From contig JAKAJL010000017.1 of the NCBI GenBank assembly GCA_021813805.1, positions 1 to 64,000 on the forward strand: 64,000 bases of DNA, written 5' to 3'. How positions within the stretch are numbered: the first letter of the stretch is position 1; each line of letters starts with the position of its first letter. Source of the DNA: Pseudomonadota bacterium (GTDB lineage Bacteria; Pseudomonadota; Alphaproteobacteria; Rhizobiales; Beijerinckiaceae). The position numbers were made by a program, and so were the translations under genes. Under the pieces are notes generated by a model. The model was given only the letters and a program-made list of their open reading frames with translations. It was not told where the DNA came from and ran no database searches. This document shows, one piece after another, positions 1-64,000 of this stretch.

Positions 1-47
1 ATGATGGCCCACTCGGCATCGGTCAGTTCAAAACGGCGTCGCGTCAT
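1..47 (-). CDS. IS5-family transposase, N-terminal 15 codons only
   Basis: On the minus strand an ATG at 47-45 opens a frame reading MTRRRFELTDAEWAI before the window ends. A start of this form, basic residues followed by LTDAEWxxI, is the signature opening of IS5-type DDE transposases, whose N-terminal domain continues to a PLLP-type motif that would lie outside. The rest of the gene, including the catalytic DDE residues, is missing here, so whether the element is intact cannot be judged. Host codons do not overlap it; the first host gene starts at 210 on the other strand. Confidence 0.6.
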   Translation of the reverse strand, partial: MTRRRFELTDAEWAI

Positions 48-122
48 CAAAGCCCCCAAATCATCGGAGGCCTTGAATCATTCTTTCGCCCGTTCGGGAA
101 TCCCGTTTATGAGTTTAGGGCC
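1..122 (-). mobile_element. End of an IS5-family-like insertion sequence, cut by the window edge
   Basis: The left edge carries the first codons of a leftward transposase (see next entry) preceded by a short untranslated end. Reading toward the transposase, the end begins near 121 with GGCCCTAAACTCATAAAC, and a CTAG lies at about 120-123. Insertions at a central TA, often in CTAG, are typical of the IS427 group of IS5. The inverted repeat cannot be confirmed because the other end lies outside the window, so the boundary at about 122 is an estimate. Confidence 0.5.
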
Positions 123-209
123 TAGATCTCTGGTGCGGGGCGATCTGCCGTTTGAGGCTCGGGCGGGAGGCTGCTATCGTTGCCGAGTCTATTCCGGGTT
201 GGCCCGTAG

Positions 210-1049
210 ATGCGCTCCTTATTTATCGCTGCGTTGTTTTTTCTCGGGCTATTCGCCGAAGCCGGCCAAGCGCAGATACAATTGCCTGGCGCAATGGGCG
301 CTCCGACGCCAACGGGGCATAGTATCGCGCCGCCTCCTACTGTCGCGCACGGAGCCAAAGAGGAGGAATACGCGGGCCATTTTTCCGCTTCGAAGCCGCC
401 GGGGGTCGAAGGCGTCGTCGGCAGGACGCTCAGTCTGCTCGGCTCTCGCGGCGCATTGCAGGTCGAAAGGTCTGGCGGAGGAATTGCCGTGACGCGCTTT
501 GTCGCCGAGGGCGGCAAGATTTCTCACCCGAATCAGCTTTGTGAAGTGTCTATGGGCGCGGAGGGCCCCATAAACTTGAAAATTCTAGGTTTTCCCTCTG
601 GCGTGATGCGGCTCGAACTGAATTCGTCGGCCTGCCCTTTGCAGTTCGATGTTCTCAATGGAGCCTTGCGCGCAAGGAGTCCGATAGGCGCTTGTTCCTT
701 TGCGCAAGCGGATTGCCGAATTGACGCGACCGGATTGTGGGGACCGTCAGGCGGCAGTTTCTCTGATGCAGAGATTAAATCAATAGAAAAAGAACGTGGC
801 GCGATTGAAAAGGCCATGCGGACGCATTTTCGCGCCTTGTTGAGCCGGCTTAAGAAGAACAAGCCAGCGGCTGAAGCGGTTGTCGAGAAGCAGGCAGCCT
901 TTCCTGGGGAGCGCGCGCAGGTGTGCCGAGATTACGATCACGAGGAAGCGGTTGGGTTCTGCGCCCTGCGCCTCACCGAAGCGCAGGATTTCCTGCTCCA
1001 GTCGCAATTGGCTGGCGAGGACGGAACGATGAAACCTAAGAAAAGGTAG
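210..1049 (+). CDS. Putative secreted protein of unknown function
   Basis: A 279-residue product not assigned to a family. Residues 1-21 form a clear signal peptide (short basic start, hydrophobic core, cleavage near AGQA-Q), so the protein is probably periplasmic or exported. The middle carries several cysteines (CEVSM, SACPL, GACSF, ADCRID) that could form disulfides. About residues 185-220 are rich in K, E and R and look helical. The C-terminus ends in a basic KPKKR run. It stands alone between the insertion-sequence end and the convergent TadE-like pair. The ATG at 210 is taken because it is the only start that keeps the signal peptide. The ribosome-binding site is weak. Confidence 0.65.
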   Translation: MRSLFIAALFFLGLFAEAGQAQIQLPGAMGAPTPTGHSIAPPPTVAHGAKEEEYAGHFSASKPPGVEGVVGRTLSLLGSRGALQVERSGGGIAVTRFVAEGGKISHPNQLCEVSMGAEGPINLKILGFPSGVMRLELNSSACPLQFDVLNGALRARSPIGACSFAQADCRIDATGLWGPSGGSFSDAEIKSIEKERGAIEKAMRTHFRALLSRLKKNKPAAEAVVEKQAAFPGERAQVCRDYDHEEAVGFCALRLTEAQDFLLQSQLAGEDGTMKPKKR

Positions 1050-1187
1050 GAAATGTCATAGTTGCGTCTCGAAAACGCGATCGGTCGATCCGACGGCGTC
1101 AAAGGCAATCATTCGATTCAGGTCGTCGTGGGCGCTCCGCGGCGGCCGCGAAAGCCGCGCAGCACGGATCTCGCCATTTACGAGAAT

Positions 1188-2138
1188 TCAAGGGAGGTTA
1201 TATTGTTGCGCGCCGGCACCAACTTGGCAGTTGTTGTATCGTGCGATCGAGCCGCTTGGTTGCCAATAAATCAGCTGGTCATAGCGAGGATTCGCACTCG
1301 TCGGATTCGAAGGCGCCGGGATTGACGTCTGGGTGACGGAATTCTTGAAGCGCGAGTTCATATAGGTCGTTTGTGTAATGGTGTAACCAGCCCCGCCATT
1401 GGCGGCTTGATTCCATTGGTAGGCCTGGAATCCGAAACTTGGCGCGTATTGATAGGACACATCCGCGACGATTACGAAATGATCGGTCATGTTGTTCGAT
1501 GCGACATAGAGATTGCCATTCGTCACCGCGTCGCCTTGACCTCCCGGGTAATAGGCCATGGGCATAGAAGTGGGACCATCGACTCCATTATTCGATGGGG
1601 TCAGGAGTCCGCAAGCGCGCAACGTAGGATTGGGACCATAGCCGACGCTCCAAACGACGCGCGCGCGACAGCACGCCGAATTGGTCGCGCTGACATTGTC
1701 GAATACGACCTCGGTGACGGTCATGTTGGCGATATTCGAGAATGGATAAAGCACCGAGGTCGCCGCGTTGAAAATCCCGGTCAGATCGGCGTCGGTCAGG
1801 CAGGGGACGCTCCCCATATCCACGCCATCGACCGCTGTTCCGCCACTTGTGACAGGCGTGCAGCTGCCGCTCGTGTTGTTCTCAGGCAAGGTTTGGGTCA
1901 TCAGATCGGCAAGTGTATGCGAGAGGAGCTGAACCTTACGACCGACTTCGAGTCCCTGCGCCAGAACCACGACGCCGAAATAGATGGTCAACATCAACGT
2001 CAGGATGAGGGCGAACTCCATGGCCGCAAGGCCGGATTGTCGAGTCCTCAGCCGCTTCGCCTCGGTCTGCAGTCTCGACACTGCGTTCGCCACGCCCGCC
2101 GAAAACGTCGTGACGAATTTACGCGCAGGCTCAGTCAT
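1188..2138 (-). CDS. TadE/TadG-like pilus assembly (pseudopilin) protein
   Basis: 316 residues. The N-terminus has a basic cytoplasmic segment, then SGLAAMEFALI (about 35-45) running into a single transmembrane helix to about residue 60. This is the TadE-type signal, with Glu41 standing where type IV pilin-like proteins keep Glu5. The rest is an extracytoplasmic domain with paired cysteines, as in TadG minor pilins that act with Flp pili. The longest frame runs upstream to 2351, but that extension overlaps the preceding pilin in another frame; the ATG at 2138 overlaps the TGA of the upstream gene by eight bases (ATGACTGA), which indicates translational coupling. No cpa/tad secretion ATPase or Flp pilin lies nearby, so the machinery must be encoded elsewhere. 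Function is inferred from the N-terminal signature. Confidence 0.75.
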   Translation of the reverse strand: MTEPARKFVTTFSAGVANAVSRLQTEAKRLRTRQSGLAAMEFALILTLMLTIYFGVVVLAQGLEVGRKVQLLSHTLADLMTQTLPENNTSGSCTPVTSGGTAVDGVDMGSVPCLTDADLTGIFNAATSVLYPFSNIANMTVTEVVFDNVSATNSACCRARVVWSVGYGPNPTLRACGLLTPSNNGVDGPTSMPMAYYPGGQGDAVTNGNLYVASNNMTDHFVIVADVSYQYAPSFGFQAYQWNQAANGGAGYTITQTTYMNSRFKNSVTQTSIPAPSNPTSANPRYDQLIYWQPSGSIARYNNCQVGAGAQQYNLP

Positions 2139-2745
2139 TTGGTTCGTTCCTGAACGCGACGGTCGAAAAAATGGCGTGTACGAAAAGGGCAGAATTATTC
2201 GGATCGACGTAAACGGAATTCGAGGTATGACTATAAAAGTTGCTGAATACGCCCAAGTTTGCGCCGCTCGCCACCAGGACCGAAAAATAGACCGGCATCC
2301 CGTAAAACGCCTGAAAAACGACGATGTCGCCGGGCTGACCGAGATTAACATTGGTAGGCGGGCTTTTGTACCAGCTTGTGCCTGGCGTCGCGGCGGACCA
2401 TGACGTGTACGGTTGAATATTTAACCTGACCTCATCGCAATGGATGATTGCAGGTAGCGCAGGACAAAAAGTATTATTCAGGAAAGAGCTCGTGGCTTGA
2501 GTCGGGTTATTAGAAAAACTATTCACGAGAACTTGTCGTGCGACGTTGTTGACGGCATTATCAAATTGGGCTTGGACCAAGAAGACGAATGCGGTCTCAA
2601 AAATCGCGGCAAGAAGTCCGAGGAATGGTATGGCGACCATGGCGAATTCGGCCACCACCGCGCCGCTGCGGGCGTCAATGAAACGCCCGAGAAGTCCGAG
2701 CTTCTGCGAGGCCTTGGGCGGATAGTGCTTTCTGTTATGCTCCAT
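2131..2745 (-). CDS. TadE-like minor pilin
   Basis: 204 residues, the upstream partner of the coupled pair. A short basic N-terminus leads to SGAVVAEFAMV (Glu33 in the conserved position) and a hydrophobic helix to about residue 55, followed by QFDNAVNNVARQV, the helix found after the membrane segment in TadE proteins. The remaining ~120 residues are an exported domain. The longest frame starts at 3015, but its first 90 residues look non-coding, and the ATG at 2745 has a GGGAA-type ribosome-binding site about 6-8 bases upstream. In characterised tad systems such proteins are needed for Flp pilus assembly and surface adhesion; that role here is inference. Confidence 0.75.
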   Translation of the reverse strand: MEHNRKHYPPKASQKLGLLGRFIDARSGAVVAEFAMVAIPFLGLLAAIFETAFVFLVQAQFDNAVNNVARQVLVNSFSNNPTQATSSFLNNTFCPALPAIIHCDEVRLNIQPYTSWSAATPGTSWYKSPPTNVNLGQPGDIVVFQAFYGMPVYFSVLVASGANLGVFSNFYSHTSNSVYVDPNNSALFVHAIFSTVAFRNEPND

Positions 2746-3218
2746 CGACCGTTCCCGGACCGGTGCCTCGTTCTGTTTTTGGTTTGGCTTCTTTCTCGAA
2801 CGTATTATTGCTGGCAGAGGTTGCTGATACGTTACACGCTGCGACGCATCATATTTGATCCATGTTCGGGAGGAGTGGGCGGCGCCCGCCTCGATGTGCT
2901 GGCGCCCGGCTTCGTTGCATGCGTTTGCATGAACATAACCGGTTGGCGCGCTCGTCGTCGCGCTTCGGAGCGCTTTTTGATTCGGGATCGTCCCGGGATC
3001 GGCGCCCGCATTCATGGGTCCAGCGACGAAACCACCATGAGGCCAGTATGCTATGTCGCTGACCGATGTCGTCAGCTACGTCACGTTACGTAAATTGATT
3101 ATACGAAGAACCTGGGCGCGCGGCGACGCGATCCTGAAATCTCACGAGCGTTTGGTGGCAGGGAACATTTCAACGCCGAAAAATTGCTTGAACATGGCGG
3201 ACAAGTGGGAACATATTT
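2746..3218. other. Intergenic region with no supported gene
   Basis: About 470 bases between the divergent tadE-like gene and the L,D-transpeptidase. Frames are open on both strands, but none has a convincing ribosome-binding site or protein-like composition. The region presumably holds the tadE promoter. A TATAAT on the minus strand (plus-strand 3098-3103) is the only hexamer noticed, without a good -35 partner. Confidence 0.4.
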
Positions 3219-3923
3219 TTGGGGTGCTCGGTCGTGATCGACGATCGCGAGTCCGAAGATTCGATACTCGGTCAGACGTTTTCGAGGTTGGAGTTGTTGC
3301 AAAGGGCGGACAGCGGCTTGCCTGGGCCGGGACGACGGCGACATTCGCGGATATTCATCCGCGCCCTTCCGACTCTGCCGAGTGGTCCACCGCGCGCCGT
3401 GCTTTCGGTCGGTTCGTCGTCGATGCGCTGCGCGGTGGGTCGCAAGGGGATCGGCGTCAAACGATTCGAGGGCGATTCGATCACTCCAGCGGGACGATAT
3501 AAGCTCGTTCACTGGCGCGCTCGGTTCGATCGGTCGCGAGGCTCGCATATCGATTGCGACAGGATATCGGAATCATCGGGTTGGTGTGACGATCCGCGCT
3601 CGTCCTCTTATAATCTTCCAGTTTCGCTCCCTCTGCGTTTCGGCGCCGAAGCCCTTTGGCGTGACGATGGTCTTTATGATCTCATCGGCGTCATCGATTT
3701 CAATTTCCGACCGCGCGTTCGGGGGCGTGGAAGCGCAATTTTCCTTCATGTGGCGCAGCGTTATTTGGCGCCGACGGCCGGTTGTATCGCTCTGCCACGA
3801 AGCCAGCTTTATAAATTGAAGGCGGTATTATCAACCAAGGTTCAGATTTTCATTGGCGACAGATGCTGGCTGCGATCACCGAAAATCGCCGAACCAACGC
3901 GAACGAGGGTCGCGCTTAATTGA
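3219..3923 (+). CDS. L,D-transpeptidase (YkuD domain) family protein
   Basis: Product up to 234 residues. Similarity to the small alphaproteobacterial YkuD family begins at about residue 45 (IFIRALP) and runs through GDSITPAGRY, WCDDPRSSSYN, LWRDDGLYDL and IDFNFRPRVRGRGSAIF to the catalytic part, with His177 in FLHVA and Cys189 in GCIALP. Such enzymes form or edit 3-3 peptidoglycan cross-links, or attach proteins to peptidoglycan. No signal peptide is visible in the longest frame. The start is uncertain: 3219 is TTG, a GTG follows at 3234, and the conserved region begins much later. The last ~80 bases overlap the convergent yggS, so the C-terminal tail may be non-conserved. Confidence 0.7.
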   Translation: MGCSVVIDDRESEDSILGQTFSRLELLQRADSGLPGPGRRRHSRIFIRALPTLPSGPPRAVLSVGSSSMRCAVGRKGIGVKRFEGDSITPAGRYKLVHWRARFDRSRGSHIDCDRISESSGWCDDPRSSSYNLPVSLPLRFGAEALWRDDGLYDLIGVIDFNFRPRVRGRGSAIFLHVAQRYLAPTAGCIALPRSQLYKLKAVLSTKVQIFIGDRCWLRSPKIAEPTRTRVALN

Positions 3924-4558
3924 ACCGCTAATTCAAAATCGGCGCTCATGCCCATTGATAGCTCCGCCAGCTTAAATTCGTTCGCCTGCTGTTTCAGTAA
4001 CGCAAAATGGGGGGAAGCAAGCTGATCGGCTGGCGGGATGCACATCAGTCCTGCGATCTCCAGTCCCGCTTCTTTCCGACAGATTCTCAGGAATTCTGCG
4101 AGGTCGGGCGGTAGTACGCCAGACTTCTGCGGCTCTTCACCTGTATTCACTTGGATATAGCATTTCGGTCGGCGACCCGTTTTCCGCATGGCCGCTGAAA
4201 CAGCCATCGCAATTTTTGGCCTATCCAATGTCTGGATGACATCGAAAAGGGCGACGGCGGCCTCGGCTTTATTCGACTGCAGCGGCCCGATCAGATGCAA
4301 CTCGATCGACGGAAAGCTGTTGCGAAGCGCCGGCCATTTTTCAGCCGCTTCTTGAACCCGGTTCTCACCAAAGACGCGCTCGCCCGAATCGAGTACGGGA
4401 CGAATCGCCTCATATCCAAATCCCTTCGAAACGCAAATGAGCTTGACCGATTTTTCCGAGCGACCAGCAGCGCGGCAGGCTCGTCTAAGACGCGCCTTCA
4501 CTTCGGCTAGCCCAGAAATCGAGGGGTTTTCATCGATCATTGGGTGAGGCTGTTCCAT
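3842..4558 (-). CDS. yggS: YggS/PLPBP family pyridoxal phosphate homeostasis protein
   Basis: 238 residues, full length for the family. It is a single TIM-barrel-like domain related to alanine racemase N-termini; the PLP lysine is Lys45 in CVSKGF. Other family signatures are FGENRVQEA, LHLIGPLQSNK, VNTGEEPQKSG and LSMGMSADFELAV near the C-terminus. The family binds PLP without known catalysis and keeps free PLP and amino/keto acid pools balanced. Start choice: GGAGG at 4571-4575 lies 12 bases before the ATG at 4558 but only 6 before an in-frame TTG at 4564, so the two-residue-longer TTG form is possible. Divergent from leuS with about 150 bases between. Confidence 0.92.
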   Translation of the reverse strand: MEQPHPMIDENPSISGLAEVKARLRRACRAAGRSEKSVKLICVSKGFGYEAIRPVLDSGERVFGENRVQEAAEKWPALRNSFPSIELHLIGPLQSNKAEAAVALFDVIQTLDRPKIAMAVSAAMRKTGRRPKCYIQVNTGEEPQKSGVLPPDLAEFLRICRKEAGLEIAGLMCIPPADQLASPHFALLKQQANEFKLAELSMGMSADFELAVQLSATLVRVGSAIFGDRSQHLSPMKI

Positions 4559-4709
4559 TCTCAAAAAAAACCTCCGAAAGTTGATTATTTGGCGCGCCGA
4601 GGAACAGTTCTACGAGGAACGCGCTGTCGGGCGTCATTGCAGAAGCACGAGCGATTGACCGTCACGGGAAAATCATGCTCTTTGCAGCCAAATCCGAGGT
4701 TTCCGAGAG

Positions 4710-7337
4710 ATGGTTATGACCGATCGTCCTGAACGTTACAATGCCCGTGAAGTTGAGCCAAAATGGCAGGAAATCTGGCGGGAGCGAAAGACGTTCGAAA
4801 CCTCGAATGAGGACGGCCGCCCAAAATACTATGTTCTTGAAATGTTTCCGTACCCATCGGGCCGGATTCATATGGGCCATGTTCGAAACTATGCGATGGG
4901 CGACGTGGTCGCGCGCGTCATGCGCGCAAAAGGATACAATGTCCTTCACCCCATGGGCTGGGACGCTTTCGGAATGCCCGCCGAGAATGCGGCGCGGCTG
5001 AATCGCTCCGATCCGGCCGCTTGGACGTACGAAAACATCGCAACAATGCGCAAACAGTTACAAAGCATGGGGCTGTCCATAGATTGGTCACGGGAAATCG
5101 CGACCTGCGACCCGAGCTATTACAAACATCAGCAAACCATGTTCCTAGATATGCTGGACAAGGGACTCGCATATCGCAAAAACGCCAAGGTGAATTGGGA
5201 TCCGGTGGATCAAACTGTTCTAGCGAATGAACAGGTTATTGACGGACGCGGTTGGCGGTCGAATGCGCTTGTCGAACAACGCGAATTGACCCAGTGGTTT
5301 TTCAAGATCACTGATTTTGCCGACGATCTGCTGGACTCTCTGGACTCGCTCGACCGCTGGCCGGAAAAAGTACGCCTGATGCAGAAGAACTGGATTGGTC
5401 GGTCCGAAGGGGCTCTTATCCGCTTTGCGGTGGAGCAGCCGGCTCCAGTCGAGGAAATAACGGTTTACACGACCCGGCCGGACACAATATTCGGCGCCAA
5501 ATTTGTTGCGATTTCCGCAGACCATCCGCTCGCCCGTGAATTGGCGAGCGAAAACCTTCGTTTGCAGGAGTTCGTCGATGAATGTCGTCGCATTGGAACG
5601 TCGGTCGCCGCGCTCGCAACGGCAGAAAAGAAGGGGTTTGATACTGGTTTAAGAGTCCGACATCCATTTGACGAGGATTGGAAACTGCCGATCTATATCG
5701 CAAATTTCGTCCTGATGGACTACGGAACTGGCGCAATTTTCGGGTGTCCGGCTCACGATCAACGCGATTTCGAATTTTCGAAGGCTTATGGTCTTGGGTA
5801 CAAGGTTGTCGTTTGTCCAGAAGGCGTTGGCGAATCGACATTCACACTTGGCGACACGGCCTATGAGGGCGACGGCCGAATGGTCAATTCGCATTTCCTC
5901 GACGGTATGAGGCCGAACGAGGCTCAAAATGACGTCGTTCGACGGCTCGAGAGCGAGGTTCTCCTCGGCAGACCGCGCGCTGAACGAAAAGTCAACTTCA
6001 AACTGAGAGATTGGGGTATCTCTCGCCAACGCTACTGGGGTTGCCCCATACCTGTCATCCACTGCGAGGACTGTGGCGTGGTCCCCGCGCCGCGGGAGAG
6101 CCTTCCGATCACTCTTCCGCCCGATGTCACCTTCGACGCGCCCGGAAATCCTTTGGAGCGGCACCCGTCGTGGAAAAAAGTCGACTGTCCGAAATGTGGA
6201 AGCGCCGCGAGACGTGAAACCGACACCATGGACACCTTTGTCGATTCCTCATGGTATTTCGCGCGGTTCACCGATCCAAAAAATCAGACGGCGCCCACGA
6301 CCCGGGCGACCGTAGATCGCTGGCTGCCAGTGGACCAATACATTGGTGGAATCGAGCACGCCATTCTTCATCTGCTCTATTCCCGGTTCTTCACGCGCGC
6401 GATGAAGGAAACAGGTCATCTGGGTCTCAAAGAACCCTTTGCAGGACTGTTCACTCAGGGAATGGTCGTGCATGAGACCTATCGGTCTGAAAATGGATCC
6501 TGGCTCGCGCCCACAGAAATCCGGATCGACGATACGACGAATCTGCGGCAGGTCTTTTCGTTGAAAGATGGTTCTCGGGTCGAAGTGGGCCCTCTGGAGA
6601 AAATGTCGAAATCGAAACGGAATACAATTGACCCCGACGATATTATTGGGAGCTTTGGCGCGGACACGGCGCGCTGGTTCATGCTTTCCGATTCGCCGCC
6701 GGATCGTGACGTGATCTGGACCGAGGAAGGCATTCAGGGCGCGGCGAGGTTTGTTCAAAAGGTGTGGCGTCTGATTGGAGAAATTCTAGATTTTACTTCG
6801 GACGCCAATGAGACGAACGAATTTGGCGAATTCGCCAACCGCGTCCGCCGGGCGGCGCACGGCGCATTGGCGAAAGTCGATGTGGATCTCGCACGTTTAC
6901 GATTCAATCGATGCGTCGCGCAGGTTTATGAATTGACCAATGAATTGTCGGGGCTGCTCGGGAGCGTTGATCGAAGCACTCTTGGCGACGACGTCAAGGC
7001 GGCGTTTCTCGAAGCCGCGAAAATCCTCGTACAGCTTTTCGCGCCGATCATGCCCCACCTCGGTGAAGAATGCTGGGCCCTTCTTGGCGGCTCAAGCCTG
7101 GTCGCCGAAGCGGCTTGGCCCGAGGTGGATCATTCTCTCATCGTTGACAACGTGATAAGTCTTCCGGTCCAAATAAACGGGAAAAAGCGCGGCGATCTCG
7201 TGGTCGCGCGAGACGCCTCGACGGAAGAAATAGAACGCGCCTTGCTTGAATTAGACCCGGTTAGGCGGGCCCTAGCCGGAAAGAAGCCGCGGAAAATTGT
7301 CATCGTGCCGCAAAGGATCGTCAATGTTGTCGTCTGA
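4710..7337 (+). CDS. leuS: Leucine--tRNA ligase
   Basis: 875 residues, normal for bacterial LeuRS. It charges tRNA-Leu with leucine in the cytoplasm. Class I signatures are present: the HIGH-type motif HMGH at 54-57 within [13 protein letters not shown], and KMSKS at about 631. The editing CP1 domain is present ([28 protein letters not shown]), as is the zinc-type insertion (CEDCG and CPKCG). The C-terminus ends in [14 protein letters not shown], the usual tail. A second ATG six bases downstream is also possible. The stop overlaps the start of lptE, so leuS-lptE-holA appear to be one operon; this order is conserved in Hyphomicrobiales. Confidence 0.97.
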
Positions 7338-7872
7338 TGAGACCGGAATGCGCTTTTGGTTGGCTCGCACGCGCATCTTGAGCGCCGGCATAATGATCTC
7401 GGTTGGTTTGGCGGGCTGCGTCGAGCCCCTTTACGGGTCACGGCTTGGCGGTGGTTCTGTCGCGGAAGAAATGCGCGCGGTAAAAGTTGAGCCAATCCCG
7501 GACAGAATTGGGCATTATCTCACAAATGACCTGATTTTTGCGCTTAATGGAACCGGCTCGACACCGACGCCGAAATATCGCCTTGTCGTTACGGTCCGTG
7601 AGCGCCTCTCCACACCAATCTATAACTCTGTCACGGGCATGGCTGAGGCCGGTGACGTCAATGTTGACGCTGATTATAAGCTGTACAGAATCGCAGGCGA
7701 CTCTCAACCGTTGGTAAGCGGCACTGTGAGCCAGTTCGTGATTTACGACCGTTCGTTGCAACGGCTGTCGAATGTCCGTGCAGCGCGCGATGCGGAACAG
7801 CGGAACGCTTCGACGCTGGCGGACCAAATTAGGACCCGAATTGCCGTCGCGTTGGGCAAGCGGTCCAGCTGA
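7324..7872 (+). CDS. lptE: LPS assembly lipoprotein LptE
   Basis: 182 residues. A basic, hydrophobic leader ends in the lipobox VGLAGC with Cys32 as the predicted lipidated residue, so the product is an outer-membrane lipoprotein. The mature part matches small LptE-type proteins (PLYG shortly after the lipobox; [21 protein letters not shown]). LptE plugs the LptD barrel that inserts lipopolysaccharide. The ATG at 7324 overlaps leuS by 14 bases. An internal ATG at 7348 would give a more typical leader length and cannot be excluded. The stop overlaps the next start (TGATG). Confidence 0.85.
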
Positions 7873-8921
7873 TGGTGGCCATCGCGCATCGCCATGCGGA
7901 TGAATATGTGCGGAACCCGCAACATTCACACCATATATTCCTTGTGTATGGAGGCGATGCGGGTTTGGTTGCTGAACGGTCGCGAGCCCTTCTGCGCATT
8001 GAGGCCGGATCTGCAACTGGATCTGATGAAACGCTCAGCTTGTCCGGCGACGTCGTCGCGACTGATCCCAATGCGCTGCTTGAAGAAGTTCATTCACTGA
8101 GACTTTTTGACCAAGCGCGATCTGCGATACGCATTTCGCTTGGCGGCCGCAATCTCATTCCCGTCCTTGATCTCCTTTTGCGAAGTGCGCCTTTCCAAGC
8201 CCGCGTCGTTGTCGAAGCGGGCCCACTCAAACCCTCGGCTCCCCTACGGAAATGGTTTGAGTCCCAGGCGTCAGCCGTTGCGATCGAGTGTTATTCCGAT
8301 CAGCCCAAAGATTTGCGGCGGTTGATTGCCCAACAGATTGCGTCCGTCGGTGCGTCCATAGATTCGGATGCGATCGAGATGCTGGCTGAGATATTGGGAG
8401 AAGACCGCAGAGTAACTCGTTCCGAAATCGAAAAGCTTTGTCTTTATACGAATGGGCAGCGCGCTGTCACATTGAATGATGTCGCCGACGTTCTCACCAC
8501 GTCGTCTTCGATCGACGGAAGCGATATTATCATGGACGCTATCCTAGGAAACGAGGACGCGACAATCGAATCTCTGAACGCCATTGCGATGCATTCGTCC
8601 GAATTCAATGGCGTTTCATCCAACCTGCTGCGGCACATTCTCGCACTTCACACAGCTCGTGCTCAGGTAGCCGCAGGCCTGAGTCAAAATGTTGCGTTGC
8701 AAAATTTCGTCCGCGCTCTCAACGCCTACCCAAAAATCCAAGAAATATCGTCTGCGTTGGACCTGGAAAGGTGTGCGGACACGGCCGCATTACTCGATAG
8801 AGTTTATGCTCTTGTTCGGGAGACTCGGCAAACTGTCGTATTGGCGGATACTAAATTATCCTATGCATTAATTGCACTGGCGCACGCATCGAAGACAAGG
8901 CGAGGACAGAAACAACATTGA
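7872..8921 (+). CDS. holA: DNA polymerase III subunit delta
   Basis: 349 residues. Delta is the clamp-loader subunit that opens the beta sliding clamp. The expected AAA+-like fold without a canonical Walker A is suggested by FLVYGGDAGLVAERS at the start, then LFDQARSAIRI and EILGEDRRVTRSEIEKLCLY, with a helical C-terminal collar domain. The ATG overlaps the lptE stop (TGATG), so translation is coupled. It converges with parB, leaving only 18 bases between the two stop codons. The placement leuS-lptE-holA facing parB is standard for this bacterial order. Confidence 0.9.
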   Translation: MVAIAHRHADEYVRNPQHSHHIFLVYGGDAGLVAERSRALLRIEAGSATGSDETLSLSGDVVATDPNALLEEVHSLRLFDQARSAIRISLGGRNLIPVLDLLLRSAPFQARVVVEAGPLKPSAPLRKWFESQASAVAIECYSDQPKDLRRLIAQQIASVGASIDSDAIEMLAEILGEDRRVTRSEIEKLCLYTNGQRAVTLNDVADVLTTSSSIDGSDIIMDAILGNEDATIESLNAIAMHSSEFNGVSSNLLRHILALHTARAQVAAGLSQNVALQNFVRALNAYPKIQEISSALDLERCADTAALLDRVYALVRETRQTVVLADTKLSYALIALAHASKTRRGQKQH

Positions 8922-8939
8922 CATAATGTTTGTTAGCTC

Positions 8940-9803
8940 TCAACCCTGCAAACGTTTACATAAAGAATCCAATTGCTCCATTGACGTGTACTTGATTCGA
9001 ACGTCTCCAGCTTCGTTCTTGTGGTTGATCTTGACGTTGAGTCCCAAAAGGTCGCTCAATAATTTTTCCAGAGCGAGCGTATCGGCGTCCCTCTCTCTTA
9101 CGGCGCGTGGTTGCACTTCCGTAGGCGATTCGTGACCTTGCGCGAGCCGCTCGACATCTCGAACCGACAAGTCCTCAGCGATTACCCGCTGCGCAACTGC
9201 TAACGGATCGGCCAACGCAAGCAGCGCGCGCGCGTGGCCTGCCGAGATGCTGCCCTCGCTAACAAATTGTTTCACCGGCCCAGGAAGTTTCAGCAGCCGC
9301 AACGTGTTTGTGATCTGACTTCTGCTTTTGCCTATAATCTTGGCCAAATCTTGCTGGCTGTAACCAAACTCGTTCAAGAGGCGCTGATAGCCTTGCGCCT
9401 CCTCGATCGCATTCAGGTCTGCCCGCTGAACATTTTCGATGATGGCGAATTCGAGCGACTGCTGGTCGGTGGCTTCAACGACGACGATTGGAACTTCATG
9501 CAAGCCGACGATCTGGGCCGCGCGCCAACGTCGTTCGCCAGCGATGATCTCATACACATTACTGACGCCAGGGAGTTCCCGAACAATGATGGGTTGGACA
9601 ATGCCACGTTCGCGGATCGAATCGGCAAGTTCCCGAAGCTCATCGTCTCTAAATATTTGGCGAGGATTTCGCGGGTTCGGGCGCAAAAATTCGATCGCGG
9701 TCGTAGCGGGCTTGCGCGCACCGCGTTCGGGCTCGCCTCCCTCCGCGTCGCCAATCAAGGCGGCAAGGCCACGGCCCAACCGAGATCTAGTTTCGTCTGC
9801 CAT
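8940..9803 (-). CDS. parB: Chromosome-partitioning protein ParB
   Basis: 287 residues. ParB is a CTP-dependent DNA clamp that loads at parS and spreads, acting with ParA to segregate origins. Seen in order: an N-terminal ParA-stimulating region (SRLGRGLAALIGD), the ParB/Srx CTPase domain with GERRWRA at 89-95 and ENVQRADLNAIEEAQGY, the helix-turn-helix (SQQDLAKIIGKSRSQITNTL), and a C-terminal dimerisation domain. The longest frame reaches 9833, but AAGGGG sits at proper spacing before the ATG at 9803, and homologues start MADE. It follows parA by 86 bases. Two matching parS sites lie at 11025 and 14635. Confidence 0.96.
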   Translation of the reverse strand: MADETRSRLGRGLAALIGDAEGGEPERGARKPATTAIEFLRPNPRNPRQIFRDDELRELADSIRERGIVQPIIVRELPGVSNVYEIIAGERRWRAAQIVGLHEVPIVVVEATDQQSLEFAIIENVQRADLNAIEEAQGYQRLLNEFGYSQQDLAKIIGKSRSQITNTLRLLKLPGPVKQFVSEGSISAGHARALLALADPLAVAQRVIAEDLSVRDVERLAQGHESPTEVQPRAVRERDADTLALEKLLSDLLGLNVKINHKNEAGDVRIKYTSMEQLDSLCKRLQG

Positions 9804-9889
9804 AGAATTCTGCCCCTTATCGTTGGAATTCATGCGATTGGCGCTAGCGCTGTGCGCGAAAACAAACGCCGTTCAACCCGGGGTCCGGG

Positions 9890-10708
9890 TTATGCCGCAC
9901 GAAGATTCCTCTCGCGCTGAATGACTTCGGACGCCAACTTGAGGTAAGCCTGCGAACCATTGCACTTCAGATCGTAAAGCAGGACCGGCTTGCCATATGA
10001 CGGCGCCTCGGACACGCGAACGTTACGAGGAATCACAGTGTCATAAACCTTATCGCCAAGAAACGCGCGAACGTCGGCGACGACTTGCGAGGCCAGGTTG
10101 TTTCGGGAATCGTACATCGTTAGGACGATGCCGTGAATCGCCAAGGCAGGGTTGAGGCTTCTCTTTACTTGCTCGACGGTCGACAGCAACTGGGAAAGAC
10201 CCTCAAGGGCGAAGAACTCGCACTGCAACGGAACCAGGACGCTATCGGCCGCCGCAAGAGCATTAATAGTTAGCAAATTTAACGATGGCGGGCAGTCGAT
10301 CAATACGTAACTGATCTTGTCACGCGCCGACGTCGGGCCACGATTAATCGTGCCCTGGAGGGCGTTCTTGAGACGAAAATTGCGTTCCTTTTCATGCGCG
10401 ATCGCAAGTTCGACCCCAAGAAGATCAAGCGTCGAAGGGGCAATGAAAAGTCGGGGAACGGAAGTTGGCCGGATTGCTGCATCGAGCGAATGCTCGCCCA
10501 TCATGACGTCGAATGTCGAAACTTCGCGCTGTTTCCGATCGATGCCCAATCCGGTCGAGGCGTTACCTTGTGGATCGAGATCGATGAGGAGAACAGTTTC
10601 ACCGATGGCGGCAAGGGCGGTGCCGAGGTTGATCGCGGTCGTGGTCTTGCCGACGCCGCCCTTCTGATTTGCGACCACAAGAACCCGCATTTGCTCAAAA
10701 TTGCTCAT
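9890..10708 (-). CDS. parA: Chromosome-partitioning ATPase ParA
   Basis: 272 residues. ParA is the deviant-Walker ATPase that binds the nucleoid non-specifically and moves ParB-parS complexes. The deviant Walker A KGGVGKTT is at 16-23 with both lysines; DLDPQGNASTGLG and LIDCPPSLNLLT supply the Walker A' and B regions. The longer frame to 10807 is rejected: GAGGG sits just before the ATG at 10708 and the extension is not conserved in type. It follows rsmG closely (10 bases between rsmG stop and parA start), so it is probably part of the mnmE-mnmG-rsmG-parA-parB operon. Confidence 0.96.
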   Translation of the reverse strand: MSNFEQMRVLVVANQKGGVGKTTTAINLGTALAAIGETVLLIDLDPQGNASTGLGIDRKQREVSTFDVMMGEHSLDAAIRPTSVPRLFIAPSTLDLLGVELAIAHEKERNFRLKNALQGTINRGPTSARDKISYVLIDCPPSLNLLTINALAAADSVLVPLQCEFFALEGLSQLLSTVEQVKRSLNPALAIHGIVLTMYDSRNNLASQVVADVRAFLGDKVYDTVIPRNVRVSEAPSYGKPVLLYDLKCNGSQAYLKLASEVIQRERNLRAA

Positions 10709-10718
10709 GGCGACACCC

Positions 10719-11357
10719 TCAAACGCGGGCCGAATTTGGCTCATTCCACCGAAGAAGAATAATCCGCGCGTTTGGTTCGCTTTGGCTTTCCACGACGCGG
10801 CTTTCAAAATTAGATAAGCTGTGCAAGTAGGTCAATTCGCCTGCGAAATCTTTCCCCTTTAAAAACGCGCCCAAAGCTCCCGATTTGAGCGCTGGCGCCG
10901 CAAGGCGAACGAGATCGGCTATGGGGGCTAGGCCCCGTGCGGAAACGATGTCGAATTGTTGCCGTTCACAAAGACTGGGGAGAATAGCTTCAATTCTCCC
11001 CGTATGAATTTCGACGGCGGTTCCTGTTTCACGTGAAACTTCTCGAAGGAACGCGACCTTGCGTTTGTCAGCCTCAATCAAATGAACGCTTCGATTCGTG
11101 TCCGCGTTAGCTATGGCCACGACTAGTCCCGGAAAACCGCCGCCTGATCCGATGTCAACCCATCGCGTCCAAGATCCTACGACATCGAGCAACTGATACG
11201 AGTCACGAAAATGTCGATTCCAGACGTTGGCAAGAGTTGATTCGGAGACAAGATTGATCTTCCGCTGCCATTTTTGCAACAGGTCCTCGTACACGTTCAG
11301 GCGTTCAATCGTCGCCGGCTTTAGGCCTTCGGCAAAATCCCTCCGCCACTCGGTCAA
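10719..11357 (-). CDS. rsmG: 16S rRNA (guanine(527)-N7)-methyltransferase
   Basis: 212 residues. RsmG (GidB) uses S-adenosylmethionine to methylate G527 of 16S rRNA; its loss gives low-level streptomycin resistance in other bacteria. The SAM-binding motif WVDIGSGGGFPG lies at 66-77, followed by HLIEADKRKVAFLREV and FDIVSARGLAP. Translation starts at TTG 11357, one base after the mnmG stop, so expression probably depends on coupling to mnmG. The codons for VSRET (about residues 107-111) contain a parS site, so this stretch carries both protein and centromere information. Confidence 0.94.
   Translation of the reverse strand: MTEWRRDFAEGLKPATIERLNVYEDLLQKWQRKINLVSESTLANVWNRHFRDSYQLLDVVGSWTRWVDIGSGGGFPGLVVAIANADTNRSVHLIEADKRKVAFLREVSRETGTAVEIHTGRIEAILPSLCERQQFDIVSARGLAPIADLVRLAAPALKSGALGAFLKGKDFAGELTYLHSLSNFESRVVESQSEPNARIILLRWNEPNSARV
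11025..11040. promoter_or_regulatory. parS: parS centromere site inside rsmG (15 of 16 matches)
   Basis: TGTTTCACGTGAAACT differs from the bacterial parS consensus TGTTTCACGTGAAACA only at the last base, and keeps the central TTCACGTGAA palindrome read by the ParB helix-turn-helix. It lies inside rsmG, 3.6 kb from the exact copy at 14635 and about 1.2 kb upstream of parB. Placement of a parS in rsmG (gidB) or around parAB is common. Confidence 0.88.
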
Positions 11358-11358
11358 T

Positions 11359-13248
11359 TCAATCGTTCCTGCAGTTGATGGGTTCCGCCTTCATCTTCCT
11401 TGTCCATGCGAGCAGAAGTCCGAGAGCAGCCGGGGTTACTCCCTCGATGCGCGACGCCTGCCCCAGAGTTTCAGGTCGAACAGACATTAATTTTCCGCGA
11501 ACCTCATTAGAGAGGCCAGGAATTTGTTCATAGTCGAAATTCGCACCCAAAAGGACCCGCTCTTCGCGGCGAATGACATTCGCCGCCGCCTCTTGCCGGT
11601 CGACGTAAACAGAATATTTTGCATCAATCTCAACTTGTTCAGCCGTCCTTTCCGAGTAGATCTTAAGCTCGGGCCAAATTCGGACGAGGTCATCGAATCT
11701 GATATTCGGATAGGAAAGCAGCGTGAATGCTGAACGGCGGATGCCGTCCCGGTTGAATTGGATGCCAAAACGAGCCGCCTCGCGGGCGCCTATTTCCAAA
11801 GCCTTCAAACGCTCAGTCAAAGACTGAAGCGCGGACATTCGCGCCTCGAAGTTCACGGCGCGGGTTGGACCGATACATCCCAGTTGAAGGCCCTTCGGCG
11901 TCAGTCGCAAATCTGCGTTATCGCAGCGCAACGAAAGTCGAAATTCTGCACGTGAGGTGAACATGCGATATGGTTCGGAAACGCCGCGGGTGACGAGGTC
12001 GTCAATCATCACGCCGAGGTAAGCCTCGGTCCGGTCGAAGGTAATTTGCGACAGGCGGCCCGCATAAGCTGCTGCATTCAGGCCGGCGACAGTTCCTTGA
12101 GCGCCCGCTTCCTCGTAACCGGTGGTACCATTGATTTGTCCCGCCAAGAAAAGTCCTGGCGCTCTTTTGACCTCCAGCGTCGATTTGAGCGCTCTCGGAT
12201 CGACGAAATCATATTCGACCGCATATCCAGGTCGGAGCAACTCAACATTTTCCAATCCTGGTATTGTCTTCAAGAAGGCCATCTGGAGATCTGCGGGCAG
12301 AGACGTCGAAATTCCGTTCGGGTAAATCGTTTCGTCGTCGAGCCCTTCGGGCTCTAAAAAAATCTGATGGCTCGGGCGATCTGCAAACCGCGTGATCTTA
12401 TCTTCGATAGAGGGACAGTATCGCGGTCCGCGTCCTGATATTTGGCCCGAAAAAATGGGCGCCTTATCGAGATTTCGACGGATCAGATCGTGACCTGCCG
12501 CGGTTGTGTGCGTGATGGCGCACGCCACTTGTCGATTTGAACATGACGTGGTCAGAGTGGAGAAAAATTCTGGATTTTCATCGCCTGCTTGCTGTTCCAA
12601 GTCGTCCCAACGAATTGAGGACCGCCGTAACCGAGGCGGAGTACCGGTCTTAAGTCGGCCAAGGTTAAGGCCTAGCGATGCGAGGCTATCGCTCAGATGA
12701 AGCGCAGGCGCGTCGCCGATCCGGCCTGCGGATTCGATTCGCTCTCCGATATGGATGACGCCGTTCAAGAATGTTCCGCTGGCGACAACGACAGCTTTGC
12801 TGCGAACAATGGAACCGTCGCGCAAGTGCAAACGGAAATCGCTGGAACCCATCCATTGCGCCAATCCCTCAACCGCCCCTTCTCGCAAGGTCAAGTTGGG
12901 CGTGGCCGCCAAAATGTTCCGCACTGCATCCCGGAACAATTTGCGGTCTGCCTGGACCCGTGGCCCGCGTACTGCTGGGCCTTTTGAACGGTTCAACAGT
13001 CGGAACTGGATTCCCGCCAGATCTGCCGCGCGACCCATCACTCCATCCAGAGCGTCGATTTCACGAACGAGATGGCCCTTCCCTAAGCCTCCGATTGCGG
13101 GATTGCACGACATTTCCCCAATCGTGCTGATCTTGTGAGTGAGCAAAAGAGTTCGCGCGCCAAGGCGCGCGGCGGCGCTCGCGGCTTCACAGCCTGCATG
13201 GCCACCGCCGATCACGACGACATCAAATCCTGTGACAGTCTCTGCCAT
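11359..13248 (-). CDS. mnmG: tRNA uridine-5-carboxymethylaminomethyl modification enzyme MnmG
   Basis: 629 residues. MnmG (GidA) is an FAD enzyme that acts with MnmE to install cmnm5 at the wobble uridine U34 of several tRNAs. The FAD-binding motif GGGHAGCEA is at 14-22; [23 protein letters not shown], broken here as SCNPAIGG and [10 protein letters not shown], follows near residues 47-65. [17 protein letters not shown] marks the second FAD region near 370, and [13 protein letters not shown]-type sequence ([13 protein letters not shown]) the tRNA-binding part. It is 12 bases downstream of mnmE and runs directly into rsmG with one base between. Both enzymes of the pathway are thus co-transcribed. 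Confidence 0.97.
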
Positions 13249-13260
13249 CCTGAACTCTTA

Positions 13261-14607
13261 TCACTTTCCAATACAGAACCGGCTAAAAACGCTGTCCAGG
13301 AGATTTTCGACCCCGATCTTCCCGAGCAGGCTTTCCAGCGCGAAACTGGCGCGTCGCAACTCCTCCGCCATGAATTCGGGCGGCAAGTTCGGCTCACCTG
13401 CTGCCTCGATCGCTTGCCGCGCCGCAACGATCGCGCGCCACTGGCGTTCATTCGCGACGATGATGGAATTATTGATCGACATCCTATTCGCGGCGAAATC
13501 TTGAAGTGATTGAAGCAGGCGATCGAGTTGAAAACCTGTATGAGCCGAGAGGAAGTAGACTCGCTCGCCGTCTTTCGCCTGTCCCGGATCCGCTTCGCCA
13601 AGGTCAAGTTTCGTCCGCACTGTCCATAAGGCGTCGAACGCGAGATCATCGGGAGGGGCGGTCTCCAGTTCATTGACTGGGCTGAGCCACAACACCAAGT
13701 CCGCCAATCGCGCTTTTTCCCGAGCGCGTCTTACACCTTCGAGTTCGATCGGGTCATCTGTCGGGCGCATTCCTGCCGTGTCGATAAGATTGACCGGCAA
13801 TCCGCCGAGATCGAGCCTGACTTCGACGAGATCCCGTGTCGTCCCGGCAATTTCGGATACGATTGCGACGTCTCGTCGGGCGAGGGCATTCAACAAGCTG
13901 GATTTTCCCGCGTTTGGAGGGCCAGCGATCAGCACGGTAAGACCATCGCGCACGCGTTCGGCGCTCGCATAGGAACTTTCTGCAGCAGACAATTTGTGTG
14001 CGATGATCTTCAAATCCGACCGAACGCGCTCGGCAATTTCATCGGAAACATCAACTTCGTCGGCGAAATCAAGCACTACCTCTAGATCAGCCATCAAACC
14101 GATCAATTCGTCACGAAGCGCCTCGCCAAAGCCTCGGAGGGCGCCGGATTTTCCCAGGAGGGCTAATTTTCGCTGAGCGTCAGTATCAGCATCTATGAGA
14201 TCGGCGAGAGCTTCCGTTTCGATGAGATCCAGCTTGCCGTTTTCCATCGCCCGGCGGGAGAATTCGCCAGGCTCGGCTGTGCGGACCCCCGGCGCCTGTC
14301 GCAAGATTGAGAAGACTTTGGCGATGACGGCTCGCGAACCATGAATGTGCAACTCCAAGAGGTCCTCGCCGGTGAAACTGTTCGGCCCGGGGAACCATAT
14401 CGCTAAGACTTGATCAATTATTTCCGCGCTCACCGGATCACGCAGAGCCGTCAGTTGGGCCACACGCGACTGTGCCGAACAAGAGGTCATCGACTCCAGG
14501 ATCGCGCGCGATTGCGTTCCGGAGATCCGAACAACCGCAACCGCACACTTCCCGAGGCCCGACGAGAGGGCGAAAATCGTCTCATTCCGGGCCAAAGCGG
14601 CATACAT
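13261..14607 (-). CDS. mnmE: tRNA modification GTPase MnmE
   Basis: 448 residues. MnmE binds 5-formyl-THF and hydrolyses GTP while working with MnmG on U34 of tRNA. The N-terminal folate domain (ETIFALSSG; EDLLELHIHG; GEFSRRAMENGKLDL) is followed by the inserted G domain with P-loop GPPNAGKS at 229-236, IAGTTRD, and DTAGMR. The C-terminus is the invariant CIGK, whose cysteine is catalytically required. The frame could start at TTG 14619, but TTGAGG there is the ribosome-binding site for the ATG at 14607. The exact parS lies 28 bases upstream of that start. Confidence 0.96.
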   Translation of the reverse strand: MYAALARNETIFALSSGLGKCAVAVVRISGTQSRAILESMTSCSAQSRVAQLTALRDPVSAEIIDQVLAIWFPGPNSFTGEDLLELHIHGSRAVIAKVFSILRQAPGVRTAEPGEFSRRAMENGKLDLIETEALADLIDADTDAQRKLALLGKSGALRGFGEALRDELIGLMADLEVVLDFADEVDVSDEIAERVRSDLKIIAHKLSAAESSYASAERVRDGLTVLIAGPPNAGKSSLLNALARRDVAIVSEIAGTTRDLVEVRLDLGGLPVNLIDTAGMRPTDDPIELEGVRRAREKARLADLVLWLSPVNELETAPPDDLAFDALWTVRTKLDLGEADPGQAKDGERVYFLSAHTGFQLDRLLQSLQDFAANRMSINNSIIVANERQWRAIVAARQAIEAAGEPNLPPEFMAEELRRASFALESLLGKIGVENLLDSVFSRFCIGK

Positions 14608-14634
14608 CGACGGCCTCAAAAGAAAGAGCGGCCA

Positions 14635-14650
14635 TGTTTCACGTGAAACA
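14635..14650. promoter_or_regulatory. parS: Exact parS centromere site between rho and mnmE
   Basis: TGTTTCACGTGAAACA is a perfect 16-base palindrome identical to the consensus bound by chromosomal ParB. It is embedded in a longer inverted repeat (GGCCATG before, CATGGCC after), giving about 15 bases per arm. It sits in the 79-base gap between the rho stop and mnmE start. With the site at 11025 it marks this region as origin-proximal; that positional statement follows from known ParB biology, not from a visible origin. Confidence 0.95.
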
Positions 14651-14686
14651 TGGCCGGTTAGATCTCGACGCCCTGGGAGCCGAGCG

Positions 14687-15991
14687 TCATGTATTCATCG
14701 ACTCAAAGAAGCTCATATTCCCCTTTGGCGTCTCGCGCAATTTCCCTAGCAAGAACTCGATGGCGTCCACGGTCCCCATGGGATTCAAAATACGCCGCAG
14801 GACATAGGTCTTTTTGAGGATGTCGCCCGGAACCAGCAATTCTTCTTTACGCGTGCCAGAGCGTGTGATGTCGATCGCCGGGAACACCCTCTTGTCGGCG
14901 ACCTTACGATCAAGGATGATTTCCGAATTGCCGGTGCCCTTGAACTCTTCGAAAATGACTTCATCCATTCGCGAACCCGTCTCAATCAAGGCGGTTGCTA
15001 TGATCGTTAGCGAACCGCCTTCTTCGACGTTGCGCGCGGCCCCGAAAAACCGCTTCGGGCGCTGCAACGCATTGGCGTCAACGCCGCCGGTGAGAACCTT
15101 ACCCGAGGAAGGAACGACGGTATTGTAAGCGCGGCCCAATCTGGTGATCGAATCCAGCAAGATCACGACATCGCGTCCGTGCTCTACCAGCCGTTTCGCC
15201 TTTTCGATCACCATTTCGGCGACTTGGACATGGCGTACGGCTGGTTCATCGAAAGTTGAGGACACGACCTCGCCCTTCACGGAGCGTTGCATGTCTGTCA
15301 CTTCCTCGGGGCGCTCATCGATCAAGAGGACGATAAGATAGCATTCCGGGTGGTTGGTTGTGATCGACTGTGCGATATTTTGCAGAATGACGGTCTTGCC
15401 GGTCCGAGGCGGCGCAACGATCAAGGCGCGCTGGCCCTTTCCGATCGGCGAAACGATGTCGATCACCCGCGCCGACAGGTCCTTGCGCGTCGGATCCTCA
15501 ATCTCCAGTTTGAGTCGCTGGTTGGGATAAAGAGGTGTGAGATTGTCGAAGTGGACCTTGTGTCGGACTTTTTCTGGATCCTCGAAATTAATTGAATTCA
15601 CCTTCAAAAGGGCAAAGTAACGCTCGCCTTCCTTCGGGCTGCGTATCAATCCTTCGACTGTGTCGCCCGTGCGCAAACCGAAACGCCGGATTTGAGACGG
15701 CGAAACGTAAATATCGTCTGGTCCCGCAAGATAATTCGCGTCTGGCGCGCGCAGGAATCCAAAGCCGTCCTGGAGCACCTCGACCACGCCCTCGCCAACG
15801 ATCTCGATATCGCGCGAGGCAAGTTGCTTCAGGATCGCGAACATAAGTTCTTGCTTGCGCATGATCGAAGCGTTTTCGACTTCATGCTCTTCCGCAAAAG
15901 CCAAGAGCTCAGTTGCAGATTTGGCTTTCAAATCCTGCAACTTGATTTCATTGCGGCGGTTCTGGGATTCCGATTTTTCAATATCTGTCAT
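14687..15991 (-). CDS. rho: Transcription termination factor Rho
   Basis: 434 residues, typical of alphaproteobacterial Rho. It is a hexameric RNA helicase that ends transcription at C-rich rut sites. Seen: the N-terminal Rho domain ([15 protein letters not shown]), the cold-shock-like RNA-binding fold with DGFGFLR near 75-80, the P-loop APPRTGKT at 193-200, [13 protein letters not shown] (Walker B region), [10 protein letters not shown] (Q-loop region), and the C-terminal [18 protein letters not shown] at 15991. It precedes mnmE by 79 bases and may share a transcript with the mnm-par genes, although parS sits between. Upstream is a ~214-base gap up to ispG with nothing recognised. Confidence 0.97.
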
Positions 15992-16205
15992 GGCGCAAAG
16001 CGCTCTTCTCGCAGCGGCGGGGGAAGGTGATCAACGGGATTGTGAAGGGCATCACGTCGACGAACCCCTGAAGGGCGTCTTGTCGATGGATCACGTGAAG
16101 GAGGGATTAAAAGATAGACCCTTTCTCCCGCGACGTAAAGCGTCGTTGGGAATGTTTTGAATGACCAATCGTTCGATTCGAGCGACAGCGGTCTAGGCCG
16201 AGAAC

Positions 16206-17504
16206 TTATTTCGCTATGTTGGATCCGGTTTTCACGCCAAAACGCTCGGCTACATAGTCTTCGACGATTTTTTCAAAATCCTTCGCAATCGCCTCGCCGC
16301 GAAGCGTCTTCACCTTCCGCCCGTCGATGAAAACCGGCGCTGCGGGGGCCTCGCCCGTTCCCGGAAGAGAAATGCCAACATCGGCGTGCTTTGACTCGCC
16401 AGGGCCATTCACGATGCAGCCCATCACTGCAACATTGAGTGTCTCAACGCCCCGATAAATCTGGCGCCATTGAGGCATGCGCTCGCGAATCATGGACTGA
16501 ATGTCGCGCGCCAATTCCTGAAAGACCGTGCTCGTCGTCCGCCCACAGCCTGGGCAAGCGGCGACCAAGGGGACGAAAGTGCGGAAGCCCATCGTCTGGA
16601 GAATTTCCTGCGCCACCCGAACTTCCAGTGTTCGATCCCCGCCGGGCTCCGGGGTCAACGATACGCGGATCGTGTCGCCGATGCCTTCCTGGAGCAGGAT
16701 AGCCAGAGCAGCCGAAGAGGCGACGATCCCTTTGGATCCCATGCCCGCCTCGGTCAATCCGAGATGCAATGCATAGTCCGATCGCTGCGCGACCATCCGA
16801 TAGACTGAAATCAAATCCTGTACCCCGGAAACTTTGGCGGAAAGGATGATTTTATCGCGCTTTAATCCAATATCTTCAGCGCGCCGGGCCGAAAGGAGCG
16901 CCGAGCGCACAAGCGCCTCGCGCGTCACCGCGCGGGCGTCGATTGGATTTTCGGCTTGATGGTTCTCGTCCATCAGCGTGGTCAGCAACTCCTGATCGAG
17001 CGATCCCCAATTCGCGCCAATTCGTACTGTTTTGTCATGTCTGATGGCCAGTTCGATAATGGCGCCGAATTGTTTGTCCTTTTTCTCTTTGAAACCGACA
17101 TTGCCCGGATTGATCCGGTATTTTGCCAGGGCCACCGCGCATGCAGGATGATCGGCCAGCAATTTGTGCCCGATATAATGAAAATCGCCGACCAGCGGGA
17201 CATACACGCCGAGCGAATCGAGCTTGTCACGAATTCTTGGAACTGCCGCTGCCGCCTCATCGCGATCGACCGTGATGCGCACCAGCTCCGACCCGGCCTG
17301 CGCGAGTGCGGCGACCTGCGTGACAGTGGCTTCGACATCCGCCGTATCAGTGTTGGTCATGCTTTGGACGACAATTGGCGCGCCGCCGCCAACAACGACC
17401 GACCCCGCGCCCGCCCCAATCCGTACGCCGACGCTATGGCGACGCCGCGCAGGCTCGGCCGGGATTTCCGTTTCGCGCAGCGGCGGGAATTCGTTGTCGA
17501 TCAT
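16206..17504 (-). CDS. ispG: 4-hydroxy-3-methylbut-2-enyl diphosphate synthase (IspG/GcpE)
   Basis: 432 residues, close to the alphaproteobacterial length. IspG reductively converts MEcPP to HMBPP, the penultimate step of the MEP isoprenoid pathway, using a [4Fe-4S] cluster. The N-terminal TIM-barrel is marked by [20 protein letters not shown]; the C-terminal cluster ligands are in ACPGCGR (about 316) and [10 protein letters not shown] (about 358). ispH, the next enzyme of the pathway, is about 8 kb away at 25364, so the pair is not in one operon. The gene is divergent from bdhA with about 180 bases between. It seems a single-gene unit. Confidence 0.96.
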
Positions 17505-17683
17505 CGTTCAACCCATCGGCAGGGAAAGCGGGCCTTCTATAGCATTGGAAACCTCAATGCGCGACATGCGTCGCGCAAGAGTGGCCATGCGAATTTCGCG
17601 GCCCCATTTTTGGGATCCAATATGATGCAATATATAAACTTTGCGAGGTCCATCAGGTAATTCACCGTAAAAGGAGCCCGACC

Positions 17684-18469
17684 ATGCCGCTTACCTCGAA
17701 AACCGCCGTCGTCACCGGCTCCACCTCCGGCATCGGTCTCGCCATCGCCCGCGCCTTCGCAAATCAGGGCTGCAACCTCCTCATCAATGGCTTGCGCGAG
17801 GTTGCGGCGATTGAGGCCGAGCGCGCGTCCATTGAAAAGGAGTTTGGCGTCAAGGTGATTTATGACCGCGCGGACATGTCAAAGCCCGAAGAAATCGCTG
17901 CGATGATCGCACACGCTCAAACAACTTTCGGCTCCGTGGACATTCTCGTGAACAATGCGGGCATTCAGTTCGTTTCGTCGATTGAGGATTTTCCGATCGA
18001 AAAATGGAACCAGATCATCGCCATCAATCTTTCGTCGGCGTTCCATGCGATGCGCGCCGCGATTCCGGGCATGAAGGCGCGCGGATGGGGGCGTATCATA
18101 ACGACGGCCTCGGCTCACTCCCTTGTCGCATCGCCATTCAAGTCGGCATATGTCGCCGCCAAACATGGCGTCGTGGGTTTGACCAAGGCCGCAGCCCTTG
18201 AACTGGCGACTTTCGGTGTCACTGCGAACTGCATCTCGCCTGGCTATGTCTGGACGCCCTTGGTCGAAAAGCAGATCCCAGACACGATGAAGGCCCGGAA
18301 CATGACGCGCGAACAGGTGATGCATGACGTGTTGCTCGCAGCTCAGCCGACCAAACAATTCGTGACGGTCGAGCAGGTCGCGGCCCTGGCGGTGTTTTTA
18401 TCGAGCGATGCCGCGTCTCAAATCACCGGCGCCAATATTTCGATGGATGGCGGATGGACGACGGCGTGA
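17684..18469 (+). CDS. bdhA: 3-hydroxybutyrate dehydrogenase (SDR family)
   Basis: 261 residues. NAD-dependent short-chain dehydrogenase of the BDH1-like type that oxidises D-3-hydroxybutyrate to acetoacetate, usually during polyhydroxybutyrate breakdown. The cofactor motif TGSTSGIG is at 11-18, NNAG near 91-94, the catalytic Ser in TTASAHSLVASP, and YVAAK at about 156-160. The terminal VFLSSDAASQITGANISMDGGWTTA-type ending (seen as AASQITGANISMDGG) matches this subfamily. An AAAGGAG ribosome-binding site precedes the ATG. No PHB polymer genes are adjacent; substrate assignment rests on subfamily likeness. Confidence 0.9.
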   Translation: MPLTSKTAVVTGSTSGIGLAIARAFANQGCNLLINGLREVAAIEAERASIEKEFGVKVIYDRADMSKPEEIAAMIAHAQTTFGSVDILVNNAGIQFVSSIEDFPIEKWNQIIAINLSSAFHAMRAAIPGMKARGWGRIITTASAHSLVASPFKSAYVAAKHGVVGLTKAAALELATFGVTANCISPGYVWTPLVEKQIPDTMKARNMTREQVMHDVLLAAQPTKQFVTVEQVAALAVFLSSDAASQITGANISMDGGWTTA

Positions 18470-18615
18470 TGCAGAACAGCGACGGTCGCCGAGGCCCGCG
18501 CCCCGATTGCATTCCGAGCGCAAGCCGCCGTGGGACGCTGGTCATATCCCACGCTTGACGCGGGCCGCCTGAACGGCGTTAAAAGTCAGTTCACATCGTT
18601 CGCGTCACGTAAGAC

Positions 18616-19587
18616 ATGATCGCGTTAGAATCCGTCATGCCGCCAAACTCGAAGTTTCTGCTCAGCATTGATCCACAAACGCCGCCGCCAGGTCTGACGG
18701 GCGCTGTGGTCGCCATCGGCAATTTTGACGGTGTGCATCGAGGTCATCGCGTGGTCATCGCCCGGGCAATGGCGTTGGCGCGGCGCCTCGGGCGCCCTTG
18801 CGCCGTATTGACCTTCGAGCCACATCCCGGCGATTTTTTTGGTCGGGGCGCCGGCATCTTCCGGCTCACCAGTCGCGACGCCAAGGCCCATCGCATGGCG
18901 GAACTCGGCCTCGACGGGATGTTCGTCCTTACTTTTGACATGGCCCTGGCTCGTCTGGACGCGGAGCGGTTTTTGCGCGACGTGCTGATACGCCGGCTCG
19001 GCGCGGGCGCGGTTGTCGTGGGTTATGATTTTCATTTCGGCGCGGGACGATCGGGCACGCCCGCATTTTTGCGCGAAGCCGCGCCGAAGCTCGGAATTCA
19101 GGTTGAATTTGTCGAAAAGGTCTCCGCCGACGAGGAAGGTTCGTTGGAGGCTGTCTCGTCGACCGCAACGCGTGAGGCCTTGGAGCGCGGGGACGTTCGC
19201 GGCGCCGCAGCGTTGCTCGGCCATGCATGGTCCTTGACGGGCAAGGTCATTCATGGCGCGAAGCTTGGGCGTCAGCTCGGATTTCCAACCGCCAATCTCG
19301 CTGTCGAGGCCTCCTGCCGGCTCCGCCACGCCATTTACGCAGTCGAAGTCAATCTCGACGGCCGCCGCCTCAAAGGCGTCGCGAGTTTTGGCCGGCGCCC
19401 CACGGTGGATGATGGTCCACCGCTGCTTGAGATCTATTTATTTGATTTTACAGAAGATATCTACGGTCGTGACATTGAGGTCTTTTTCATCGACTTTCTT
19501 CGACCCGAGAAGAAATTCGAATCGCTCGATGCATTGACCGCGCAAATCCGTGCGGATGAAGCGCAAGCGCGCAGAATTCTGAATTGA
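18616..19587 (+). CDS. ribF: Bifunctional riboflavin kinase/FAD synthetase
   Basis: 323 residues. RibF converts riboflavin to FMN and then FAD. The N-terminal nucleotidyltransferase domain has GNFDGVHRGH at 35-44 and LTFEPHPGDFF, with STATREALERGD near the domain end. The C-terminal kinase domain has GRQLGFPTANL and SFGRRPTVDDG, then a conserved EIYLFDF. The frame starts at ATG 18616; an internal ATG eight codons later would also keep both domains. In many bacteria ribF precedes ileS-lspA; here an ABC transporter follows instead. No FMN riboswitch was seen upstream. Confidence 0.95.
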   Translation: MIALESVMPPNSKFLLSIDPQTPPPGLTGAVVAIGNFDGVHRGHRVVIARAMALARRLGRPCAVLTFEPHPGDFFGRGAGIFRLTSRDAKAHRMAELGLDGMFVLTFDMALARLDAERFLRDVLIRRLGAGAVVVGYDFHFGAGRSGTPAFLREAAPKLGIQVEFVEKVSADEEGSLEAVSSTATREALERGDVRGAAALLGHAWSLTGKVIHGAKLGRQLGFPTANLAVEASCRLRHAIYAVEVNLDGRRLKGVASFGRRPTVDDGPPLLEIYLFDFTEDIYGRDIEVFFIDFLRPEKKFESLDALTAQIRADEAQARRILN

Positions 19588-19678
19588 TGACATTTCCATT
19601 GGCGCGCAGGATCGGATTATGGACCCTGACTTTCGCCCCCGCGCCGTTGGCCGACTTCAATCCGAATAGAGGAAATCC

Positions 19679-21763
19679 ATGAAAATTCTCGGCGTCGCCG
19701 TAGCGCTTTTCGGCCTCATGTCCGGCTTCGTCGGTCTTGAGTTTGCCAATCCCACGCTCGACCTCCTCGCGGTCGCCAGCCTGATCGTCGCATATTGTTG
19801 CTGGCGTAGCGCGCCGGTCTCCCGTTTCCTGAAAATCTTCATCGCCCTATTTGCAGCCGAAACCATCGTCTTCGGACTCGCGGACCTGGCTGCTCGTTTC
19901 GATTTCTGGCCGAAATCCCTTGCGGAGGCGCGGGTGCCTCCGACCTTGGCGCTGACGGTCGCCATGTTCGCGATTATTGTTTTCGTGGTCTCGCATATTC
20001 CCGTTGTGCGCACAATGACCAGAATCGCGGACCGTTTCTTCCTCGCGACCGATCAGACGAGCGCCGGAATTGCCAGCTTCCGCTTCAAAACCCTGGAGCG
20101 CACATTGGCCACCGGCATGGTCGTCTTTCTTGTCGTGCTCAACCAGGCGGAAGTAGCGATCACGGTGCGTCTCAATTTTTTCAATCGTGATTTCTTCAAT
20201 GCGATCCAGAATCACGATGCTCCGGTATTCTGGCGCATGCTCCTCTGGGTCTTCACGCCCTGGGCGTTTATTTATGTCGGCGCCCTGGTCGTGGAATATG
20301 TCGTCAGCTCATATCTCGTCATCCGCTGGCGGCGCTGGCTGACACAATTTTATATTTCCCATTGGCTCAGCCATCATGCGCATTACCGCATGTCTCTCAC
20401 ACGCGGACCCACCGATAATCCCGACCAACGTATCGCTGAAGACGTGGCCCGCTTCATCGACGGCGGCGGCGACGGCGGCGCCTTTGGTTATGGCGTCTAT
20501 AATTATTCGATCATGCTGATCTCGACTTTGTCATCGCTCGTCTCTTTCGCCATTCTATTATGGAGTCTTTCCGCGAATTTCACCGTCCCGGGAACGAATT
20601 TCGCTTTTCCGGGCCTGCTTTTCTGGGTCGCCTTGATCTATGCCGCCGCCGGCACCGTGATCACCCATCTCATCGGTCGGCCATTGGTCGAGATCATGTT
20701 CACCCGGCAGAAGGTCGAGGCGGATTTCCGTTTCGGTCTGGCGCGGTTGCGCGAATTTAGCGAACAGGTCGCGCTGCTCGAAGGCGAACACGCCGAGGCC
20801 GTCTCCTTGCGAATGAAATTCGCCGCCCTGATTGCCAATTACATTGACATGATCAATCTTCGCAAGAAACTGACGGCCTTTACGGGCTTTTATGGCCAGA
20901 TCAGCCCGATCATTCCCTATATTTTCGCTGCGCCCTTTTATTTCGCCAGGAAAATCGAGCTCGGCGTGATGACCCAGACTGCGCAAGCCTTCGGCCAGGT
21001 CCAGAGCGCGCTTACTTTCTTCATCAATTATTATACGTCGCTGGCCGGGTTCCGTGCCGTCCTCGACCGCCTCAGCTCTTTCGACGCCGCGATCGAAGGC
21101 GCGCAGACGGGCCAGGCGTTCAAGATCGAGCAGAACGCGCCGTCGCCGGCGCTGCGTCATGCAACCATTGCCCTGCCAAACGGAACCGCCCTGTTGGACG
21201 GCGTCGACTTCGCGCTAAAGCCTGGACGGAACTTGCTCGTCACTGGTCTGTCAGGATCTGGAAAATCTACTTTGTTCCGGGCCATATCGGGCATATGGCC
21301 ATTCGGCGCCGGCACGGTCTCCATCCCCGCTTCGGGGAAAATGATGCTGTTGCCACAAAAGCCCTATCTTCCGATTGGCTCCTTGCGCGAGGCAGTCGTC
21401 TATCCCTCGGCGTCGAAAATCTATGACGACAAGGAAATCGCCGCCGCGCTTCGTGACGCCCAACTGCCCCATCTCGCCAACAAGCTGGACATTTCCGATC
21501 TCTGGTCTCAGCGGCTCTCGGGCGGCGAACAGCAGCGTGTGGCGATTGCTCGCGCTCTTCTGGCAAAACCGGACTGGCTCCTGCTCGACGAGGCCACTAC
21601 GGCTCTCGACGAGGAAACGGAGAACGCAATTTACGAAATGCTTGCGAAGCGCTTGCCACAAACGACAGTCGTTTCGATCGGGCATCGTTCAACGCTGGGC
21701 GCCTTCCACGTTGACCATATCCAGGTGCGATCGGGCGCCGTCGTCGTCTGCGCAGAAACTTGA
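19679..21763 (+). CDS. SbmA/BacA-YddA type ABC transporter, fused permease and ATPase
   Basis: 694 residues. N-terminal hydrophobic segments (several helices in 1-120) precede the SbmA/BacA-like membrane domain (FFNRDFFNAIQNHD; RWRRWLTQFYISHWL; TDNPDQRIAEDVARF), which lies at about 130-470. The ATPase domain carries Walker A GLSGSGKST at about 523-531, signature LSGGEQQRVA at about 613, and Walker B LLLDEATTALD. Proteins of this ABCD-like half-transporter group are annotated as vitamin B12, bleomycin or antimicrobial-peptide importers; related BacA matters for rhizobial symbiosis. The substrate here is unknown. The extra N-terminal membrane region before the BacA-like domain is longer than in E. 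coli YddA. It is 91 bases after ribF, possibly its own unit. Confidence 0.88.
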   Translation: MKILGVAVALFGLMSGFVGLEFANPTLDLLAVASLIVAYCCWRSAPVSRFLKIFIALFAAETIVFGLADLAARFDFWPKSLAEARVPPTLALTVAMFAIIVFVVSHIPVVRTMTRIADRFFLATDQTSAGIASFRFKTLERTLATGMVVFLVVLNQAEVAITVRLNFFNRDFFNAIQNHDAPVFWRMLLWVFTPWAFIYVGALVVEYVVSSYLVIRWRRWLTQFYISHWLSHHAHYRMSLTRGPTDNPDQRIAEDVARFIDGGGDGGAFGYGVYNYSIMLISTLSSLVSFAILLWSLSANFTVPGTNFAFPGLLFWVALIYAAAGTVITHLIGRPLVEIMFTRQKVEADFRFGLARLREFSEQVALLEGEHAEAVSLRMKFAALIANYIDMINLRKKLTAFTGFYGQISPIIPYIFAAPFYFARKIELGVMTQTAQAFGQVQSALTFFINYYTSLAGFRAVLDRLSSFDAAIEGAQTGQAFKIEQNAPSPALRHATIALPNGTALLDGVDFALKPGRNLLVTGLSGSGKSTLFRAISGIWPFGAGTVSIPASGKMMLLPQKPYLPIGSLREAVVYPSASKIYDDKEIAAALRDAQLPHLANKLDISDLWSQRLSGGEQQRVAIARALLAKPDWLLLDEATTALDEETENAIYEMLAKRLPQTTVVSIGHRSTLGAFHVDHIQVRSGAVVVCAET

Positions 21764-22052
21764 AAGCCTTGGCGCGCGGCGCTTGAACGCTGGGCATAAA
21801 TGTCTGATTTCATGGAAGCGCTGCGTGGGCCGGATCGTTTTCCTCCAAAATGATCGGCGCCGCTAAGCGTAATTCATCGCCGCAAACGATGCGGTTCACG
21901 TATCCCTTGGGCTGTCGTGGTGGATCTTGCGGCCGGCGGCCCCTGCGAGCGCCCTATTGATTTGGCCTTTCGGACCGCGTTCGGATGGCCGCCCCTTGCT
22001 CCCGATTGATCGATATCGCAACGCAGGACGGCCGCCATATGACAAATGCGAA

Positions 22053-22712
22053 CTAGACTTCTCTTTTCAGCGCGCGACATCCTGTTATCGCCTCGGCCGC
22101 CAATTCGCGCGCCAGCGGCGCGATTTCGCGCTCGAACCATGGTCTGCGCTGCAACCAGGCATTGTTTCGCCAGGATGGATGCGGCAACGCGAGCAAATGC
22201 GGCCGCAAATGGATTTGGGCGGCGCAAATACGGATAACTTTCTCAAGCGAGGCGCCCACGGGCAAAGGCCGGCCAAGGCGCGCACTGTGATAGTCTTGCG
22301 CCGCCCGGCCGACTGCGAAGATCGTCTCGATCTGCGGCGCTAGGCGGAACAATTCGTCGTGCCACGACGCACGGCATTCACGTCGTGGAGGCAGATCGGC
22401 GCCTTTGGCGTCGCGGCCAGGGTAGCAAAACCCCATCGCTACAACCGCGACGCGCGTCGGATCATAGAATTGCTCACGGGACAGGCCTATCCAGCCGCGC
22501 AGACGGTCGCCCGAAGGGTCATTGAAAGGCGCGCCAGTGGCGTGGACGCGCGTTCCCGGCGCCTGGCCAGCGACCAGCAGGCGGGCGCTGGCCGAAATCT
22601 GCAAAACCGGCCGTGGTTCGTGCGGCAACGGGGCGCCGAAGGGCCTTTCGACGCAAATGCGGCAGGCGCGAATGCGCCCAACCAGCGCGTCGAGGTCTTG
22701 GGATGCGGCCAA
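22053..22712 (-). CDS. Uracil-DNA glycosylase family protein, putative Fe-S type
   Basis: 219 residues if started at TTG 22712. It carries the two UDG-superfamily motifs: GQAPGTRVHATGAPFND (motif A, 49 onward) and HPSWRNNAW (motif B, HPS at 178-180). Cys17 and Cys20 (CRIC), Cys96 (FCYPG) and Cys113 (RECR) give a CxxC...C-x16-C spacing like that of the [4Fe-4S] cluster in family 4/5 enzymes. The likely role is removal of uracil or other deaminated bases. TTG 22712 lies two bases after the stop of the GST gene; the longer TTG start at 22757 would overlap it by 43 bases. Neither has a strong ribosome-binding site. Confidence 0.8.
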   Translation of the reverse strand: MAASQDLDALVGRIRACRICVERPFGAPLPHEPRPVLQISASARLLVAGQAPGTRVHATGAPFNDPSGDRLRGWIGLSREQFYDPTRVAVVAMGFCYPGRDAKGADLPPRRECRASWHDELFRLAPQIETIFAVGRAAQDYHSARLGRPLPVGASLEKVIRICAAQIHLRPHLLALPHPSWRNNAWLQRRPWFEREIAPLARELAAEAITGCRALKREV

Positions 22713-22714
22713 GG

Positions 22715-23326
22715 TCAGGCGGAGGCGCTTGGGCGCGCGGCGACCGCGGCGCGCCAACGCGCGAAATGCGCGAGATCTTCGGGAAACGCAATCCGCGCGG
22801 GGCGAGCAAAATCAGCAGCGACCATCGCCGTGATATCCGCGATGGAAAACGCGTCGCCGGCCAGAAAAGATCGTGCGGCTAACTCGCTATCAAGAAACCG
22901 CGCGAAGTTTATCGCCCGCGTGCGGTTCGGCTCGACCAATTGCTCTATCTGCGGCTGTTCCATTTCCTTCATAGCTGGGTGGCTATGTCGAAAAGCTAAC
23001 GCGATTGGAAAGAAAAACTCCAGCTCCGCCCGCCGTTGCCACATTTCGACTCTCGCCTTTTCAAGGCCATTACGTCCGAACAATGGTGGATCGGGTTGAA
23101 TTTCCTCGAAGTAGCGGCAAATTGCGACCGACTCACTCAAAATTTCGCCAGAATCGAGTTCAAGAACTGGAATGCGCTGGAGCGGATTAATCGCGGTGAA
23201 CGCGGGATCCTTTTGCTCCAGTCTTGCCAAATCAACTTGCTCAGTCGGCAAAGAAATTCCTTTTTCCGCAAGAAATATGCGGACTCGGCGGGGATTTGGA
23301 GCGACGCGGGAATCATAAAGCTTCAT
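22715..23326 (-). CDS. Glutathione S-transferase family protein
   Basis: 203 residues. An N-terminal thioredoxin-like domain starts MKLYDSRVAPNPRRVRIFL, where the Ser/Asn near residue 6-11 would contact glutathione, and includes RIPVLELDSGEILSESVAI with the glutathione-binding ES pair. A helical C-terminal domain follows (FLAGDAFSIADITAM, the conserved N-capping region). The longest frame begins at 23386, but the N-terminus of the fold begins at ATG 23326. The gene runs directly into the uracil-glycosylase-like gene (two-base gap), suggesting an operon. Electrophile detoxification is the family role; the substrate is unknown. Confidence 0.9.
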   Translation of the reverse strand: MKLYDSRVAPNPRRVRIFLAEKGISLPTEQVDLARLEQKDPAFTAINPLQRIPVLELDSGEILSESVAICRYFEEIQPDPPLFGRNGLEKARVEMWQRRAELEFFFPIALAFRHSHPAMKEMEQPQIEQLVEPNRTRAINFARFLDSELAARSFLAGDAFSIADITAMVAADFARPARIAFPEDLAHFARWRAAVAARPSASA

Positions 23327-23524
23327 CGTGTGAGCATATCCAATCTTGGCATGAAGATGGTGAGGCCGTCGGCGAACTTCTGTCAATCATCACTTGGACG
23401 CCTCTCAACGCCATATAACGATCTCTTTTTTGGCCGCAGCGTCAGTCGCTCATTAAGCTTTTTCGGTCAAGGTGGAGCCGTTAGCGTAAAAGTTGGTGTG
23501 ATCGTCGGCGTCAAGTTCAAAAAT

Positions 23525-25063
23525 ATGCGTGAAGTCACCGCAGACATGATCGCTCGAGGGCGGTTCGCTGGGGAAGGCGCGCGGGAGCGCCGCCGTATGG
23601 CGAGCCGTATGCGCGAGGCTCGGGAGCGGGTGACCTCTTCAGGCGCCGGAAACGTGCGATTCGATGTCGAATTGCTGCGCCTTTACGCGCGCAACCGGCG
23701 CGCGGCCATCTTGCCCCAAAGCCTGTTGAGCCTCGCCGTCGCGGCGATGACCGCGCGATGGCTCCCGGTGACGCTGGTTGGCGCCTGGTTGGCGCTGGAG
23801 CTCTGCTCCCTGGCCTTGGGTGGGGTTTTGGCCCAAAGTTTTCTTGACCGCGATAAGACCCAGCAAAATCCACGCCACTGGAAAGCACGTTTCACCTTCG
23901 CTGCGGCGATGGACGGCTTCGCTTGGGCGGCTTTCGCATTGCTGATGCGAGGTGTCGACAGCCCCTGGGCGACCGCTTTCGCCATGGTCGTCTTGATGCT
24001 CGCCGGAGCGATTCACACGGTGGTCGAGGCTTTCATTCCGGAGGCGGTCTATGCGGCGTTGACGCCCAACGCGCTGGCGATGATCCTCTATCTGCGCCCG
24101 ACGAGCGTCGTCGACCCTAAAGCTTCGCTGACGCTGCTGGTCTGCTCCACACTGATCTATTTTGGAGTATTGGCTCGCCGCATTTATGCCGGGCAGGTCA
24201 GAACGCTTGGCATACAAGCTGAGAAGGATTCGCTCATTGCCGAATTGGAGCAGGCCAAGGCCAATTCGGACGAGGCGCGCCGTCGCGCCGAGGAGGCCAG
24301 TCTCGCGAAATCGCGTTTCCTCGCCACCATGTCTCACGAACTTCGCACGCCCCTCAACGCCATTCTCGGCTTTTCGGAAGTGATGAAGGGCGAATTATTC
24401 GGGCCTCATTCGATCGAGGCCTATCGTGACTATTCCAACGATATCCATTCAAGCGGCCAGCATCTCCTGATGCTGATCAACGAAATCCTCGATCTCTCAA
24501 GGGTGGAGGCGGGGCGTTACGAGTTGAAGGAAGAGCCCGTCTCGTTAGCTGCGGTGATCGAGGACTGCCGTCATCTTCTGACCCTGCGCGCCAAAAAGCG
24601 CGGCGTGCTGTTGAGCGAGCTCATAGAGCCCGACATGCCGCGGATTTGGGCTGACGAACGGGCGGTGCGCCAGATCGCCCTCAATCTTTTGACGAACGCT
24701 ATCAAATTCACGCCGCAAGGCGGTCAGGTATCCGTGAAGTCCGGTTGGACCATGGCCGGTGGGCAATATTTTTCCGTACGCGATACAGGGCCGGGCATCC
24801 CGGAAGATGAGATCCCAGTCATCATGTCGTCCTTCGGACGCGGCTCAATGGCTCAGAAAAACGCCGACGAGGGCACTGGGCTTGGCCTGCCAATCGTCAA
24901 GGGCTTGGTCGAGTTGCATGGAGGAACCTTCACGTTGCGCTCGAAATTGCGCGAAGGCACAGAAGTGATCGTGATTTTCCCGCCCGAGCGGGTCATGGCG
25001 GCCATTCCTCAGTTCGACCCTGTCGCGCGGCCGCCATCCTCCAACAGGCGAGGAGCCGCATGA
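23525..25063 (+). CDS. Membrane-bound sensor histidine kinase
   Basis: 512 residues. A cytoplasmic N-terminus is followed by about five to six hydrophobic helices (about 60-215), then a short coiled coil rich in E, A and R (about 230-260). The HisKA domain has the phospho-acceptor His271 in TMSHELRTPLN, and the HATPase domain shows N (NLLTNAIKFTPQGG), G1 (DTGPGIPED) and G2 (GTGLGLPIVKGL) boxes. It resembles the PleC/DivJ-like alphaproteobacterial kinases by its HisKA block. No response regulator lies next to it, so it is an orphan. The frame is open from 23036, but the first part is antisense to the GST gene; ATG 23525 is the first plausible start, ATG 23546 an alternative. A hairpin with a T-run follows at 25143. 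Confidence 0.88.
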   Translation: MREVTADMIARGRFAGEGARERRRMASRMREARERVTSSGAGNVRFDVELLRLYARNRRAAILPQSLLSLAVAAMTARWLPVTLVGAWLALELCSLALGGVLAQSFLDRDKTQQNPRHWKARFTFAAAMDGFAWAAFALLMRGVDSPWATAFAMVVLMLAGAIHTVVEAFIPEAVYAALTPNALAMILYLRPTSVVDPKASLTLLVCSTLIYFGVLARRIYAGQVRTLGIQAEKDSLIAELEQAKANSDEARRRAEEASLAKSRFLATMSHELRTPLNAILGFSEVMKGELFGPHSIEAYRDYSNDIHSSGQHLLMLINEILDLSRVEAGRYELKEEPVSLAAVIEDCRHLLTLRAKKRGVLLSELIEPDMPRIWADERAVRQIALNLLTNAIKFTPQGGQVSVKSGWTMAGGQYFSVRDTGPGIPEDEIPVIMSSFGRGSMAQKNADEGTGLGLPIVKGLVELHGGTFTLRSKLREGTEVIVIFPPERVMAAIPQFDPVARPPSSNRRGAA

Positions 25064-25142
25064 AACGGTGGCTCTGGACACCTTTCGATCGATTGGGTCG
25101 CGCTAAGCGAACCTCTCTCAGGTTTTTCGCTATTGCCCGCAA

Positions 25143-25166
25143 CGCGCCTTTTCGCGCGATTTTTTT
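25143..25166 (+). terminator. Putative Rho-independent terminator after the histidine kinase
   Basis: CGCGC (25143-25147), loop CTTTTC, GCGCG (25154-25158), then A and seven T. The stem is short but GC-only and the T-run is on the strand of the upstream kinase gene, 80 bases past its stop. The remainder of the 300-base gap up to the convergent ispH shows no gene. Confidence 0.5.
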
Positions 25167-25363
25167 ACGCGGATAAACAGGAGTCCCCCTCGCGCCCGCA
25201 TCATCGCTTGGAAAATCGTCGAGGCGCCTAAGGTCGACCCGATAACCCGTGCGGCTTGAGCAAGGTTACTCGTCGTTTCTCGGCGAGGACGCAAGCGGAC
25301 GTCGTCATGTCACTATGGTTGACGATCGCTTTTGGGCCTCAGGCGACCAGGTCCGGTAGCATT

Positions 25364-26323
25364 TCAGGCGACTCGCCCTCGCAATTCGCGGGGTAGCGGG
25401 AATGAGACGTCTTCGGTGGCCGTGGTGACGGTCTCCAGGATCAGTTCGAATTGCTCGGCCAAAGCGTCGAGGATTTCCTCGACAAGCACCTCGGGCGCCG
25501 AAGCGCCTGCTGTGACGCCGACGGAAGCGATGCCTTCAAGCAGGGACCAGTCGATGTCGCTCGCGCGGGGAACCAATTGAGAGCGACGGCAGCCGTTGCG
25601 CTCGGCCACCTCCCTCAGGCGCTGGGAATTCGAGGAATTGGGCGACCCCACGACGATGAAGGCGTCCACCTTGGCGGCGATCTCCTTGACCGCCTGCTGA
25701 CGGTTGGTGGTTGCGTAACAAATGTCCTGGCGATGCGGCTCGATGATTTGCGGGTATTTCTCCCGCAAGGCGGTTACGACTTCCGCCATATCGTCCACCG
25801 ACAATGTGGTTTGGGTGACAAACGCCAGAGGCTCGTCGGAAGAAAACGGCAGGGCTGCGACATCGTCCGGCTTTTCCACCAGAACGACAGCGCCTTCGGG
25901 TAGTTGGCCCATAGTGCCGACCACCTCGATATGACCGCGGTGTCCGACCAGAACGACCTTGCGGCCACGCCGGAAATGGAGCTCGGCCTCGCGATGAACC
26001 TTGGTCACCAACGGGCAAGTGGCGTCTATCGCCAGAAGCTTGCGTCGCGCGGCTTCGTCAGGAACCGATTTCGGCACGCCATGGGCGGAAAATACCACCG
26101 GCGCGCCGTCGTTCGGGACTTCGTCCAGATCTTCGACGAAAACTGCGCCCTTGCGCTTCAATCCTTCGACGACATAACGATTATGAACGATCTCGTGGCG
26201 CACATAAATCGGCGCCCCGAATTTGCGCAGCGCCTGTTCGACAACATCGATCGCGCGCACCACGCCGGCGCAGAAGCCGCGCGGCGCGCAGAGATAGACG
26301 TTAAGTTTAGGCTTGTCGCTCAT
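25364..26323 (-). CDS. ispH: 4-hydroxy-3-methylbut-2-enyl diphosphate reductase (IspH/LytB)
   Basis: 319 residues. IspH is the last enzyme of the MEP pathway, reducing HMBPP to IPP and DMAPP with a [4Fe-4S] cluster. Cluster cysteines are seen in PRGFCAGV (Cys18), DATCPLV and NGC-type regions further on; the active-site [28 protein letters not shown] and [10 protein letters not shown] are all present. The frame extends to 26419, but ATG 26323 (MSDKPKLNV) starts the conserved domain. It is divergent from the Kef-type antiporter with about 170 bases between. See ispG at 16206 for the preceding step. Confidence 0.96.
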
Positions 26324-26494
26324 GCCGGGCCTCGCGGATCGTCCCGATTCTTTTGTGGGCGCCGCTCCGCGCGATGTCAAGCCGTGGAATCTGGCGCAAA
26401 AATCGCTTTCGAGGCCCATGTTTTGCCTCTATCCTCGCCTAATCCGATCCTGCGCGGCGAATCGCCGGACTCGACAAATTTCCCATCGGGCCTC

Positions 26495-28366
26495 ATGCCG
26501 GAATTGCACAGCGAGACGAGTTTCCTCGTCCCGATCCTCATTCTGCTTGCGGCAGCGATCCTGTTCGCGCCGGCGTTCCGCTTGATCCGGCTTGGCTCGG
26601 TCATCGGCTACCTCGCCGCCGGCGTGGTCATCGGTCCTTCCGGTTTGCGGTTGATTTCCGACCCCCGCATGACCCTCAATATCTCCCAACTTGGCGTCGT
26701 CCTACTGCTATTCCTGATTGGTCTTTCGCTCAAGCCGCAAAGACTTTACGCCTTGCGCCGCGATATTGGTCTCATCGGCGTCGGCCAGATGGTCTTCACC
26801 GCAGCTCCTCTCACGATCGCAGCGCGGAACTATCTTCATCTCGGAAGGTTCGGGGCGCTGGCGGCGGGGCTTGCCCTGGCCTTTTCCGCCACCGCGATCG
26901 CCATGCAGCTCCTGGAAGAACGCGGCGACGCCCAGACTGGATATGGTCGTCGCGCCTTCGCCGTGCTTCTCGCCCAGGACATAGCGGTGGCGCCTGTTCT
27001 CGCGCTGATTCCCCTCCTCGGAGGAAGCGGCGCGTCCCCAGCCTGGCTCGTCGGCTCGATGCATGATGCGCTCATTCAAATTTCACGAGCTTTCGCCGCG
27101 CTATCCTTCATCATCCTGGCTGGCCATTATGCGCTCAATCCCTTGTTTCGCTTGGTCGCGCGGGTAGGCGCGCGCGAAATCCTCACGGCGGCCGCGCTCT
27201 TCATCGTTCTTGGCGCCGCATTGCTGATGGAGTCTGTCGGCATGTCGATGGCGCTTGGCGCTTTTCTCGCCGGTCTGCTTCTGTCCGAATCCAATTTCCG
27301 TCACCAGCTTGAGGCCGATATCGAGCCGTTTCGCGGCTTGTTGATGGGCCTTTTCTTCATCTCCGTCGGCATGTCCCTCGACGTGAGGCTCGTCGGGTCG
27401 CGGTTCAACCTGGTCGTCGGCGCGGCTCTCGCCGTCATTAGCGTCAAATTTGTCATTGGTTTCGTCCTGTTTCGTCTGACAGGATCGTCTGCCCGCGAGT
27501 CACTGAGCGCCGCCGGCGTCCTCACTCCCGCAGGTGAATTCTCCTTCGCCATTTTTCCGCTTGCGGCGACGGCAGGCCTCATGACGGCGAAAGAATCGAG
27601 CTTCCTGTCGGCGCTCGCCGCGATCACCATGGTGGCCGGTCCGGTTTTCGCCAAAGGTTTCGAATTCGTCGCCTTCCGTTCGATGCGCCGCGCGCCTTCC
27701 ACCGACGTCGCCACCACACCTGCGCAGCCGCCTGGGTCAAAGGAAAGACGAGCCAAGGTGCTCGTCATCGGTTTTGGTCGCTTCGGCCAAATTGCCGTCC
27801 AACCTTTGCTTGCTGAGCGCATCGACGTGACGGTGATCGATTCTTCGGTTAAGCGCATACGCGACGCCGGAAAGTTCGGCTTCAAGGTTTTTTATGGCGA
27901 TGGCCGCCGGATCGATGTGTTGCGCGCCGCAGGCGCGAGCGAAGCTCGGATTATCGCTATCTGTGTCGGTGATCGAGAGACGGCCGATAAGATCGTGGCC
28001 CTGGCGCGCGATAATTTCCCGCTCGCGAAAATTTTTGCGCGCGCTTACGACCGCATCCATGCCATCAGCCTGTTGGAACGCGGGGTCGATTACCAGATTC
28101 GCGAAACCCTGGAATCGGCGCTGAGTTTCGGCGGCGCGGCGATAATTGAATTGCATGGCGACCCCGAGGCTGGTCGCGAGGCGGTGGAGGCGGCTCGGGC
28201 GCGCGACCTTGAACGACTCGTGATCCAGAAGGCCGGCGGCGCGCCGCCACCGTTGTTCTCAGCCGACAAGCCGCGCTTGCAGCCTGAACCCCTCGTCCGA
28301 CCAGCCGGCAAGTCGCGCGGCCTGACGCCGGAAAGTCAAGATATTGTCCAGGGCGCCGCCAAATGA
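26495..28366 (+). CDS. Kef-type K+/H+ antiporter (CPA2 family) with TrkA-N domain
   Basis: 623 residues. About twelve hydrophobic segments (about 10-390) form a CPA2 exchanger domain, including GYLAAGVVIGPSGL, FSATAIAMQLLEE, MSMALGAFLAGLLLSES and FFISVGMSLD, characteristic of KefB/KefC. A cytosolic Rossmann-type TrkA-N domain begins at about 420 with VLVIGFGRFGQI and contains VIDSS and VFYGDGRRIDVLRAAG. In E. coli such proteins are gated by glutathione and electrophile adducts; glutamate-cysteine ligase and a GST gene lie nearby, which fits that theme but is only context. The frame is open upstream to 25904, antisense to ispH; ATG 26495 begins the first helix region. Confidence 0.9.
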   Translation: MPELHSETSFLVPILILLAAAILFAPAFRLIRLGSVIGYLAAGVVIGPSGLRLISDPRMTLNISQLGVVLLLFLIGLSLKPQRLYALRRDIGLIGVGQMVFTAAPLTIAARNYLHLGRFGALAAGLALAFSATAIAMQLLEERGDAQTGYGRRAFAVLLAQDIAVAPVLALIPLLGGSGASPAWLVGSMHDALIQISRAFAALSFIILAGHYALNPLFRLVARVGAREILTAAALFIVLGAALLMESVGMSMALGAFLAGLLLSESNFRHQLEADIEPFRGLLMGLFFISVGMSLDVRLVGSRFNLVVGAALAVISVKFVIGFVLFRLTGSSARESLSAAGVLTPAGEFSFAIFPLAATAGLMTAKESSFLSALAAITMVAGPVFAKGFEFVAFRSMRRAPSTDVATTPAQPPGSKERRAKVLVIGFGRFGQIAVQPLLAERIDVTVIDSSVKRIRDAGKFGFKVFYGDGRRIDVLRAAGASEARIIAICVGDRETADKIVALARDNFPLAKIFARAYDRIHAISLLERGVDYQIRETLESALSFGGAAIIELHGDPEAGREAVEAARARDLERLVIQKAGGAPPPLFSADKPRLQPEPLVRPAGKSRGLTPESQDIVQGAAK

Positions 28367-28553
28367 ACGGCTTTGAATTTGTATGAGCCCGCGGCCTCTT
28401 GCGCGGCGCGGATCCAACGCTTATCCAAAATTCGCTGGCAATAATGCAGGCCGGGATCGTCCCGGCTTGCAATTGCGGCGCACGCCACAAAGGTTTAACA
28501 ACGCCAAAGCCCTGGGCAAGCGCGGGGCGAGGAACTTCTTTTGAAAGCCGCAC

Positions 28554-29939
28554 ATGGCGCGTGACCTGGTAGATCATCAAATCATAGCGTCGCGCGACGA
28601 ACTCGTCGGTTGGCTGGAGGCCGGCTGCAAGCCGGACGGACCGTTCCGGATCGGGACCGAGCACGAGAAGATACCCTTCTACCGCGCTGATTGTTCTCCG
28701 GCGCCTTACGAGGGTCGCCCCGACGTTGGCCGTGAGGGCGTCCATGCCTTGCTCGAAGAGCTCAGTTTAACGTCCGGCTGGGAGCGGATCGAGGATTCGG
28801 GCGCGCTGATCGGACTTTATGATCCCGCCGGCGGCGCCGCCATCTCAATTGAGCCAGGTGGACAGTTTGAATTGTCAGGGGCTCCGGTGGAGGATGTTCA
28901 TCAGACCCGCGCTGAACTGGTCGCCCATTTCGCCGCCCTTGCGCCGATCATTGACAGGCTGGGCGTCGATTTTCTCGATCTTGGCATGAGTCCATTGTGG
29001 CGGCGCGAAGATACGCCGGTGATGCCCAAGCAGCGTTACCGCATTATGGCGCGCTACATGCCCAAGGTCGGACGGCTTGGTCTCGACATGATGTTCCGCA
29101 CTTCGACGGTTCAGACCAATATCGATTTCGCCTCTGAAGCCGACATGGTCGCGAAAATGCGGCTGGCTCTGAGCCTTCAGCCCTTGTTCACCGCGCTCTT
29201 CGCAAATTCGCCATTCACGGACGGCAAGCCCAACGGCTTCCTTTCGATGCGCTCGCACATCTGGACTGAAACCGACCCGGATCGCACTGGCATGCTGCCG
29301 TTCGTCTTCGAGCCGGGTATGGGATTTGATCGCTATGTCGATTATGCGCTCGATGCTCCGATGTATTTCGTCAAGCGCGGCGATCATTATCACGATGTCG
29401 CTGGCGCTTCCTTCCGCGATCTTCTGGTCGGGAGACTTCCGCAATTGCCCGCGGAACGCGCCACGATCTCTGATTGGGCGAACCACTTGTCGACGATTTT
29501 TCCGGAAGTGCGCCTGAAACGCTATATGGAAATGCGGGGCGCCGATGTCGGACCGCGCGAGCATATTCTCGCCTTCGCGGCTTTATGCGCCGGCCTGTTC
29601 TATGATCGCGAGGCGAGCGCCGCCGCCTGGGATTTGGTGAAGGGTTTCGACGCGCACGACCGAGATGCGATGCGAAAAGCCGTTCCACGCGAAGCTCTGG
29701 CGACGAAAGTCCGCGGCCGAAGCCTGCGGGATATCGCGCTCGACATTCTGCCACTGGCCCGCGCCGGACTTGCGCGCCGCAACCGCCTCGACCCTGCGGG
29801 TCAAGACGAAACACAATATCTCGCCGTCTTGGAGGAAATCGCCGAAACCGGTGAAACCTTGGCGCAGAAGCGGCTCGCGCTGTATCATGGCAGGTGGAAT
29901 GAAAGCGTCCTGCCTGCCTTCCGGGAATGCATTTTCTAG
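28554..29939 (+). CDS. gshA: Glutamate--cysteine ligase (plant/alphaproteobacterial type)
   Basis: 461 residues. It joins glutamate and cysteine in the first, rate-limiting step of glutathione synthesis. The sequence is of the GshA group found in plants and Alphaproteobacteria: FRIGTEHEK (about 32-40), ISIEPGGQFELSGAP, FRTSTVQTNIDF, SPFTDGKPNGFLSMRSHIW, and the C-terminal TLAQKRLALYHGRWNES. Residues expected to bind glutamate and Mg2+ (Glu in GTEHE, Glu in IEPGGQFE) are present. gshB is not in the window. It ends four bases into a small convergent gene. A GC-rich hairpin without a T-run lies upstream at 28447-28469, after the antiporter. Confidence 0.95.
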   Translation: MARDLVDHQIIASRDELVGWLEAGCKPDGPFRIGTEHEKIPFYRADCSPAPYEGRPDVGREGVHALLEELSLTSGWERIEDSGALIGLYDPAGGAAISIEPGGQFELSGAPVEDVHQTRAELVAHFAALAPIIDRLGVDFLDLGMSPLWRREDTPVMPKQRYRIMARYMPKVGRLGLDMMFRTSTVQTNIDFASEADMVAKMRLALSLQPLFTALFANSPFTDGKPNGFLSMRSHIWTETDPDRTGMLPFVFEPGMGFDRYVDYALDAPMYFVKRGDHYHDVAGASFRDLLVGRLPQLPAERATISDWANHLSTIFPEVRLKRYMEMRGADVGPREHILAFAALCAGLFYDREASAAAWDLVKGFDAHDRDAMRKAVPREALATKVRGRSLRDIALDILPLARAGLARRNRLDPAGQDETQYLAVLEEIAETGETLAQKRLALYHGRWNESVLPAFRECIF

Positions 29940-30253
29940 TTTGGCTGCATCCCGCGAAAGGCCATGTGCCGCAATCGCAGACGGCCTTCCGGGACCTCAT
30001 TTGGCGCGTGACCGGCGACAATATGGGCATGCGCCGAATTAGCGATGGTCGGTCGCGCGGCAGGAACGCGGGTTTCACCCCCGACGAAGGACGGCGGCAG
30101 CGCGAAGAGTGAATTCAACGGGAAAAAATCTTCCGCCGCCGAACTGGAAATGGGCGTCAGCGCGCCAGCGAGCGTCAAAGCGAACCCTACAAACAGATGG
30201 CGCGCGGTTGCGGACACCCCTGGTGCTCCGGTGATCACGAATCTCTCTGTCAT
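29936..30253 (-). CDS. Small putative exported protein, unknown
   Basis: 105 residues from ATG 30253. A hydrophobic segment at about 18-38 (RHLFVGFALTLAGALTP) followed by SSSAAED resembles a signal peptide with cleavage near SSAA-E. The rest is short, proline-rich and without a recognised domain. The frame is open far upstream to 30646, but that part is antisense to rsmE. The ribosome-binding site is poor and the gene overlaps the gshA stop by four bases, so it may not be real; support is the leader alone. Confidence 0.4.
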   Translation of the reverse strand: MTERFVITGAPGVSATARHLFVGFALTLAGALTPISSSAAEDFFPLNSLFALPPSFVGGETRVPAARPTIANSAHAHIVAGHAPNEVPEGRLRLRHMAFRGMQPN

Positions 30254-30312
30254 AGGCTGTTTTGACCCCAATATGATGGCGAGATCATGTCGTCGTGGCG
30301 CGGACCCCGACG

Positions 30313-31062
30313 TCATACGCGCCAGTCGCCAAGCACCGCCTGAACCAAGGTCAGCGCCGCCACCGCCGCCGTATCTGCGCGCAGCACGCGAGGTCCAAGG
30401 GATATGCGGATGCTTGGCGTGATTCGTGAAAGATAAACGCGTTCGTTGTCGTCGAATCCGCCTTCGGGGCCGATCAGAACCGCAAATTTGGAAAATCCCG
30501 CGCCCGCCTCCCGCAGGCCCTCGATCGGACCAGCAATATCCGCCGCCTCGTCGCAAAAGATCAGCAAGCGGTCGACAGGCCAATTCGCCGTGGCCGTCTC
30601 GAGTTTCTCCTGCTCCACAACTTCGGCCAAGGCAAGCAGTCCGCATTGCTCGGCGGCTTCGACCACATTGGCCCGCATTCGCTCCAGATTGATCCGACTC
30701 GCCTGGCTTCGCCGGGTCAAGACCGGACGCAGGCGTCGCGCGCCCATTTCAACCGCCTTTTGGGCCATGTAATCGAGCCGGGCGTGTTTAAGCGGCGCGA
30801 ACAGATAGTCGAGATCGGGCAAACCTTCTTGCGGCCGGACCTGTGTCTCGATGCGAAGCTGGACGGCTTTCTTGCCTGGATTGGCCAGCGTCGCTCTCCA
30901 TTCGCCGTCGCTGCCGTTGAACACCAACAGTCGCGCGCCTTGGCCTAGCCGCAGGACATTGACGAGATAATTGGCCTGATCGCGCGTGAGTTCGATCATA
31001 GCGCCGGGTGCGAGCGGGGCGGGCGTAAACAGGCGATGGCTGGTGAAATCGAGGCGAGACAT
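30313..31062 (-). CDS. rsmE: 16S rRNA (uracil(1498)-N3)-methyltransferase
   Basis: 249 residues. RsmE methylates U1498 of 16S rRNA in the assembled 30S subunit. It has an N-terminal PUA-like domain (HRLFTPAPLAPG; HYLxxVLRL-type YLVNVLRLGQGA; FNGSDGEW) and a C-terminal SPOUT/trefoil-knot domain with KAVEMGARRLRPV, ERMRANVVEAAEQC, the knot glycine loop LIGPEGGFDDNE, and ISLGPRVLRADTAAV. The ATG at 31062 overlaps the stop of the DsbD-N-like gene (TGATG), so the two are translationally coupled. A longer TTG start at 31065 is not needed. Confidence 0.95.
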   Translation of the reverse strand: MSRLDFTSHRLFTPAPLAPGAMIELTRDQANYLVNVLRLGQGARLLVFNGSDGEWRATLANPGKKAVQLRIETQVRPQEGLPDLDYLFAPLKHARLDYMAQKAVEMGARRLRPVLTRRSQASRINLERMRANVVEAAEQCGLLALAEVVEQEKLETATANWPVDRLLIFCDEAADIAGPIEGLREAGAGFSKFAVLIGPEGGFDDNERVYLSRITPSIRISLGPRVLRADTAAVAALTLVQAVLGDWRV

Positions 31063-31895
31063 CAATTCTTGACAGGCAGGACAAGGTCGAATTCGACAGG
31101 CGAAGGGCCGGCGACGGTCACGCGCAAGGGCGCTTCGGGTCGCATGCGCTTCGTCGGATGTTCGATCATCGACAGGAGGAAAGCGTTTTTCCCGACCGTC
31201 GGCTTGACGTCGAAATAAAAGCCGGCGGGAGGTTCGACGAAAAGGTCGCGCGCCTCGCCATCATTTATCATGACCAGCCATTGCGCCTTGCCATCCGCGG
31301 GCGGGGCCGGAGCGACACTCGCCTCCTTCGCAGCCGCCTCGCCGTCGAGGGGTTTGGGCACGTTCTTCATCGCGTCAGCCAGTAACGCGCTTTCCGGCGA
31401 CTGTGGCTGCGGGTCGAGGACGCTACTCAACTGAGCGTGAACCGGGATGCAGATCTTGTCGCAAGCCGCGTAATCGAGGCTCAGCGCGAGGGTCACCGGC
31501 TTAGCTGCGTCGATGGGCGTGACGCGAATCGGGAACACGACCTCATGCTGGTAGCCAAAGGCGATCGAACCGCCTTCATCAATCCGCGACGGCTGAGGAT
31601 AAATAGTCGCCGCATCGCCAAGATTGTCGGAACCGGCGAAATCGAAAGTCGGAGGTGAACCAGCCTCGCCCGGATCCCTCCAATAGGTCACAGCGGCCCC
31701 GGCGAGGCGAACCTGCACCAGAGCGTAGCGCGCGCCATCGAACAGGCCACCGTCGACGACCCGCGCCTCAGATTTTGGTCCGGCGACCCAGTCGCTCGCG
31801 CGCGCAATCGTGGAAAATGCCACCGCAAGAGCGAGCGTCAACCCGATCGTCCGAAGAATCCGCAACGATGAAGGGGCTTCACATTGCGCGCTCAT
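31062..31895 (-). CDS. Periplasmic DsbD N-terminal-domain-like protein
   Basis: 277 residues. A signal peptide (1-34, cleavage near ARAS) exports the protein. The mature part resembles the DsbD-alpha immunoglobulin-like domain, with TYWRDPGEAGSPPTF and LDYAACDKICIPV; Cys145 and Cys149 form the expected CxxxC-type redox pair. The membrane and thioredoxin-like domains of full DsbD are absent, so this is a stand-alone version. DsbD-alpha passes electrons to periplasmic thiol proteins; the partner here is unknown. The stop overlaps the rsmE start by one base. Its 5' end overlaps the long form of the divergent yqgE frame but not the chosen start. Confidence 0.78.
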   Translation of the reverse strand: MSAQCEAPSSLRILRTIGLTLALAVAFSTIARASDWVAGPKSEARVVDGGLFDGARYALVQVRLAGAAVTYWRDPGEAGSPPTFDFAGSDNLGDAATIYPQPSRIDEGGSIAFGYQHEVVFPIRVTPIDAAKPVTLALSLDYAACDKICIPVHAQLSSVLDPQPQSPESALLADAMKNVPKPLDGEAAAKEASVAPAPPADGKAQWLVMINDGEARDLFVEPPAGFYFDVKPTVGKNAFLLSMIEHPTKRMRPEAPLRVTVAGPSPVEFDLVLPVKN

Positions 31896-31982
31896 CCTTT
31901 AGCATATCTCCTCATACCGCGCGTGGCGCCGGCGACCGGCCTTTCCGCCGAACCAGCCGGGACGCGAAGGAAAGGCGTCAAA

Positions 31983-32579
31983 GTGAATACATCCGGTCCT
32001 GGTCCGTTTCTCGAAGGCAAGTGCCTTGTCGCCATGCCAAGTCTACAGGACGCCCATTTCAACCGTTCGGTGGTCTATGTCTGCGCCCACTCCGAAGAAG
32101 GCGCGATGGGAATCATCGTCAATCATCCCGCACCGGGCGTCAACTTGATCGATCTTCTGCTCCAACTCAAGGTGATCGATTCCTCCGATGCGCCGCGCCT
32201 CGCTGAAAGGGTCGGCGACCAACGTGTTCTTTCCGGCGGTCCGGTGGACGCCAGCCGCGGCTTCGTACTGCATTCCGCGGATTACCGCGCGGATGACGCG
32301 ACCATGAAGATCGATGAGAGCGTTTCTATGACCGCGACGCTGGACGTTCTGCGCGCCATCGCCCAAGGAGACGGTCCGCGCAAGGCGGTCCTGGCGTTGG
32401 GCTACGCCGGCTGGTCTCCCGGACAGCTCGAACAGGAGATTCTCGCCAACAGCTGGATGATCTGCCCGGCGGATTCCATCCTTCTCTTCGACCCGGGGCA
32501 TGAGATGAAATATGAACACGCGCTAGGCGTCATCGGGGTCGATTTGCGCTTTTTGGCCGACGACGCGGGCCACGCCTGA
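31983..32579 (+). CDS. YqgE/AlgH family protein
   Basis: 198 residues, the usual size for this family (DUF179). Family features: LEGKCLVAMPSLQD, NRSVVYVCAHSEEGAMGIIVN, LSGGPVDASRGFVLHS and LGYAGWSPGQLEQEI. The biochemical function is not firmly known; AlgH was named from alginate regulation in Pseudomonas. The start is GTG 31983, with AGGAAAGG six to eight bases upstream; the frame extends to a TTG at 31884, but that region reads antisense to the divergent DsbD-like gene's leader. It ends exactly where the GGDEF-EAL gene ends on the other strand. Confidence 0.9.
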   Translation: MNTSGPGPFLEGKCLVAMPSLQDAHFNRSVVYVCAHSEEGAMGIIVNHPAPGVNLIDLLLQLKVIDSSDAPRLAERVGDQRVLSGGPVDASRGFVLHSADYRADDATMKIDESVSMTATLDVLRAIAQGDGPRKAVLALGYAGWSPGQLEQEILANSWMICPADSILLFDPGHEMKYEHALGVIGVDLRFLADDAGHA

Positions 32580-35459
32580 TCACGTGGCAGGTTCGGCCGC
32601 GGCGCCGACGAGTTTGCGGGCTTCGGCGGCGCTGAGCGGAGGACCGAACGCAAAACCCAACGCATATTCGCAGCCGATCTGGGAGAATTCGATCACATCC
32701 GATTCATTCTCCGCTCCCTCGGTAATCGCCTCCATGCCGAAATCATGAGCGAGTGTGACCAGCGAGCGCAGCATGGCCGCGCGGTTGGTCACGGGGTCCT
32801 GAGGCGCCAGGCCGCGGTCGATCCGGATGATGTCGAGGGGGAAACGTTGCAGATAGGCCAGCGACGAATAGCCGGAGCCGAAGCGCGTGAGAGTCAGGCC
32901 CGCGCCCAGCTCCTTGAGACGGCCGAGTATCTGCGCGGCATATTCAGGATTTTCCATTACCAACGCTTCACTTAAGCCCAGCTTGAGCGATCCGGGCAGA
33001 ATGTTGATACGGCTCAAAACGTTTTTCACGTCGGCGAGCAGGTCGTGGCGCAAGATTTTCCGCGAAGAAATGTCCACGCACGCGAAAAACGGAGGATCGA
33101 CGTCGAGCGCCTTCTGCCAGGCGGCAAGTTCGCGCGCTGCGCGCTGGATGGCGAACAGGCCGATATCGACGATCAAGCCGCTTTCCTCCGCGAGCGGAAA
33201 GAATTCGCTGGCGTCGATCCGCCCAAGTCGCGGATGCTCCCAGCGCAACAACGCTTCGAAGCCGGCGACGGTGCGGTCATCGAGTCTCACGATCGGCTGG
33301 AAAAACAGTTTTATCTCGTCACTGTCGAGCGCCCGGCGCAGTTCCCCTTCCATCGCGCGACGATTGGCGCCTTGCGCCCGCATCGACGGCCGGAACACCT
33401 CAACCCGCCCGCCGCCTTCGCGTTTGGCGAAGCGCATTGCGATCTCGGCGTCCCGGAGCATTTCCTCGCCCTTGGGATGCCATTGCGGGTCGAACAGCGC
33501 GACGCCGATAGATACACCGAGTGGAATTTCACGACTGGCGAACGTAATCGGAATTGAAACTGAACGCCTGATGCGGTCGGCAAGATGAACAATCTGTTCG
33601 GTCGTCGCTTCGGCAGCCAGGATCACCGCGAAAGTGTCGCCGGAAATTCGAGCCAAAGTGTCGCGTGTCTGAAGCAGACGCCCGAGGCGTCGGGCGACGG
33701 TGAGCAGAACCGAATCCCCGGCGGATGCGCCAACGGTCCGAACGATTCGGCTGAAGCTGTCGATGTCCACGCATAGCACGTTGGGCCGATTGTCGGCGTC
33801 GGACTCCGCTTGAAGTAAGGCCGTCTCCAGTCGGTCGTAAAAGATTTCGCGGTTGGGCAGGCCTGTGAGGTTGTCATGGACGGCGTCATGCAAGAGTCGC
33901 TCGAAGGCGTTTTTTTGATCGGTGACGTCGGTCAATGTGCCAACGAGACGCACGACTTCGCCGTCCGGCCCAACCACCGGACGGGCGCGCAGGCGAAACC
34001 AGAAATACTGCCCGTCGCTCGCGTGAAATCTGAAATCCTGCGCGATACGGCCGCGGCGCTGCTGGAGAACGGTGTCGAGACAGGCGCGGTAGCGGTCACG
34101 CTCAAGGGGGTGAAGTAGGCTCAGCCAGGACGAAGCCGGACCTTCGAGATCGCCTCGCCTCACGCCCAGCTGTTCCTCGATCTCGGGGCTGACATAAATG
34201 CGGTCGTTCACAACGTCCCAATCATAAATGATGTCATTGGCGCCCGTGAGCGCGAGCGCCTTGCGCTCGACATCGCTGATCGCGCCATGCCCGCCGCCGC
34301 CGGCAAAGGCGCTCTGCATGACGGTGAAGCCGATCAGCATGACAATGAGGACGAGCCCGCCAAGCAGCGCCGGCGCTGCGAGGTCGTTGGCGATCGAGCC
34401 ATTGACGATGAAGCCCGCCGCCACGACCCAAACCACCAGCAGCAGCCAGGTCGGGATCAGCATGACCGCCCTCTCGACGCCATGTGTCGCGAGGTAGATG
34501 ACGAGCACAAAACCGACCCCAGCGGTGGAGGCCAAGGAGATGCGGGCGATGCCCGCGGCGACCGGAGCATTGTAAACGGCCAGGCCGACCAGAGCTGTCA
34601 GAAAGGCTAGCCACACCCCCGCGACATGGGAGGCGCGAACATGCCAACGGCCGAGGTTGAGATAGGCGAACAGAAAGACGACCATCGTCGCGGCGAGGAC
34701 GGTTTCGGCTCCGGCGCGCCAGATGCGGTCAGCTTCGACCTGGGTGCCGAAAACCTTGGACCAGAAGCCGAAATCGATCGAAACATAGGCGAGGACCGCC
34801 CAGGCCAAGGCCGCCGCCGCCGGGAAAATCACCGCGCCTTTAACCACGAACACAACCGTCAGGAACAGGGCCAGCAGGCCCGCTATGCCAATGACAATTC
34901 CTTTGTAGAGCGTCAGTTCTGTAGTCTTGTCCTTGTAAGCGTCCGACTCCCAGAGATAAAGCTGGGGAAGTCTGGGCGTCTTCAATTCCGCGACATAGGT
35001 AACGGTCGCGCCGGGGTCGAGGGTGACGCGGAAAACGTCCGCGTCATCCACATCCTCTTTCTCCGGCGGGATGCCCTGGCTTGCAGTGATTTCAGTAATC
35101 CGCTCCGAGCCGAGATCAGGCCAGATCACGCCTGACCCGGCCATGCGGAAATGCGGAGCGACAATCAGTCGCTCCATCTGTTCGTCGGTGTCATTGGTCA
35201 GAGCGAACACGATCCAGGACGGATGCGCGCCGGCGTTGCGCGCGTGAATTTCAATGCGGCGGACGATGCCGTCGGGCCCAGGAGCAGTCGAAACCTGGAT
35301 TCGGTCGCCCTGGTTGGAATATTTCTCGACCCAACGGGTGAGGTCGATTGCCTGAGCGTCCGGCGGCACGCGCGCCGCTTCTACCGCGCTCGCGGGACGA
35401 AACCCGAAAAGCGTGAAAAGGAGCGGCAGCAGCAGGAGGATTGGACGGAACAGGCGCAC
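32580..35459 (-). CDS. Membrane PAS-GGDEF-EAL protein with degenerate catalytic motifs
   Basis: 959 residues. A signal peptide (1-25) and a ~150-residue extracytoplasmic region resembling 7TMR-DISM extracellular domains are followed by about seven transmembrane helices (about 185-390). A PAS domain (about 405-520, ending VRLVGTLTDVTDQK), a GGDEF domain (about 530-700) and an EAL domain (about 715-950) follow. The GGDEF signature is SGDTF (606-610), unlikely to make c-di-GMP. The EAL signature is intact as E735-A-L-L-R-W, but the DDFGxGYSSL motif reads TRFGSGYSSL (Thr858-Arg859), removing two metal/catalytic aspartates, and KID reads RID. A sensing or binding role for c-di-GMP is therefore more likely than turnover; this is inference from residues. 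The gene is monocistronic. Confidence 0.88.
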   Translation of the reverse strand: MRLFRPILLLLPLLFTLFGFRPASAVEAARVPPDAQAIDLTRWVEKYSNQGDRIQVSTAPGPDGIVRRIEIHARNAGAHPSWIVFALTNDTDEQMERLIVAPHFRMAGSGVIWPDLGSERITEITASQGIPPEKEDVDDADVFRVTLDPGATVTYVAELKTPRLPQLYLWESDAYKDKTTELTLYKGIVIGIAGLLALFLTVVFVVKGAVIFPAAAALAWAVLAYVSIDFGFWSKVFGTQVEADRIWRAGAETVLAATMVVFLFAYLNLGRWHVRASHVAGVWLAFLTALVGLAVYNAPVAAGIARISLASTAGVGFVLVIYLATHGVERAVMLIPTWLLLVVWVVAAGFIVNGSIANDLAAPALLGGLVLIVMLIGFTVMQSAFAGGGGHGAISDVERKALALTGANDIIYDWDVVNDRIYVSPEIEEQLGVRRGDLEGPASSWLSLLHPLERDRYRACLDTVLQQRRGRIAQDFRFHASDGQYFWFRLRARPVVGPDGEVVRLVGTLTDVTDQKNAFERLLHDAVHDNLTGLPNREIFYDRLETALLQAESDADNRPNVLCVDIDSFSRIVRTVGASAGDSVLLTVARRLGRLLQTRDTLARISGDTFAVILAAEATTEQIVHLADRIRRSVSIPITFASREIPLGVSIGVALFDPQWHPKGEEMLRDAEIAMRFAKREGGGRVEVFRPSMRAQGANRRAMEGELRRALDSDEIKLFFQPIVRLDDRTVAGFEALLRWEHPRLGRIDASEFFPLAEESGLIVDIGLFAIQRAARELAAWQKALDVDPPFFACVDISSRKILRHDLLADVKNVLSRINILPGSLKLGLSEALVMENPEYAAQILGRLKELGAGLTLTRFGSGYSSLAYLQRFPLDIIRIDRGLAPQDPVTNRAAMLRSLVTLAHDFGMEAITEGAENESDVIEFSQIGCEYALGFAFGPPLSAAEARKLVGAAAEPAT

Positions 35460-35697
35460 GCGACCTTTGGCGAGATCTTGTTTGAGCGGCTTAACGAGGC
35501 CGTCAGGGGTTTTCGCAAATCTCGCCGCGATTGCCTAGCCCGGAAATCGCTGGGGGGCGAGGCTTTCCGCGTGCCCCAGACAGGTGTCGAATCTATGGCC
35601 GTATTTTGACCCTCGTCCCGGCGTAGGCGAGACAGTCGCGGTGTTGGCTGCCGGGCGCTTTGGAATGAACTTGCGGCTCGTATGACGATGCGGGGAT

Positions 35698-36318
35698 TTA
35701 GATTCGCGCCGCTGCGTCTTCGGCTTTGTTTTCTCTTAGGAAATCGCGTTCCAGCATGGCGAAAAGGAAATGATCCTGCCACGCTCCGTCGATCAGGAGA
35801 TAGGCGCGGGCGAAGCCCTCGCGTTGGAAGCCGAGGCGTTCCAGCAGGCGGCGCGAACGCTCGTTGTCGGGGGCGCATGCGGCCTCGACGCGATGCAGGC
35901 CCATTTCGAGGAAGGCATGACGCAGCAAGGCGCGGGCCGCCTTGGTCATAAAGCCCTTTCCAGCATATTTTTCGCCCATCCAATAGCCAAGCGTCCCGCA
36001 TTGAGCGACGCCGCGCCGCATATTTCCGAGCGTGAGTCCGCCCAGCAACGTGTCGTCGGCCGTACGGAAAATCAGGTAGGCATAGGCTTCGTCTTCGGCC
36101 CGCTCGCGGTCCTGACGCTGGACACGGCGGTGAAAGGCGCTCCTAGTGAGGTCGTCGAGCGGCCAGGTTGGCTCCCAAGGCGTCAAAAAGGCGCGGCTTT
36201 CGCCACGCAACATTCGCCATGCGTCGAAATCCCCCATCGATGCCGGCCGCAGATATAGGCCTTCGCCGTCGATGCGGTCGGACGATGTCTTCTTTCTCGA
36301 AAATACAAAAAGATTCAT
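35698..36318 (-). CDS. GNAT family N-acetyltransferase, RimJ-like
   Basis: 206 residues. The sequence is of the RimJ/RimL acetyltransferase_3 type: LYLRPASMGDFDAWRMLR near the start, LGGLTLGNMRRG, LGYWMGEKYAGKGFMTKA (acetyl-CoA pyrophosphate loop), LHRVEAACAPDNERSRRLLERLGF (the conserved RxxN...S..LLEK.GF block) and a C-terminal DHFLFAMLERDF. RimJ acetylates the N-terminus of ribosomal protein S5, but many homologues have other targets. It lies 239 bases beyond the GGDEF-EAL gene and just downstream of the M16 peptidase region, transcribed leftward as well. The start at ATG 36318 is the only convincing one. Confidence 0.9.
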   Translation of the reverse strand: MNLFVFSRKKTSSDRIDGEGLYLRPASMGDFDAWRMLRGESRAFLTPWEPTWPLDDLTRSAFHRRVQRQDRERAEDEAYAYLIFRTADDTLLGGLTLGNMRRGVAQCGTLGYWMGEKYAGKGFMTKAARALLRHAFLEMGLHRVEAACAPDNERSRRLLERLGFQREGFARAYLLIDGAWQDHFLFAMLERDFLRENKAEDAAARI

Positions 36319-36390
36319 GGTGGATTCACAGCCGCCAGCGGAACTCGCGCTTGATTAGCACGAACGCCGACGACTTTCGACCACTCCAGA

Positions 36391-37653
36391 TCACACGGCG
36401 GCGAGCTGGGCTGCGACCTCCGCCGCGCCCGGCGCCTTGCGGGCGCCGCCCAGGATCGCGACGGTCGGGGGCGAGCGCAACATCGCGGCCCCAGCGGCGC
36501 GCACCTCTTCGAGGCTGAGGGCGTCGATTCGCCCTATCATCTCCTCACGAGTCAGAACCCGCCCGAAAATCATGGTTTGGCGAGCGATCTGTTCAGCCCG
36601 CGCCGGCGAGCTTTCGAGCGCCGTCAACAGACCGACCTTCGCCTGGGCCTTGGCGCGAACGAGATCGGCTTCCGTCAAGCCATGGGCGCCGTTGGCCAGA
36701 CAGGCGAGCGCAACATCAACGAGTTCGCGGGTTTGGCGCGCGGAAGTCGCCGCCTCAAAGCCGAACAGGCCAGTGTCCAGGAACGGCCAGTGGAAGGAGG
36801 ATATGGAATAGGCGAGGCCGCGTTTTTCGCGCACCTCTTGAAACAATGGCGAAGCCATGCCGCCGCCTATCGCATTGGCGAAAAGATGGGCGGCGTAATT
36901 TTGCGGATCGGCGTAGGCGCGCCCCTCGAAGCCGATCACGACCTGGGTTTGTTCGAGCTTCTTGGCGACCAAAGCCTCGCCGCCGACATAGGTCGCGGGC
37001 GCCATGGCGGCCTGTCCCGCCAAGGGAAGGCAAGCGAACAGGCGCTCGGCGTCATCCAGAACCTGCGCGTGATCGACGGCGCCGGCGGCGCCGACCACCA
37101 GCGCGCGCGCGCCATAATGGCGGGACAAATAGGCTTGCAGGGCGTCGCGGTCGAATCCGGCCACGATGTCCGGCGTTCCGAGAATCGCGCGGCCGATCGG
37201 CTGGCCTGGGAAGGCGGCGGCGTTGAACAGGTCCATGACCAGGTCGTCGGGCGTATCCTGCAGGGCGGCGATCTCCTGCAAGATCACGTCCTTCTCGCGT
37301 TCCAACTCTGCCGCGTCAAAGAGGCTTTGGGTCAGAATGTCGGCAAGAACGTCGAGCGCAAGGCCGCAATCCTCCCGCAACACCCGCGCGTAAAAGGCAG
37401 TGCTTTCGACTCCGGTTGCGGCGTTGAGATCGCCGCCGGCGCTCTCGATCGCCTCGGCGATGGCGCGGGCGTCACGACGCCGCGTGCCTTTGAAGGCCAT
37501 ATGTTCAAGGAGATGCGACAGGCCCTGTTCTTCCTCGCGCTCGTTGCGCGAGCCGGCCGCGACGAAAACGCCCAGCGAGGCGGTTTCAATCCCGGGCATG
37601 GCGTCGGTGACGACGCGCAGGCCGGAGGCGAGTTCGCTCGATTCAACCGCCAT
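36391..37653 (-). CDS. M16 family zinc metallopeptidase (processing-peptidase beta-like)
   Basis: 420 residues. The inverted zinc motif HxxEH is HLLEH at 47-51, in the conserved context EEEQGLSHLLEHMAFKGT; the third ligand is the Glu in GVESTAFYARV-like region about 75 residues later. The C-terminal half has the substrate-binding REKRGLAYSISSF. The family includes mitochondrial processing peptidase beta and bacterial homologues that degrade peptides; whether it acts in the cytoplasm or periplasm cannot be told, and no leader is visible. The frame is open to 38031, antisense to nothing but overlapping thrC; ATG 37653 overlaps thrC by 11 bases. The thrC-M16 pairing is common in this order. Confidence 0.93.
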   Translation of the reverse strand: MAVESSELASGLRVVTDAMPGIETASLGVFVAAGSRNEREEEQGLSHLLEHMAFKGTRRRDARAIAEAIESAGGDLNAATGVESTAFYARVLREDCGLALDVLADILTQSLFDAAELEREKDVILQEIAALQDTPDDLVMDLFNAAAFPGQPIGRAILGTPDIVAGFDRDALQAYLSRHYGARALVVGAAGAVDHAQVLDDAERLFACLPLAGQAAMAPATYVGGEALVAKKLEQTQVVIGFEGRAYADPQNYAAHLFANAIGGGMASPLFQEVREKRGLAYSISSFHWPFLDTGLFGFEAATSARQTRELVDVALACLANGAHGLTEADLVRAKAQAKVGLLTALESSPARAEQIARQTMIFGRVLTREEMIGRIDALSLEEVRAAGAAMLRSPPTVAILGGARKAPGAAEVAAQLAAV

Positions 37654-39061
37654 GTTTGCCGGTCGCGGCGCGAGCGCGGGCGCGGATGAAGCGGGCGACG
37701 GCTTGCGCGTCGTTGGGCAGCACGTCGAAACGCTCCGGGCGTTCGAACAGATCGGCGAGATGGGCCGGCAATTGCGCCAAAACGCCGGTCGCCAAGCGAA
37801 CGGCGTCGGGGAATTTGGCGGCATGGGCGGTGCCGAGCGCCACCATCGGTGTTGCCGGATCGCGGGCCAAAAACTGCCTCGCCACCTGGACCGCGACCGC
37901 TGTATGCGGGTCGAGGAGAACCTCGCATTCGCGCCAGGTCCGCGCGATTTCGGCGGAAGTTTCAGTCTCGCTCGTGCTGCCGGCGCCGAATTCGGCGCGA
38001 ATTCTTGCGAGCGCCGCAGGCGGAATCTCAAAAGCGCCTGACTGGTCGAGGCTCGCCATCAGTCCACGCAAAACCGCGGGATCGCGACCGACCGCGTCGA
38101 ACAGCAGGCGTTCGAAATTGGAGGAAACCTGAATATCCATCGACGGAGACTGAGTTGCATGGACGTCGCGCACCTCGTAACGGCCGGAGTCCAGGGCGCG
38201 GGCGAGAATGTCGTTCGAATTGGTGGCGACGATCAGCTTCTCGACTGGAAGGCCCATCTGTTTGGCCATATGGCCGGCGAGAATATCGCCGAAATTCCCG
38301 GTCGGCACGGTGAAAGAAATTTTTCGCAGCGGCCCGCCCAGAACGGCGGCGGAAGTGAAATAGTAAACCATCTGCGCAACGACGCGGGCGAAATTGATTG
38401 AATTCACGCCAGAAAGGCCGAGTCCCTCGCGTAGCGCTTTGTCACGGAAAAAGCCCTTCAACATGCTCTGCGCGTCGTCGAAGGTTCCTTCGAGCGCGAT
38501 GACATGGATATTATCAGTCCCGACCGTGGTCATCTGGCGGCGCTGCACGTCGGAAACGCGGCCATGGGGATATAGGATGAAGACATCGACCTGATCGAGC
38601 CCGCGAAACGCCTCGATCGCGGCTGCGCCGGTGTCGCCAGAGGTCGCGCCGATAATGGTGGCGCGTTGTCCGCGCGCCTTCAGCGCGTGGTCCATCAACC
38701 GGCCGAGGAGCTGCATCGCCACGTCCTTGAAGGCGAGCGTTGGCCCGTGGAACAGCTCCAGTACAAACAGATTGACATCGATCTGCGTCAACGGCGTTAC
38801 CGCCTTGTGCCGGAATCCCTTATAGGCGGCCTCCAGCATGGCGTGAAAATCGGGCGCCGCCAGTGCGCCTTCGAGGAAGGGTGAAATGACCGCCTCGGCG
38901 ACGTCGACATAAGGTTTGCCGGCGAAGCCGCGCAATTCGTCAAGCGAAAGGCGTGGCATGACCTCCGGCACATAGAGGCCGCCATCGGGGGCGAGACCCG
39001 CGAGCAGGGCCTCGGTGAATGAGATTTTGGGCGCTTCGCCGCGCGTCGATATATAGGCCAC
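37643..39061 (-). CDS. thrC: Threonine synthase
   Basis: 472 residues from GTG 39061. It converts O-phosphohomoserine to threonine with PLP. The sequence is the long, fungal/proteobacterial class II type: GLAPDGGLYVPE near the start, FHGPTLAFKDVAMQ with PLP lysine Lys112, IGATSGDTGAAAIEAFRG (phosphate-binding loop), LYPHGRVSDVQRRQM, and FTVPTGNFGDILAG. The frame could begin at 39115, but homology starts at AYISTRG and GGAAAG stands six to seven bases before the GTG. It overlaps the M16 peptidase downstream and is 29 bases from purK upstream, so purE-purK-thrC-M16 could be co-transcribed. Confidence 0.95.
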   Translation of the reverse strand: MAYISTRGEAPKISFTEALLAGLAPDGGLYVPEVMPRLSLDELRGFAGKPYVDVAEAVISPFLEGALAAPDFHAMLEAAYKGFRHKAVTPLTQIDVNLFVLELFHGPTLAFKDVAMQLLGRLMDHALKARGQRATIIGATSGDTGAAAIEAFRGLDQVDVFILYPHGRVSDVQRRQMTTVGTDNIHVIALEGTFDDAQSMLKGFFRDKALREGLGLSGVNSINFARVVAQMVYYFTSAAVLGGPLRKISFTVPTGNFGDILAGHMAKQMGLPVEKLIVATNSNDILARALDSGRYEVRDVHATQSPSMDIQVSSNFERLLFDAVGRDPAVLRGLMASLDQSGAFEIPPAALARIRAEFGAGSTSETETSAEIARTWRECEVLLDPHTAVAVQVARQFLARDPATPMVALGTAHAAKFPDAVRLATGVLAQLPAHLADLFERPERFDVLPNDAQAVARFIRARARAATGKHGG

Positions 39062-39089
39062 TTGAGCTTTCCGATGAATTTCGGGCCTT

Positions 39090-40202
39090 TTAGCGCGCCA
39101 TTTCGTCCCCGTCACGCTCGGCGGACTTCAAAATTGTGACATGGCCCATCTTGCGGCCTGGGCGCGCTTCGGATTTGCCATAGACATGCAGGCAGGCGCC
39201 TGGGACACCCAGATATTCGCGCCAGCGGAAAATGTCGTCGCCAATCAGATTGATCATCTCGGCCGGGCCATGGGCGCGGGCGACGCCGAGCGGAAAGCCG
39301 CAGATGGCGCGCACATGCTGCTCGAACTGCGACGTTGCTGCGCCGTCGAGCGTCCAATGGCCGGAATTATGCACACGAGGCGCGATTTCATTGACCAGCA
39401 GTCGTTTGCCGGAGGGCGTGGAGACCAGGAACATTTCCACAGCCAGGACCCCAACATAATCCAGCGCTTCGGCGATCCGCATCGCCTCATCGCGGGCGCG
39501 GGAGCGCAGATCATCGCCGATCGGAGCCGGAATTTCAGTCTTTGCCAGAATATGATGCTCGTGGGTGTTGAGGCCCACGTCCCAGGCGACGAAATCGCCA
39601 TCGAGACCGCGCGCAGCCACCACCGAGACCTCGCAGACGAAGGGCACGAATCCTTCGAGGATGCACGGCTGGCCCCCAAGCGAACGGTAGGCGACGGCGA
39701 GGTCGGAGCCTTCGCGGATCAGAGTCTGGCCCTTGCCGTCATAGCCGAAACGCCGGGTTTTGAGGATCGAAGGTCGTCCGATCTGGGCTACGGCGCGAGC
39801 GAGCGCTCCGGCGTCGTCAACCTGGGCGAAGGCCGCGACCTCAATTCCCAGGCTGGAGACGAAATTTTTCTCGACCAGCCGGTCCTGGGTCAGCGCCAGC
39901 ACGGCGGGCGACGGCCGCACAGGCTTGATCGCGTTGAGAAATTCAGCAGATTTGGCGGGGATGTTCTCGAATTCGTAAGTGATGACGTCGACCGCCGCAG
40001 CGAAGCCGGAAAGCGCCAGTTCGTCGTCATAGGGCGCGATCGTGGAGGCGGCGGCGATCTCGATCGCGGGGTCATCTTTTCGATCGGTATAAATGTGGCA
40101 GGGCAAACCGAGGCGCGCCGCCGCGAGCGCCAGCATGCGGCCAAGCTGTCCACCGCCGACGATTCCGATCCGCGCGCCTGGCGCCAGTTTCTTCTCAGTC
40201 AT
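39090..40202 (-). CDS. purK: N5-carboxyaminoimidazole ribonucleotide synthetase
   Basis: 370 residues. PurK is an ATP-grasp enzyme that carboxylates AIR with bicarbonate in purine synthesis, feeding PurE. Seen: the N-terminal Rossmann-like part ([17 protein letters not shown] at 12-28), [24 protein letters not shown] (ATP-grasp lysine region), [15 protein letters not shown], and the metal-binding [20 protein letters not shown]-type segment ([15 protein letters not shown]). The ATG at 40202 overlaps the purE stop by eight bases (ATGACTGA), so the two are coupled. Confidence 0.96.
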
Positions 40203-40692
40203 GACTGTCCGGTCGCTCTGCGACCCCCGCCGTTTGTTGCGCGCGCCAGGCGTCGAGTCTCGCCGCGACCTTGTCGTCGCTGAGGGCGAGAATGGACGCG
40301 GCGAGCAAAGCCGCGTTGATTGCCCCGGCCTTGCCGATCGCCAAAGTCCCGACGGGCACGCCGCCAGGCATCTGCACGATGGAGTAGAGCGAATCGACGC
40401 CGGACAAAGCCTTGGACTCGACAGGCACGCCCAAGACAGGAAGAGGAGTCATGGCCGCGGTCATGCCCGGCAAATGGGCGGCTCCGCCGGCGCCGGCAAT
40501 GATGACCTTGAACCCCGCCTCGCGCGCGCCTTTGGCGAACTCGACCAGCCGATCCGGCGTGCGATGAGCCGAGACGATCCGCGCATCCGCCGCAACGCCA
40601 AGCGTCTCAAGCGTATCCTTGGCGTGGCGCATGGTCGCCCAATCGGATTGGCTGCCCATGATGATCGCGACGGGGGAATAAGTCTTCGGCAC
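40195..40692 (-). CDS. purE: 5-(carboxyamino)imidazole ribonucleotide mutase
   Basis: 165 residues, class I PurE. It moves the carboxyl group on N5-CAIR to give CAIR, the step after PurK. Signatures: [12 protein letters not shown] near the start, [40 protein letters not shown] in pieces ([22 protein letters not shown]) and [21 protein letters not shown] (as [12 protein letters not shown]). First gene of the purE-purK unit. Upstream 40693-40808 contains only the 3' flank of the YdcH gene. Confidence 0.97.
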
Positions 40693-40808
40693 GTTTCGGT
40701 CTCGCGGCTTCGGGAAGGCGACGGTCTAGAGCGCCGCGTCGGAAAGGGAAAGCGCGATTTTGGCGAAAATCGTGCTTTTCGCTATAATCGCGGGCGGTTG
40801 TGAGGGCT

Positions 40809-41027
40809 TCAGGCGATGATGTCCGGGGTAAGGGCGTCTTCGAGAAAGGTGATCCGATCGCGCAGCATCAGCTTGCGTTTCTTGAGACGTTGCAACTGGA
40901 GGCGGTCGTCGGCTCCAACCGACGTCAATGCGTCGATGGCGGCGTCCAGATCGCGGTGCTCCTGGCGCAAGCGTTCGACTTCGATGGCGAATTCGGCCCG
41001 TTCTTCCTGGCTAAGTTCTTTGGACAT
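40809..41027 (-). CDS. YdcH family (DUF465) small protein
   Basis: 72 residues, acidic/basic and predicted helical throughout. The family block is seen as LRQEHRDLDAAIDAL and LQRLKKRKLMLRDRITFLED, giving two helices that probably form a coiled-coil hairpin. Function is unknown. The start at ATG 41027 is followed by MSKELSQEERAEF. In Hyphomicrobiales one copy commonly sits beside purE, as here; a second, shorter copy lies divergently at 41300. Confidence 0.88.
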   Translation of the reverse strand: MSKELSQEERAEFAIEVERLRQEHRDLDAAIDALTSVGADDRLQLQRLKKRKLMLRDRITFLEDALTPDIIA

Positions 41028-41299
41028 CGAAAACCGCTGGGCAGTTTCTTGGGCGCTTTCGCGCCGCGCGCCGGATTATGTCCGCGACGCGCTGAGAGAG
41101 CAAGGCCAAGATGGCGTCGCCAAACCGTCAACGCCGTTCCGCCGCGCATATGGCGATTACGAGAGCCGCGTTCCATGATTTGCTCAGGCGCTTGCTGGAA
41201 TGGCGTCTCGCTAACCGGGGAGCGATAAAAATTTTCCCTCTTGCGCGCTGACCGCTTCGTGTCACAATCCTGTCGTTCAAGCATCGATAGGAGTTGCGC

Positions 41300-41488
41300 A
41301 TGTCCTTGCAAAGCCATCTCGCCGAACTCGAACGCCGCCATATGGCGCTGGAAAGGGAGATCGAGAAGGAAGAGCTCCATCCTTCTGTTGACGAGCTCAA
41401 AGTGCATGAACTTAAGCGACGCAAATTGGTGTTGAAGGACGAAATTGCGAAACTTCGGCACACGGCCGAAAAGGAAATGGTTCATTAG
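41300..41488 (+). CDS. YdcH family (DUF465) small protein, second copy
   Basis: 62 residues: MSLQSHLAELERRHMALE, then a basic helix with ELKRRKLVLKDEIAKL. It is the paralogue of the gene at 40809, sharing the KRRKLxLKDxI core. The ATG at 41300 has AGGAG six bases upstream; a TTG at 41294 is in frame but lies inside the ribosome-binding region spacing. The two copies are divergent with about 270 bases between. A long hairpin at 41571 follows the gene. Function unknown. Confidence 0.88.
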   Translation: MSLQSHLAELERRHMALEREIEKEELHPSVDELKVHELKRRKLVLKDEIAKLRHTAEKEMVH

Positions 41489-41570
41489 ATCCATTTCATG
41501 GATTGCAGGAAGACCCGGGCCGAAATGTCTGGCGGGCTCCTGATGAACCCCATCCTGTTCGGGCGGTATC

Positions 41571-41613
41571 AAACGATTGGAGGCTTCGGTCTGACCGGAG
41601 CCTCCAATCGTTT
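41571..41613. terminator. Long hairpin, probable two-way terminator between ydcH and clpB
   Basis: AAACGATTGGAGGCT (41571-41585) is repeated inverted as AGCCTCCAATCGTTT (41599-41613), a perfect 15-base pair stem. The 13-base loop can pair further (CGGT with ACCG after one T-G wobble), giving about 20 pairs around a CTG loop. It sits between the convergent ends of ydcH (41488) and clpB (41685). Only three T follow in each direction, so termination efficiency is uncertain. Confidence 0.65.
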
Positions 41614-41684
41614 CACATACCCCGTGACGCCAGGAGATTGTCCGCAACCGGAGGGCGACCCGGCCGCCCTCCCGGATAGCCAGA

Positions 41685-44312
41685 TCAGTTGAGACGGCCT
41701 GGACCCATCTCCCCCACATGCCCATCTCTTGAGACCGGCCTGCCGTCGAGAGTCAGTTCGCCGCCGCTCGTGGAGATTTCGACGGTCTGGCCCTCCCCGA
41801 TTTCGCCTGACAGCATCAATTCGGCCAATGGGTCCTGAACATTCTTCTGGATCACGCGCTTGAGCGGACGCGCGCCATAGGCGGGGTCGTACCCCTTGTT
41901 GGCGAGCCAGTCGCGACCGGCCTCGCTCAAATCCAGCGTGATCTTGCGGTCCTCCAGGAGATGGGCCAGCCGACGGAACTGAATGTCGACGATTGCGCCC
42001 ATGTCCTGCCGTCGCAGCCGATGGAATAGGATGATCTCGTCGATCCGGTTCAGGAACTCGGGCCTGAAATGGCTACGCACGACCGCCATGACCTCGTCAT
42101 GAACGGCGGCCGAATCCTCGCCCTCCTTCTGCATGACCAAAAATTCCGCCCCGAGATTGGAAGTCATGATGATCACGACATTGCGGAAATCGACCGTGCG
42201 ACCCTGTCCATCGGTCAGCCGCCCATCGTCCAGAACCTGGAGCAGGACGTTGAACACGTCGGGATGCGCCTTCTCGATTTCATCGAACAAAACCACCTGA
42301 TAGGGCCGGCGCCGGACCGCTTCGGTGAGCGCGCCGCCTTCCTCATAGCCGACATAGCCGGGGGGCGCGCCAATCAGGCGCGCCACCGAGTGCTTCTCCA
42401 TATATTCCGACATATCGATGCGGATCAGCGCCGATTCGTCGTCGAACAGGAATGCCGCCAGAGCCTTGGTCAATTCGGTCTTGCCGACGCCGGTGGGGCC
42501 CAGGAACATGAATGAGCCGATCGGCCGGTTAGGGTCTTGCAAACCGGCGCGGGCGCGGCGCACGGCGGTCGAAACCGCGGCGACCGCCTCGCGCTGGCCG
42601 ACGACGCGGCGCGCCAACTCCTCTTCCATTTTGAGCAGCTTGGCGCGCTCGCCTTCGAGCATCTTGTCCACAGGCACGCCGGTCCAGCGCGAGACCACCT
42701 GGGCGATATGGTCGGGCGTCACCGCTTCCTCGACCAGCACTTCGCCGGCTTTGGCCTCGGTGTCGGCCAGTTTGCTTTCGAGTTCCGGGATCACGCCATA
42801 GGTGAGCCGACCGGCTTCGGCGTAGTCCCCCTTCCTTTGCGCGATCAGAAGATCGTTGCGCGCCGCTTCAAGCTGTTCTTTCAGCTTTTGCGCCACGCCG
42901 AGCTTGTCCTTTTCCGCCCTCCAGCGCGCCGTGAGTTCGGTCGATTTCTCGGTCAATTCTGCCAGTTCGCCCTCAAGCCGTTTCAGCCTGTCCTTCGAGG
43001 CCTGATCGGACTCTTTCTTGAGGGCTTCCTGTTCGATCTTGAGCTGGACAATGCGGCGGTCGAATTCGTCGAGCTCCTCGGGCTTGGAATCGACCTGCAT
43101 GCGCAGCCGCGACGCAGCTTCGTCGACCAGGTCGATCGCCTTGTCGGGCAAAAAGCGGTCGGAAATATAACGGTTCGACAGAGTCGCGGCGGCGACGAGC
43201 GCTGAATCGGCTACCCTTACGCCATGGTGCAGTTCGTATTTTTCCTTGAGGCCGCGCAGGATCGAGATCGTGTCCTCGACTGTCGGCTCGCTGACGAAAA
43301 CCGGTTGGAAGCGCCGCGCCAGGGCGGCGTCCTTCTCGACATGCTTGCGATATTCGTCGAGCGTGGTCGCGCCGACGCAATGCAGTTCGCCCCGGGCCAG
43401 CGCCGGTTTGAGAAGATTCGACGCGTCCATAGCGCCATCGGCCTTGCCGGCCCCGACCAGGGTATGCATCTCGTCGATGAACAGGATGACGCCGCCGGCG
43501 GCCGCCGTGACTTCGTTGAGCACGGCCTTCAGGCGCTCCTCGAACTCCCCGCGATATTTCGCGCCGGCGATCAACGCGCCCATGTCGAGGGCGAGCAGGC
43601 GCTTGTCGCGCAGGCTTTCCGGCACGTCGCCATTGACGATACGTAAGGCCAAGCCTTCCACGATCGCCGTCTTGCCGACGCCGGGTTCGCCGATCAGCAC
43701 CGGATTGTTCTTGGTGCGCCGCGACAGCACCTGGATCGTCCGCCGAATCTCTTCGTCGCGGCCGATGACCGGATCGAGCTTTCCTTCGCGCGCGGCTTCG
43801 GTCAGGTCGCGCGCATATTTCTTCAGCGCGTCATAGGCGTTCTCGGCGGAAGCCGAATCGGCGGTGCGCCCCTTGCGCAGCTCCTCGATGGCGCGGTTCA
43901 GCCCCTGCGCCGTCACGCCGGCGGCGGCCAGAATCTTGCCGGCGTCGCTGCCCGCATCCATCGCCAGGGCAAGCAGTAGGCGCTCGACCGTGACGAAGGA
44001 ATCGCCGGCCTTCTGCGCGATTTTCTCGGCAGTGTCGAACAGCCGCGCAGTTGCGGGGGCCATGTAAAGCTGGCCTGCGCCAGCGCCTTCTACGCGCGGC
44101 AATTTCGCCAGCGCGAGCTCGCATTCGCGCAGGGCGTCGCGGGAGCGTCCGCCGCTCTTGTCGATGAGACCCGCGGAAAGGCCCTGTTCGTCATCGAGCA
44201 GAACCTTGAGGACATGAAGCGGGGTGAATTGCTGGTGGCCCTCGCGCAAGGCGAGAGACTGAGCCGATTGAACGAAGCCTTTCGCGCGCTCGGTCAGTTT
44301 TTCGATATTCAT
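41685..44312 (-). CDS. clpB: ATP-dependent disaggregase ClpB
   Basis: 875 residues, standard length. ClpB is a hexameric AAA+ chaperone that works with DnaK to rescue aggregated proteins. Order: N-domain ([11 protein letters not shown]; 1-150), AAA1 with Walker A GEPGVGKT at 208-215 and Walker [11 protein letters not shown], the ClpB-specific coiled-coil middle domain (about 400-530), AAA2 with GPTGVGKT near 606 and [16 protein letters not shown], and a C-terminal D2 small domain ([14 protein letters not shown]). The longest frame starts at 44366; GAGGAGG directly before ATGAAA places the start at ATG 44312 with six-base spacing. Heat-shock control is usual for this gene, but I could not identify a convincing RpoH promoter upstream. 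Confidence 0.97.
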
Positions 44313-44471
44313 TTTCATCCTCCTCAGCCCACGATTATCTCCCAATCGGCGAGATAGTCGCGTCAATTCCGGCCCCGAAAGGCGGCCTGAACCAGATATG
44401 GGAAGAGAGGCCCGATTTAAAAGGCCAAGATGAAGCGGATCATGTTCGAAGCGGACCGTGAAGGTTGGACA

Positions 44472-44499
44472 AAGAAAACGGCGGCCTTTGCGACCGCCG
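44472..44499 (-). terminator. Rho-independent terminator of the DUF4167 gene
   Basis: On the minus strand CGGCGG pairs with CCGCCG around a nine-base loop (plus-strand arms 44479-44484 and 44494-44499), followed by TTTTCTTT. It lies 20 bases after the stop at 44520 and separates that gene from clpB. Confidence 0.75.
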
Positions 44500-44519
44500 C
44501 TCTCGTCAGTTCGATCGGT

Positions 44520-45437
44520 CTATTCCGCCGAATTGGTCTCGGCGACGGTGGCGCCGTCGGCGTCGTTTCCGCCGCTCTCTGTCCGGGGACGCCGGCGGCG
44601 GCGCGGGCGCAGATGGAACCGGGTCTCCGATTCGCCCTCGTTCGGCCCACCCGGAAATTCGGTCGGCGGCGCGGCCATGAAAGGTTGCTCCGTCGAACCG
44701 GCGTCGCCGGCGACTGCTTCCGGCGTCGCAAAGGGCGGGGCCGGCGAACGCGTCGGCGAAGTGATGAAGGCCGGGAGTCCTGGATTGATCGGCTCGAAAT
44801 CGACGCGCGGCTGTTCCTGTGAAGCCGCGCTGGGCGGCGCCATACGCGGTGGCTGGTCGCGGAAACGCTGACGGCCATGATCCGATTGGCGCTCGCTCTG
44901 CTGACCGAACCTGCGTTCGCCGCGGCCGGAACGGTCGTGGTGGCGCTCCTGATTGCGATCCTGCCCGCGCTCCTGGGCTTCGGATGCGAAAGCGGGGCGA
45001 TCGAAAAAGGGCTGCGGCTGCGCTCCAAAGCCTCCGGCCGGAACATTCGGCTGAGGGTTGTTCAAAGCCGCAGGTTGCTGGGACCGCTCGAAGGGGGAAG
45101 CGAATCGATCCGGCAAAGCGATGAAATCATCGTCCTCATCCGTCTCGTCGAATTCTTCTGCGCTGCGGCCATAACCCATCTGGGCTTGCTGCTGCGCGGT
45201 TTGAGCCGCGGCAATGATGCGGAAATAATGTTCCGCGTGCTGAAGATAATTCTCGGCGACAATCGAGTCGCCGGAAGACTGCGCGTCGCGCGCCAATTGA
45301 AGATATTTTTCGGCGATATGTTGCGCTGTGCCACGAATCTTGACATCAGGTCCATTGGACTCGTAAGCCCGCGTCAACGGATTGGGCCCCTTACGATTAT
45401 TCCGACCACGCATACGCTTGTTCTGACCAGGTCTCAT
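44520..45437 (-). CDS. DUF4167 domain-containing protein
   Basis: 305 residues. The DUF4167 domain covers the first ~80 residues: MRPGQNKRMRGRNNRK, PLTRAYESNGPDVKIRGTA, and QHAEHYFRIIAAAQ. The basic RGRNNRK start suggests nucleic-acid binding, which is not demonstrated. The remaining ~220 residues are low complexity: Q- and P-rich, then a charged R/H/D/E stretch (about 140-190), ending in a basic RPRRRRRP cluster. No function is established. The start is ATG 45437 with AGGAAA upstream; the frame extends to 45497 without support. The neighbourhood prmC-DUF4167-clpB is conserved in Hyphomicrobiales. Confidence 0.85.
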   Translation of the reverse strand: MRPGQNKRMRGRNNRKGPNPLTRAYESNGPDVKIRGTAQHIAEKYLQLARDAQSSGDSIVAENYLQHAEHYFRIIAAAQTAQQQAQMGYGRSAEEFDETDEDDDFIALPDRFASPFERSQQPAALNNPQPNVPAGGFGAQPQPFFDRPAFASEAQERGQDRNQERHHDRSGRGERRFGQQSERQSDHGRQRFRDQPPRMAPPSAASQEQPRVDFEPINPGLPAFITSPTRSPAPPFATPEAVAGDAGSTEQPFMAAPPTEFPGGPNEGESETRFHLRPRRRRRPRTESGGNDADGATVAETNSAE

Positions 45438-45953
45438 AGATGTTTCCTGAATTTTCGCCACCAGGGCGAGAAAGTCACGCCAAAGCGCATTCGCCAATCC
45501 ATTAGGCGAGCGCGCTCCGTTTTACATTGTCTTGACGCATATCCCGATCCGAAAAGTCCGCTGACCTTTCGGGAATATGCTTCAACGCTTCTTCGCAGGC
45601 CGCTCCGGCCAGCCATGACGGCGGGGGAGTTGCGGCGGCTTTGCCACGTCGGGCATGTCTGCGAATTTCCGCAAACTTGCTTTTAGTCTGTCAGATCCGT
45701 TCAGGGAGTCGGCGACCGAGCAACATTGCTCTCTTCGAGGCTCATAAACAGGAAAGCTGTTGGCGCGACTTTCAAATCCCGCTTTGCGGGGCCAGCCAAA
45801 AACTCATCCGAGCCATAACGTCGATTAAGGCAACGAAGCTTTTCTGCTGAAGACTTTAGACTTTTTTTCCCCCCGCGCCAAGCCCAAACTTTTACAGCCC
45901 ATACTATTCAGGCCAGATTTTTCGATCGCCGAAAAATTCGGGCTCAGACCAAT
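45438..45953. other. Intergenic region with an AT-rich hairpin after prmC
   Basis: About 515 bases between the prmC stop and the DUF4167 start, both leftward. An inverted repeat ATTTTTCG (45917-45924) / CGAAAAAT (45930-45937) lies 17 bases past the prmC stop and could end the htpG-prmC transcript; no T-run follows. The rest presumably holds the DUF4167 promoter. Short open frames here have no support. Confidence 0.4.
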
Positions 45954-46946
45954 TCAACGATTCCGAACCTCAGCGATTCGATCACGCCCGCCGCGGTCCT
46001 TGAAGATGCGAATATTGCGGTAACCTGCTTCCGCGAACACCTGTCCGACCGCTTGCGCCTGCCGCCAGCCAATTTCGAAAAAAGCTCCGCCCCCGGGCTT
46101 GAGCAGGCGGGCGATGTCCCTGGCCAATCGCCTATAACAATCCAGACCATCCTCCCCGGCGAAAAGCGCCAGCGGAGGATCGTACCGGGTGACTTCCGGT
46201 TCAAGCGCCGCAGCTTCCTGCAGGCCGATATAGGGTGGATTGGAGACGACAAGGTCGAAGCTCGCGCCAATCGCGTCCGCCCAATCGCCGCAAATGATCG
46301 AGGAGCGGCCGGCGAGGCCGCATGTTTCGAGATTGTTTCGCGCGACGATGCATGCGGCTGGCGACAGATCTACGCCAAGCCCGCACGCGTCGGGCGCGGA
46401 TCGCAGAAGCGCGCAGAGAATCGCGCCCGAGCCAGTTCCAAGATCCAGGATGCGCGGGCGCGAAACCTGCGTCTCGCGCAGAAAGGTCAGCGCCGCATCG
46501 ACGAGATTTTCCGTGTCCGCCCTTGGGTCGAGCACGTCCGGCGTCACCGCCAGTTCGAGGCCGTAAAACCCGCTGCGGCCGAGAATCCGCGATACGGGCT
46601 CGTCCCGCAGGCGCCGCTCCAGAACCTCCTGCAACCGCGCCGCGTTTTTTTCGCCCAACGGTTCCTCAGCGCGCGTCAGGAGGTCGAGCGAACTCATACC
46701 GGTCGCGCCTTCGATGAGAAAACGTGCATCCAGCGCGGCGGGCTCCTTCCCCGCCTCTGCGAGAAGCCGCGCAAGCAGAAGTCGGGCTTGCGCGAGCGTG
46801 AGATTGGCCCGGACGAGCGAAGTCGGGTCCGCGATGGTCAGGCTCCCAAAGCCTTGCCCAGAACCCGCGTCAGACGCGCGGCGAAAGCCGGGGCGTCTTT
46901 GGGCAGGTGGCCGTCCAGCAGAAGCGCCTCGTCGAAAATCAGCCAC
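45954..46946 (-). CDS. prmC: Release factor glutamine methyltransferase PrmC
   Basis: 330 residues as drawn. PrmC (HemK) methylates the Gln of the GGQ loop in RF1 and RF2 with SAM. Present: the helical N-domain (AQARLLLARLLAEAGKEPAALDARF in part, as LAEAGKEPAALDARFL), RILDLGTGSGAILCAL (SAM motif I) and the catalytic NPPY in VVSNPPYIGL at about 236. Similarity begins only at about residue 36 (46841), near the htpG stop. No ATG, GTG or TTG exists there in frame; the nearest is GTG 46946, overlapping htpG by 109 bases. A CTG at about 46841 would match the expected N-terminus. prfA, its usual neighbour, is not here. Confidence 0.88.
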   Translation of the reverse strand: MADFRRGASAGRPPAQRRPGFRRASDAGSGQGFGSLTIADPTSLVRANLTLAQARLLLARLLAEAGKEPAALDARFLIEGATGMSSLDLLTRAEEPLGEKNAARLQEVLERRLRDEPVSRILGRSGFYGLELAVTPDVLDPRADTENLVDAALTFLRETQVSRPRILDLGTGSGAILCALLRSAPDACGLGVDLSPAACIVARNNLETCGLAGRSSIICGDWADAIGASFDLVVSNPPYIGLQEAAALEPEVTRYDPPLALFAGEDGLDCYRRLARDIARLLKPGGGAFFEIGWRQAQAVGQVFAEAGYRNIRIFKDRGGRDRIAEVRNR

Positions 46947-48730
46947 ACAGCGTCGTCGAAGAGCTCCGGCGCACCGCCTTTGGACAATTTTTCCAGCGTG
47001 ACGAGAAGGGGATGGGCAGGGTTAACCTCCAGAATCGGCTTCATCTCGGTCGACGACTGGCCATGAGCCGCAAGGATTTGCTGCAAACGCAGGTCGGGGC
47101 CGAATTCCGGAGCGACCAGACAGGCCGCGCTTTCCGAAAGCCGGTCGGAAATCCGCACATCCTCGATGACCGAAGCGAGAATCTCCTTGGCGCGCGCGAT
47201 GAAGTCCGGCAATCCTCCGTCGGACGATTCGGGCTTCTTCGTTTCGTCAAGCAGGTCGATCGCCTTGATGTCGCTTGCTCCCTGGGTCGCCGATTTGAAT
47301 GGCTTGCCCTCATAACCAACCGCCGTCTGCACCCAGAAAGCATCCACCGGATCCGACAGCAGCAGAACTTCGATCCCCCTGGCGCGGAATCCTTCCAGTT
47401 GCGGACTGGCCGCGATCCGTTCGGCGCCTTCGCCGACGAGATAGTAGATCGCCGCCTGATTCGGGCGCATCGCAGTGAGATAATCGGCGAGCGATCTCGT
47501 GCCCTCCGGCTCGGCCGTCGTAGCGAAGCGCGCCATTTTCAATAGGACGTCGCGGCGCTCCGGGTCTTCATAGAGCCCTTCCTTGAGCACCGGGCCGAAG
47601 TTTTTCCAGATGGCGAGAAATTTTTCGACGTCGCTCTCGGCCAGTTTGCCGATTTCCTGGAGCAGCCGATTGGTCACGCCTTTCTTGATCGCCGCGAACA
47701 GGGCGCTTTCCTGGACCATTTCGCGGGAGACATTCAAGGGCAGGTCCGGCGAGTCGACCACCGCGCGGACGAATCGCAGATAGCCCGGCAGAAGATCGCT
47801 GTCGCGCGAGATCAGCACGCGCCGCGAATAAAGCTTCACTCGCCCCTTTCGCGCCGGGTCGAACAGATCGAAAGGCCGCGAACCGGGAACGAAGGCCAGG
47901 ACGCTGTATTCGGCGCGGCCTTCCGCGCGCCAATGGACGGTCAGCGCCGGGGAATCGAACTGGCCCGCAAGCTCTTGGTAAAAGTCCTTGTATTGTTCTT
48001 CGGTGATTTCCGACTTCGGCTTGGCCCAAAGCGCGGCGCCCTCGGAGACGCGTTTCGGTTCGGAGGCGGGCGTTTCCAGAAGATCGATCGGCGTGGCGAC
48101 GGCGTTCGAATGTTCGGCGATGATCGTTTCGATCTTGGTCGGCTCCAGATACGCGCTGGAATCGTCGTTCATGTGAAGAATGACGCGCGAGCCGTGCGCC
48201 GGGGCGCTTTGGGGATCGAGCGGCGCGATCTCGAACTCGCCCTTGCCATCCGAACTCCAGCGCCAGGCCGCGCCTTCGCCCGCGCGCCGGGTCTCGACGA
48301 CGACACGGTCGGCGACCATGAAAGCGGAATAGAAGCCGATGCCGAACTGACCGATGAGTTCAGCCGCGCCTTTTTCCGAGGCCGCGACCTTTTCGAGGAA
48401 GAGACGGGTGCCGGAATTGGCGATCGTGCCGAGCGCGTCGGTCAGATCGTCGCGCGACATGCCGACGCCATTGTCCTCGACGCTCAGCGTCCTGGCGTCC
48501 TTGTCCAGGATCACCCGGATGGCGAAGGAGTCTCCCTCGCCGAGCAGGGAAGGATCGCTGTTCGCCTCATAGCGCAGCTTTTCGCAGGCGTCCGCGGCGT
48601 TGGAAATCAGCTCGCGGAGAAAGATGTCACGTTCCGAATAGATCGAATGAACCATAAGATGCAGCAGGCGCGCCACATCGGCCTGGAAAACGTGGCGTTC
48701 GCTTTCGATCGTCGCCGTTTCATGCGTCAT
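46838..48730 (-). CDS. htpG: Molecular chaperone HtpG (Hsp90)
   Basis: 630 residues. HtpG is the bacterial Hsp90. The N-terminal GHKL ATPase domain shows YSERDIFLRELISNAADACEKLR in part (FLRELISNAADAC), VEDNGVGMSRDDL, GTIANSGT and LIGQFGIGFYSAFMVAD in part (GQFGIGFYSAF). The middle domain has PLNVSREMVQES and the C-terminal dimerisation domain is complete. ATG at 48730 lies about 50 bases downstream of a heat-shock-like promoter at 48781-48812. The gene reads into prmC with overlap. Confidence 0.96.
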   Translation of the reverse strand: MTHETATIESERHVFQADVARLLHLMVHSIYSERDIFLRELISNAADACEKLRYEANSDPSLLGEGDSFAIRVILDKDARTLSVEDNGVGMSRDDLTDALGTIANSGTRLFLEKVAASEKGAAELIGQFGIGFYSAFMVADRVVVETRRAGEGAAWRWSSDGKGEFEIAPLDPQSAPAHGSRVILHMNDDSSAYLEPTKIETIIAEHSNAVATPIDLLETPASEPKRVSEGAALWAKPKSEITEEQYKDFYQELAGQFDSPALTVHWRAEGRAEYSVLAFVPGSRPFDLFDPARKGRVKLYSRRVLISRDSDLLPGYLRFVRAVVDSPDLPLNVSREMVQESALFAAIKKGVTNRLLQEIGKLAESDVEKFLAIWKNFGPVLKEGLYEDPERRDVLLKMARFATTAEPEGTRSLADYLTAMRPNQAAIYYLVGEGAERIAASPQLEGFRARGIEVLLLSDPVDAFWVQTAVGYEGKPFKSATQGASDIKAIDLLDETKKPESSDGGLPDFIARAKEILASVIEDVRISDRLSESAACLVAPEFGPDLRLQQILAAHGQSSTEMKPILEVNPAHPLLVTLEKLSKGGAPELFDDAVWLIFDEALLLDGHLPKDAPAFAARLTRVLGKALGA

Positions 48731-48780
48731 TTTTTATTCTGGCCCCCAAATACATCGAACAAGGCGTTGGCCGCCGCGCC

Positions 48781-48812
48781 GCAATATTGCGGGCGACGGG
48801 CGCTGTTTCAAG
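48781..48812 (-). promoter_or_regulatory. Candidate RpoH (sigma-32) promoter of htpG
   Basis: On the minus strand CTTGAAA (plus-strand 48806-48812) is followed after 13 bases by CCGCAATAT, close to the sigma-32 pattern CTTGAAA-N11-16-CCCCATNT. It lies 50-80 bases before the htpG start, where heat-shock control is expected. Confidence 0.5.
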
Positions 48813-48825
48813 GGAGGGCGCCGGC

Positions 48826-48861
48826 AAAAAATCGAGCCGGCCGGAAATTGCCGGCCGGCTC
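48826..48861 (-). terminator. Strong Rho-independent terminator, leftward, upstream of htpG
   Basis: GAGCCGGCCGG (48834-48844), loop AAATTG, CCGGCCGGCTC (48851-48861): a perfect 11-base pair stem. On the minus strand it is followed by GATTTTTT (plus-strand 48826-48833). It ends a leftward transcript that starts to the right of 48862, for which no gene is assigned, and insulates htpG. Confidence 0.85.
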
Positions 48862-49158
48862 ATGTCGCATTGCAAAATGTCTGATCCGGACGCCGCTCTG
48901 GCTGGGGGGCTGCGTCAATGCGGCAGATGCCGGATCAGCGCTATGGACAACATGGAGATTGCCTTGGTAAAATAGCAGGTCAAAGGCGCGAGAGCGGCGG
49001 AATTGTGATTTTGTCGAATTCATCGGACATCGCGTTTTCAAGCCCACAGCCTGCCTATTGACAGTCCCCGGGGGAACGCCATTCCGTTTCCGGCGTGGTC
49101 TCAATCGCCGCACGCCCGATTCGTATTCCAGCGATGCAATGCGAAACGCATCGGACCA
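48862..49158. other. Unassigned region, possible small RNA or leader peptide
   Basis: About 300 bases between the leftward terminator and the rightward lytic transglycosylase. A leftward transcript must cross it, judging from the terminator. Only very short leftward frames exist, for example MSDEFDKITIPPLSRL and MLSIALIRHLPH; a longer frame runs through the terminator and is unlikely. On the plus strand a TTGACA at 49058-49063 could belong to the promoter of the gene at 49159, but no good -10 follows. Confidence 0.35.
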
Positions 49159-50067
49159 ATGGCACGCCGATCCTTTTTCCGCAATCGGCCCGCGAGCGCC
49201 TCCGTCGCGCTTTTCGTCGTCTTTTTGGCGTCAGCGCCATCAGGCGCCGTGCACGGTGCGCCTTCTGGCTTGGCCCCGGCCGCGGCGAAGCCAGAAATCC
49301 ATGACGATCTGCGCGGCGAGGTTTGCCGAATGATCGAGAGCGCGGCCGCGGCCCGCCGCCTTCCGCCTTCTTTCCTTACGCGCCTGATCTGGCGCGAAAG
49401 CAGTTTTCGCGCCCATGTCGTCAGCCCGGCTGGGGCGCAGGGCATCGCTCAATTCATGCCTGGCACGGCGGCCGAGCGCGGCCTGACCGACCCGTTCGAC
49501 CCCGAACAGGCGATTCCCAAGGCCGCCGAACTGCTCGCCGTTCTTCGGGCGCGTTTCGGCAATCTCGGCCTCGCGGCGGCGGCCTATAATGGCGGGCCGC
49601 AGCGGATCGCCGACTGGCTGGCTGGCTCCGGTGGCTTGCCGCTCGAAACCCAGACCTATGTCGAGGTCGTCACCCGCCACCCCGCCGAGGATTGGCGAGA
49701 CGGGTCCAAGGCCGCCAAACTGGAGGCGGCTTTCGCCAATCCCGCCACATGCCTCGCCACGGCGGAGGCGATCCGGATCCGCGAAGCGGATCATTTCGCG
49801 GGCTCCACCCTCACCGCGCCCTGGGGCGTGCAGCTCTCCGGTTCGTTCAACAAGAGGGCGGCGCTGGCGGCCTACGCGCGGGCGCAGCGGCGCTTCGCGG
49901 CGCTTCTTGGCGATGGCGAGCCGATGGTGATCGGAAAGAGGGCGCCGGGCCGGGGTTTCGCCCGCTTCTGGCGCGTGCGCGCGCCCGCCCAGACAAGAGC
50001 GCAGGCGAATCGCCTTTGCGCGGCGATCGAGCGCGCGGGCGGCGCCTGCGCCGTGCTGAAAACGTGA
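49159..50067 (+). CDS. Lytic transglycosylase, SLT domain
   Basis: 302 residues. A signal peptide (1-33) exports it. The SLT domain spans about 55-150: catalytic Glu80 in IWRESSF, then SPAGAQGIAQFMPGTAAERG, and AAAYNGGPQRI. The last ~70 residues (FWRVRAPAQTRAQANRLCAAIERAGGAC) resemble a SPOR-like peptidoglycan-binding repeat. These enzymes cut glycan strands to 1,6-anhydro products. It heads a row of envelope enzymes on this strand with the L,D-transpeptidase 155 bases downstream. Confidence 0.9.
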   Translation: MARRSFFRNRPASASVALFVVFLASAPSGAVHGAPSGLAPAAAKPEIHDDLRGEVCRMIESAAAARRLPPSFLTRLIWRESSFRAHVVSPAGAQGIAQFMPGTAAERGLTDPFDPEQAIPKAAELLAVLRARFGNLGLAAAAYNGGPQRIADWLAGSGGLPLETQTYVEVVTRHPAEDWRDGSKAAKLEAAFANPATCLATAEAIRIREADHFAGSTLTAPWGVQLSGSFNKRAALAAYARAQRRFAALLGDGEPMVIGKRAPGRGFARFWRVRAPAQTRAQANRLCAAIERAGGACAVLKT

Positions 50068-50221
50068 TGTCGCAAATCGGCGGATCGCCACGAATTGAAA
50101 ACGGCGTCTGGAGGATGGGCTTTACAAAGGGCCGCCGCTTCCGCAAATAAGGTTGACCTCCGCCGCCGCCCAATGGGGCCATTCCCGTTGCCGCGCGGCC
50201 CGCCTGAAGGCAGCGACCGCC

Positions 50222-51127
50222 ATGTCTCTCAAGCCAACAACCCGCCAATCCGTCATCCGCTCCGCCTTGGTCGGCGGGTTTCTGCTGGCGGCGCCGCAAG
50301 CCAAGGCGCAGTTCTGGCCGTTCGGCCCGCCGCAGCCGCAACCGCAACAGCAACAGGCGCAGCATCCAGTGCGCCGCCACCCCCAGCGCGCGGCCAGACA
50401 GCATCAGCCGCCGCCGCAGCAACAGGCGGCGCAGCCGCGCCAGACTCCTTTTTTCTGGTGGGACGATTCGCAGCCGTCGGCGCCCCAGCCGGCTCGTCCT
50501 GGAGGCTTCCGCCGCGGGGAGGCGGATGACGGCGCGGTGGTCGATCTGTCGTCCCGTCGCTCCCTGTTCGATAATGGCTATGACGACCGCGGCGACGTCT
50601 CGGAGGCGGTTTTGCCAGCCGACGCCGACCCCAATTATTCGACGCCGGTCAATCTCGACCCCGACGTGAACTACAAATTCGCGACGCGCAAGGAAGTGAA
50701 CGACCCGACCGGCGAGCCAGCCGGCACGATCACCATCAGCACCGCCCAGCGCAAGCTTTACTATTCGCTCGGCGAAGGACGGGCGATCCAATACGGCGTC
50801 GCCGTCGGCAAGGCGGGCTTCGAATGGAAGGGCGAGGCGACCGTTGGCCGCAAGTCCTATTGGCCGGGCTGGACTCCGCCGCCAGAAATGCTCGAACGGC
50901 GCCCCGAACTGCCCGACCATATGGATGGCAGCCTGTCCAATCCGCTCGGCGCCCGCGCGCTCTATCTGTTCCAGGGCAGGAAGGATACCCTTTTCCGCAT
51001 CCACGGCACCAATGAGCCGAAATCGATCGGCCACGCTGTGTCCTCGGGCTGCATACGCATGGAAAACGCCGACATTATCGACCTTTACGGACGCGTTCCG
51101 AAAGGGACCCGCGTCGTGGTGCGCTGA
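50222..51127 (+). CDS. L,D-transpeptidase (YkuD domain), ErfK-like
   Basis: 301 residues. The signal peptide (about 1-30, ending APQAKAQ) is followed by a long Q/P/H-rich linker (about 31-90), which may cross the periplasm, and the YkuD domain from about 165 ([38 protein letters not shown]). The catalytic part is [23 protein letters not shown] with His about 260 and Cys about 275. It forms 3-3 cross-links or links lipoproteins to peptidoglycan; which is not decidable. The start is ATG 50222 (MSLKPTTRQ); an open extension to 50153 lacks support. Confidence 0.92.
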
Positions 51128-51195
51128 TCGGCGAGGAGATTTACGCGCCAGTACAAGCGATTAGGGCGCTCGAAAAATTTTTTGCGCGCGGAAAT

Positions 51196-51219
51196 GGAAC
51201 CTTTTTCCAAGCTCGGGTT
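51196..51219 (+). promoter_or_regulatory. Weak candidate EcfG-type promoter
   Basis: GGAAC (51196-51200), 16 bases, GTT (51217-51219). This fits the loose form of the alphaproteobacterial general-stress promoter, though one base shorter than the two copies at 56684 and 57180. It lies about 140 bases before the gene at 51358. Confidence 0.3.
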
Positions 51220-51357
51220 TTACGTTAGTTAACGAAGGACAGTCGCCTGCTGCGCCCCGTCCTGGCGACTCGACCGAAAAATCCGTTACGCGACCGGCTC
51301 AAGATAGCCGCACGCGTTGTTGTGACGAGGCGACGCTCGACGCAATGGAGCAACGCC

Positions 51358-51747
51358 ATGTGTGACTATTCGCTCGAAATGTACGAATCGCGGTCCGCGC
51401 GTGAAGGCGAGGTCTATGTCACCACCCGCTTTCCCACCGGATCGATTGGCCTCACCGCGCCCGAAGACGCCTCGACGGCGATCTGCCTGATCTGCGGAAG
51501 CCGGCTGATGCTGGAGAACCTCTCGCCGGCGGTTCAGTCGGAGCTGGGCGTGAAGGAGACGGAGGAGGTCACCTTCACCTACCTCAATGAAGGGCTCTAT
51601 CACGATGGGGTCGCCTTCGATAATGGCGTCCGCGTCACGCTGTGCCGGCTGGGGCCGGACGTCATGGTCAGCCTGAAGGATCCGCCGCGGCCTGCCAAGC
51701 AGGCGGAGCGGCGGCGTGATTCCGCGGCGTTGACGCCGGCCGAGTGA
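51358..51747 (+). CDS. Conserved-type cytoplasmic protein of unknown function
   Basis: 129 residues, starting MCDYSLEMYESRSAREGE. No signal peptide or membrane segment. It contains CLICGSRLML (CxxC) and later VRVTLCRLGPDV; the few cysteines could bind metal, but this is speculation. The C-terminus is charged. The longer frame from 51322 is rejected because GGAG is well placed before the ATG at 51358. It lies between the L,D-transpeptidase and the convergent SleB-type hydrolase. I do not recognise a named family. Confidence 0.75.
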   Translation: MCDYSLEMYESRSAREGEVYVTTRFPTGSIGLTAPEDASTAICLICGSRLMLENLSPAVQSELGVKETEEVTFTYLNEGLYHDGVAFDNGVRVTLCRLGPDVMVSLKDPPRPAKQAERRRDSAALTPAE

Positions 51748-51752
51748 GCGGC

Positions 51753-52997
51753 TCAGCCCGACTTCAGGCGGTAGAAGATGTGCTTGCCGATCACATCGAT
51801 TTTCCTGAGCGACCGCGCCCAGCGCGGCCGCACGTAATTGGCGTGATAATGGGTGGCGTCGCCTATATCGGCGAGCCAGGTTTTCCCCGCGAGCACGTCC
51901 TCGGCGATCCGCGACGCCTCGGTCCAGGCCTCGGCCTCGCGGACGCGCAGGGGGCGCCCATCGCAGGCGAAGGAGAACTGGCAGGCGTGGCGATGGCTGC
52001 GGTTCTGGAACACCACGCCGCAAATCGTCGAGGGGTAGAGGCCCGAGGTCATGCGGTTGAGCACGACCTGGGCCACCGCGGCCTGGCCGTCCTCGGATTC
52101 GCCGCGCGCCTCGAAATAGACCGCCTGGGCGAGACAGCGTTTTTCCGATTCGAGACGATCGGCGGGGATGCGGGTGAGATAATCGCGCCGTCCGCCCCAG
52201 ACGATCGCCGCCTGTTCGCCTTTCGCGATCACCGACATGTCGGCCTCGACCGGCGTCTCGTCGGCGGAAAACGGCGTGTTCGACCCCAAAACTTCGGCGC
52301 GGGACACGGCGGGCGTGGCCCCTTCAGCGATCCGCTCGGCCAAAGCCGCCGGACGCATGGTCATGTCGCCCGCGCCGGTGGACGGCGAGGCGTCTGAAAC
52401 GCGGTCCTCCGTCACCGGGGCGTCTTCCGCGTCCCAGGCCTCGAAACGGGCGACCGAATCGGGACCGGTCGCGGCGCGCTCCGCTGAATTGAAGGCCGAG
52501 GCAAGGCCGCTCTCGTCCTGGCTGAAGGTCAGGATGTCGGCGCGCAGGCGATTGAGCGCGCCGGGCTGACGCAGGCGGCCGGAAAGGCTCGGGCGCAGGT
52601 TGACGAAGGGGTCGCCCTTCTGGCTTCGGTCGATCCGCGGAAAAACGTGGGCGCCCTTTTTGAGATCGGCGCGCGGGGCAATCTCGTCGGGGATGGCGTC
52701 GAACATTTCCGGGGGGCCGAGTTCGAGACGCGCCTGCCGCAGCAAGCCGCGTCCGAAATGAACGCCGAAACCAGAGTCGAACGACAGGGGATCGGGCGCG
52801 AGACGGACGGGAAGGACCGCGGCGCCGGCCGAGGAAATCGGCGCCCTGGAGACGCCCTCCGGAACTTCCTGGCCGGCGTCGGCGGTAAAGGTGGCGAGCA
52901 GCGCGGCGCCGAGAACCCAAGGCGTTGCGACCCGCATCGCCCAGGCGAATCGCGATAGATTGAGATGCGCAAAACGCCGCGCCGCCCGCAAACGCAT
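51753..52997 (-). CDS. Cell wall hydrolase, SleB/CwlJ type
   Basis: 414 residues from ATG 52997. An N-terminal membrane anchor or signal (about 20-40; AMRVATPWVLGAALLATFTAD in part) is followed by about 240 residues of low-conservation linker. The C-terminal Hydrolase_2 domain (about 305-414) shows CLAQAVYFEARGESEDGQAAV (in part EARGE with the catalytic Glu), VAQVVLNRM, YPSTICGVVFQN, CQFSFACDG and DATHYHANYV. SleB-like enzymes cleave peptidoglycan, in spore formers during germination; in Alphaproteobacteria they serve general wall remodelling. A TTG start at 53072 would add 25 residues without support. Confidence 0.88.
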   Translation of the reverse strand: MRLRAARRFAHLNLSRFAWAMRVATPWVLGAALLATFTADAGQEVPEGVSRAPISSAGAAVLPVRLAPDPLSFDSGFGVHFGRGLLRQARLELGPPEMFDAIPDEIAPRADLKKGAHVFPRIDRSQKGDPFVNLRPSLSGRLRQPGALNRLRADILTFSQDESGLASAFNSAERAATGPDSVARFEAWDAEDAPVTEDRVSDASPSTGAGDMTMRPAALAERIAEGATPAVSRAEVLGSNTPFSADETPVEADMSVIAKGEQAAIVWGGRRDYLTRIPADRLESEKRCLAQAVYFEARGESEDGQAAVAQVVLNRMTSGLYPSTICGVVFQNRSHRHACQFSFACDGRPLRVREAEAWTEASRIAEDVLAGKTWLADIGDATHYHANYVRPRWARSLRKIDVIGKHIFYRLKSG

Positions 52998-53152
52998 TCC
53001 CAAGCCCACCAACTGATGCGGCGCCGCCGCGTTTCGCGCCGGCAAGGACGCGCAAACGCCCAAGCGACCCAAAATTTATCGCTTGTTAGGCTTGACGCCC
53101 GGTTACCGGGGCGAGGTCCGCGACAGTCCAGAATTGGGACGGGGGCAAGGAG

Positions 53153-55513
53153 TCAGCCGCCGATCTTTGAAAAATCGGCGACGCGGTGGATGGCGCGGCG
53201 CAGTTGGGCGAGCGTTTGCAGGCGGTTTTTCCGCAGATCCCGGTTTTCGGAATTGACCGTGACCTTGTCGAAGAATGCGTCGACCGGCGCGCGCAATTTT
53301 GCCAGCGCGCGCATGGCGGCCTCGAAATCTTCCGCCTTCGCCGCCACCTGCGCCTCGCGCTCGGTGCGTTCGAGGGCTTCGGCCAAGGCGTTTTCTTGCG
53401 GTTCGGCGAGCAATCCAGCGTCCGGCGGAGCCTCGAAGGCCCCGGCGCCGTCCTTCTTCTCCTCGGCCTTCAAAATGTTGGCGGCGCGTTTGTAGCCGGT
53501 GAGCAGGCTGGCGCCGTCCTCGGTTTTCAAAAAGTTTTCGAGCGCATTGATCCGCGCCACGATCAGGACGAGATCGTCCTCGCCGAGCGCGAAAACGGCG
53601 TCGAGCAGATCATGGCGCGCGCCGCGGTCGCGGAGGTAGATTTTCAGGCGATCGGCGAAGAAGGCCAACAAATCACCCGCAATGAATTCTGGGCTGGGAA
53701 GCCGCTGGATGATTCTTGCTTTATCTCCGAAATGCCCAGTCAAGCTGAAGGATACCGATGAACTCGTTTCCTGGTCCTCTCCTTCGCTTTTTACGATCAG
53801 AACGTCCTTCGATCTGTCAATTGCTCCGTAACGTGGTCTGGTTTTGTCGTGAAGCTTAGCGGTGATGGTCACAAGGCGATTAGGTGTAACCTCATGTAAA
53901 TAAACGTAAATATCGCCCGTTTGTTTATGAAGCAATACGGTTTCGTAGGCTTCGATAAGTTCGCTTACCAGCCGCAGGCGCAATCTATTTTCTAGAATGA
54001 TGCGGATCACGCCGAGCGCCGCACGCCGCAGCGCAAACGGGTCTTTGCTCCCGGTCGGCTTTTCGTCAATCGCCCAAAAGCCAACGAGTGTGTCGAGCTT
54101 GTCGGCCAGAGCGACGGCGATGCTGACCGGCGCGGCGGGGATCAGATCGTTCGGGCCCTGCGGCTTGTAATGGTCCTCGATGGCGGCAGCGACTTCGCCG
54201 TCCTCGCCCTGCAATTCGGCATAATAGCGGCCCATCAGGCCCTGGGTTTCGGGGAATTCGCCGACGACTTCGGTGACGAGGTCGGCCTTGGCCAGCTCCG
54301 CCGCGCGCGCCGCCTTTTCCGGCTCGGCGCCGACCTTGGGGGCCAGCTCCCTTGCGAGCGCGACCAGGCGGTCCACCCGCTCGCCTTGCGAGCCCAAATT
54401 CTGGTGAAAAACAATCTTCAGCGCCCGCAATTTTGCAAGGCGCTGGTCGAGCGGCTTGCCTTTGTCGGCGTAATCTGGGAGTGGCGCCTGGTCGGTCCGC
54501 CAGAAATAGAGCGCGTCGGAGAGCCGGGCGCGCACCACCCTTCCGTTGCCGGCGGCGATTTTCTGGCCGCCATCGCTGGCGACGATATTGGAGACGAGCA
54601 GAAACTTGTTGGCCAGCCGCCCCGTTTCAGGGTCGCGCAAGACAAAACATTTCTGGTTGGCGCGGATGGTGGCGCGGATCACCTCGTCGGGAATGTCCAA
54701 AAAGCTCTTGTCGAATTCGCCCATCAGCACGACCGGCCATTCGACGAGACCGGCGACCTCAAACAGCAGGCCCTCGTCCTCGACGAGTTCCAGGCCTTGC
54801 GCGAAGGCGAGGTCGCGCGCGTCATGCAGGATGATGTCGCGGCGCCGCGCCGGATCGAGCACGACTTTCGCCGTCTGGAGCCCAAGCAGATAATCGTGGA
54901 AGCGCCGCACTTTTATCGGTTGCGGGGCCATGAAACGATGGCCATAAGTGACATTGCCGGAAGCAATGCCGCCGATTTCGAAAGGCACGATCTCCGGGTC
55001 TTCGGTCTCGGGCCCGAAGGTCGCGACAATCGAATGAAGCGGCCGCACCCAGCGCAAGGCGTTGGATTCGGCCGAGCCCGCGCCCCAGCGCATCGATTTC
55101 GGCCAGGGAAAGTTTTTGACGGCCTCGGGCAGGATTTCGGCCAGAACGTCGAGCGTCGCCGCGCCGGGACGCTCGATCGCCGCGAGATAGAACTGGCCGC
55201 CCTTCTTGTCGGTCTCGATCGTCGCCTCGTCGAGCGATTTCAGACCGGCGCTTTTCAAGAAACCCTGGATCGCGGCCTCGGGCGCGCCGACGCGCGGGCC
55301 TTTCTTCTCCTCGCGCTGATCGGGCTGGCGCGGCGGCAAGCCGACGACGTGAAGCGTCAAGCGGCGCGGCGTGACAAAACTTTCCGCCGCCTCAAAAGTC
55401 AGGCCGCGCTCGATCAGGGCGCCGGTCACCAGTTTTTTGAGGTCGGCGGCGGCCTGGGCCTGCATCCGCGCCGGGATTTCCTCGGAGAAAAGTTCGAACA
55501 GAAGGTCAGACAT
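53153..55513 (-). CDS. glyS: Glycine--tRNA ligase beta subunit, with a large insertion
   Basis: 786 residues, about 80-90 more than usual alphaproteobacterial GlyS. The beta subunit binds and edits tRNA-Gly in the alpha2beta2 enzyme. Seen: [16 protein letters not shown] at the N-terminus, [76 protein letters not shown] in part ([14 protein letters not shown]), and a C-terminal anticodon-binding domain ending FSKIGG. Residues about 516-610 replace a short linker between the HD-like core and [11 protein letters not shown]; this stretch (plus-strand 53675-53970) is AT-richer. Reading frame is kept. glyQ is immediately upstream. Confidence 0.93.
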
Positions 55514-55604
55514 GACGGGCTTTTCAGCAAGTGGAAGGCGGATGGACGTTTTCCGGGAGCGAAGCGACTAGGAGCGAACGCGACGCCGAGCCTATGCGAG
55601 GGGC

Positions 55605-55628
55605 GCCGATCGCGCTGGCGCGATCGGC
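55605..55628 (-). other. GC-rich hairpin between glyQ and glyS
   Basis: GCCGATCGCG (55605-55614), loop CTGG, CGCGATCGGC (55619-55628): a perfect 10-pair stem, five bases after the glyQ stop in the direction of transcription. No T-run follows, so it is more likely an mRNA-stabilising or processing hairpin than a terminator. Confidence 0.6.
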
Positions 55629-55632
55629 AAAA

Positions 55633-56568
55633 TCAGAAACCTGATCCTTCGGTCTTCATCCAGGCGGCGCCGCAGGCTTTGGCGAGTTCGCGCACCCGCA
55701 GGATATAGCTCTGGCGCTCGGTCACCGAGATCACGCCGCGCGCGTCGAGCAGGTTGAAGGCGTGGCTCGCCTTGACGCATTGGTCATAGGCCGGCAGAAC
55801 CATCAGATGATGCTTGGCGTCGCCCTGGTCGCCGAAGGCCAGCAGCGCCTTGCATTCGGCCTCCGCGCGGTTAAAATCGCCGAAAAGCTTTTCGACATTC
55901 GCCGCCTCGAAATTGTGGCGCGAATATTCCTGCTCGGCCTGGAGGAACACGTCGCCGTAAGTGATGCGCGCGTCGCCGTCGAGGCCGTTGAAATTCAGGT
56001 CATAGACGTTCTCGACGCCCTGCACATACATGGCGAGGCGCTCAAGGCCATAAGTGAGTTCGCCGGAGACGGGGGCGCATTCGACGCCCGCCACCTGCTG
56101 GAAATAAGTGAATTGCGACACTTCCATGCCGTCGCACCAGCATTCCCAGCCCAGGCCCCAGGCGCCGAGCGTCGGGCTTTCCCAATCGTCCTCGACGAAG
56201 CGGATGTCGTGGAGCGCGGAATCGACGCCGATGGCGGCGAGCGAATGCAAATAAAGCTCCTGGAGATCGTCGGGGCTCGGCTTGAGGATGACCTGAAACT
56301 GGTAATAATGCTGGAGTCGATTGGGATTCTCGCCGTAGCGACCGTCCTTGGGACGGCGCGAGGGCTGCACATAGGCGGCCCGCCATGGCTTCTTGCCCAG
56401 CGACCGCAAGGTCGTCGCAGGGTGGAAGGTGCCTGCGCCGACTTCCATGTCATAGGGCTGCAGGATGACCGCGCCCTGTCGCGCCCAGAAAGTCTGAAGA
56501 GTCAGGATCAGACCCTGAAAGCTTTTTCGCGGGTCGAGAGCGGGATTTGCGGCAGCGGAATCGGTCAT
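55633..56568 (-). CDS. glyQ: Glycine--tRNA ligase alpha subunit
   Basis: 311 residues. The alpha subunit carries the class II catalytic core that forms glycyl-adenylate. Signatures: [25 protein letters not shown] in part ([16 protein letters not shown]), [48 protein letters not shown] in part ([16 protein letters not shown], motif 2), [19 protein letters not shown] and [10 protein letters not shown]. The longest frame begins at 56643; ATG 56568 (MTDSAAANP) is the expected start. It precedes glyS by 119 bases that include a perfect hairpin. Confidence 0.96.
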
Positions 56569-56683
56569 CGCGCGATCAAACTTCAATTTGGGCGGTCCGG
56601 GCAGGCGGCGCAACCTAAAGGGCGCGGCAGGGGCGGTCAACACGGGAGCGTCGCGGTGTCTTCCCTAAAAATTTTTTCATGTT

Positions 56684-56708
56684 GGAACAGTAGCTTATCC
56701 TTCGTGTT
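56684..56708 (+). promoter_or_regulatory. EcfG-type general-stress promoter upstream of 56767
   Basis: GGAAC (56684-56688), 17 bases, GTT (56706-56708), the consensus used by EcfG/RpoE2 in Alphaproteobacteria. The GTT ends 59 bases before the ATG at 56767. The copy at 57180 has the same spacing and nearly the same distance to its gene. Confidence 0.65.
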
Positions 56709-56766
56709 GCTCCAGCATGAGACGAAGGCGGCAAGGGCGGCGCGTCCTTTCCGGGAAATATTCGTC

Positions 56767-57053
56767 ATGACCCTTTTTGCTCATATTCCTAAAGCCGCGA
56801 TGGTCGCGGCGCGCGTCCCGCTGGGCGCTCTGGCCTATGGGCCAAGCGCGCACGCTTTTGGCGGACATGGCGCCGGCGGTCATTTCGGCGGCTATGGTTG
56901 GGGCGGTTGGGGCTATCCCTACGGCGTCGGCTGGTGTTGCTGGGCCTATTACGACGACTATGGCTATTACGACGAGGCGCCACCTGCGTCCTGCGCCGGG
57001 CGCCTGTGCGCACCGTCCACGGCTGGCGGTGGCGCATGTACGAATATTGCTGA
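56767..57053 (+). pseudogene. Gly/Tyr-rich exported protein, apparently frameshifted
   Basis: From ATG 56767 the frame encodes a signal-peptide-like start and a FGGHGAGGHFGGYGWGGWGYPYG segment, in part GGHGAGGHFGGYG, matching the paralogue at 57265. That frame then runs as unrelated sequence to 57066. In the -1 frame from about 56999, the sequence PVRTVHGWRWRMYEYC followed by a stop at 57051-57053 matches the paralogue end HVHTRHGWRWRRVRYCYQ. A one-base indel between about 56975 and 57000 explains both. It may be a real pseudogene or a sequencing error. Confidence 0.65.
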
Positions 57054-57179
57054 GATCCTCGCCTGAAACGCCGGATCGTCGGCAGGTCAAGACCTTCCCC
57101 ACTCCGGACTCGCGCCGCTTCCTCGTTCTTCCGGGGAAGCCGCTGATTTTCGCTCCACAACTGACCCAGGCAGCATTTT

Positions 57180-57204
57180 GGAACGAAAGCGTGGCCATTG
57201 CGTT
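57180..57204 (+). promoter_or_regulatory. EcfG-type general-stress promoter upstream of 57265
   Basis: GGAAC (57180-57184), 16 bases, CGTT (57201-57204): a full match to the alphaproteobacterial EcfG consensus. It ends 61 bases before the ATG at 57265. Confidence 0.7.
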
Positions 57205-57264
57205 CAGCAAAGGTTCAGAAGCGTCAGCATAAAATTCAGGGAAAGGGTGTGAGGAGGTTTCGCC

Positions 57265-57747
57265 ATGGCGATATCCGATAGTGTGATCAAGGCGCTGTCT
57301 GTGGCGACGATGACGGCGGGCGCGCTCCTGCTCGCGGAGCCGGCTTTTGCGTTCGGCCATGGCGGCGGCGGTCATTTCGGCGGCGGTCATTTCGGCGGCA
57401 TGGGTCGCGGCTTCGGCGGCGGCGGTTTCGGCCGCGGTTTCGGCGGTGGCGGCCTTAATGCAATGCACGCCATGCCCGGCGGCGCGATGGGCGGGCGCTA
57501 CGGCCACTGGCATAACGGCTACTGGCGTCATGGCCGCTGGTACAACGGCGGCTGGGGCTATGGCGGCTATGGATGGGGCGGCTGGGGCTATCCCTATTAT
57601 GGCTGGGGCTGGGGCTATGACCCCGGTTGGTGGGGTGACGACTATTACTACGCCATGCCGGTCTATACTCAGTGCTATATTCGGCGCGTTCACGTCCACA
57701 CGCGCCACGGCTGGCGCTGGCGCCGGGTGCGTTATTGCTATCAATGA
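57265..57747 (+). CDS. Gly/Trp/Tyr-rich exported protein
   Basis: 160 residues. A signal peptide (1-30, cleavage near EPAFA-F) precedes a mature protein made mostly of G, H, F, W and Y in short repeats such as GGGHFGG, GGWGYGGYGWGGWGYPYYG, in part GWGYGGYGWGGWG. It ends CYIRRVHVHTRHGWRWRRVR, a basic tail with one Cys. Composition resembles sulfur-globule-like and other Gly-rich structural proteins, but that is only a resemblance. GAGGAGG is well placed before the ATG. An EcfG-type promoter lies upstream and a hairpin terminator downstream, so it is a single-gene, probably stress-induced unit. It is a paralogue of the broken copy at 56767. Confidence 0.8.
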   Translation: MAISDSVIKALSVATMTAGALLLAEPAFAFGHGGGGHFGGGHFGGMGRGFGGGGFGRGFGGGGLNAMHAMPGGAMGGRYGHWHNGYWRHGRWYNGGWGYGGYGWGGWGYPYYGWGWGYDPGWWGDDYYYAMPVYTQCYIRRVHVHTRHGWRWRRVRYCYQ

Positions 57748-57758
57748 GGCTGACGAAG

Positions 57759-57774
57759 CCGGCCTCCAGGCCGG
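57759..57774 (+). terminator. Putative terminator after the Gly-rich gene
   Basis: CCGGCCT and AGGCCGG form an inverted repeat with a two-base spacer (effective loop TCCA after opening one pair), followed by GTTTGTT. It lies 12 bases past the stop at 57747 and faces the convergent methyltransferase gene. Confidence 0.5.
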
Positions 57775-57781
57775 GTTTGTT

Positions 57782-58525
57782 CTAATCCTCGAAGATCCGG
57801 CGGCCGTGACGGTGAATATCGTCCGCCAACGGCGTGAAACGTCCGTCCGCTTCATGCAGAACGAAGCCCGGCAGCAAGGCGAGCGGGCCCTTGGAGCCCT
57901 TGCGGCCGCGCAGGATCACCCGCATCGCCTTCTCGCCCTCACGCGGGAAAATCGGAACCAGGCGAAGTTCGCCGAGCCGGCTGCGGGTCGCGGCGAGCAG
58001 TTCGGCCAGGGCGTCGGCGCGGTGAATGGCGACCAGGACTCCGCTTGGGCGCAACAGGCTGAGCGCGGCGTGCAGCCATTTCTCCACGCCGCCCTCATCC
58101 AGCACATGGGCCATGGCCCGGTCGGGGTCAGGGGAGACCCGCGCCGCGCCGGGCGTCAGGTAAGGCGGATTGGTGACGACGAGATCGGCGGCCTCGCTTA
58201 AATTCGCCGCCCTGCGCGCCCCCGGGTCGAACAGGTCAGCCTCAACCACGCGAACGCGGTCCGCAAGCCCATTGAGCGGAATATTCTCGCGGGCTAGCGC
58301 CGCGGCGGCGGGGTTCTTTTCAAGAAGCGCGACGCTCGCCTGCGGGTTCCATAAAGCCAAGGCAAGGCCGACAGCCCCGACGCCCGCACCCACGTCCACG
58401 ATCAGTCCGCCTGCGATTTTGGGCGCGGCGGCGGCGAGCAGGACCGCGTCTGCGCCAACGCGATGTCCGCGCGCCGGCTGGCGCAGGCTTACGCTTCCAT
58501 CGAACAGTCCGTCCACGTCAGGCAT
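57782..58525 (-). CDS. tRNA1(Val) (adenine(37)-N6)-methyltransferase-like protein
   Basis: 247 residues. It has the TrmN6/YfiC-type layout: the start VSLRQPARGHRVGADAVLLAAA, in part RQPARGHRVGADAVLL, the SAM motif IVDVGAGVGAVGLALA, the catalytic NPPY in LVVTNPPYLTP, and a late KAMRVILRGRKGS. The E. coli enzyme methylates A37 of tRNA1(Val); substrate here is inferred. The start is ATG 58525, overlapping the stop of the DUF2007 gene by eight bases (ATGCCTGA); the frame extends to 58639 only as overlap. The pair DUF2007-methyltransferase next to a polyprenyl synthase is a recurring Hyphomicrobiales arrangement. Confidence 0.88.
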   Translation of the reverse strand: MPDVDGLFDGSVSLRQPARGHRVGADAVLLAAAAPKIAGGLIVDVGAGVGAVGLALALWNPQASVALLEKNPAAAALARENIPLNGLADRVRVVEADLFDPGARRAANLSEAADLVVTNPPYLTPGAARVSPDPDRAMAHVLDEGGVEKWLHAALSLLRPSGVLVAIHRADALAELLAATRSRLGELRLVPIFPREGEKAMRVILRGRKGSKGPLALLPGFVLHEADGRFTPLADDIHRHGRRIFED

Positions 58526-58742
58526 CGCGCAATTCGCCGCCGAAGCCGGCCTCCCGCAACAGCCGTCGCGCTCTTTCCGCCTCGTCCGCGGGAACGCAGA
58601 CGCGACGCTGCAGAAAGCCGGCAGAGCCCTCCAGCACACTCATATGCTGATCAGCGACGAAAAAATGGACGCCAGCCTCGCGCAGGACCGCCTCGACGGC
58701 GGAGATCAGGACGATGTCGTTGGTGCGGATCAATTCGATCAT
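58518..58742 (-). CDS. DUF2007 domain-containing protein
   Basis: 74 residues, one small ferredoxin-like domain: MIELIRTNDIVLISAVEA, EAGVHFFVADQHMSVLEGS, and RRVCVPADEAERARRLL. This family is annotated as a putative signal-transducing or PII-like protein, with no firm function. It starts at ATG 58742 and its stop overlaps the methyltransferase start, so the two form an operon. It is divergent from the polyprenyl synthase with about 155 bases between. Confidence 0.9.
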   Translation of the reverse strand: MIELIRTNDIVLISAVEAVLREAGVHFFVADQHMSVLEGSAGFLQRRVCVPADEAERARRLLREAGFGGELRDA

Positions 58743-58898
58743 GATTGGGCCGAAAACGCTTTAAAAAGCATAGACTCGCGCGAAAAGTCCCGCAACAGCG
58801 GCGGACGATGCGCTTTGGCCCGGCCGCGACGAAAAAGCGGCTTTCCCTTTCCACTTCATGGCACTATGGTCGCGTCCACAATTCGAGAGGAACACGCT

Positions 58899-59912
58899 TT
58901 GGGTCTGGTCATAGCTTTCGACGAAAAATCCGGCGATTCCGGTCTTGAGCGGCTCGTCGCCCTCGTCGCCCAGGACATGAACCGGGTCAACCAGACCATT
59001 CTCGCGCGCACCGGCTCCGACGTGGCGATGATCCCGGAAGTCGCCAATCATCTGATTTCCTCGGGCGGTAAGCGCCTGAGGCCGATGCTGGTGCTCGCCG
59101 CCGCCGGACTGTCTGGCTACAAGGGCGAGGGGCACGTCAAGCTCGCCGCGGCGGTCGAATTCATGCATACGGCGACCTTGCTGCACGACGATGTGGTGGA
59201 CGAGAGCGACATGCGGCGCGGCAAGCTGGCGGCCCGGATGCTGTGGGGCAACGAGGCCAGCGTGCTCGTCGGCGATTTCCTGCTCGGTCAGGCCTTCCGC
59301 ATGATGGTGGAGGTCGGTTCGCTCGCCTGTCTCGACGTGCTATCGGTCGCCGCCACGGTGATCGCTGAAGGCGAGGTGATGCAGCTTTCCGCCGCCAAGG
59401 ACACACAAACCACGGAAGACGCCTATCTCGCGGTGATCCGCGCCAAGACGGCGGAACTTTTCGCCGCCGCCGCGGAAATCGGCCCGACGGTGGCTGAGCG
59501 CCCCAAGGCCGAGATCGAGGCCTGCCGCGCTTATGGCATGAATCTCGGCGTCGCCTTCCAGCTCATCGACGACGCGCTCGATTACGGCGGCCAGGCGGCC
59601 AAGCTCGGCAAGAATGTCGGCGACGATTTCCGCGAGGGCAAGATCACGCTTCCGGTGGTGCTGTCGTTCCGGCGTGGCTCGGAATCCGAGCGCGCCTTCT
59701 GGAAACGGGCGCTGGAACAGGGACAGATCGCCGAGGGCGATCTCGAACACGCGCTCGCCCTGATGAAAAAGCATCGCGCCCTCGAGGACACGGTCGAACG
59801 CGCCCGCCATTACGGCGCCATGGCCCGCGACGCTCTTGGGATTTTCAGCGACTCGCCATGGAAAAAGGCGCTGCTCGACGCGGTCGATTTCTGCATCGCC
59901 CGCGCGCACTAA
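58899..59912 (+). CDS. Long-chain trans-polyprenyl diphosphate synthase (octaprenyl/decaprenyl type)
   Basis: 337 residues from TTG 58899. It elongates allylic diphosphates with IPP to make the quinone side chain. The first aspartate-rich motif is LLHDDVVDESDMRRG and the second LIDDALDYGG; GGKRLRPML and KTAELFAAAAEIG are also conserved. Start: GAGAGG at 58885-58890 stands eight bases before TTG (MGLVIAFDE), as homologues begin, while the in-frame ATG 58866 has no ribosome-binding site. Chain length (C40 or C50) cannot be read from sequence. IPP comes from the MEP pathway whose ispG and ispH are also in this window. It ends five bases from the convergent ABC transporter. Confidence 0.9.
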   Translation: MGLVIAFDEKSGDSGLERLVALVAQDMNRVNQTILARTGSDVAMIPEVANHLISSGGKRLRPMLVLAAAGLSGYKGEGHVKLAAAVEFMHTATLLHDDVVDESDMRRGKLAARMLWGNEASVLVGDFLLGQAFRMMVEVGSLACLDVLSVAATVIAEGEVMQLSAAKDTQTTEDAYLAVIRAKTAELFAAAAEIGPTVAERPKAEIEACRAYGMNLGVAFQLIDDALDYGGQAAKLGKNVGDDFREGKITLPVVLSFRRGSESERAFWKRALEQGQIAEGDLEHALALMKKHRALEDTVERARHYGAMARDALGIFSDSPWKKALLDAVDFCIARAH

Positions 59913-59916
59913 AGTT

Positions 59917-61869
59917 TCAAGCTTCCGTCGCCCGCAGCAGCACCTCGTCGCGTTCGTGGCGCATCGCCTCGGTCTCGGTTTCGGGCGCGGCGAAAGTGTC
60001 GGTTTTCGGGGAAGCCGACGATTCCCGTTCGCGCAGTTGCCGGCGCCACAAGTCAGCATAGGCGCCGTCGAGCGCAAGCAGGCTTTCGTGCGTCCCGCGT
60101 TCGACCACCTTGCCCTTGTCCAGCACCAGGATTTCGTCGGCGTGGACGATGGTCGACAGGCGATGCGCGATGACGATCGTCGTGCGCCCGCGCGCGGCTT
60201 CGTCCAGGGCGGCCTGAATTTCGCGCTCGGTCACGGTGTCAAGGGCGCTGGTCGCCTCGTCGAGCACCAGGATCGGCGGCGCCTTGAGCAAAGTGCGGGC
60301 GATGGCGACGCGTTGCTTCTCGCCGCCCGAAAGCTTTAAGCCCCGCTCGCCGACCTGCGCCTCATAGCCTCCCGGCGCGCTTTCGATGAAACGGTCGATC
60401 TGGGCGAGGCGGGCGGCGTCGCGCATGTCGGCTTCGCTGGCCTCGGGACGCCCATAAAGAATATTGTAGCGGATCGTGTCGTTGAACAGGACATTTTCCT
60501 GCGGCACCATGCCAAGCGCGCCGCGCAGCGAGGCGAGCGACACTTTCGTGATGTCCTGGCCGTCGATCAGGATGCGACCCCGCTGGGGGTCGAAAAAGCG
60601 AAAGATCAGCCGCGAGATCGTCGATTTCCCCGCTCCAGAGGCGCCGACCAGCGCAAGCGTCCGTCCGGCCGGCACCTCGAAACTGATCCCGCGAAGGATC
60701 GGCCGCGCCGGATCATAGGCGAACTGGACGTCCTCGAAACGCAAGCCGCCCTCCGTCACTTCGAGCGGCGGCGCATTGGGCGCTTCGGCGATCTCGTTGG
60801 GCTGTTTCAGGATCTCGAACATCATGTCGATGTCCACGATCGCCTGTTTGGTCTCGCGATAGAGCGTTCCCATGTAATTGAGCGGCTGATAGAGCTGGAT
60901 CATCATGGCGTTGAGCATGACGAAATCGCCGATGCTGTCGTGACCCGCCATGATTCCGCCGACGCTGAGCGTCATCAGCGCGACCATTCCGACGGTGAAG
61001 ATGAAGGCTTGGCCAAAATTCAGTACGGCCAGCGAGACATAGCTTTTCACGCTGTTGCGCTCGTAGCGCGCCATAGAGCGGTCGTAGCGCGCGCTTTCGC
61101 GCGTTTCCGCGGAGAAATATTTGACCGTCTCGTAGTTCAGAAGCGAATCGATCGCCTTGGAATTGGCGTCGGAATCGCTTTCGTTCATCGAGCGGCGAAT
61201 GCCGATGCGCCATTGGGTGGCGAGTCGGGTGAAAGCGAGATAGGCGGCGATGGTCGCGCCCGTGATCGCGGCATAGCGCCAGTCGAAATGGAACAACATC
61301 ACCGCGAAGACGAGGATGAACTCCAGCGCCGTCGGCAGGCCGTTCAGCGTGACCATGCGGGCCAAAGTCTCGATGGCGTTGCGGCCGCGCTCCAGCACGC
61401 GGGTCAAGGCGCCCGTCTTGCGTTCCAGGTGAAAGCGCATCGGCAAAGCGTGCAGATGAACGAACACGTCCACGGCAAGGCGGCGCACCGCGTTCATCGC
61501 GACATCCGCGAAAACCGCATCGCGTCCCTGGTTGAAGCCGGCCATCAAGATGCGCAGGGCGCCATAGAGCAGGGTCATCGCGATCGGCCCGGCGAGGGCG
61601 ACCGCCGGGACCTCGCCCTTTTTCATCGCCACCAGCGCGTCGGTCGCCCATTTATAGGCGAAGGGCACCGCGATGGTCGCGAGCTTGGCGAGGACCATCA
61701 GGCCGAGCGCGACGAAAACGCGGCGGCGCAGGTCTGGCCGCGCTGTCGGCCAGATATAGGGCCACAGTTCCGCCAGGATCGGACCGAGCCGCGCATTCCT
61801 GCCTTTGATCGGCGCCTGCCCGCCTCGGTCACGCATCATCGCCTGCTTGGTTCGAAAACGTCTTACCAT
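59917..61869 (-). CDS. ATM1-type ABC exporter (fused permease and ATPase)
   Basis: 650 residues. The six-helix ABC exporter domain (about 45-345) contains GALTRVLERGRNAIETL and YETVKYFSAETRESARYD in part (NYETVKYFSAE), hallmarks of the ATM1/HMT1 group. The ATPase domain has Walker A GASGAGKST near 405, Q-loop MVPQENVLFND, signature LSGGEKQRVAIART and Walker B LVLDEATSALD. Mitochondrial Atm1 exports a glutathione-linked sulfur compound and bacterial relatives give metal tolerance; the substrate here is unknown. The acidic C-terminal ~40 residues after the ATPase are extra. The start at ATG 61869 is used. Confidence 0.92.
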   Translation of the reverse strand: MVRRFRTKQAMMRDRGGQAPIKGRNARLGPILAELWPYIWPTARPDLRRRVFVALGLMVLAKLATIAVPFAYKWATDALVAMKKGEVPAVALAGPIAMTLLYGALRILMAGFNQGRDAVFADVAMNAVRRLAVDVFVHLHALPMRFHLERKTGALTRVLERGRNAIETLARMVTLNGLPTALEFILVFAVMLFHFDWRYAAITGATIAAYLAFTRLATQWRIGIRRSMNESDSDANSKAIDSLLNYETVKYFSAETRESARYDRSMARYERNSVKSYVSLAVLNFGQAFIFTVGMVALMTLSVGGIMAGHDSIGDFVMLNAMMIQLYQPLNYMGTLYRETKQAIVDIDMMFEILKQPNEIAEAPNAPPLEVTEGGLRFEDVQFAYDPARPILRGISFEVPAGRTLALVGASGAGKSTISRLIFRFFDPQRGRILIDGQDITKVSLASLRGALGMVPQENVLFNDTIRYNILYGRPEASEADMRDAARLAQIDRFIESAPGGYEAQVGERGLKLSGGEKQRVAIARTLLKAPPILVLDEATSALDTVTEREIQAALDEAARGRTTIVIAHRLSTIVHADEILVLDKGKVVERGTHESLLALDGAYADLWRRQLRERESSASPKTDTFAAPETETEAMRHERDEVLLRATEA

Positions 61870-61911
61870 GCCATATAGGGTTTGTTCGCCGCCGCGCCAA
61901 CGCGGCGCTTT

Positions 61912-63024
61912 TCAGGCCGTGCGGCGGCGCCAATCCAACATGGCGTCGCGGAGGCGCTCGAACAGCCTTTCCGTCGCCGCGGCGGGGACCAGCTTGCGGT
62001 CGAGCGCCGGCTTTTCCAGGAGATGCCACGACAGAACGGCGCAGAGGAGCGTCAGCGTCGCCGCGTAGATATTCAAAAGGAGCAATGAAAGACCCGGGAC
62101 CGAAGCGATGAGCGTCTGCTGAATGGGAAATGCGTATATATAGACGCCATACGAATAGTCGCCGACACGATTATAGGCGCGGACCGGGCCTTCGAACAAA
62201 TAGGCCGCATGAAGGACGAGTGGACCAAGCGTGGCCAGATAGACTGGGAGAAAGGTGGCCGAACTCAGCGAGGCCACGGCGAGCGCGGCGGTCAGGACGC
62301 CGAGGCGAAAATAGGACAAATTGATCCGCGCGCGCCACATCTGGAGCGCTGCGCCATAGAAAAACATGAAGGTCGGAACCAAAGCCGCTTCGCGCGCATG
62401 CTGGACGAAAAAAATCCGCAGGACGAGCGCCATCAGGACAAGCGCCGCCGTCGCCGTTCCAAAGCGGAAGGCGCTGCCCCTCCATGCGGGCCTGAATGCA
62501 AGCAGGACCCATCCGGCGGCAAGATATTCGTAAAGCCGCCATTCGATCGGCAAGGTCCACAGCGAGCCGTTCACCCCCGCAGTCAGCGGATTGCCTTCGA
62601 ACAGGCCTGGCAGCAGGTAGCGCACGCCATTCACGAGAGTGGCGCAGTGGAGGACATAGTCGCGGGTTATGGGCGAGCGGAAAAATTCCGCCGCCGGCAG
62701 AGTTCCGACGAACAGGCCGAGAATGGTCACAGTGACGAGCAGCATGACCCAGAGGGCGGGGAAAATGCGCATGGCGCGCCCCCAGATATAGTCGAAAATA
62801 TTGCCGCGCCCGAACAGGCTGCCGGTGACCAGGAAGCCGCTGGTGAAGAAAAAAACGTCCACCGCGACCGTGCCCGCGTCGAACACCCCGAGCGCGCCTT
62901 TAGCCAGGGGTTGCGCCGCGCCCGAGAGCGCGCGGCTGTGCGCGAACAGCACCGAAAAAGCGGCGATGACGCGGATCAGGTCGAAATTATTGTCCCTTCC
63001 GCGCGTCTCGCCCAGACGGATCAT
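61912..63024 (-). CDS. Acyltransferase 3 (OafA/NodX type) membrane protein
   Basis: 370 residues with about ten transmembrane helices. The typical start is RDNNFDLIRVIAAFSVLFAHS with the catalytic His and Arg, then FFFTSGFLVTGSL, and a central INGSLWTLPIEW-like block (VNGSLWTLPIEWRLYEY). These proteins O-acetylate polysaccharides, lipid A or lipids in the inner membrane; the acceptor is unknown. The frame extends to 63102; ATG 63024 with an AGG upstream fits better. No glycosyltransferases are adjacent. Confidence 0.9.
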   Translation of the reverse strand: MIRLGETRGRDNNFDLIRVIAAFSVLFAHSRALSGAAQPLAKGALGVFDAGTVAVDVFFFTSGFLVTGSLFGRGNIFDYIWGRAMRIFPALWVMLLVTVTILGLFVGTLPAAEFFRSPITRDYVLHCATLVNGVRYLLPGLFEGNPLTAGVNGSLWTLPIEWRLYEYLAAGWVLLAFRPAWRGSAFRFGTATAALVLMALVLRIFFVQHAREAALVPTFMFFYGAALQMWRARINLSYFRLGVLTAALAVASLSSATFLPVYLATLGPLVLHAAYLFEGPVRAYNRVGDYSYGVYIYAFPIQQTLIASVPGLSLLLLNIYAATLTLLCAVLSWHLLEKPALDRKLVPAAATERLFERLRDAMLDWRRRTA

Positions 63025-63117
63025 CTTATCAGGCCTCGTTTGGCTGGATTCCGGCGGTCTTAAGGATTTGCGCGGCGTTCGGCAAGCGCGGCCTTTCGCC
63101 ACGTCTCGCGAACGGCA

Positions 63118-63645
63118 TCATTCGTGCACGCCTGGAACGGCGGCCAGCGACGGAACAAGCTGGGCGCGCGGGCGGCGGCGGCCGAATTCGCCCTTGAACG
63201 CCTTGCGCCAGATCGCCAGAGCCTCCTTTTCGCTCGCGGCGGTGACGAAGCGCGGGTTGGTGGTCGGCAGGCCGTCGCGATCGAGGCAGGCTACCCAATA
63301 GAGATGCAGGTGCTTGGGATTTGTCGCCTTGGCCTCGCGCAGGAAATCAGCCGCGTCGCAAAGCGAATCCTGAAGATGGACAAGCGTCGATCGCTTCGCC
63401 TCCTCGGCGGATTCGATCGCGTCCGCCCACAGAGCGAGGCCCGCCGCCTCATAAAGATCGCCGGCGAGCTTGCGCGCCCGGGCGAGCGGCAAAGTCAGGC
63501 CCAATACGTTCGACCCGCGCTTTTTGGGGGCCTCCGGTTTCTTGGCGGCTCCCTGTTTTTTCGGGGCCTGGCGTTTTTTCGCAGCCTGCGGTTTTTTGCG
63601 CGCCGGTCTCTCCGCGCTTTTCGAGGTCTTGGTTTTTTTGGCCAT
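63118..63645 (-). CDS. Lysine-rich basic N-terminus protein of unknown function
   Basis: 175 residues. Residues 1-45 are a K/A/P-rich tail (for example KKRQAPKKQGAAKK) reminiscent of histone H1-like or nucleoid proteins. The remaining ~130 residues form a separate domain with ARARKLAGDLYEAAGLALW, LVHLQDSLCDAADFL and LHLYWVACLDRDGL; they look globular and cytoplasmic. I do not recognise the domain. The start is ATG 63645 (MAKKTKTSK); the frame extends to 63777. DNA or RNA binding is a guess from charge. It lies 93 bases beyond the acyltransferase on the same strand. Confidence 0.72.
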   Translation of the reverse strand: MAKKTKTSKSAERPARKKPQAAKKRQAPKKQGAAKKPEAPKKRGSNVLGLTLPLARARKLAGDLYEAAGLALWADAIESAEEAKRSTLVHLQDSLCDAADFLREAKATNPKHLHLYWVACLDRDGLPTTNPRFVTAASEKEALAIWRKAFKGEFGRRRPRAQLVPSLAAVPGVHE

Positions 63646-63698
63646 GATGAAGGGCTTCGAAGGGCGCCGCGTTTCGTTGGGGTCGCGACGACTATGCC

Positions 63699-64000
63699 CT
63701 AAAATGCGCGCGCGAGGAAATCGGCGATCCTCTCGCCAGACTGCGCGGCCTGCACGACGCTGTCGCCATCGCCGCAAGGCCCCGAAGGAGTCGCGCTCCC
63801 GGTCGCGACTTTCGGTCCGCGCGAACTGTCAGCGGAGGTCCGCTCCCACGCTCCTTCCGCGAGCGTTTTCTCAATCGCGGCGGGCCAGACGTCGAGGCCG
63901 GCGGCGCCGCGGCTTGCCGGCCCCACGGCTCGAGCCAAAAAAAGCAACGCGCGGCCTGTAGGGCTTTGTCGCGCCCTTCGTTGAGCAGGCCAAAGGTTTC
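63699..64000 (-). CDS. C-terminal part of an unidentified gene, cut by the window edge
   Basis: A leftward frame is open from the window edge to a stop at 63699, about 100 residues, ending SGERIADFLARAF. Interior starts such as TTG 63947 are possible, so it may be a small whole gene. It contains AAGLDVWPAAIEKTLAEGAW. A second leftward frame (ETFGLLNEGRDKALQAARCF at the edge) is also open for part of the way, so the frame assignment is uncertain. No family is recognised. Confidence 0.35.
   Translation of the reverse strand, partial: NLWPAQRRARQSPTGRALLFLARAVGPASRGAAGLDVWPAAIEKTLAEGAWERTSADSSRGPKVATGSATPSGPCGDGDSVVQAAQSGERIADFLARAF

Follow-up and report, generated by a model that had tools for sequence, protein, structure and literature searches.

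The window, a 64,000-nucleotide stretch of a Rhodoblastus-type genome (G000 below), carries two sites of the form GGAAC-N17-GTT, each a short distance before a gene for a Gly/Tyr/Trp-rich protein. These paired sites raise the question: Are they two copies of one general stress promoter, or does each have its own regulatory logic? The initial annotation read them as matching EcfG-type promoters over a duplicated promoter-gene unit. Both sites lie where it had placed them (Table 1), and its estimate that they end about 60 bases before the start codons was accurate, the distances being 58 bases for the upstream site (P1; ATG 56767) and 60 for the downstream site (P2; ATG 57265). Both also have the GGAAC, the CGTT-like -10 and the 16-17 base spacing of the EcfG/RpoE2-type promoters of Alphaproteobacteria (GGAAC-N16/17-CGTT), but only P2 has the full consensus, GGAAC-N16-CGTT, whereas P1 reads GGAAC-N16-TGTT, one base off in its -10. 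In the accessible text of a study of Sphingopyxis, EcfG promoters have -35 elements in which AAC is nearly invariant, combined with up to 14 different -10 boxes (PMC7083833), a variety into which TGTT at P1 fits.

Table 1. Features of the region holding the two EcfG-type sites, in window coordinates.
Feature	Coordinates	Strand	Details
P1, EcfG-type promoter	56684..56708	+	-35 GGAAC 56684-56688; -10 TGTT 56705-56708
Gene 1	56767..57066	+	Apparent paralogue among Gly/Tyr/Trp-rich exported proteins; frameshifted before conserved C-terminus
P2, EcfG consensus	57180..57204	+	-35 GGAAC 57180-57184; -10 CGTT 57201-57204
FeuP-type box	57202..57218	+	GTTCAG-CAAAG-GTTCAG (TTCA-N7-TTCA); overlaps P2 -10
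Predicted sigma70-type -10	57230..57235	+	TAAAAT; predicted start near 57242
Gene 2	57265..57747	+	Intact 160-aa Gly/Tyr/Trp-rich exported protein; C-terminal C-x2-RR-V...RRVRYC motif

The genome does not lack EcfG. As the initial annotation had anticipated, an intact phyR-nepR-ecfG locus is present at G000:C52, with EcfG, NepR and PhyR encoded together and the single NepR gene of the genome lying between the divergent PhyR gene and the ECF sigma gene, which is the standard arrangement. The phyR-nepR gap itself contains GGAAC-N17-GTT. The genome-wide scan for GGAAC-N16/17-CGTT that the annotation had also proposed was less helpful: the whole 3.67-Mb genome has 37 exact matches to GGAACN{16,17}CGTT, P2 among them, versus 86 in the reversed control, and so shows no enrichment. 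Within the window, GGAACN{15,18}GTT occurs six times versus 6.35 times in shuffles, no excess over chance. With counts at or below those of the controls, I do not take the number of matches as proof that EcfG is in control; the evidence must rest on conservation.

Thirty of the 37 exact matches were inspected by a crude test, which assigned 18 to long open frames beginning with ATG and left 12 outside such frames. P2 itself falls among the 18 owing to an antisense frame. An open frame of 386 codons (window 56695-57855, minus strand) runs against genes 1 and 2 and is probably a by-product of GC-rich coding. Three exact GGAAC-N16-CGTT sites lie in apparent gaps (L005 and L006 on contig C22, L009 on C23), 71, 50 and 33 bases before ATGs, respectively. 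The downstream products look by eye like a short exported protein, a His/Tyr-rich exported protein and a bacterioferritin-like protein, respectively, and the three genes are likely further EcfG targets.

The comparison set comprised all 11 available genomes of the window's genus, compared at the glyQ locus; a midpoint-rooted glyQ tree sets the group G001-G005-G008-G004 apart from a second group of the remaining seven genomes, to which G000 belongs. P1 was found in five of the 11 (G000, G003, G006, G007 and G010), with a mean pairwise identity of 1.00 in the -35, 0.72 in the -10 and 0.37 in the 16-base spacer, the last no better than the downstream sequence. The -10 is CGTT in three of these genomes, TGTT in G000 and AATT in G007. 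Selection on two boxes but not on the spacer between them is expected of an EcfG promoter and is the pattern observed here, and P1 is plausibly a plain EcfG (general stress) promoter. G003 and G006 have no gene 1 and yet keep P1 as an exact GGAAC-N16-CGTT, which lies 103 bases (G003) and 189 bases (G006) ahead of P2.

Gene 1 is less well preserved than its promoter. The description of both genes as coding for Gly/Tyr/Trp-rich exported proteins stands for gene 2, which is intact. For gene 1 it needs qualifying: the gene reads as a single open frame in G010, but G000 and G007 each carry a frameshift, and not at the same site. In the window, its open frame lacks the C-terminus of the family, and the tail, ...VLRRAPVRTVHGWRWRMYEYC followed by a stop, is found in another frame, ending at 57053. 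This frameshift in G000 may stem from a sequencing or assembly error. Programmed frameshifting was set aside because the breaks in the G000 and G007 copies do not coincide and because no gene 1 is left in G003 or G006. The G010 version of gene 1 matches gene 2 with E = 1e-6, partly through low-complexity sequence, and on this basis the two look paralogous.

The gene 2 product has a signal-peptide-like start (judged by eye), and the Gly-rich proteins matched no family in Pfam or NCBIfam. A wider search (E <= 0.001) returned relatives of gene 2 in 10 of 60 genomes, nine of them in the genus, including G000, and one a weak match outside. In a collection of named genomes, six loci have gene 2 relatives: four are named Rhodoblastus (one being R. 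acidophilus DSM 137 and one uncultured) and two belong to Proteobacteria bins. The promoter regions at these six are those of the genomes of the window's genus, a comparison made by eye except for L194. Gene 2 has been lost twice from the gap between glyQ and the methyltransferase gene, once down to its last codons (L089, G001) and once by an internal deletion that left a remnant (L093, G004), and these Gly-rich genes decay often in the genus.

GGAAC-N16-CGTT precedes gene 2 in six of the 11 genomes (G000, G002, G003, G006, G007 and G010), where the boxes have an identity of 1.00 and the spacer one of 0.88. This conservation begins sharply at GGAAC, the preceding 30 bases being 24-35% identical, and continues at 80% over the next 16 bases past the -10. 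A spacer 88% conserved is unlike a plain EcfG promoter, and the GGAAC block may therefore serve another protein. Furthermore, P1 and P2 have no evident sequence in common beyond the consensus.

The first reading had missed a direct repeat that overlaps P2. This repeat, GTTCAG-N5-GTTCAG with an 11-bp period, is the sole exact copy in G000, and its first bases are common to the -10 of P2. All 11 genomes have it ahead of gene 2 or what is left of that gene (the first half-site is CTCA in G004), including the five that have no GGAAC there, and in G001 it survives although a deletion has removed all of gene 2 but the last codons. Since the repeat is genus-wide and GGAAC occurs in only part of the genus, the repeat is probably the older element.

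These distributions bear on the view that P1 and P2 form a duplicated EcfG promoter-gene unit with nothing else acting at P2. Both are plausible EcfG sites with the consensus spacing and the same distance to the gene, the EcfG locus is present, and the two genes appear to be paralogues. Yet gene 1 is frameshifted, the two sites resemble each other in the consensus alone, and P2 is composite: the element kept throughout the genus is not GGAAC but the repeat, a FeuP-type box with a -10 of its own in register, as described below. I consider a simple duplication improbable.

What reads this repeat? Among 41 genomes, GTTCAG-N5-GTTCAG has 62 matches, versus 14 for the reversed control. One of them, in G022, precedes a gene for a small protein whose PepSY match is weak and falls short of the Pfam cut-off, with genes for an OmpR-family regulator and a kinase alongside. 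With the G022 regulator as query, a match was found in 40 of the 41 genomes, and in 29 of the best 30 loci returned from those 40, the window's own genome included, TTCA-N7-TTCA lies upstream of the feuP-type operon. In the same 30 loci the remaining spacings between N2 and N15 each occur in zero to two, and the N7 pattern on the reverse strand in two. The regulator of the window's genome (G000:C49) is 71% identical, over the whole query, to the protein annotated as FeuP in Sinorhizobium meliloti Ak57 and, with a neighbouring kinase and small exported protein, is a FeuP orthologue; the small exported protein matched no Pfam or NCBIfam family.

According to the accessible text of Schluter et al. 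(2013; PMC3616915), 12 S. meliloti genes have TTCA-N7-TTCA (Motif 3) in their upstream regions, five of these genes having been identified earlier as FeuP-dependent, and the motif is proposed as a candidate FeuP site. In S. meliloti the repeat precedes both feuN and ndvA, in the latter case about 320 bases before the start. However, ndvA had to be rejected as a marker of the box in general: the chvA/ndvA-type loci of relatives have the repeat in none of 30 within 1,500 bases upstream, versus one of one in S. meliloti Ak57.

Sites of OmpR-family regulators are often 11-bp direct repeats, and the box might for that reason be read by some other member of the family rather than by the FeuP orthologue. 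G000 does encode a second, less similar member, 51% identical to the FeuP-type query. However, feuP-type operons themselves have the box in front of them in 29 of the 30 loci, as do S. meliloti feuN and ndvA, and the box matches the published candidate FeuP motif, so that another reader seems unlikely. A FeuP-type regulator is the reader I assume from here on.

The box also has a fixed relation to a putative -10. With the first base of the box numbered 0, A occupies position 29 in 17 of 19 feuN promoters (18 from outside the genus plus that of G000) and in nine of the 11 gene 2 promoters; at position 28, 16 of the 19 feuN promoters have a pyrimidine (C or T). By hand count, positions 28-33 read TAATGA at S. 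meliloti feuN and GATAAT at ndvA, both of which fit this register. Before gene 2, TAAAAT stands at the same register as a sigma70-like -10, and the start predicted from it puts the repeat at about -40 to -24. In class II activation by PhoB/OmpR regulators, direct repeats replace the -35, and the repeat here would, judging from the register, occupy the corresponding position. With the box before feuP-type operons and its -10 register fixed, FeuP targets should be predictable from sequence.

At L113 and other feuN-type promoters of this genus, about 39-40 bases separate the beginning of the box from the first ATG of the small gene before feuP, which puts that ATG near the predicted transcription start, so that the mRNA may be leaderless there; the annotated start codon of S. 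meliloti feuN is further from the box.

Is the combination of GGAAC and box peculiar to gene 2? Twenty of 298 genomes of the family contain GGAACN{16,17}GTTCAN7TTCA, with 26 matches in all, versus eight in the reversed control; outside the genus the figures are 16 and six, a modest excess, with several of the matches inside long open frames. Six of the 26 are at gene 2, and three (G002, G003 and G006) precede another small exported Gly/Tyr-rich gene, with GGAAC-N16-(C/T)GTT at the same spacing from the box. The product of this second gene is not alignable with that of gene 2 by BLASTP (E 2.1) but has a similar end, C...RR...RRIRVC. A search seeded with the three GGAAC-bearing copies gave best matches in 10 of the 11 genomes, with the repeat in 10 of 10 and GGAAC in three, a count that takes in diverged copies of the G001 group whose orthology is presumed from sequence; four further, weaker copies have no repeat. 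The copy in the window's own genome (L182; G000:C31, about 20130-20146) has the FeuP-type box without GGAAC at the EcfG spacing. The spacer of P2 (57185-57200) is GAAAGCGTGGCCATTG, and that of the second composite begins partly alike, GGAACGgaatGCG.

GGAAC and the GTT of the first half-site tend to occur together: all nine boxes with GGAAC have GTT, versus six of the 12 without (Fisher p 0.017, with no correction for the relatedness of the rows). At feuN, exact GGAAC at the P2-type spacing accompanies none of 29 boxes and GGAAC with one mismatch accompanies three, on which grounds I rejected GGAAC as an inherent part of the FeuP box.

This matters for a further reading, in which gene 2 would answer to a FeuP-type regulator only, GGAAC being part of an extended site for that regulator or a different one and the EcfG match accidental. 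The strong conservation of the P2 spacer, the patchiness of GGAAC beside a genus-wide box and the lack of enrichment in the motif counts all speak in its favour. Against it, the conservation begins exactly at GGAAC, a second gene shows the GGAAC-N16-(C/T)GTT spacing too, GGAAC and GTT co-occur, the feuN boxes do without an exact GGAAC at that spacing, and P1, a plain EcfG-type site, lies nearby. I regard this reading as possible though rather unlikely, if less so than a simple duplication or a different regulator.

The account I favour, with moderate confidence, is that P1 is an ordinary EcfG promoter and that gene 2 is a member of the FeuP regulon on which an EcfG promoter has been superimposed in one clade. 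Gene 2 would belong primarily to the FeuQ-FeuP (envelope/osmotic) regulon, with a presumed envelope role for its product. The FeuP-type regulator would bind the repeat at the position given above and recruit the housekeeping polymerase to the predicted -10 for a start near 57242. In one clade, a GGAAC located 16 bases upstream of CGTT, itself part of the first half-site, would make the same stretch an EcfG promoter too, with a start predicted at about 57209-57214. Because the EcfG site of P2 overlaps the box, FeuP bound there would be expected to keep EcfG-polymerase off, and vice versa, and gene 2 could then be expressed under either signal through two alternative, mutually exclusive starts roughly 30 bases apart. 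Counting against this account, GGAAC is absent at gene 2 in five of the 11 genomes and at the second gene in seven of 10, including G000. The main fact that it leaves unexplained is the conserved spacer of P2, where another protein may bind. More tentatively than the account itself, I suggest that a FeuP-type half-site was exapted as an EcfG -10 (CGTTCAG) at two exported-protein genes, giving a switch between envelope and general stress.

How does this arrangement compare with known systems? P1 and P2 resemble known EcfG/RpoE2-type promoters in -35, -10 and spacing, apart from the one base in the -10 of P1, but P2 differs from them in its conserved spacer and in a -10 shared with the half-site of a response regulator. 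The box has the half-sites and 11-bp period of S. meliloti Motif 3, with the -10 in the same register, but here it stands before a gene for a Gly-rich exported protein in a Rhodoblastus-type genome and is overlapped by an EcfG consensus. The accessible portions of the literature on FeuP with EcfG or RpoE2, and on Rhodoblastus with EcfG, describe no overlap of the two sites. A repeat first proposed in S. meliloti precedes the feuP-type operon almost throughout the loci of the order examined, and gene 2 offers a directly testable case in which the PhyR-NepR-EcfG and FeuQ-FeuP envelope/osmotic pathways may meet on the same few bases. Two of the composite matches (L158 in G424 and L159 in G381) lie just before the gene for another OmpR-family regulator; both contain oppositely oriented GAAC/TGAAC repeats and are perhaps divergent boxes.
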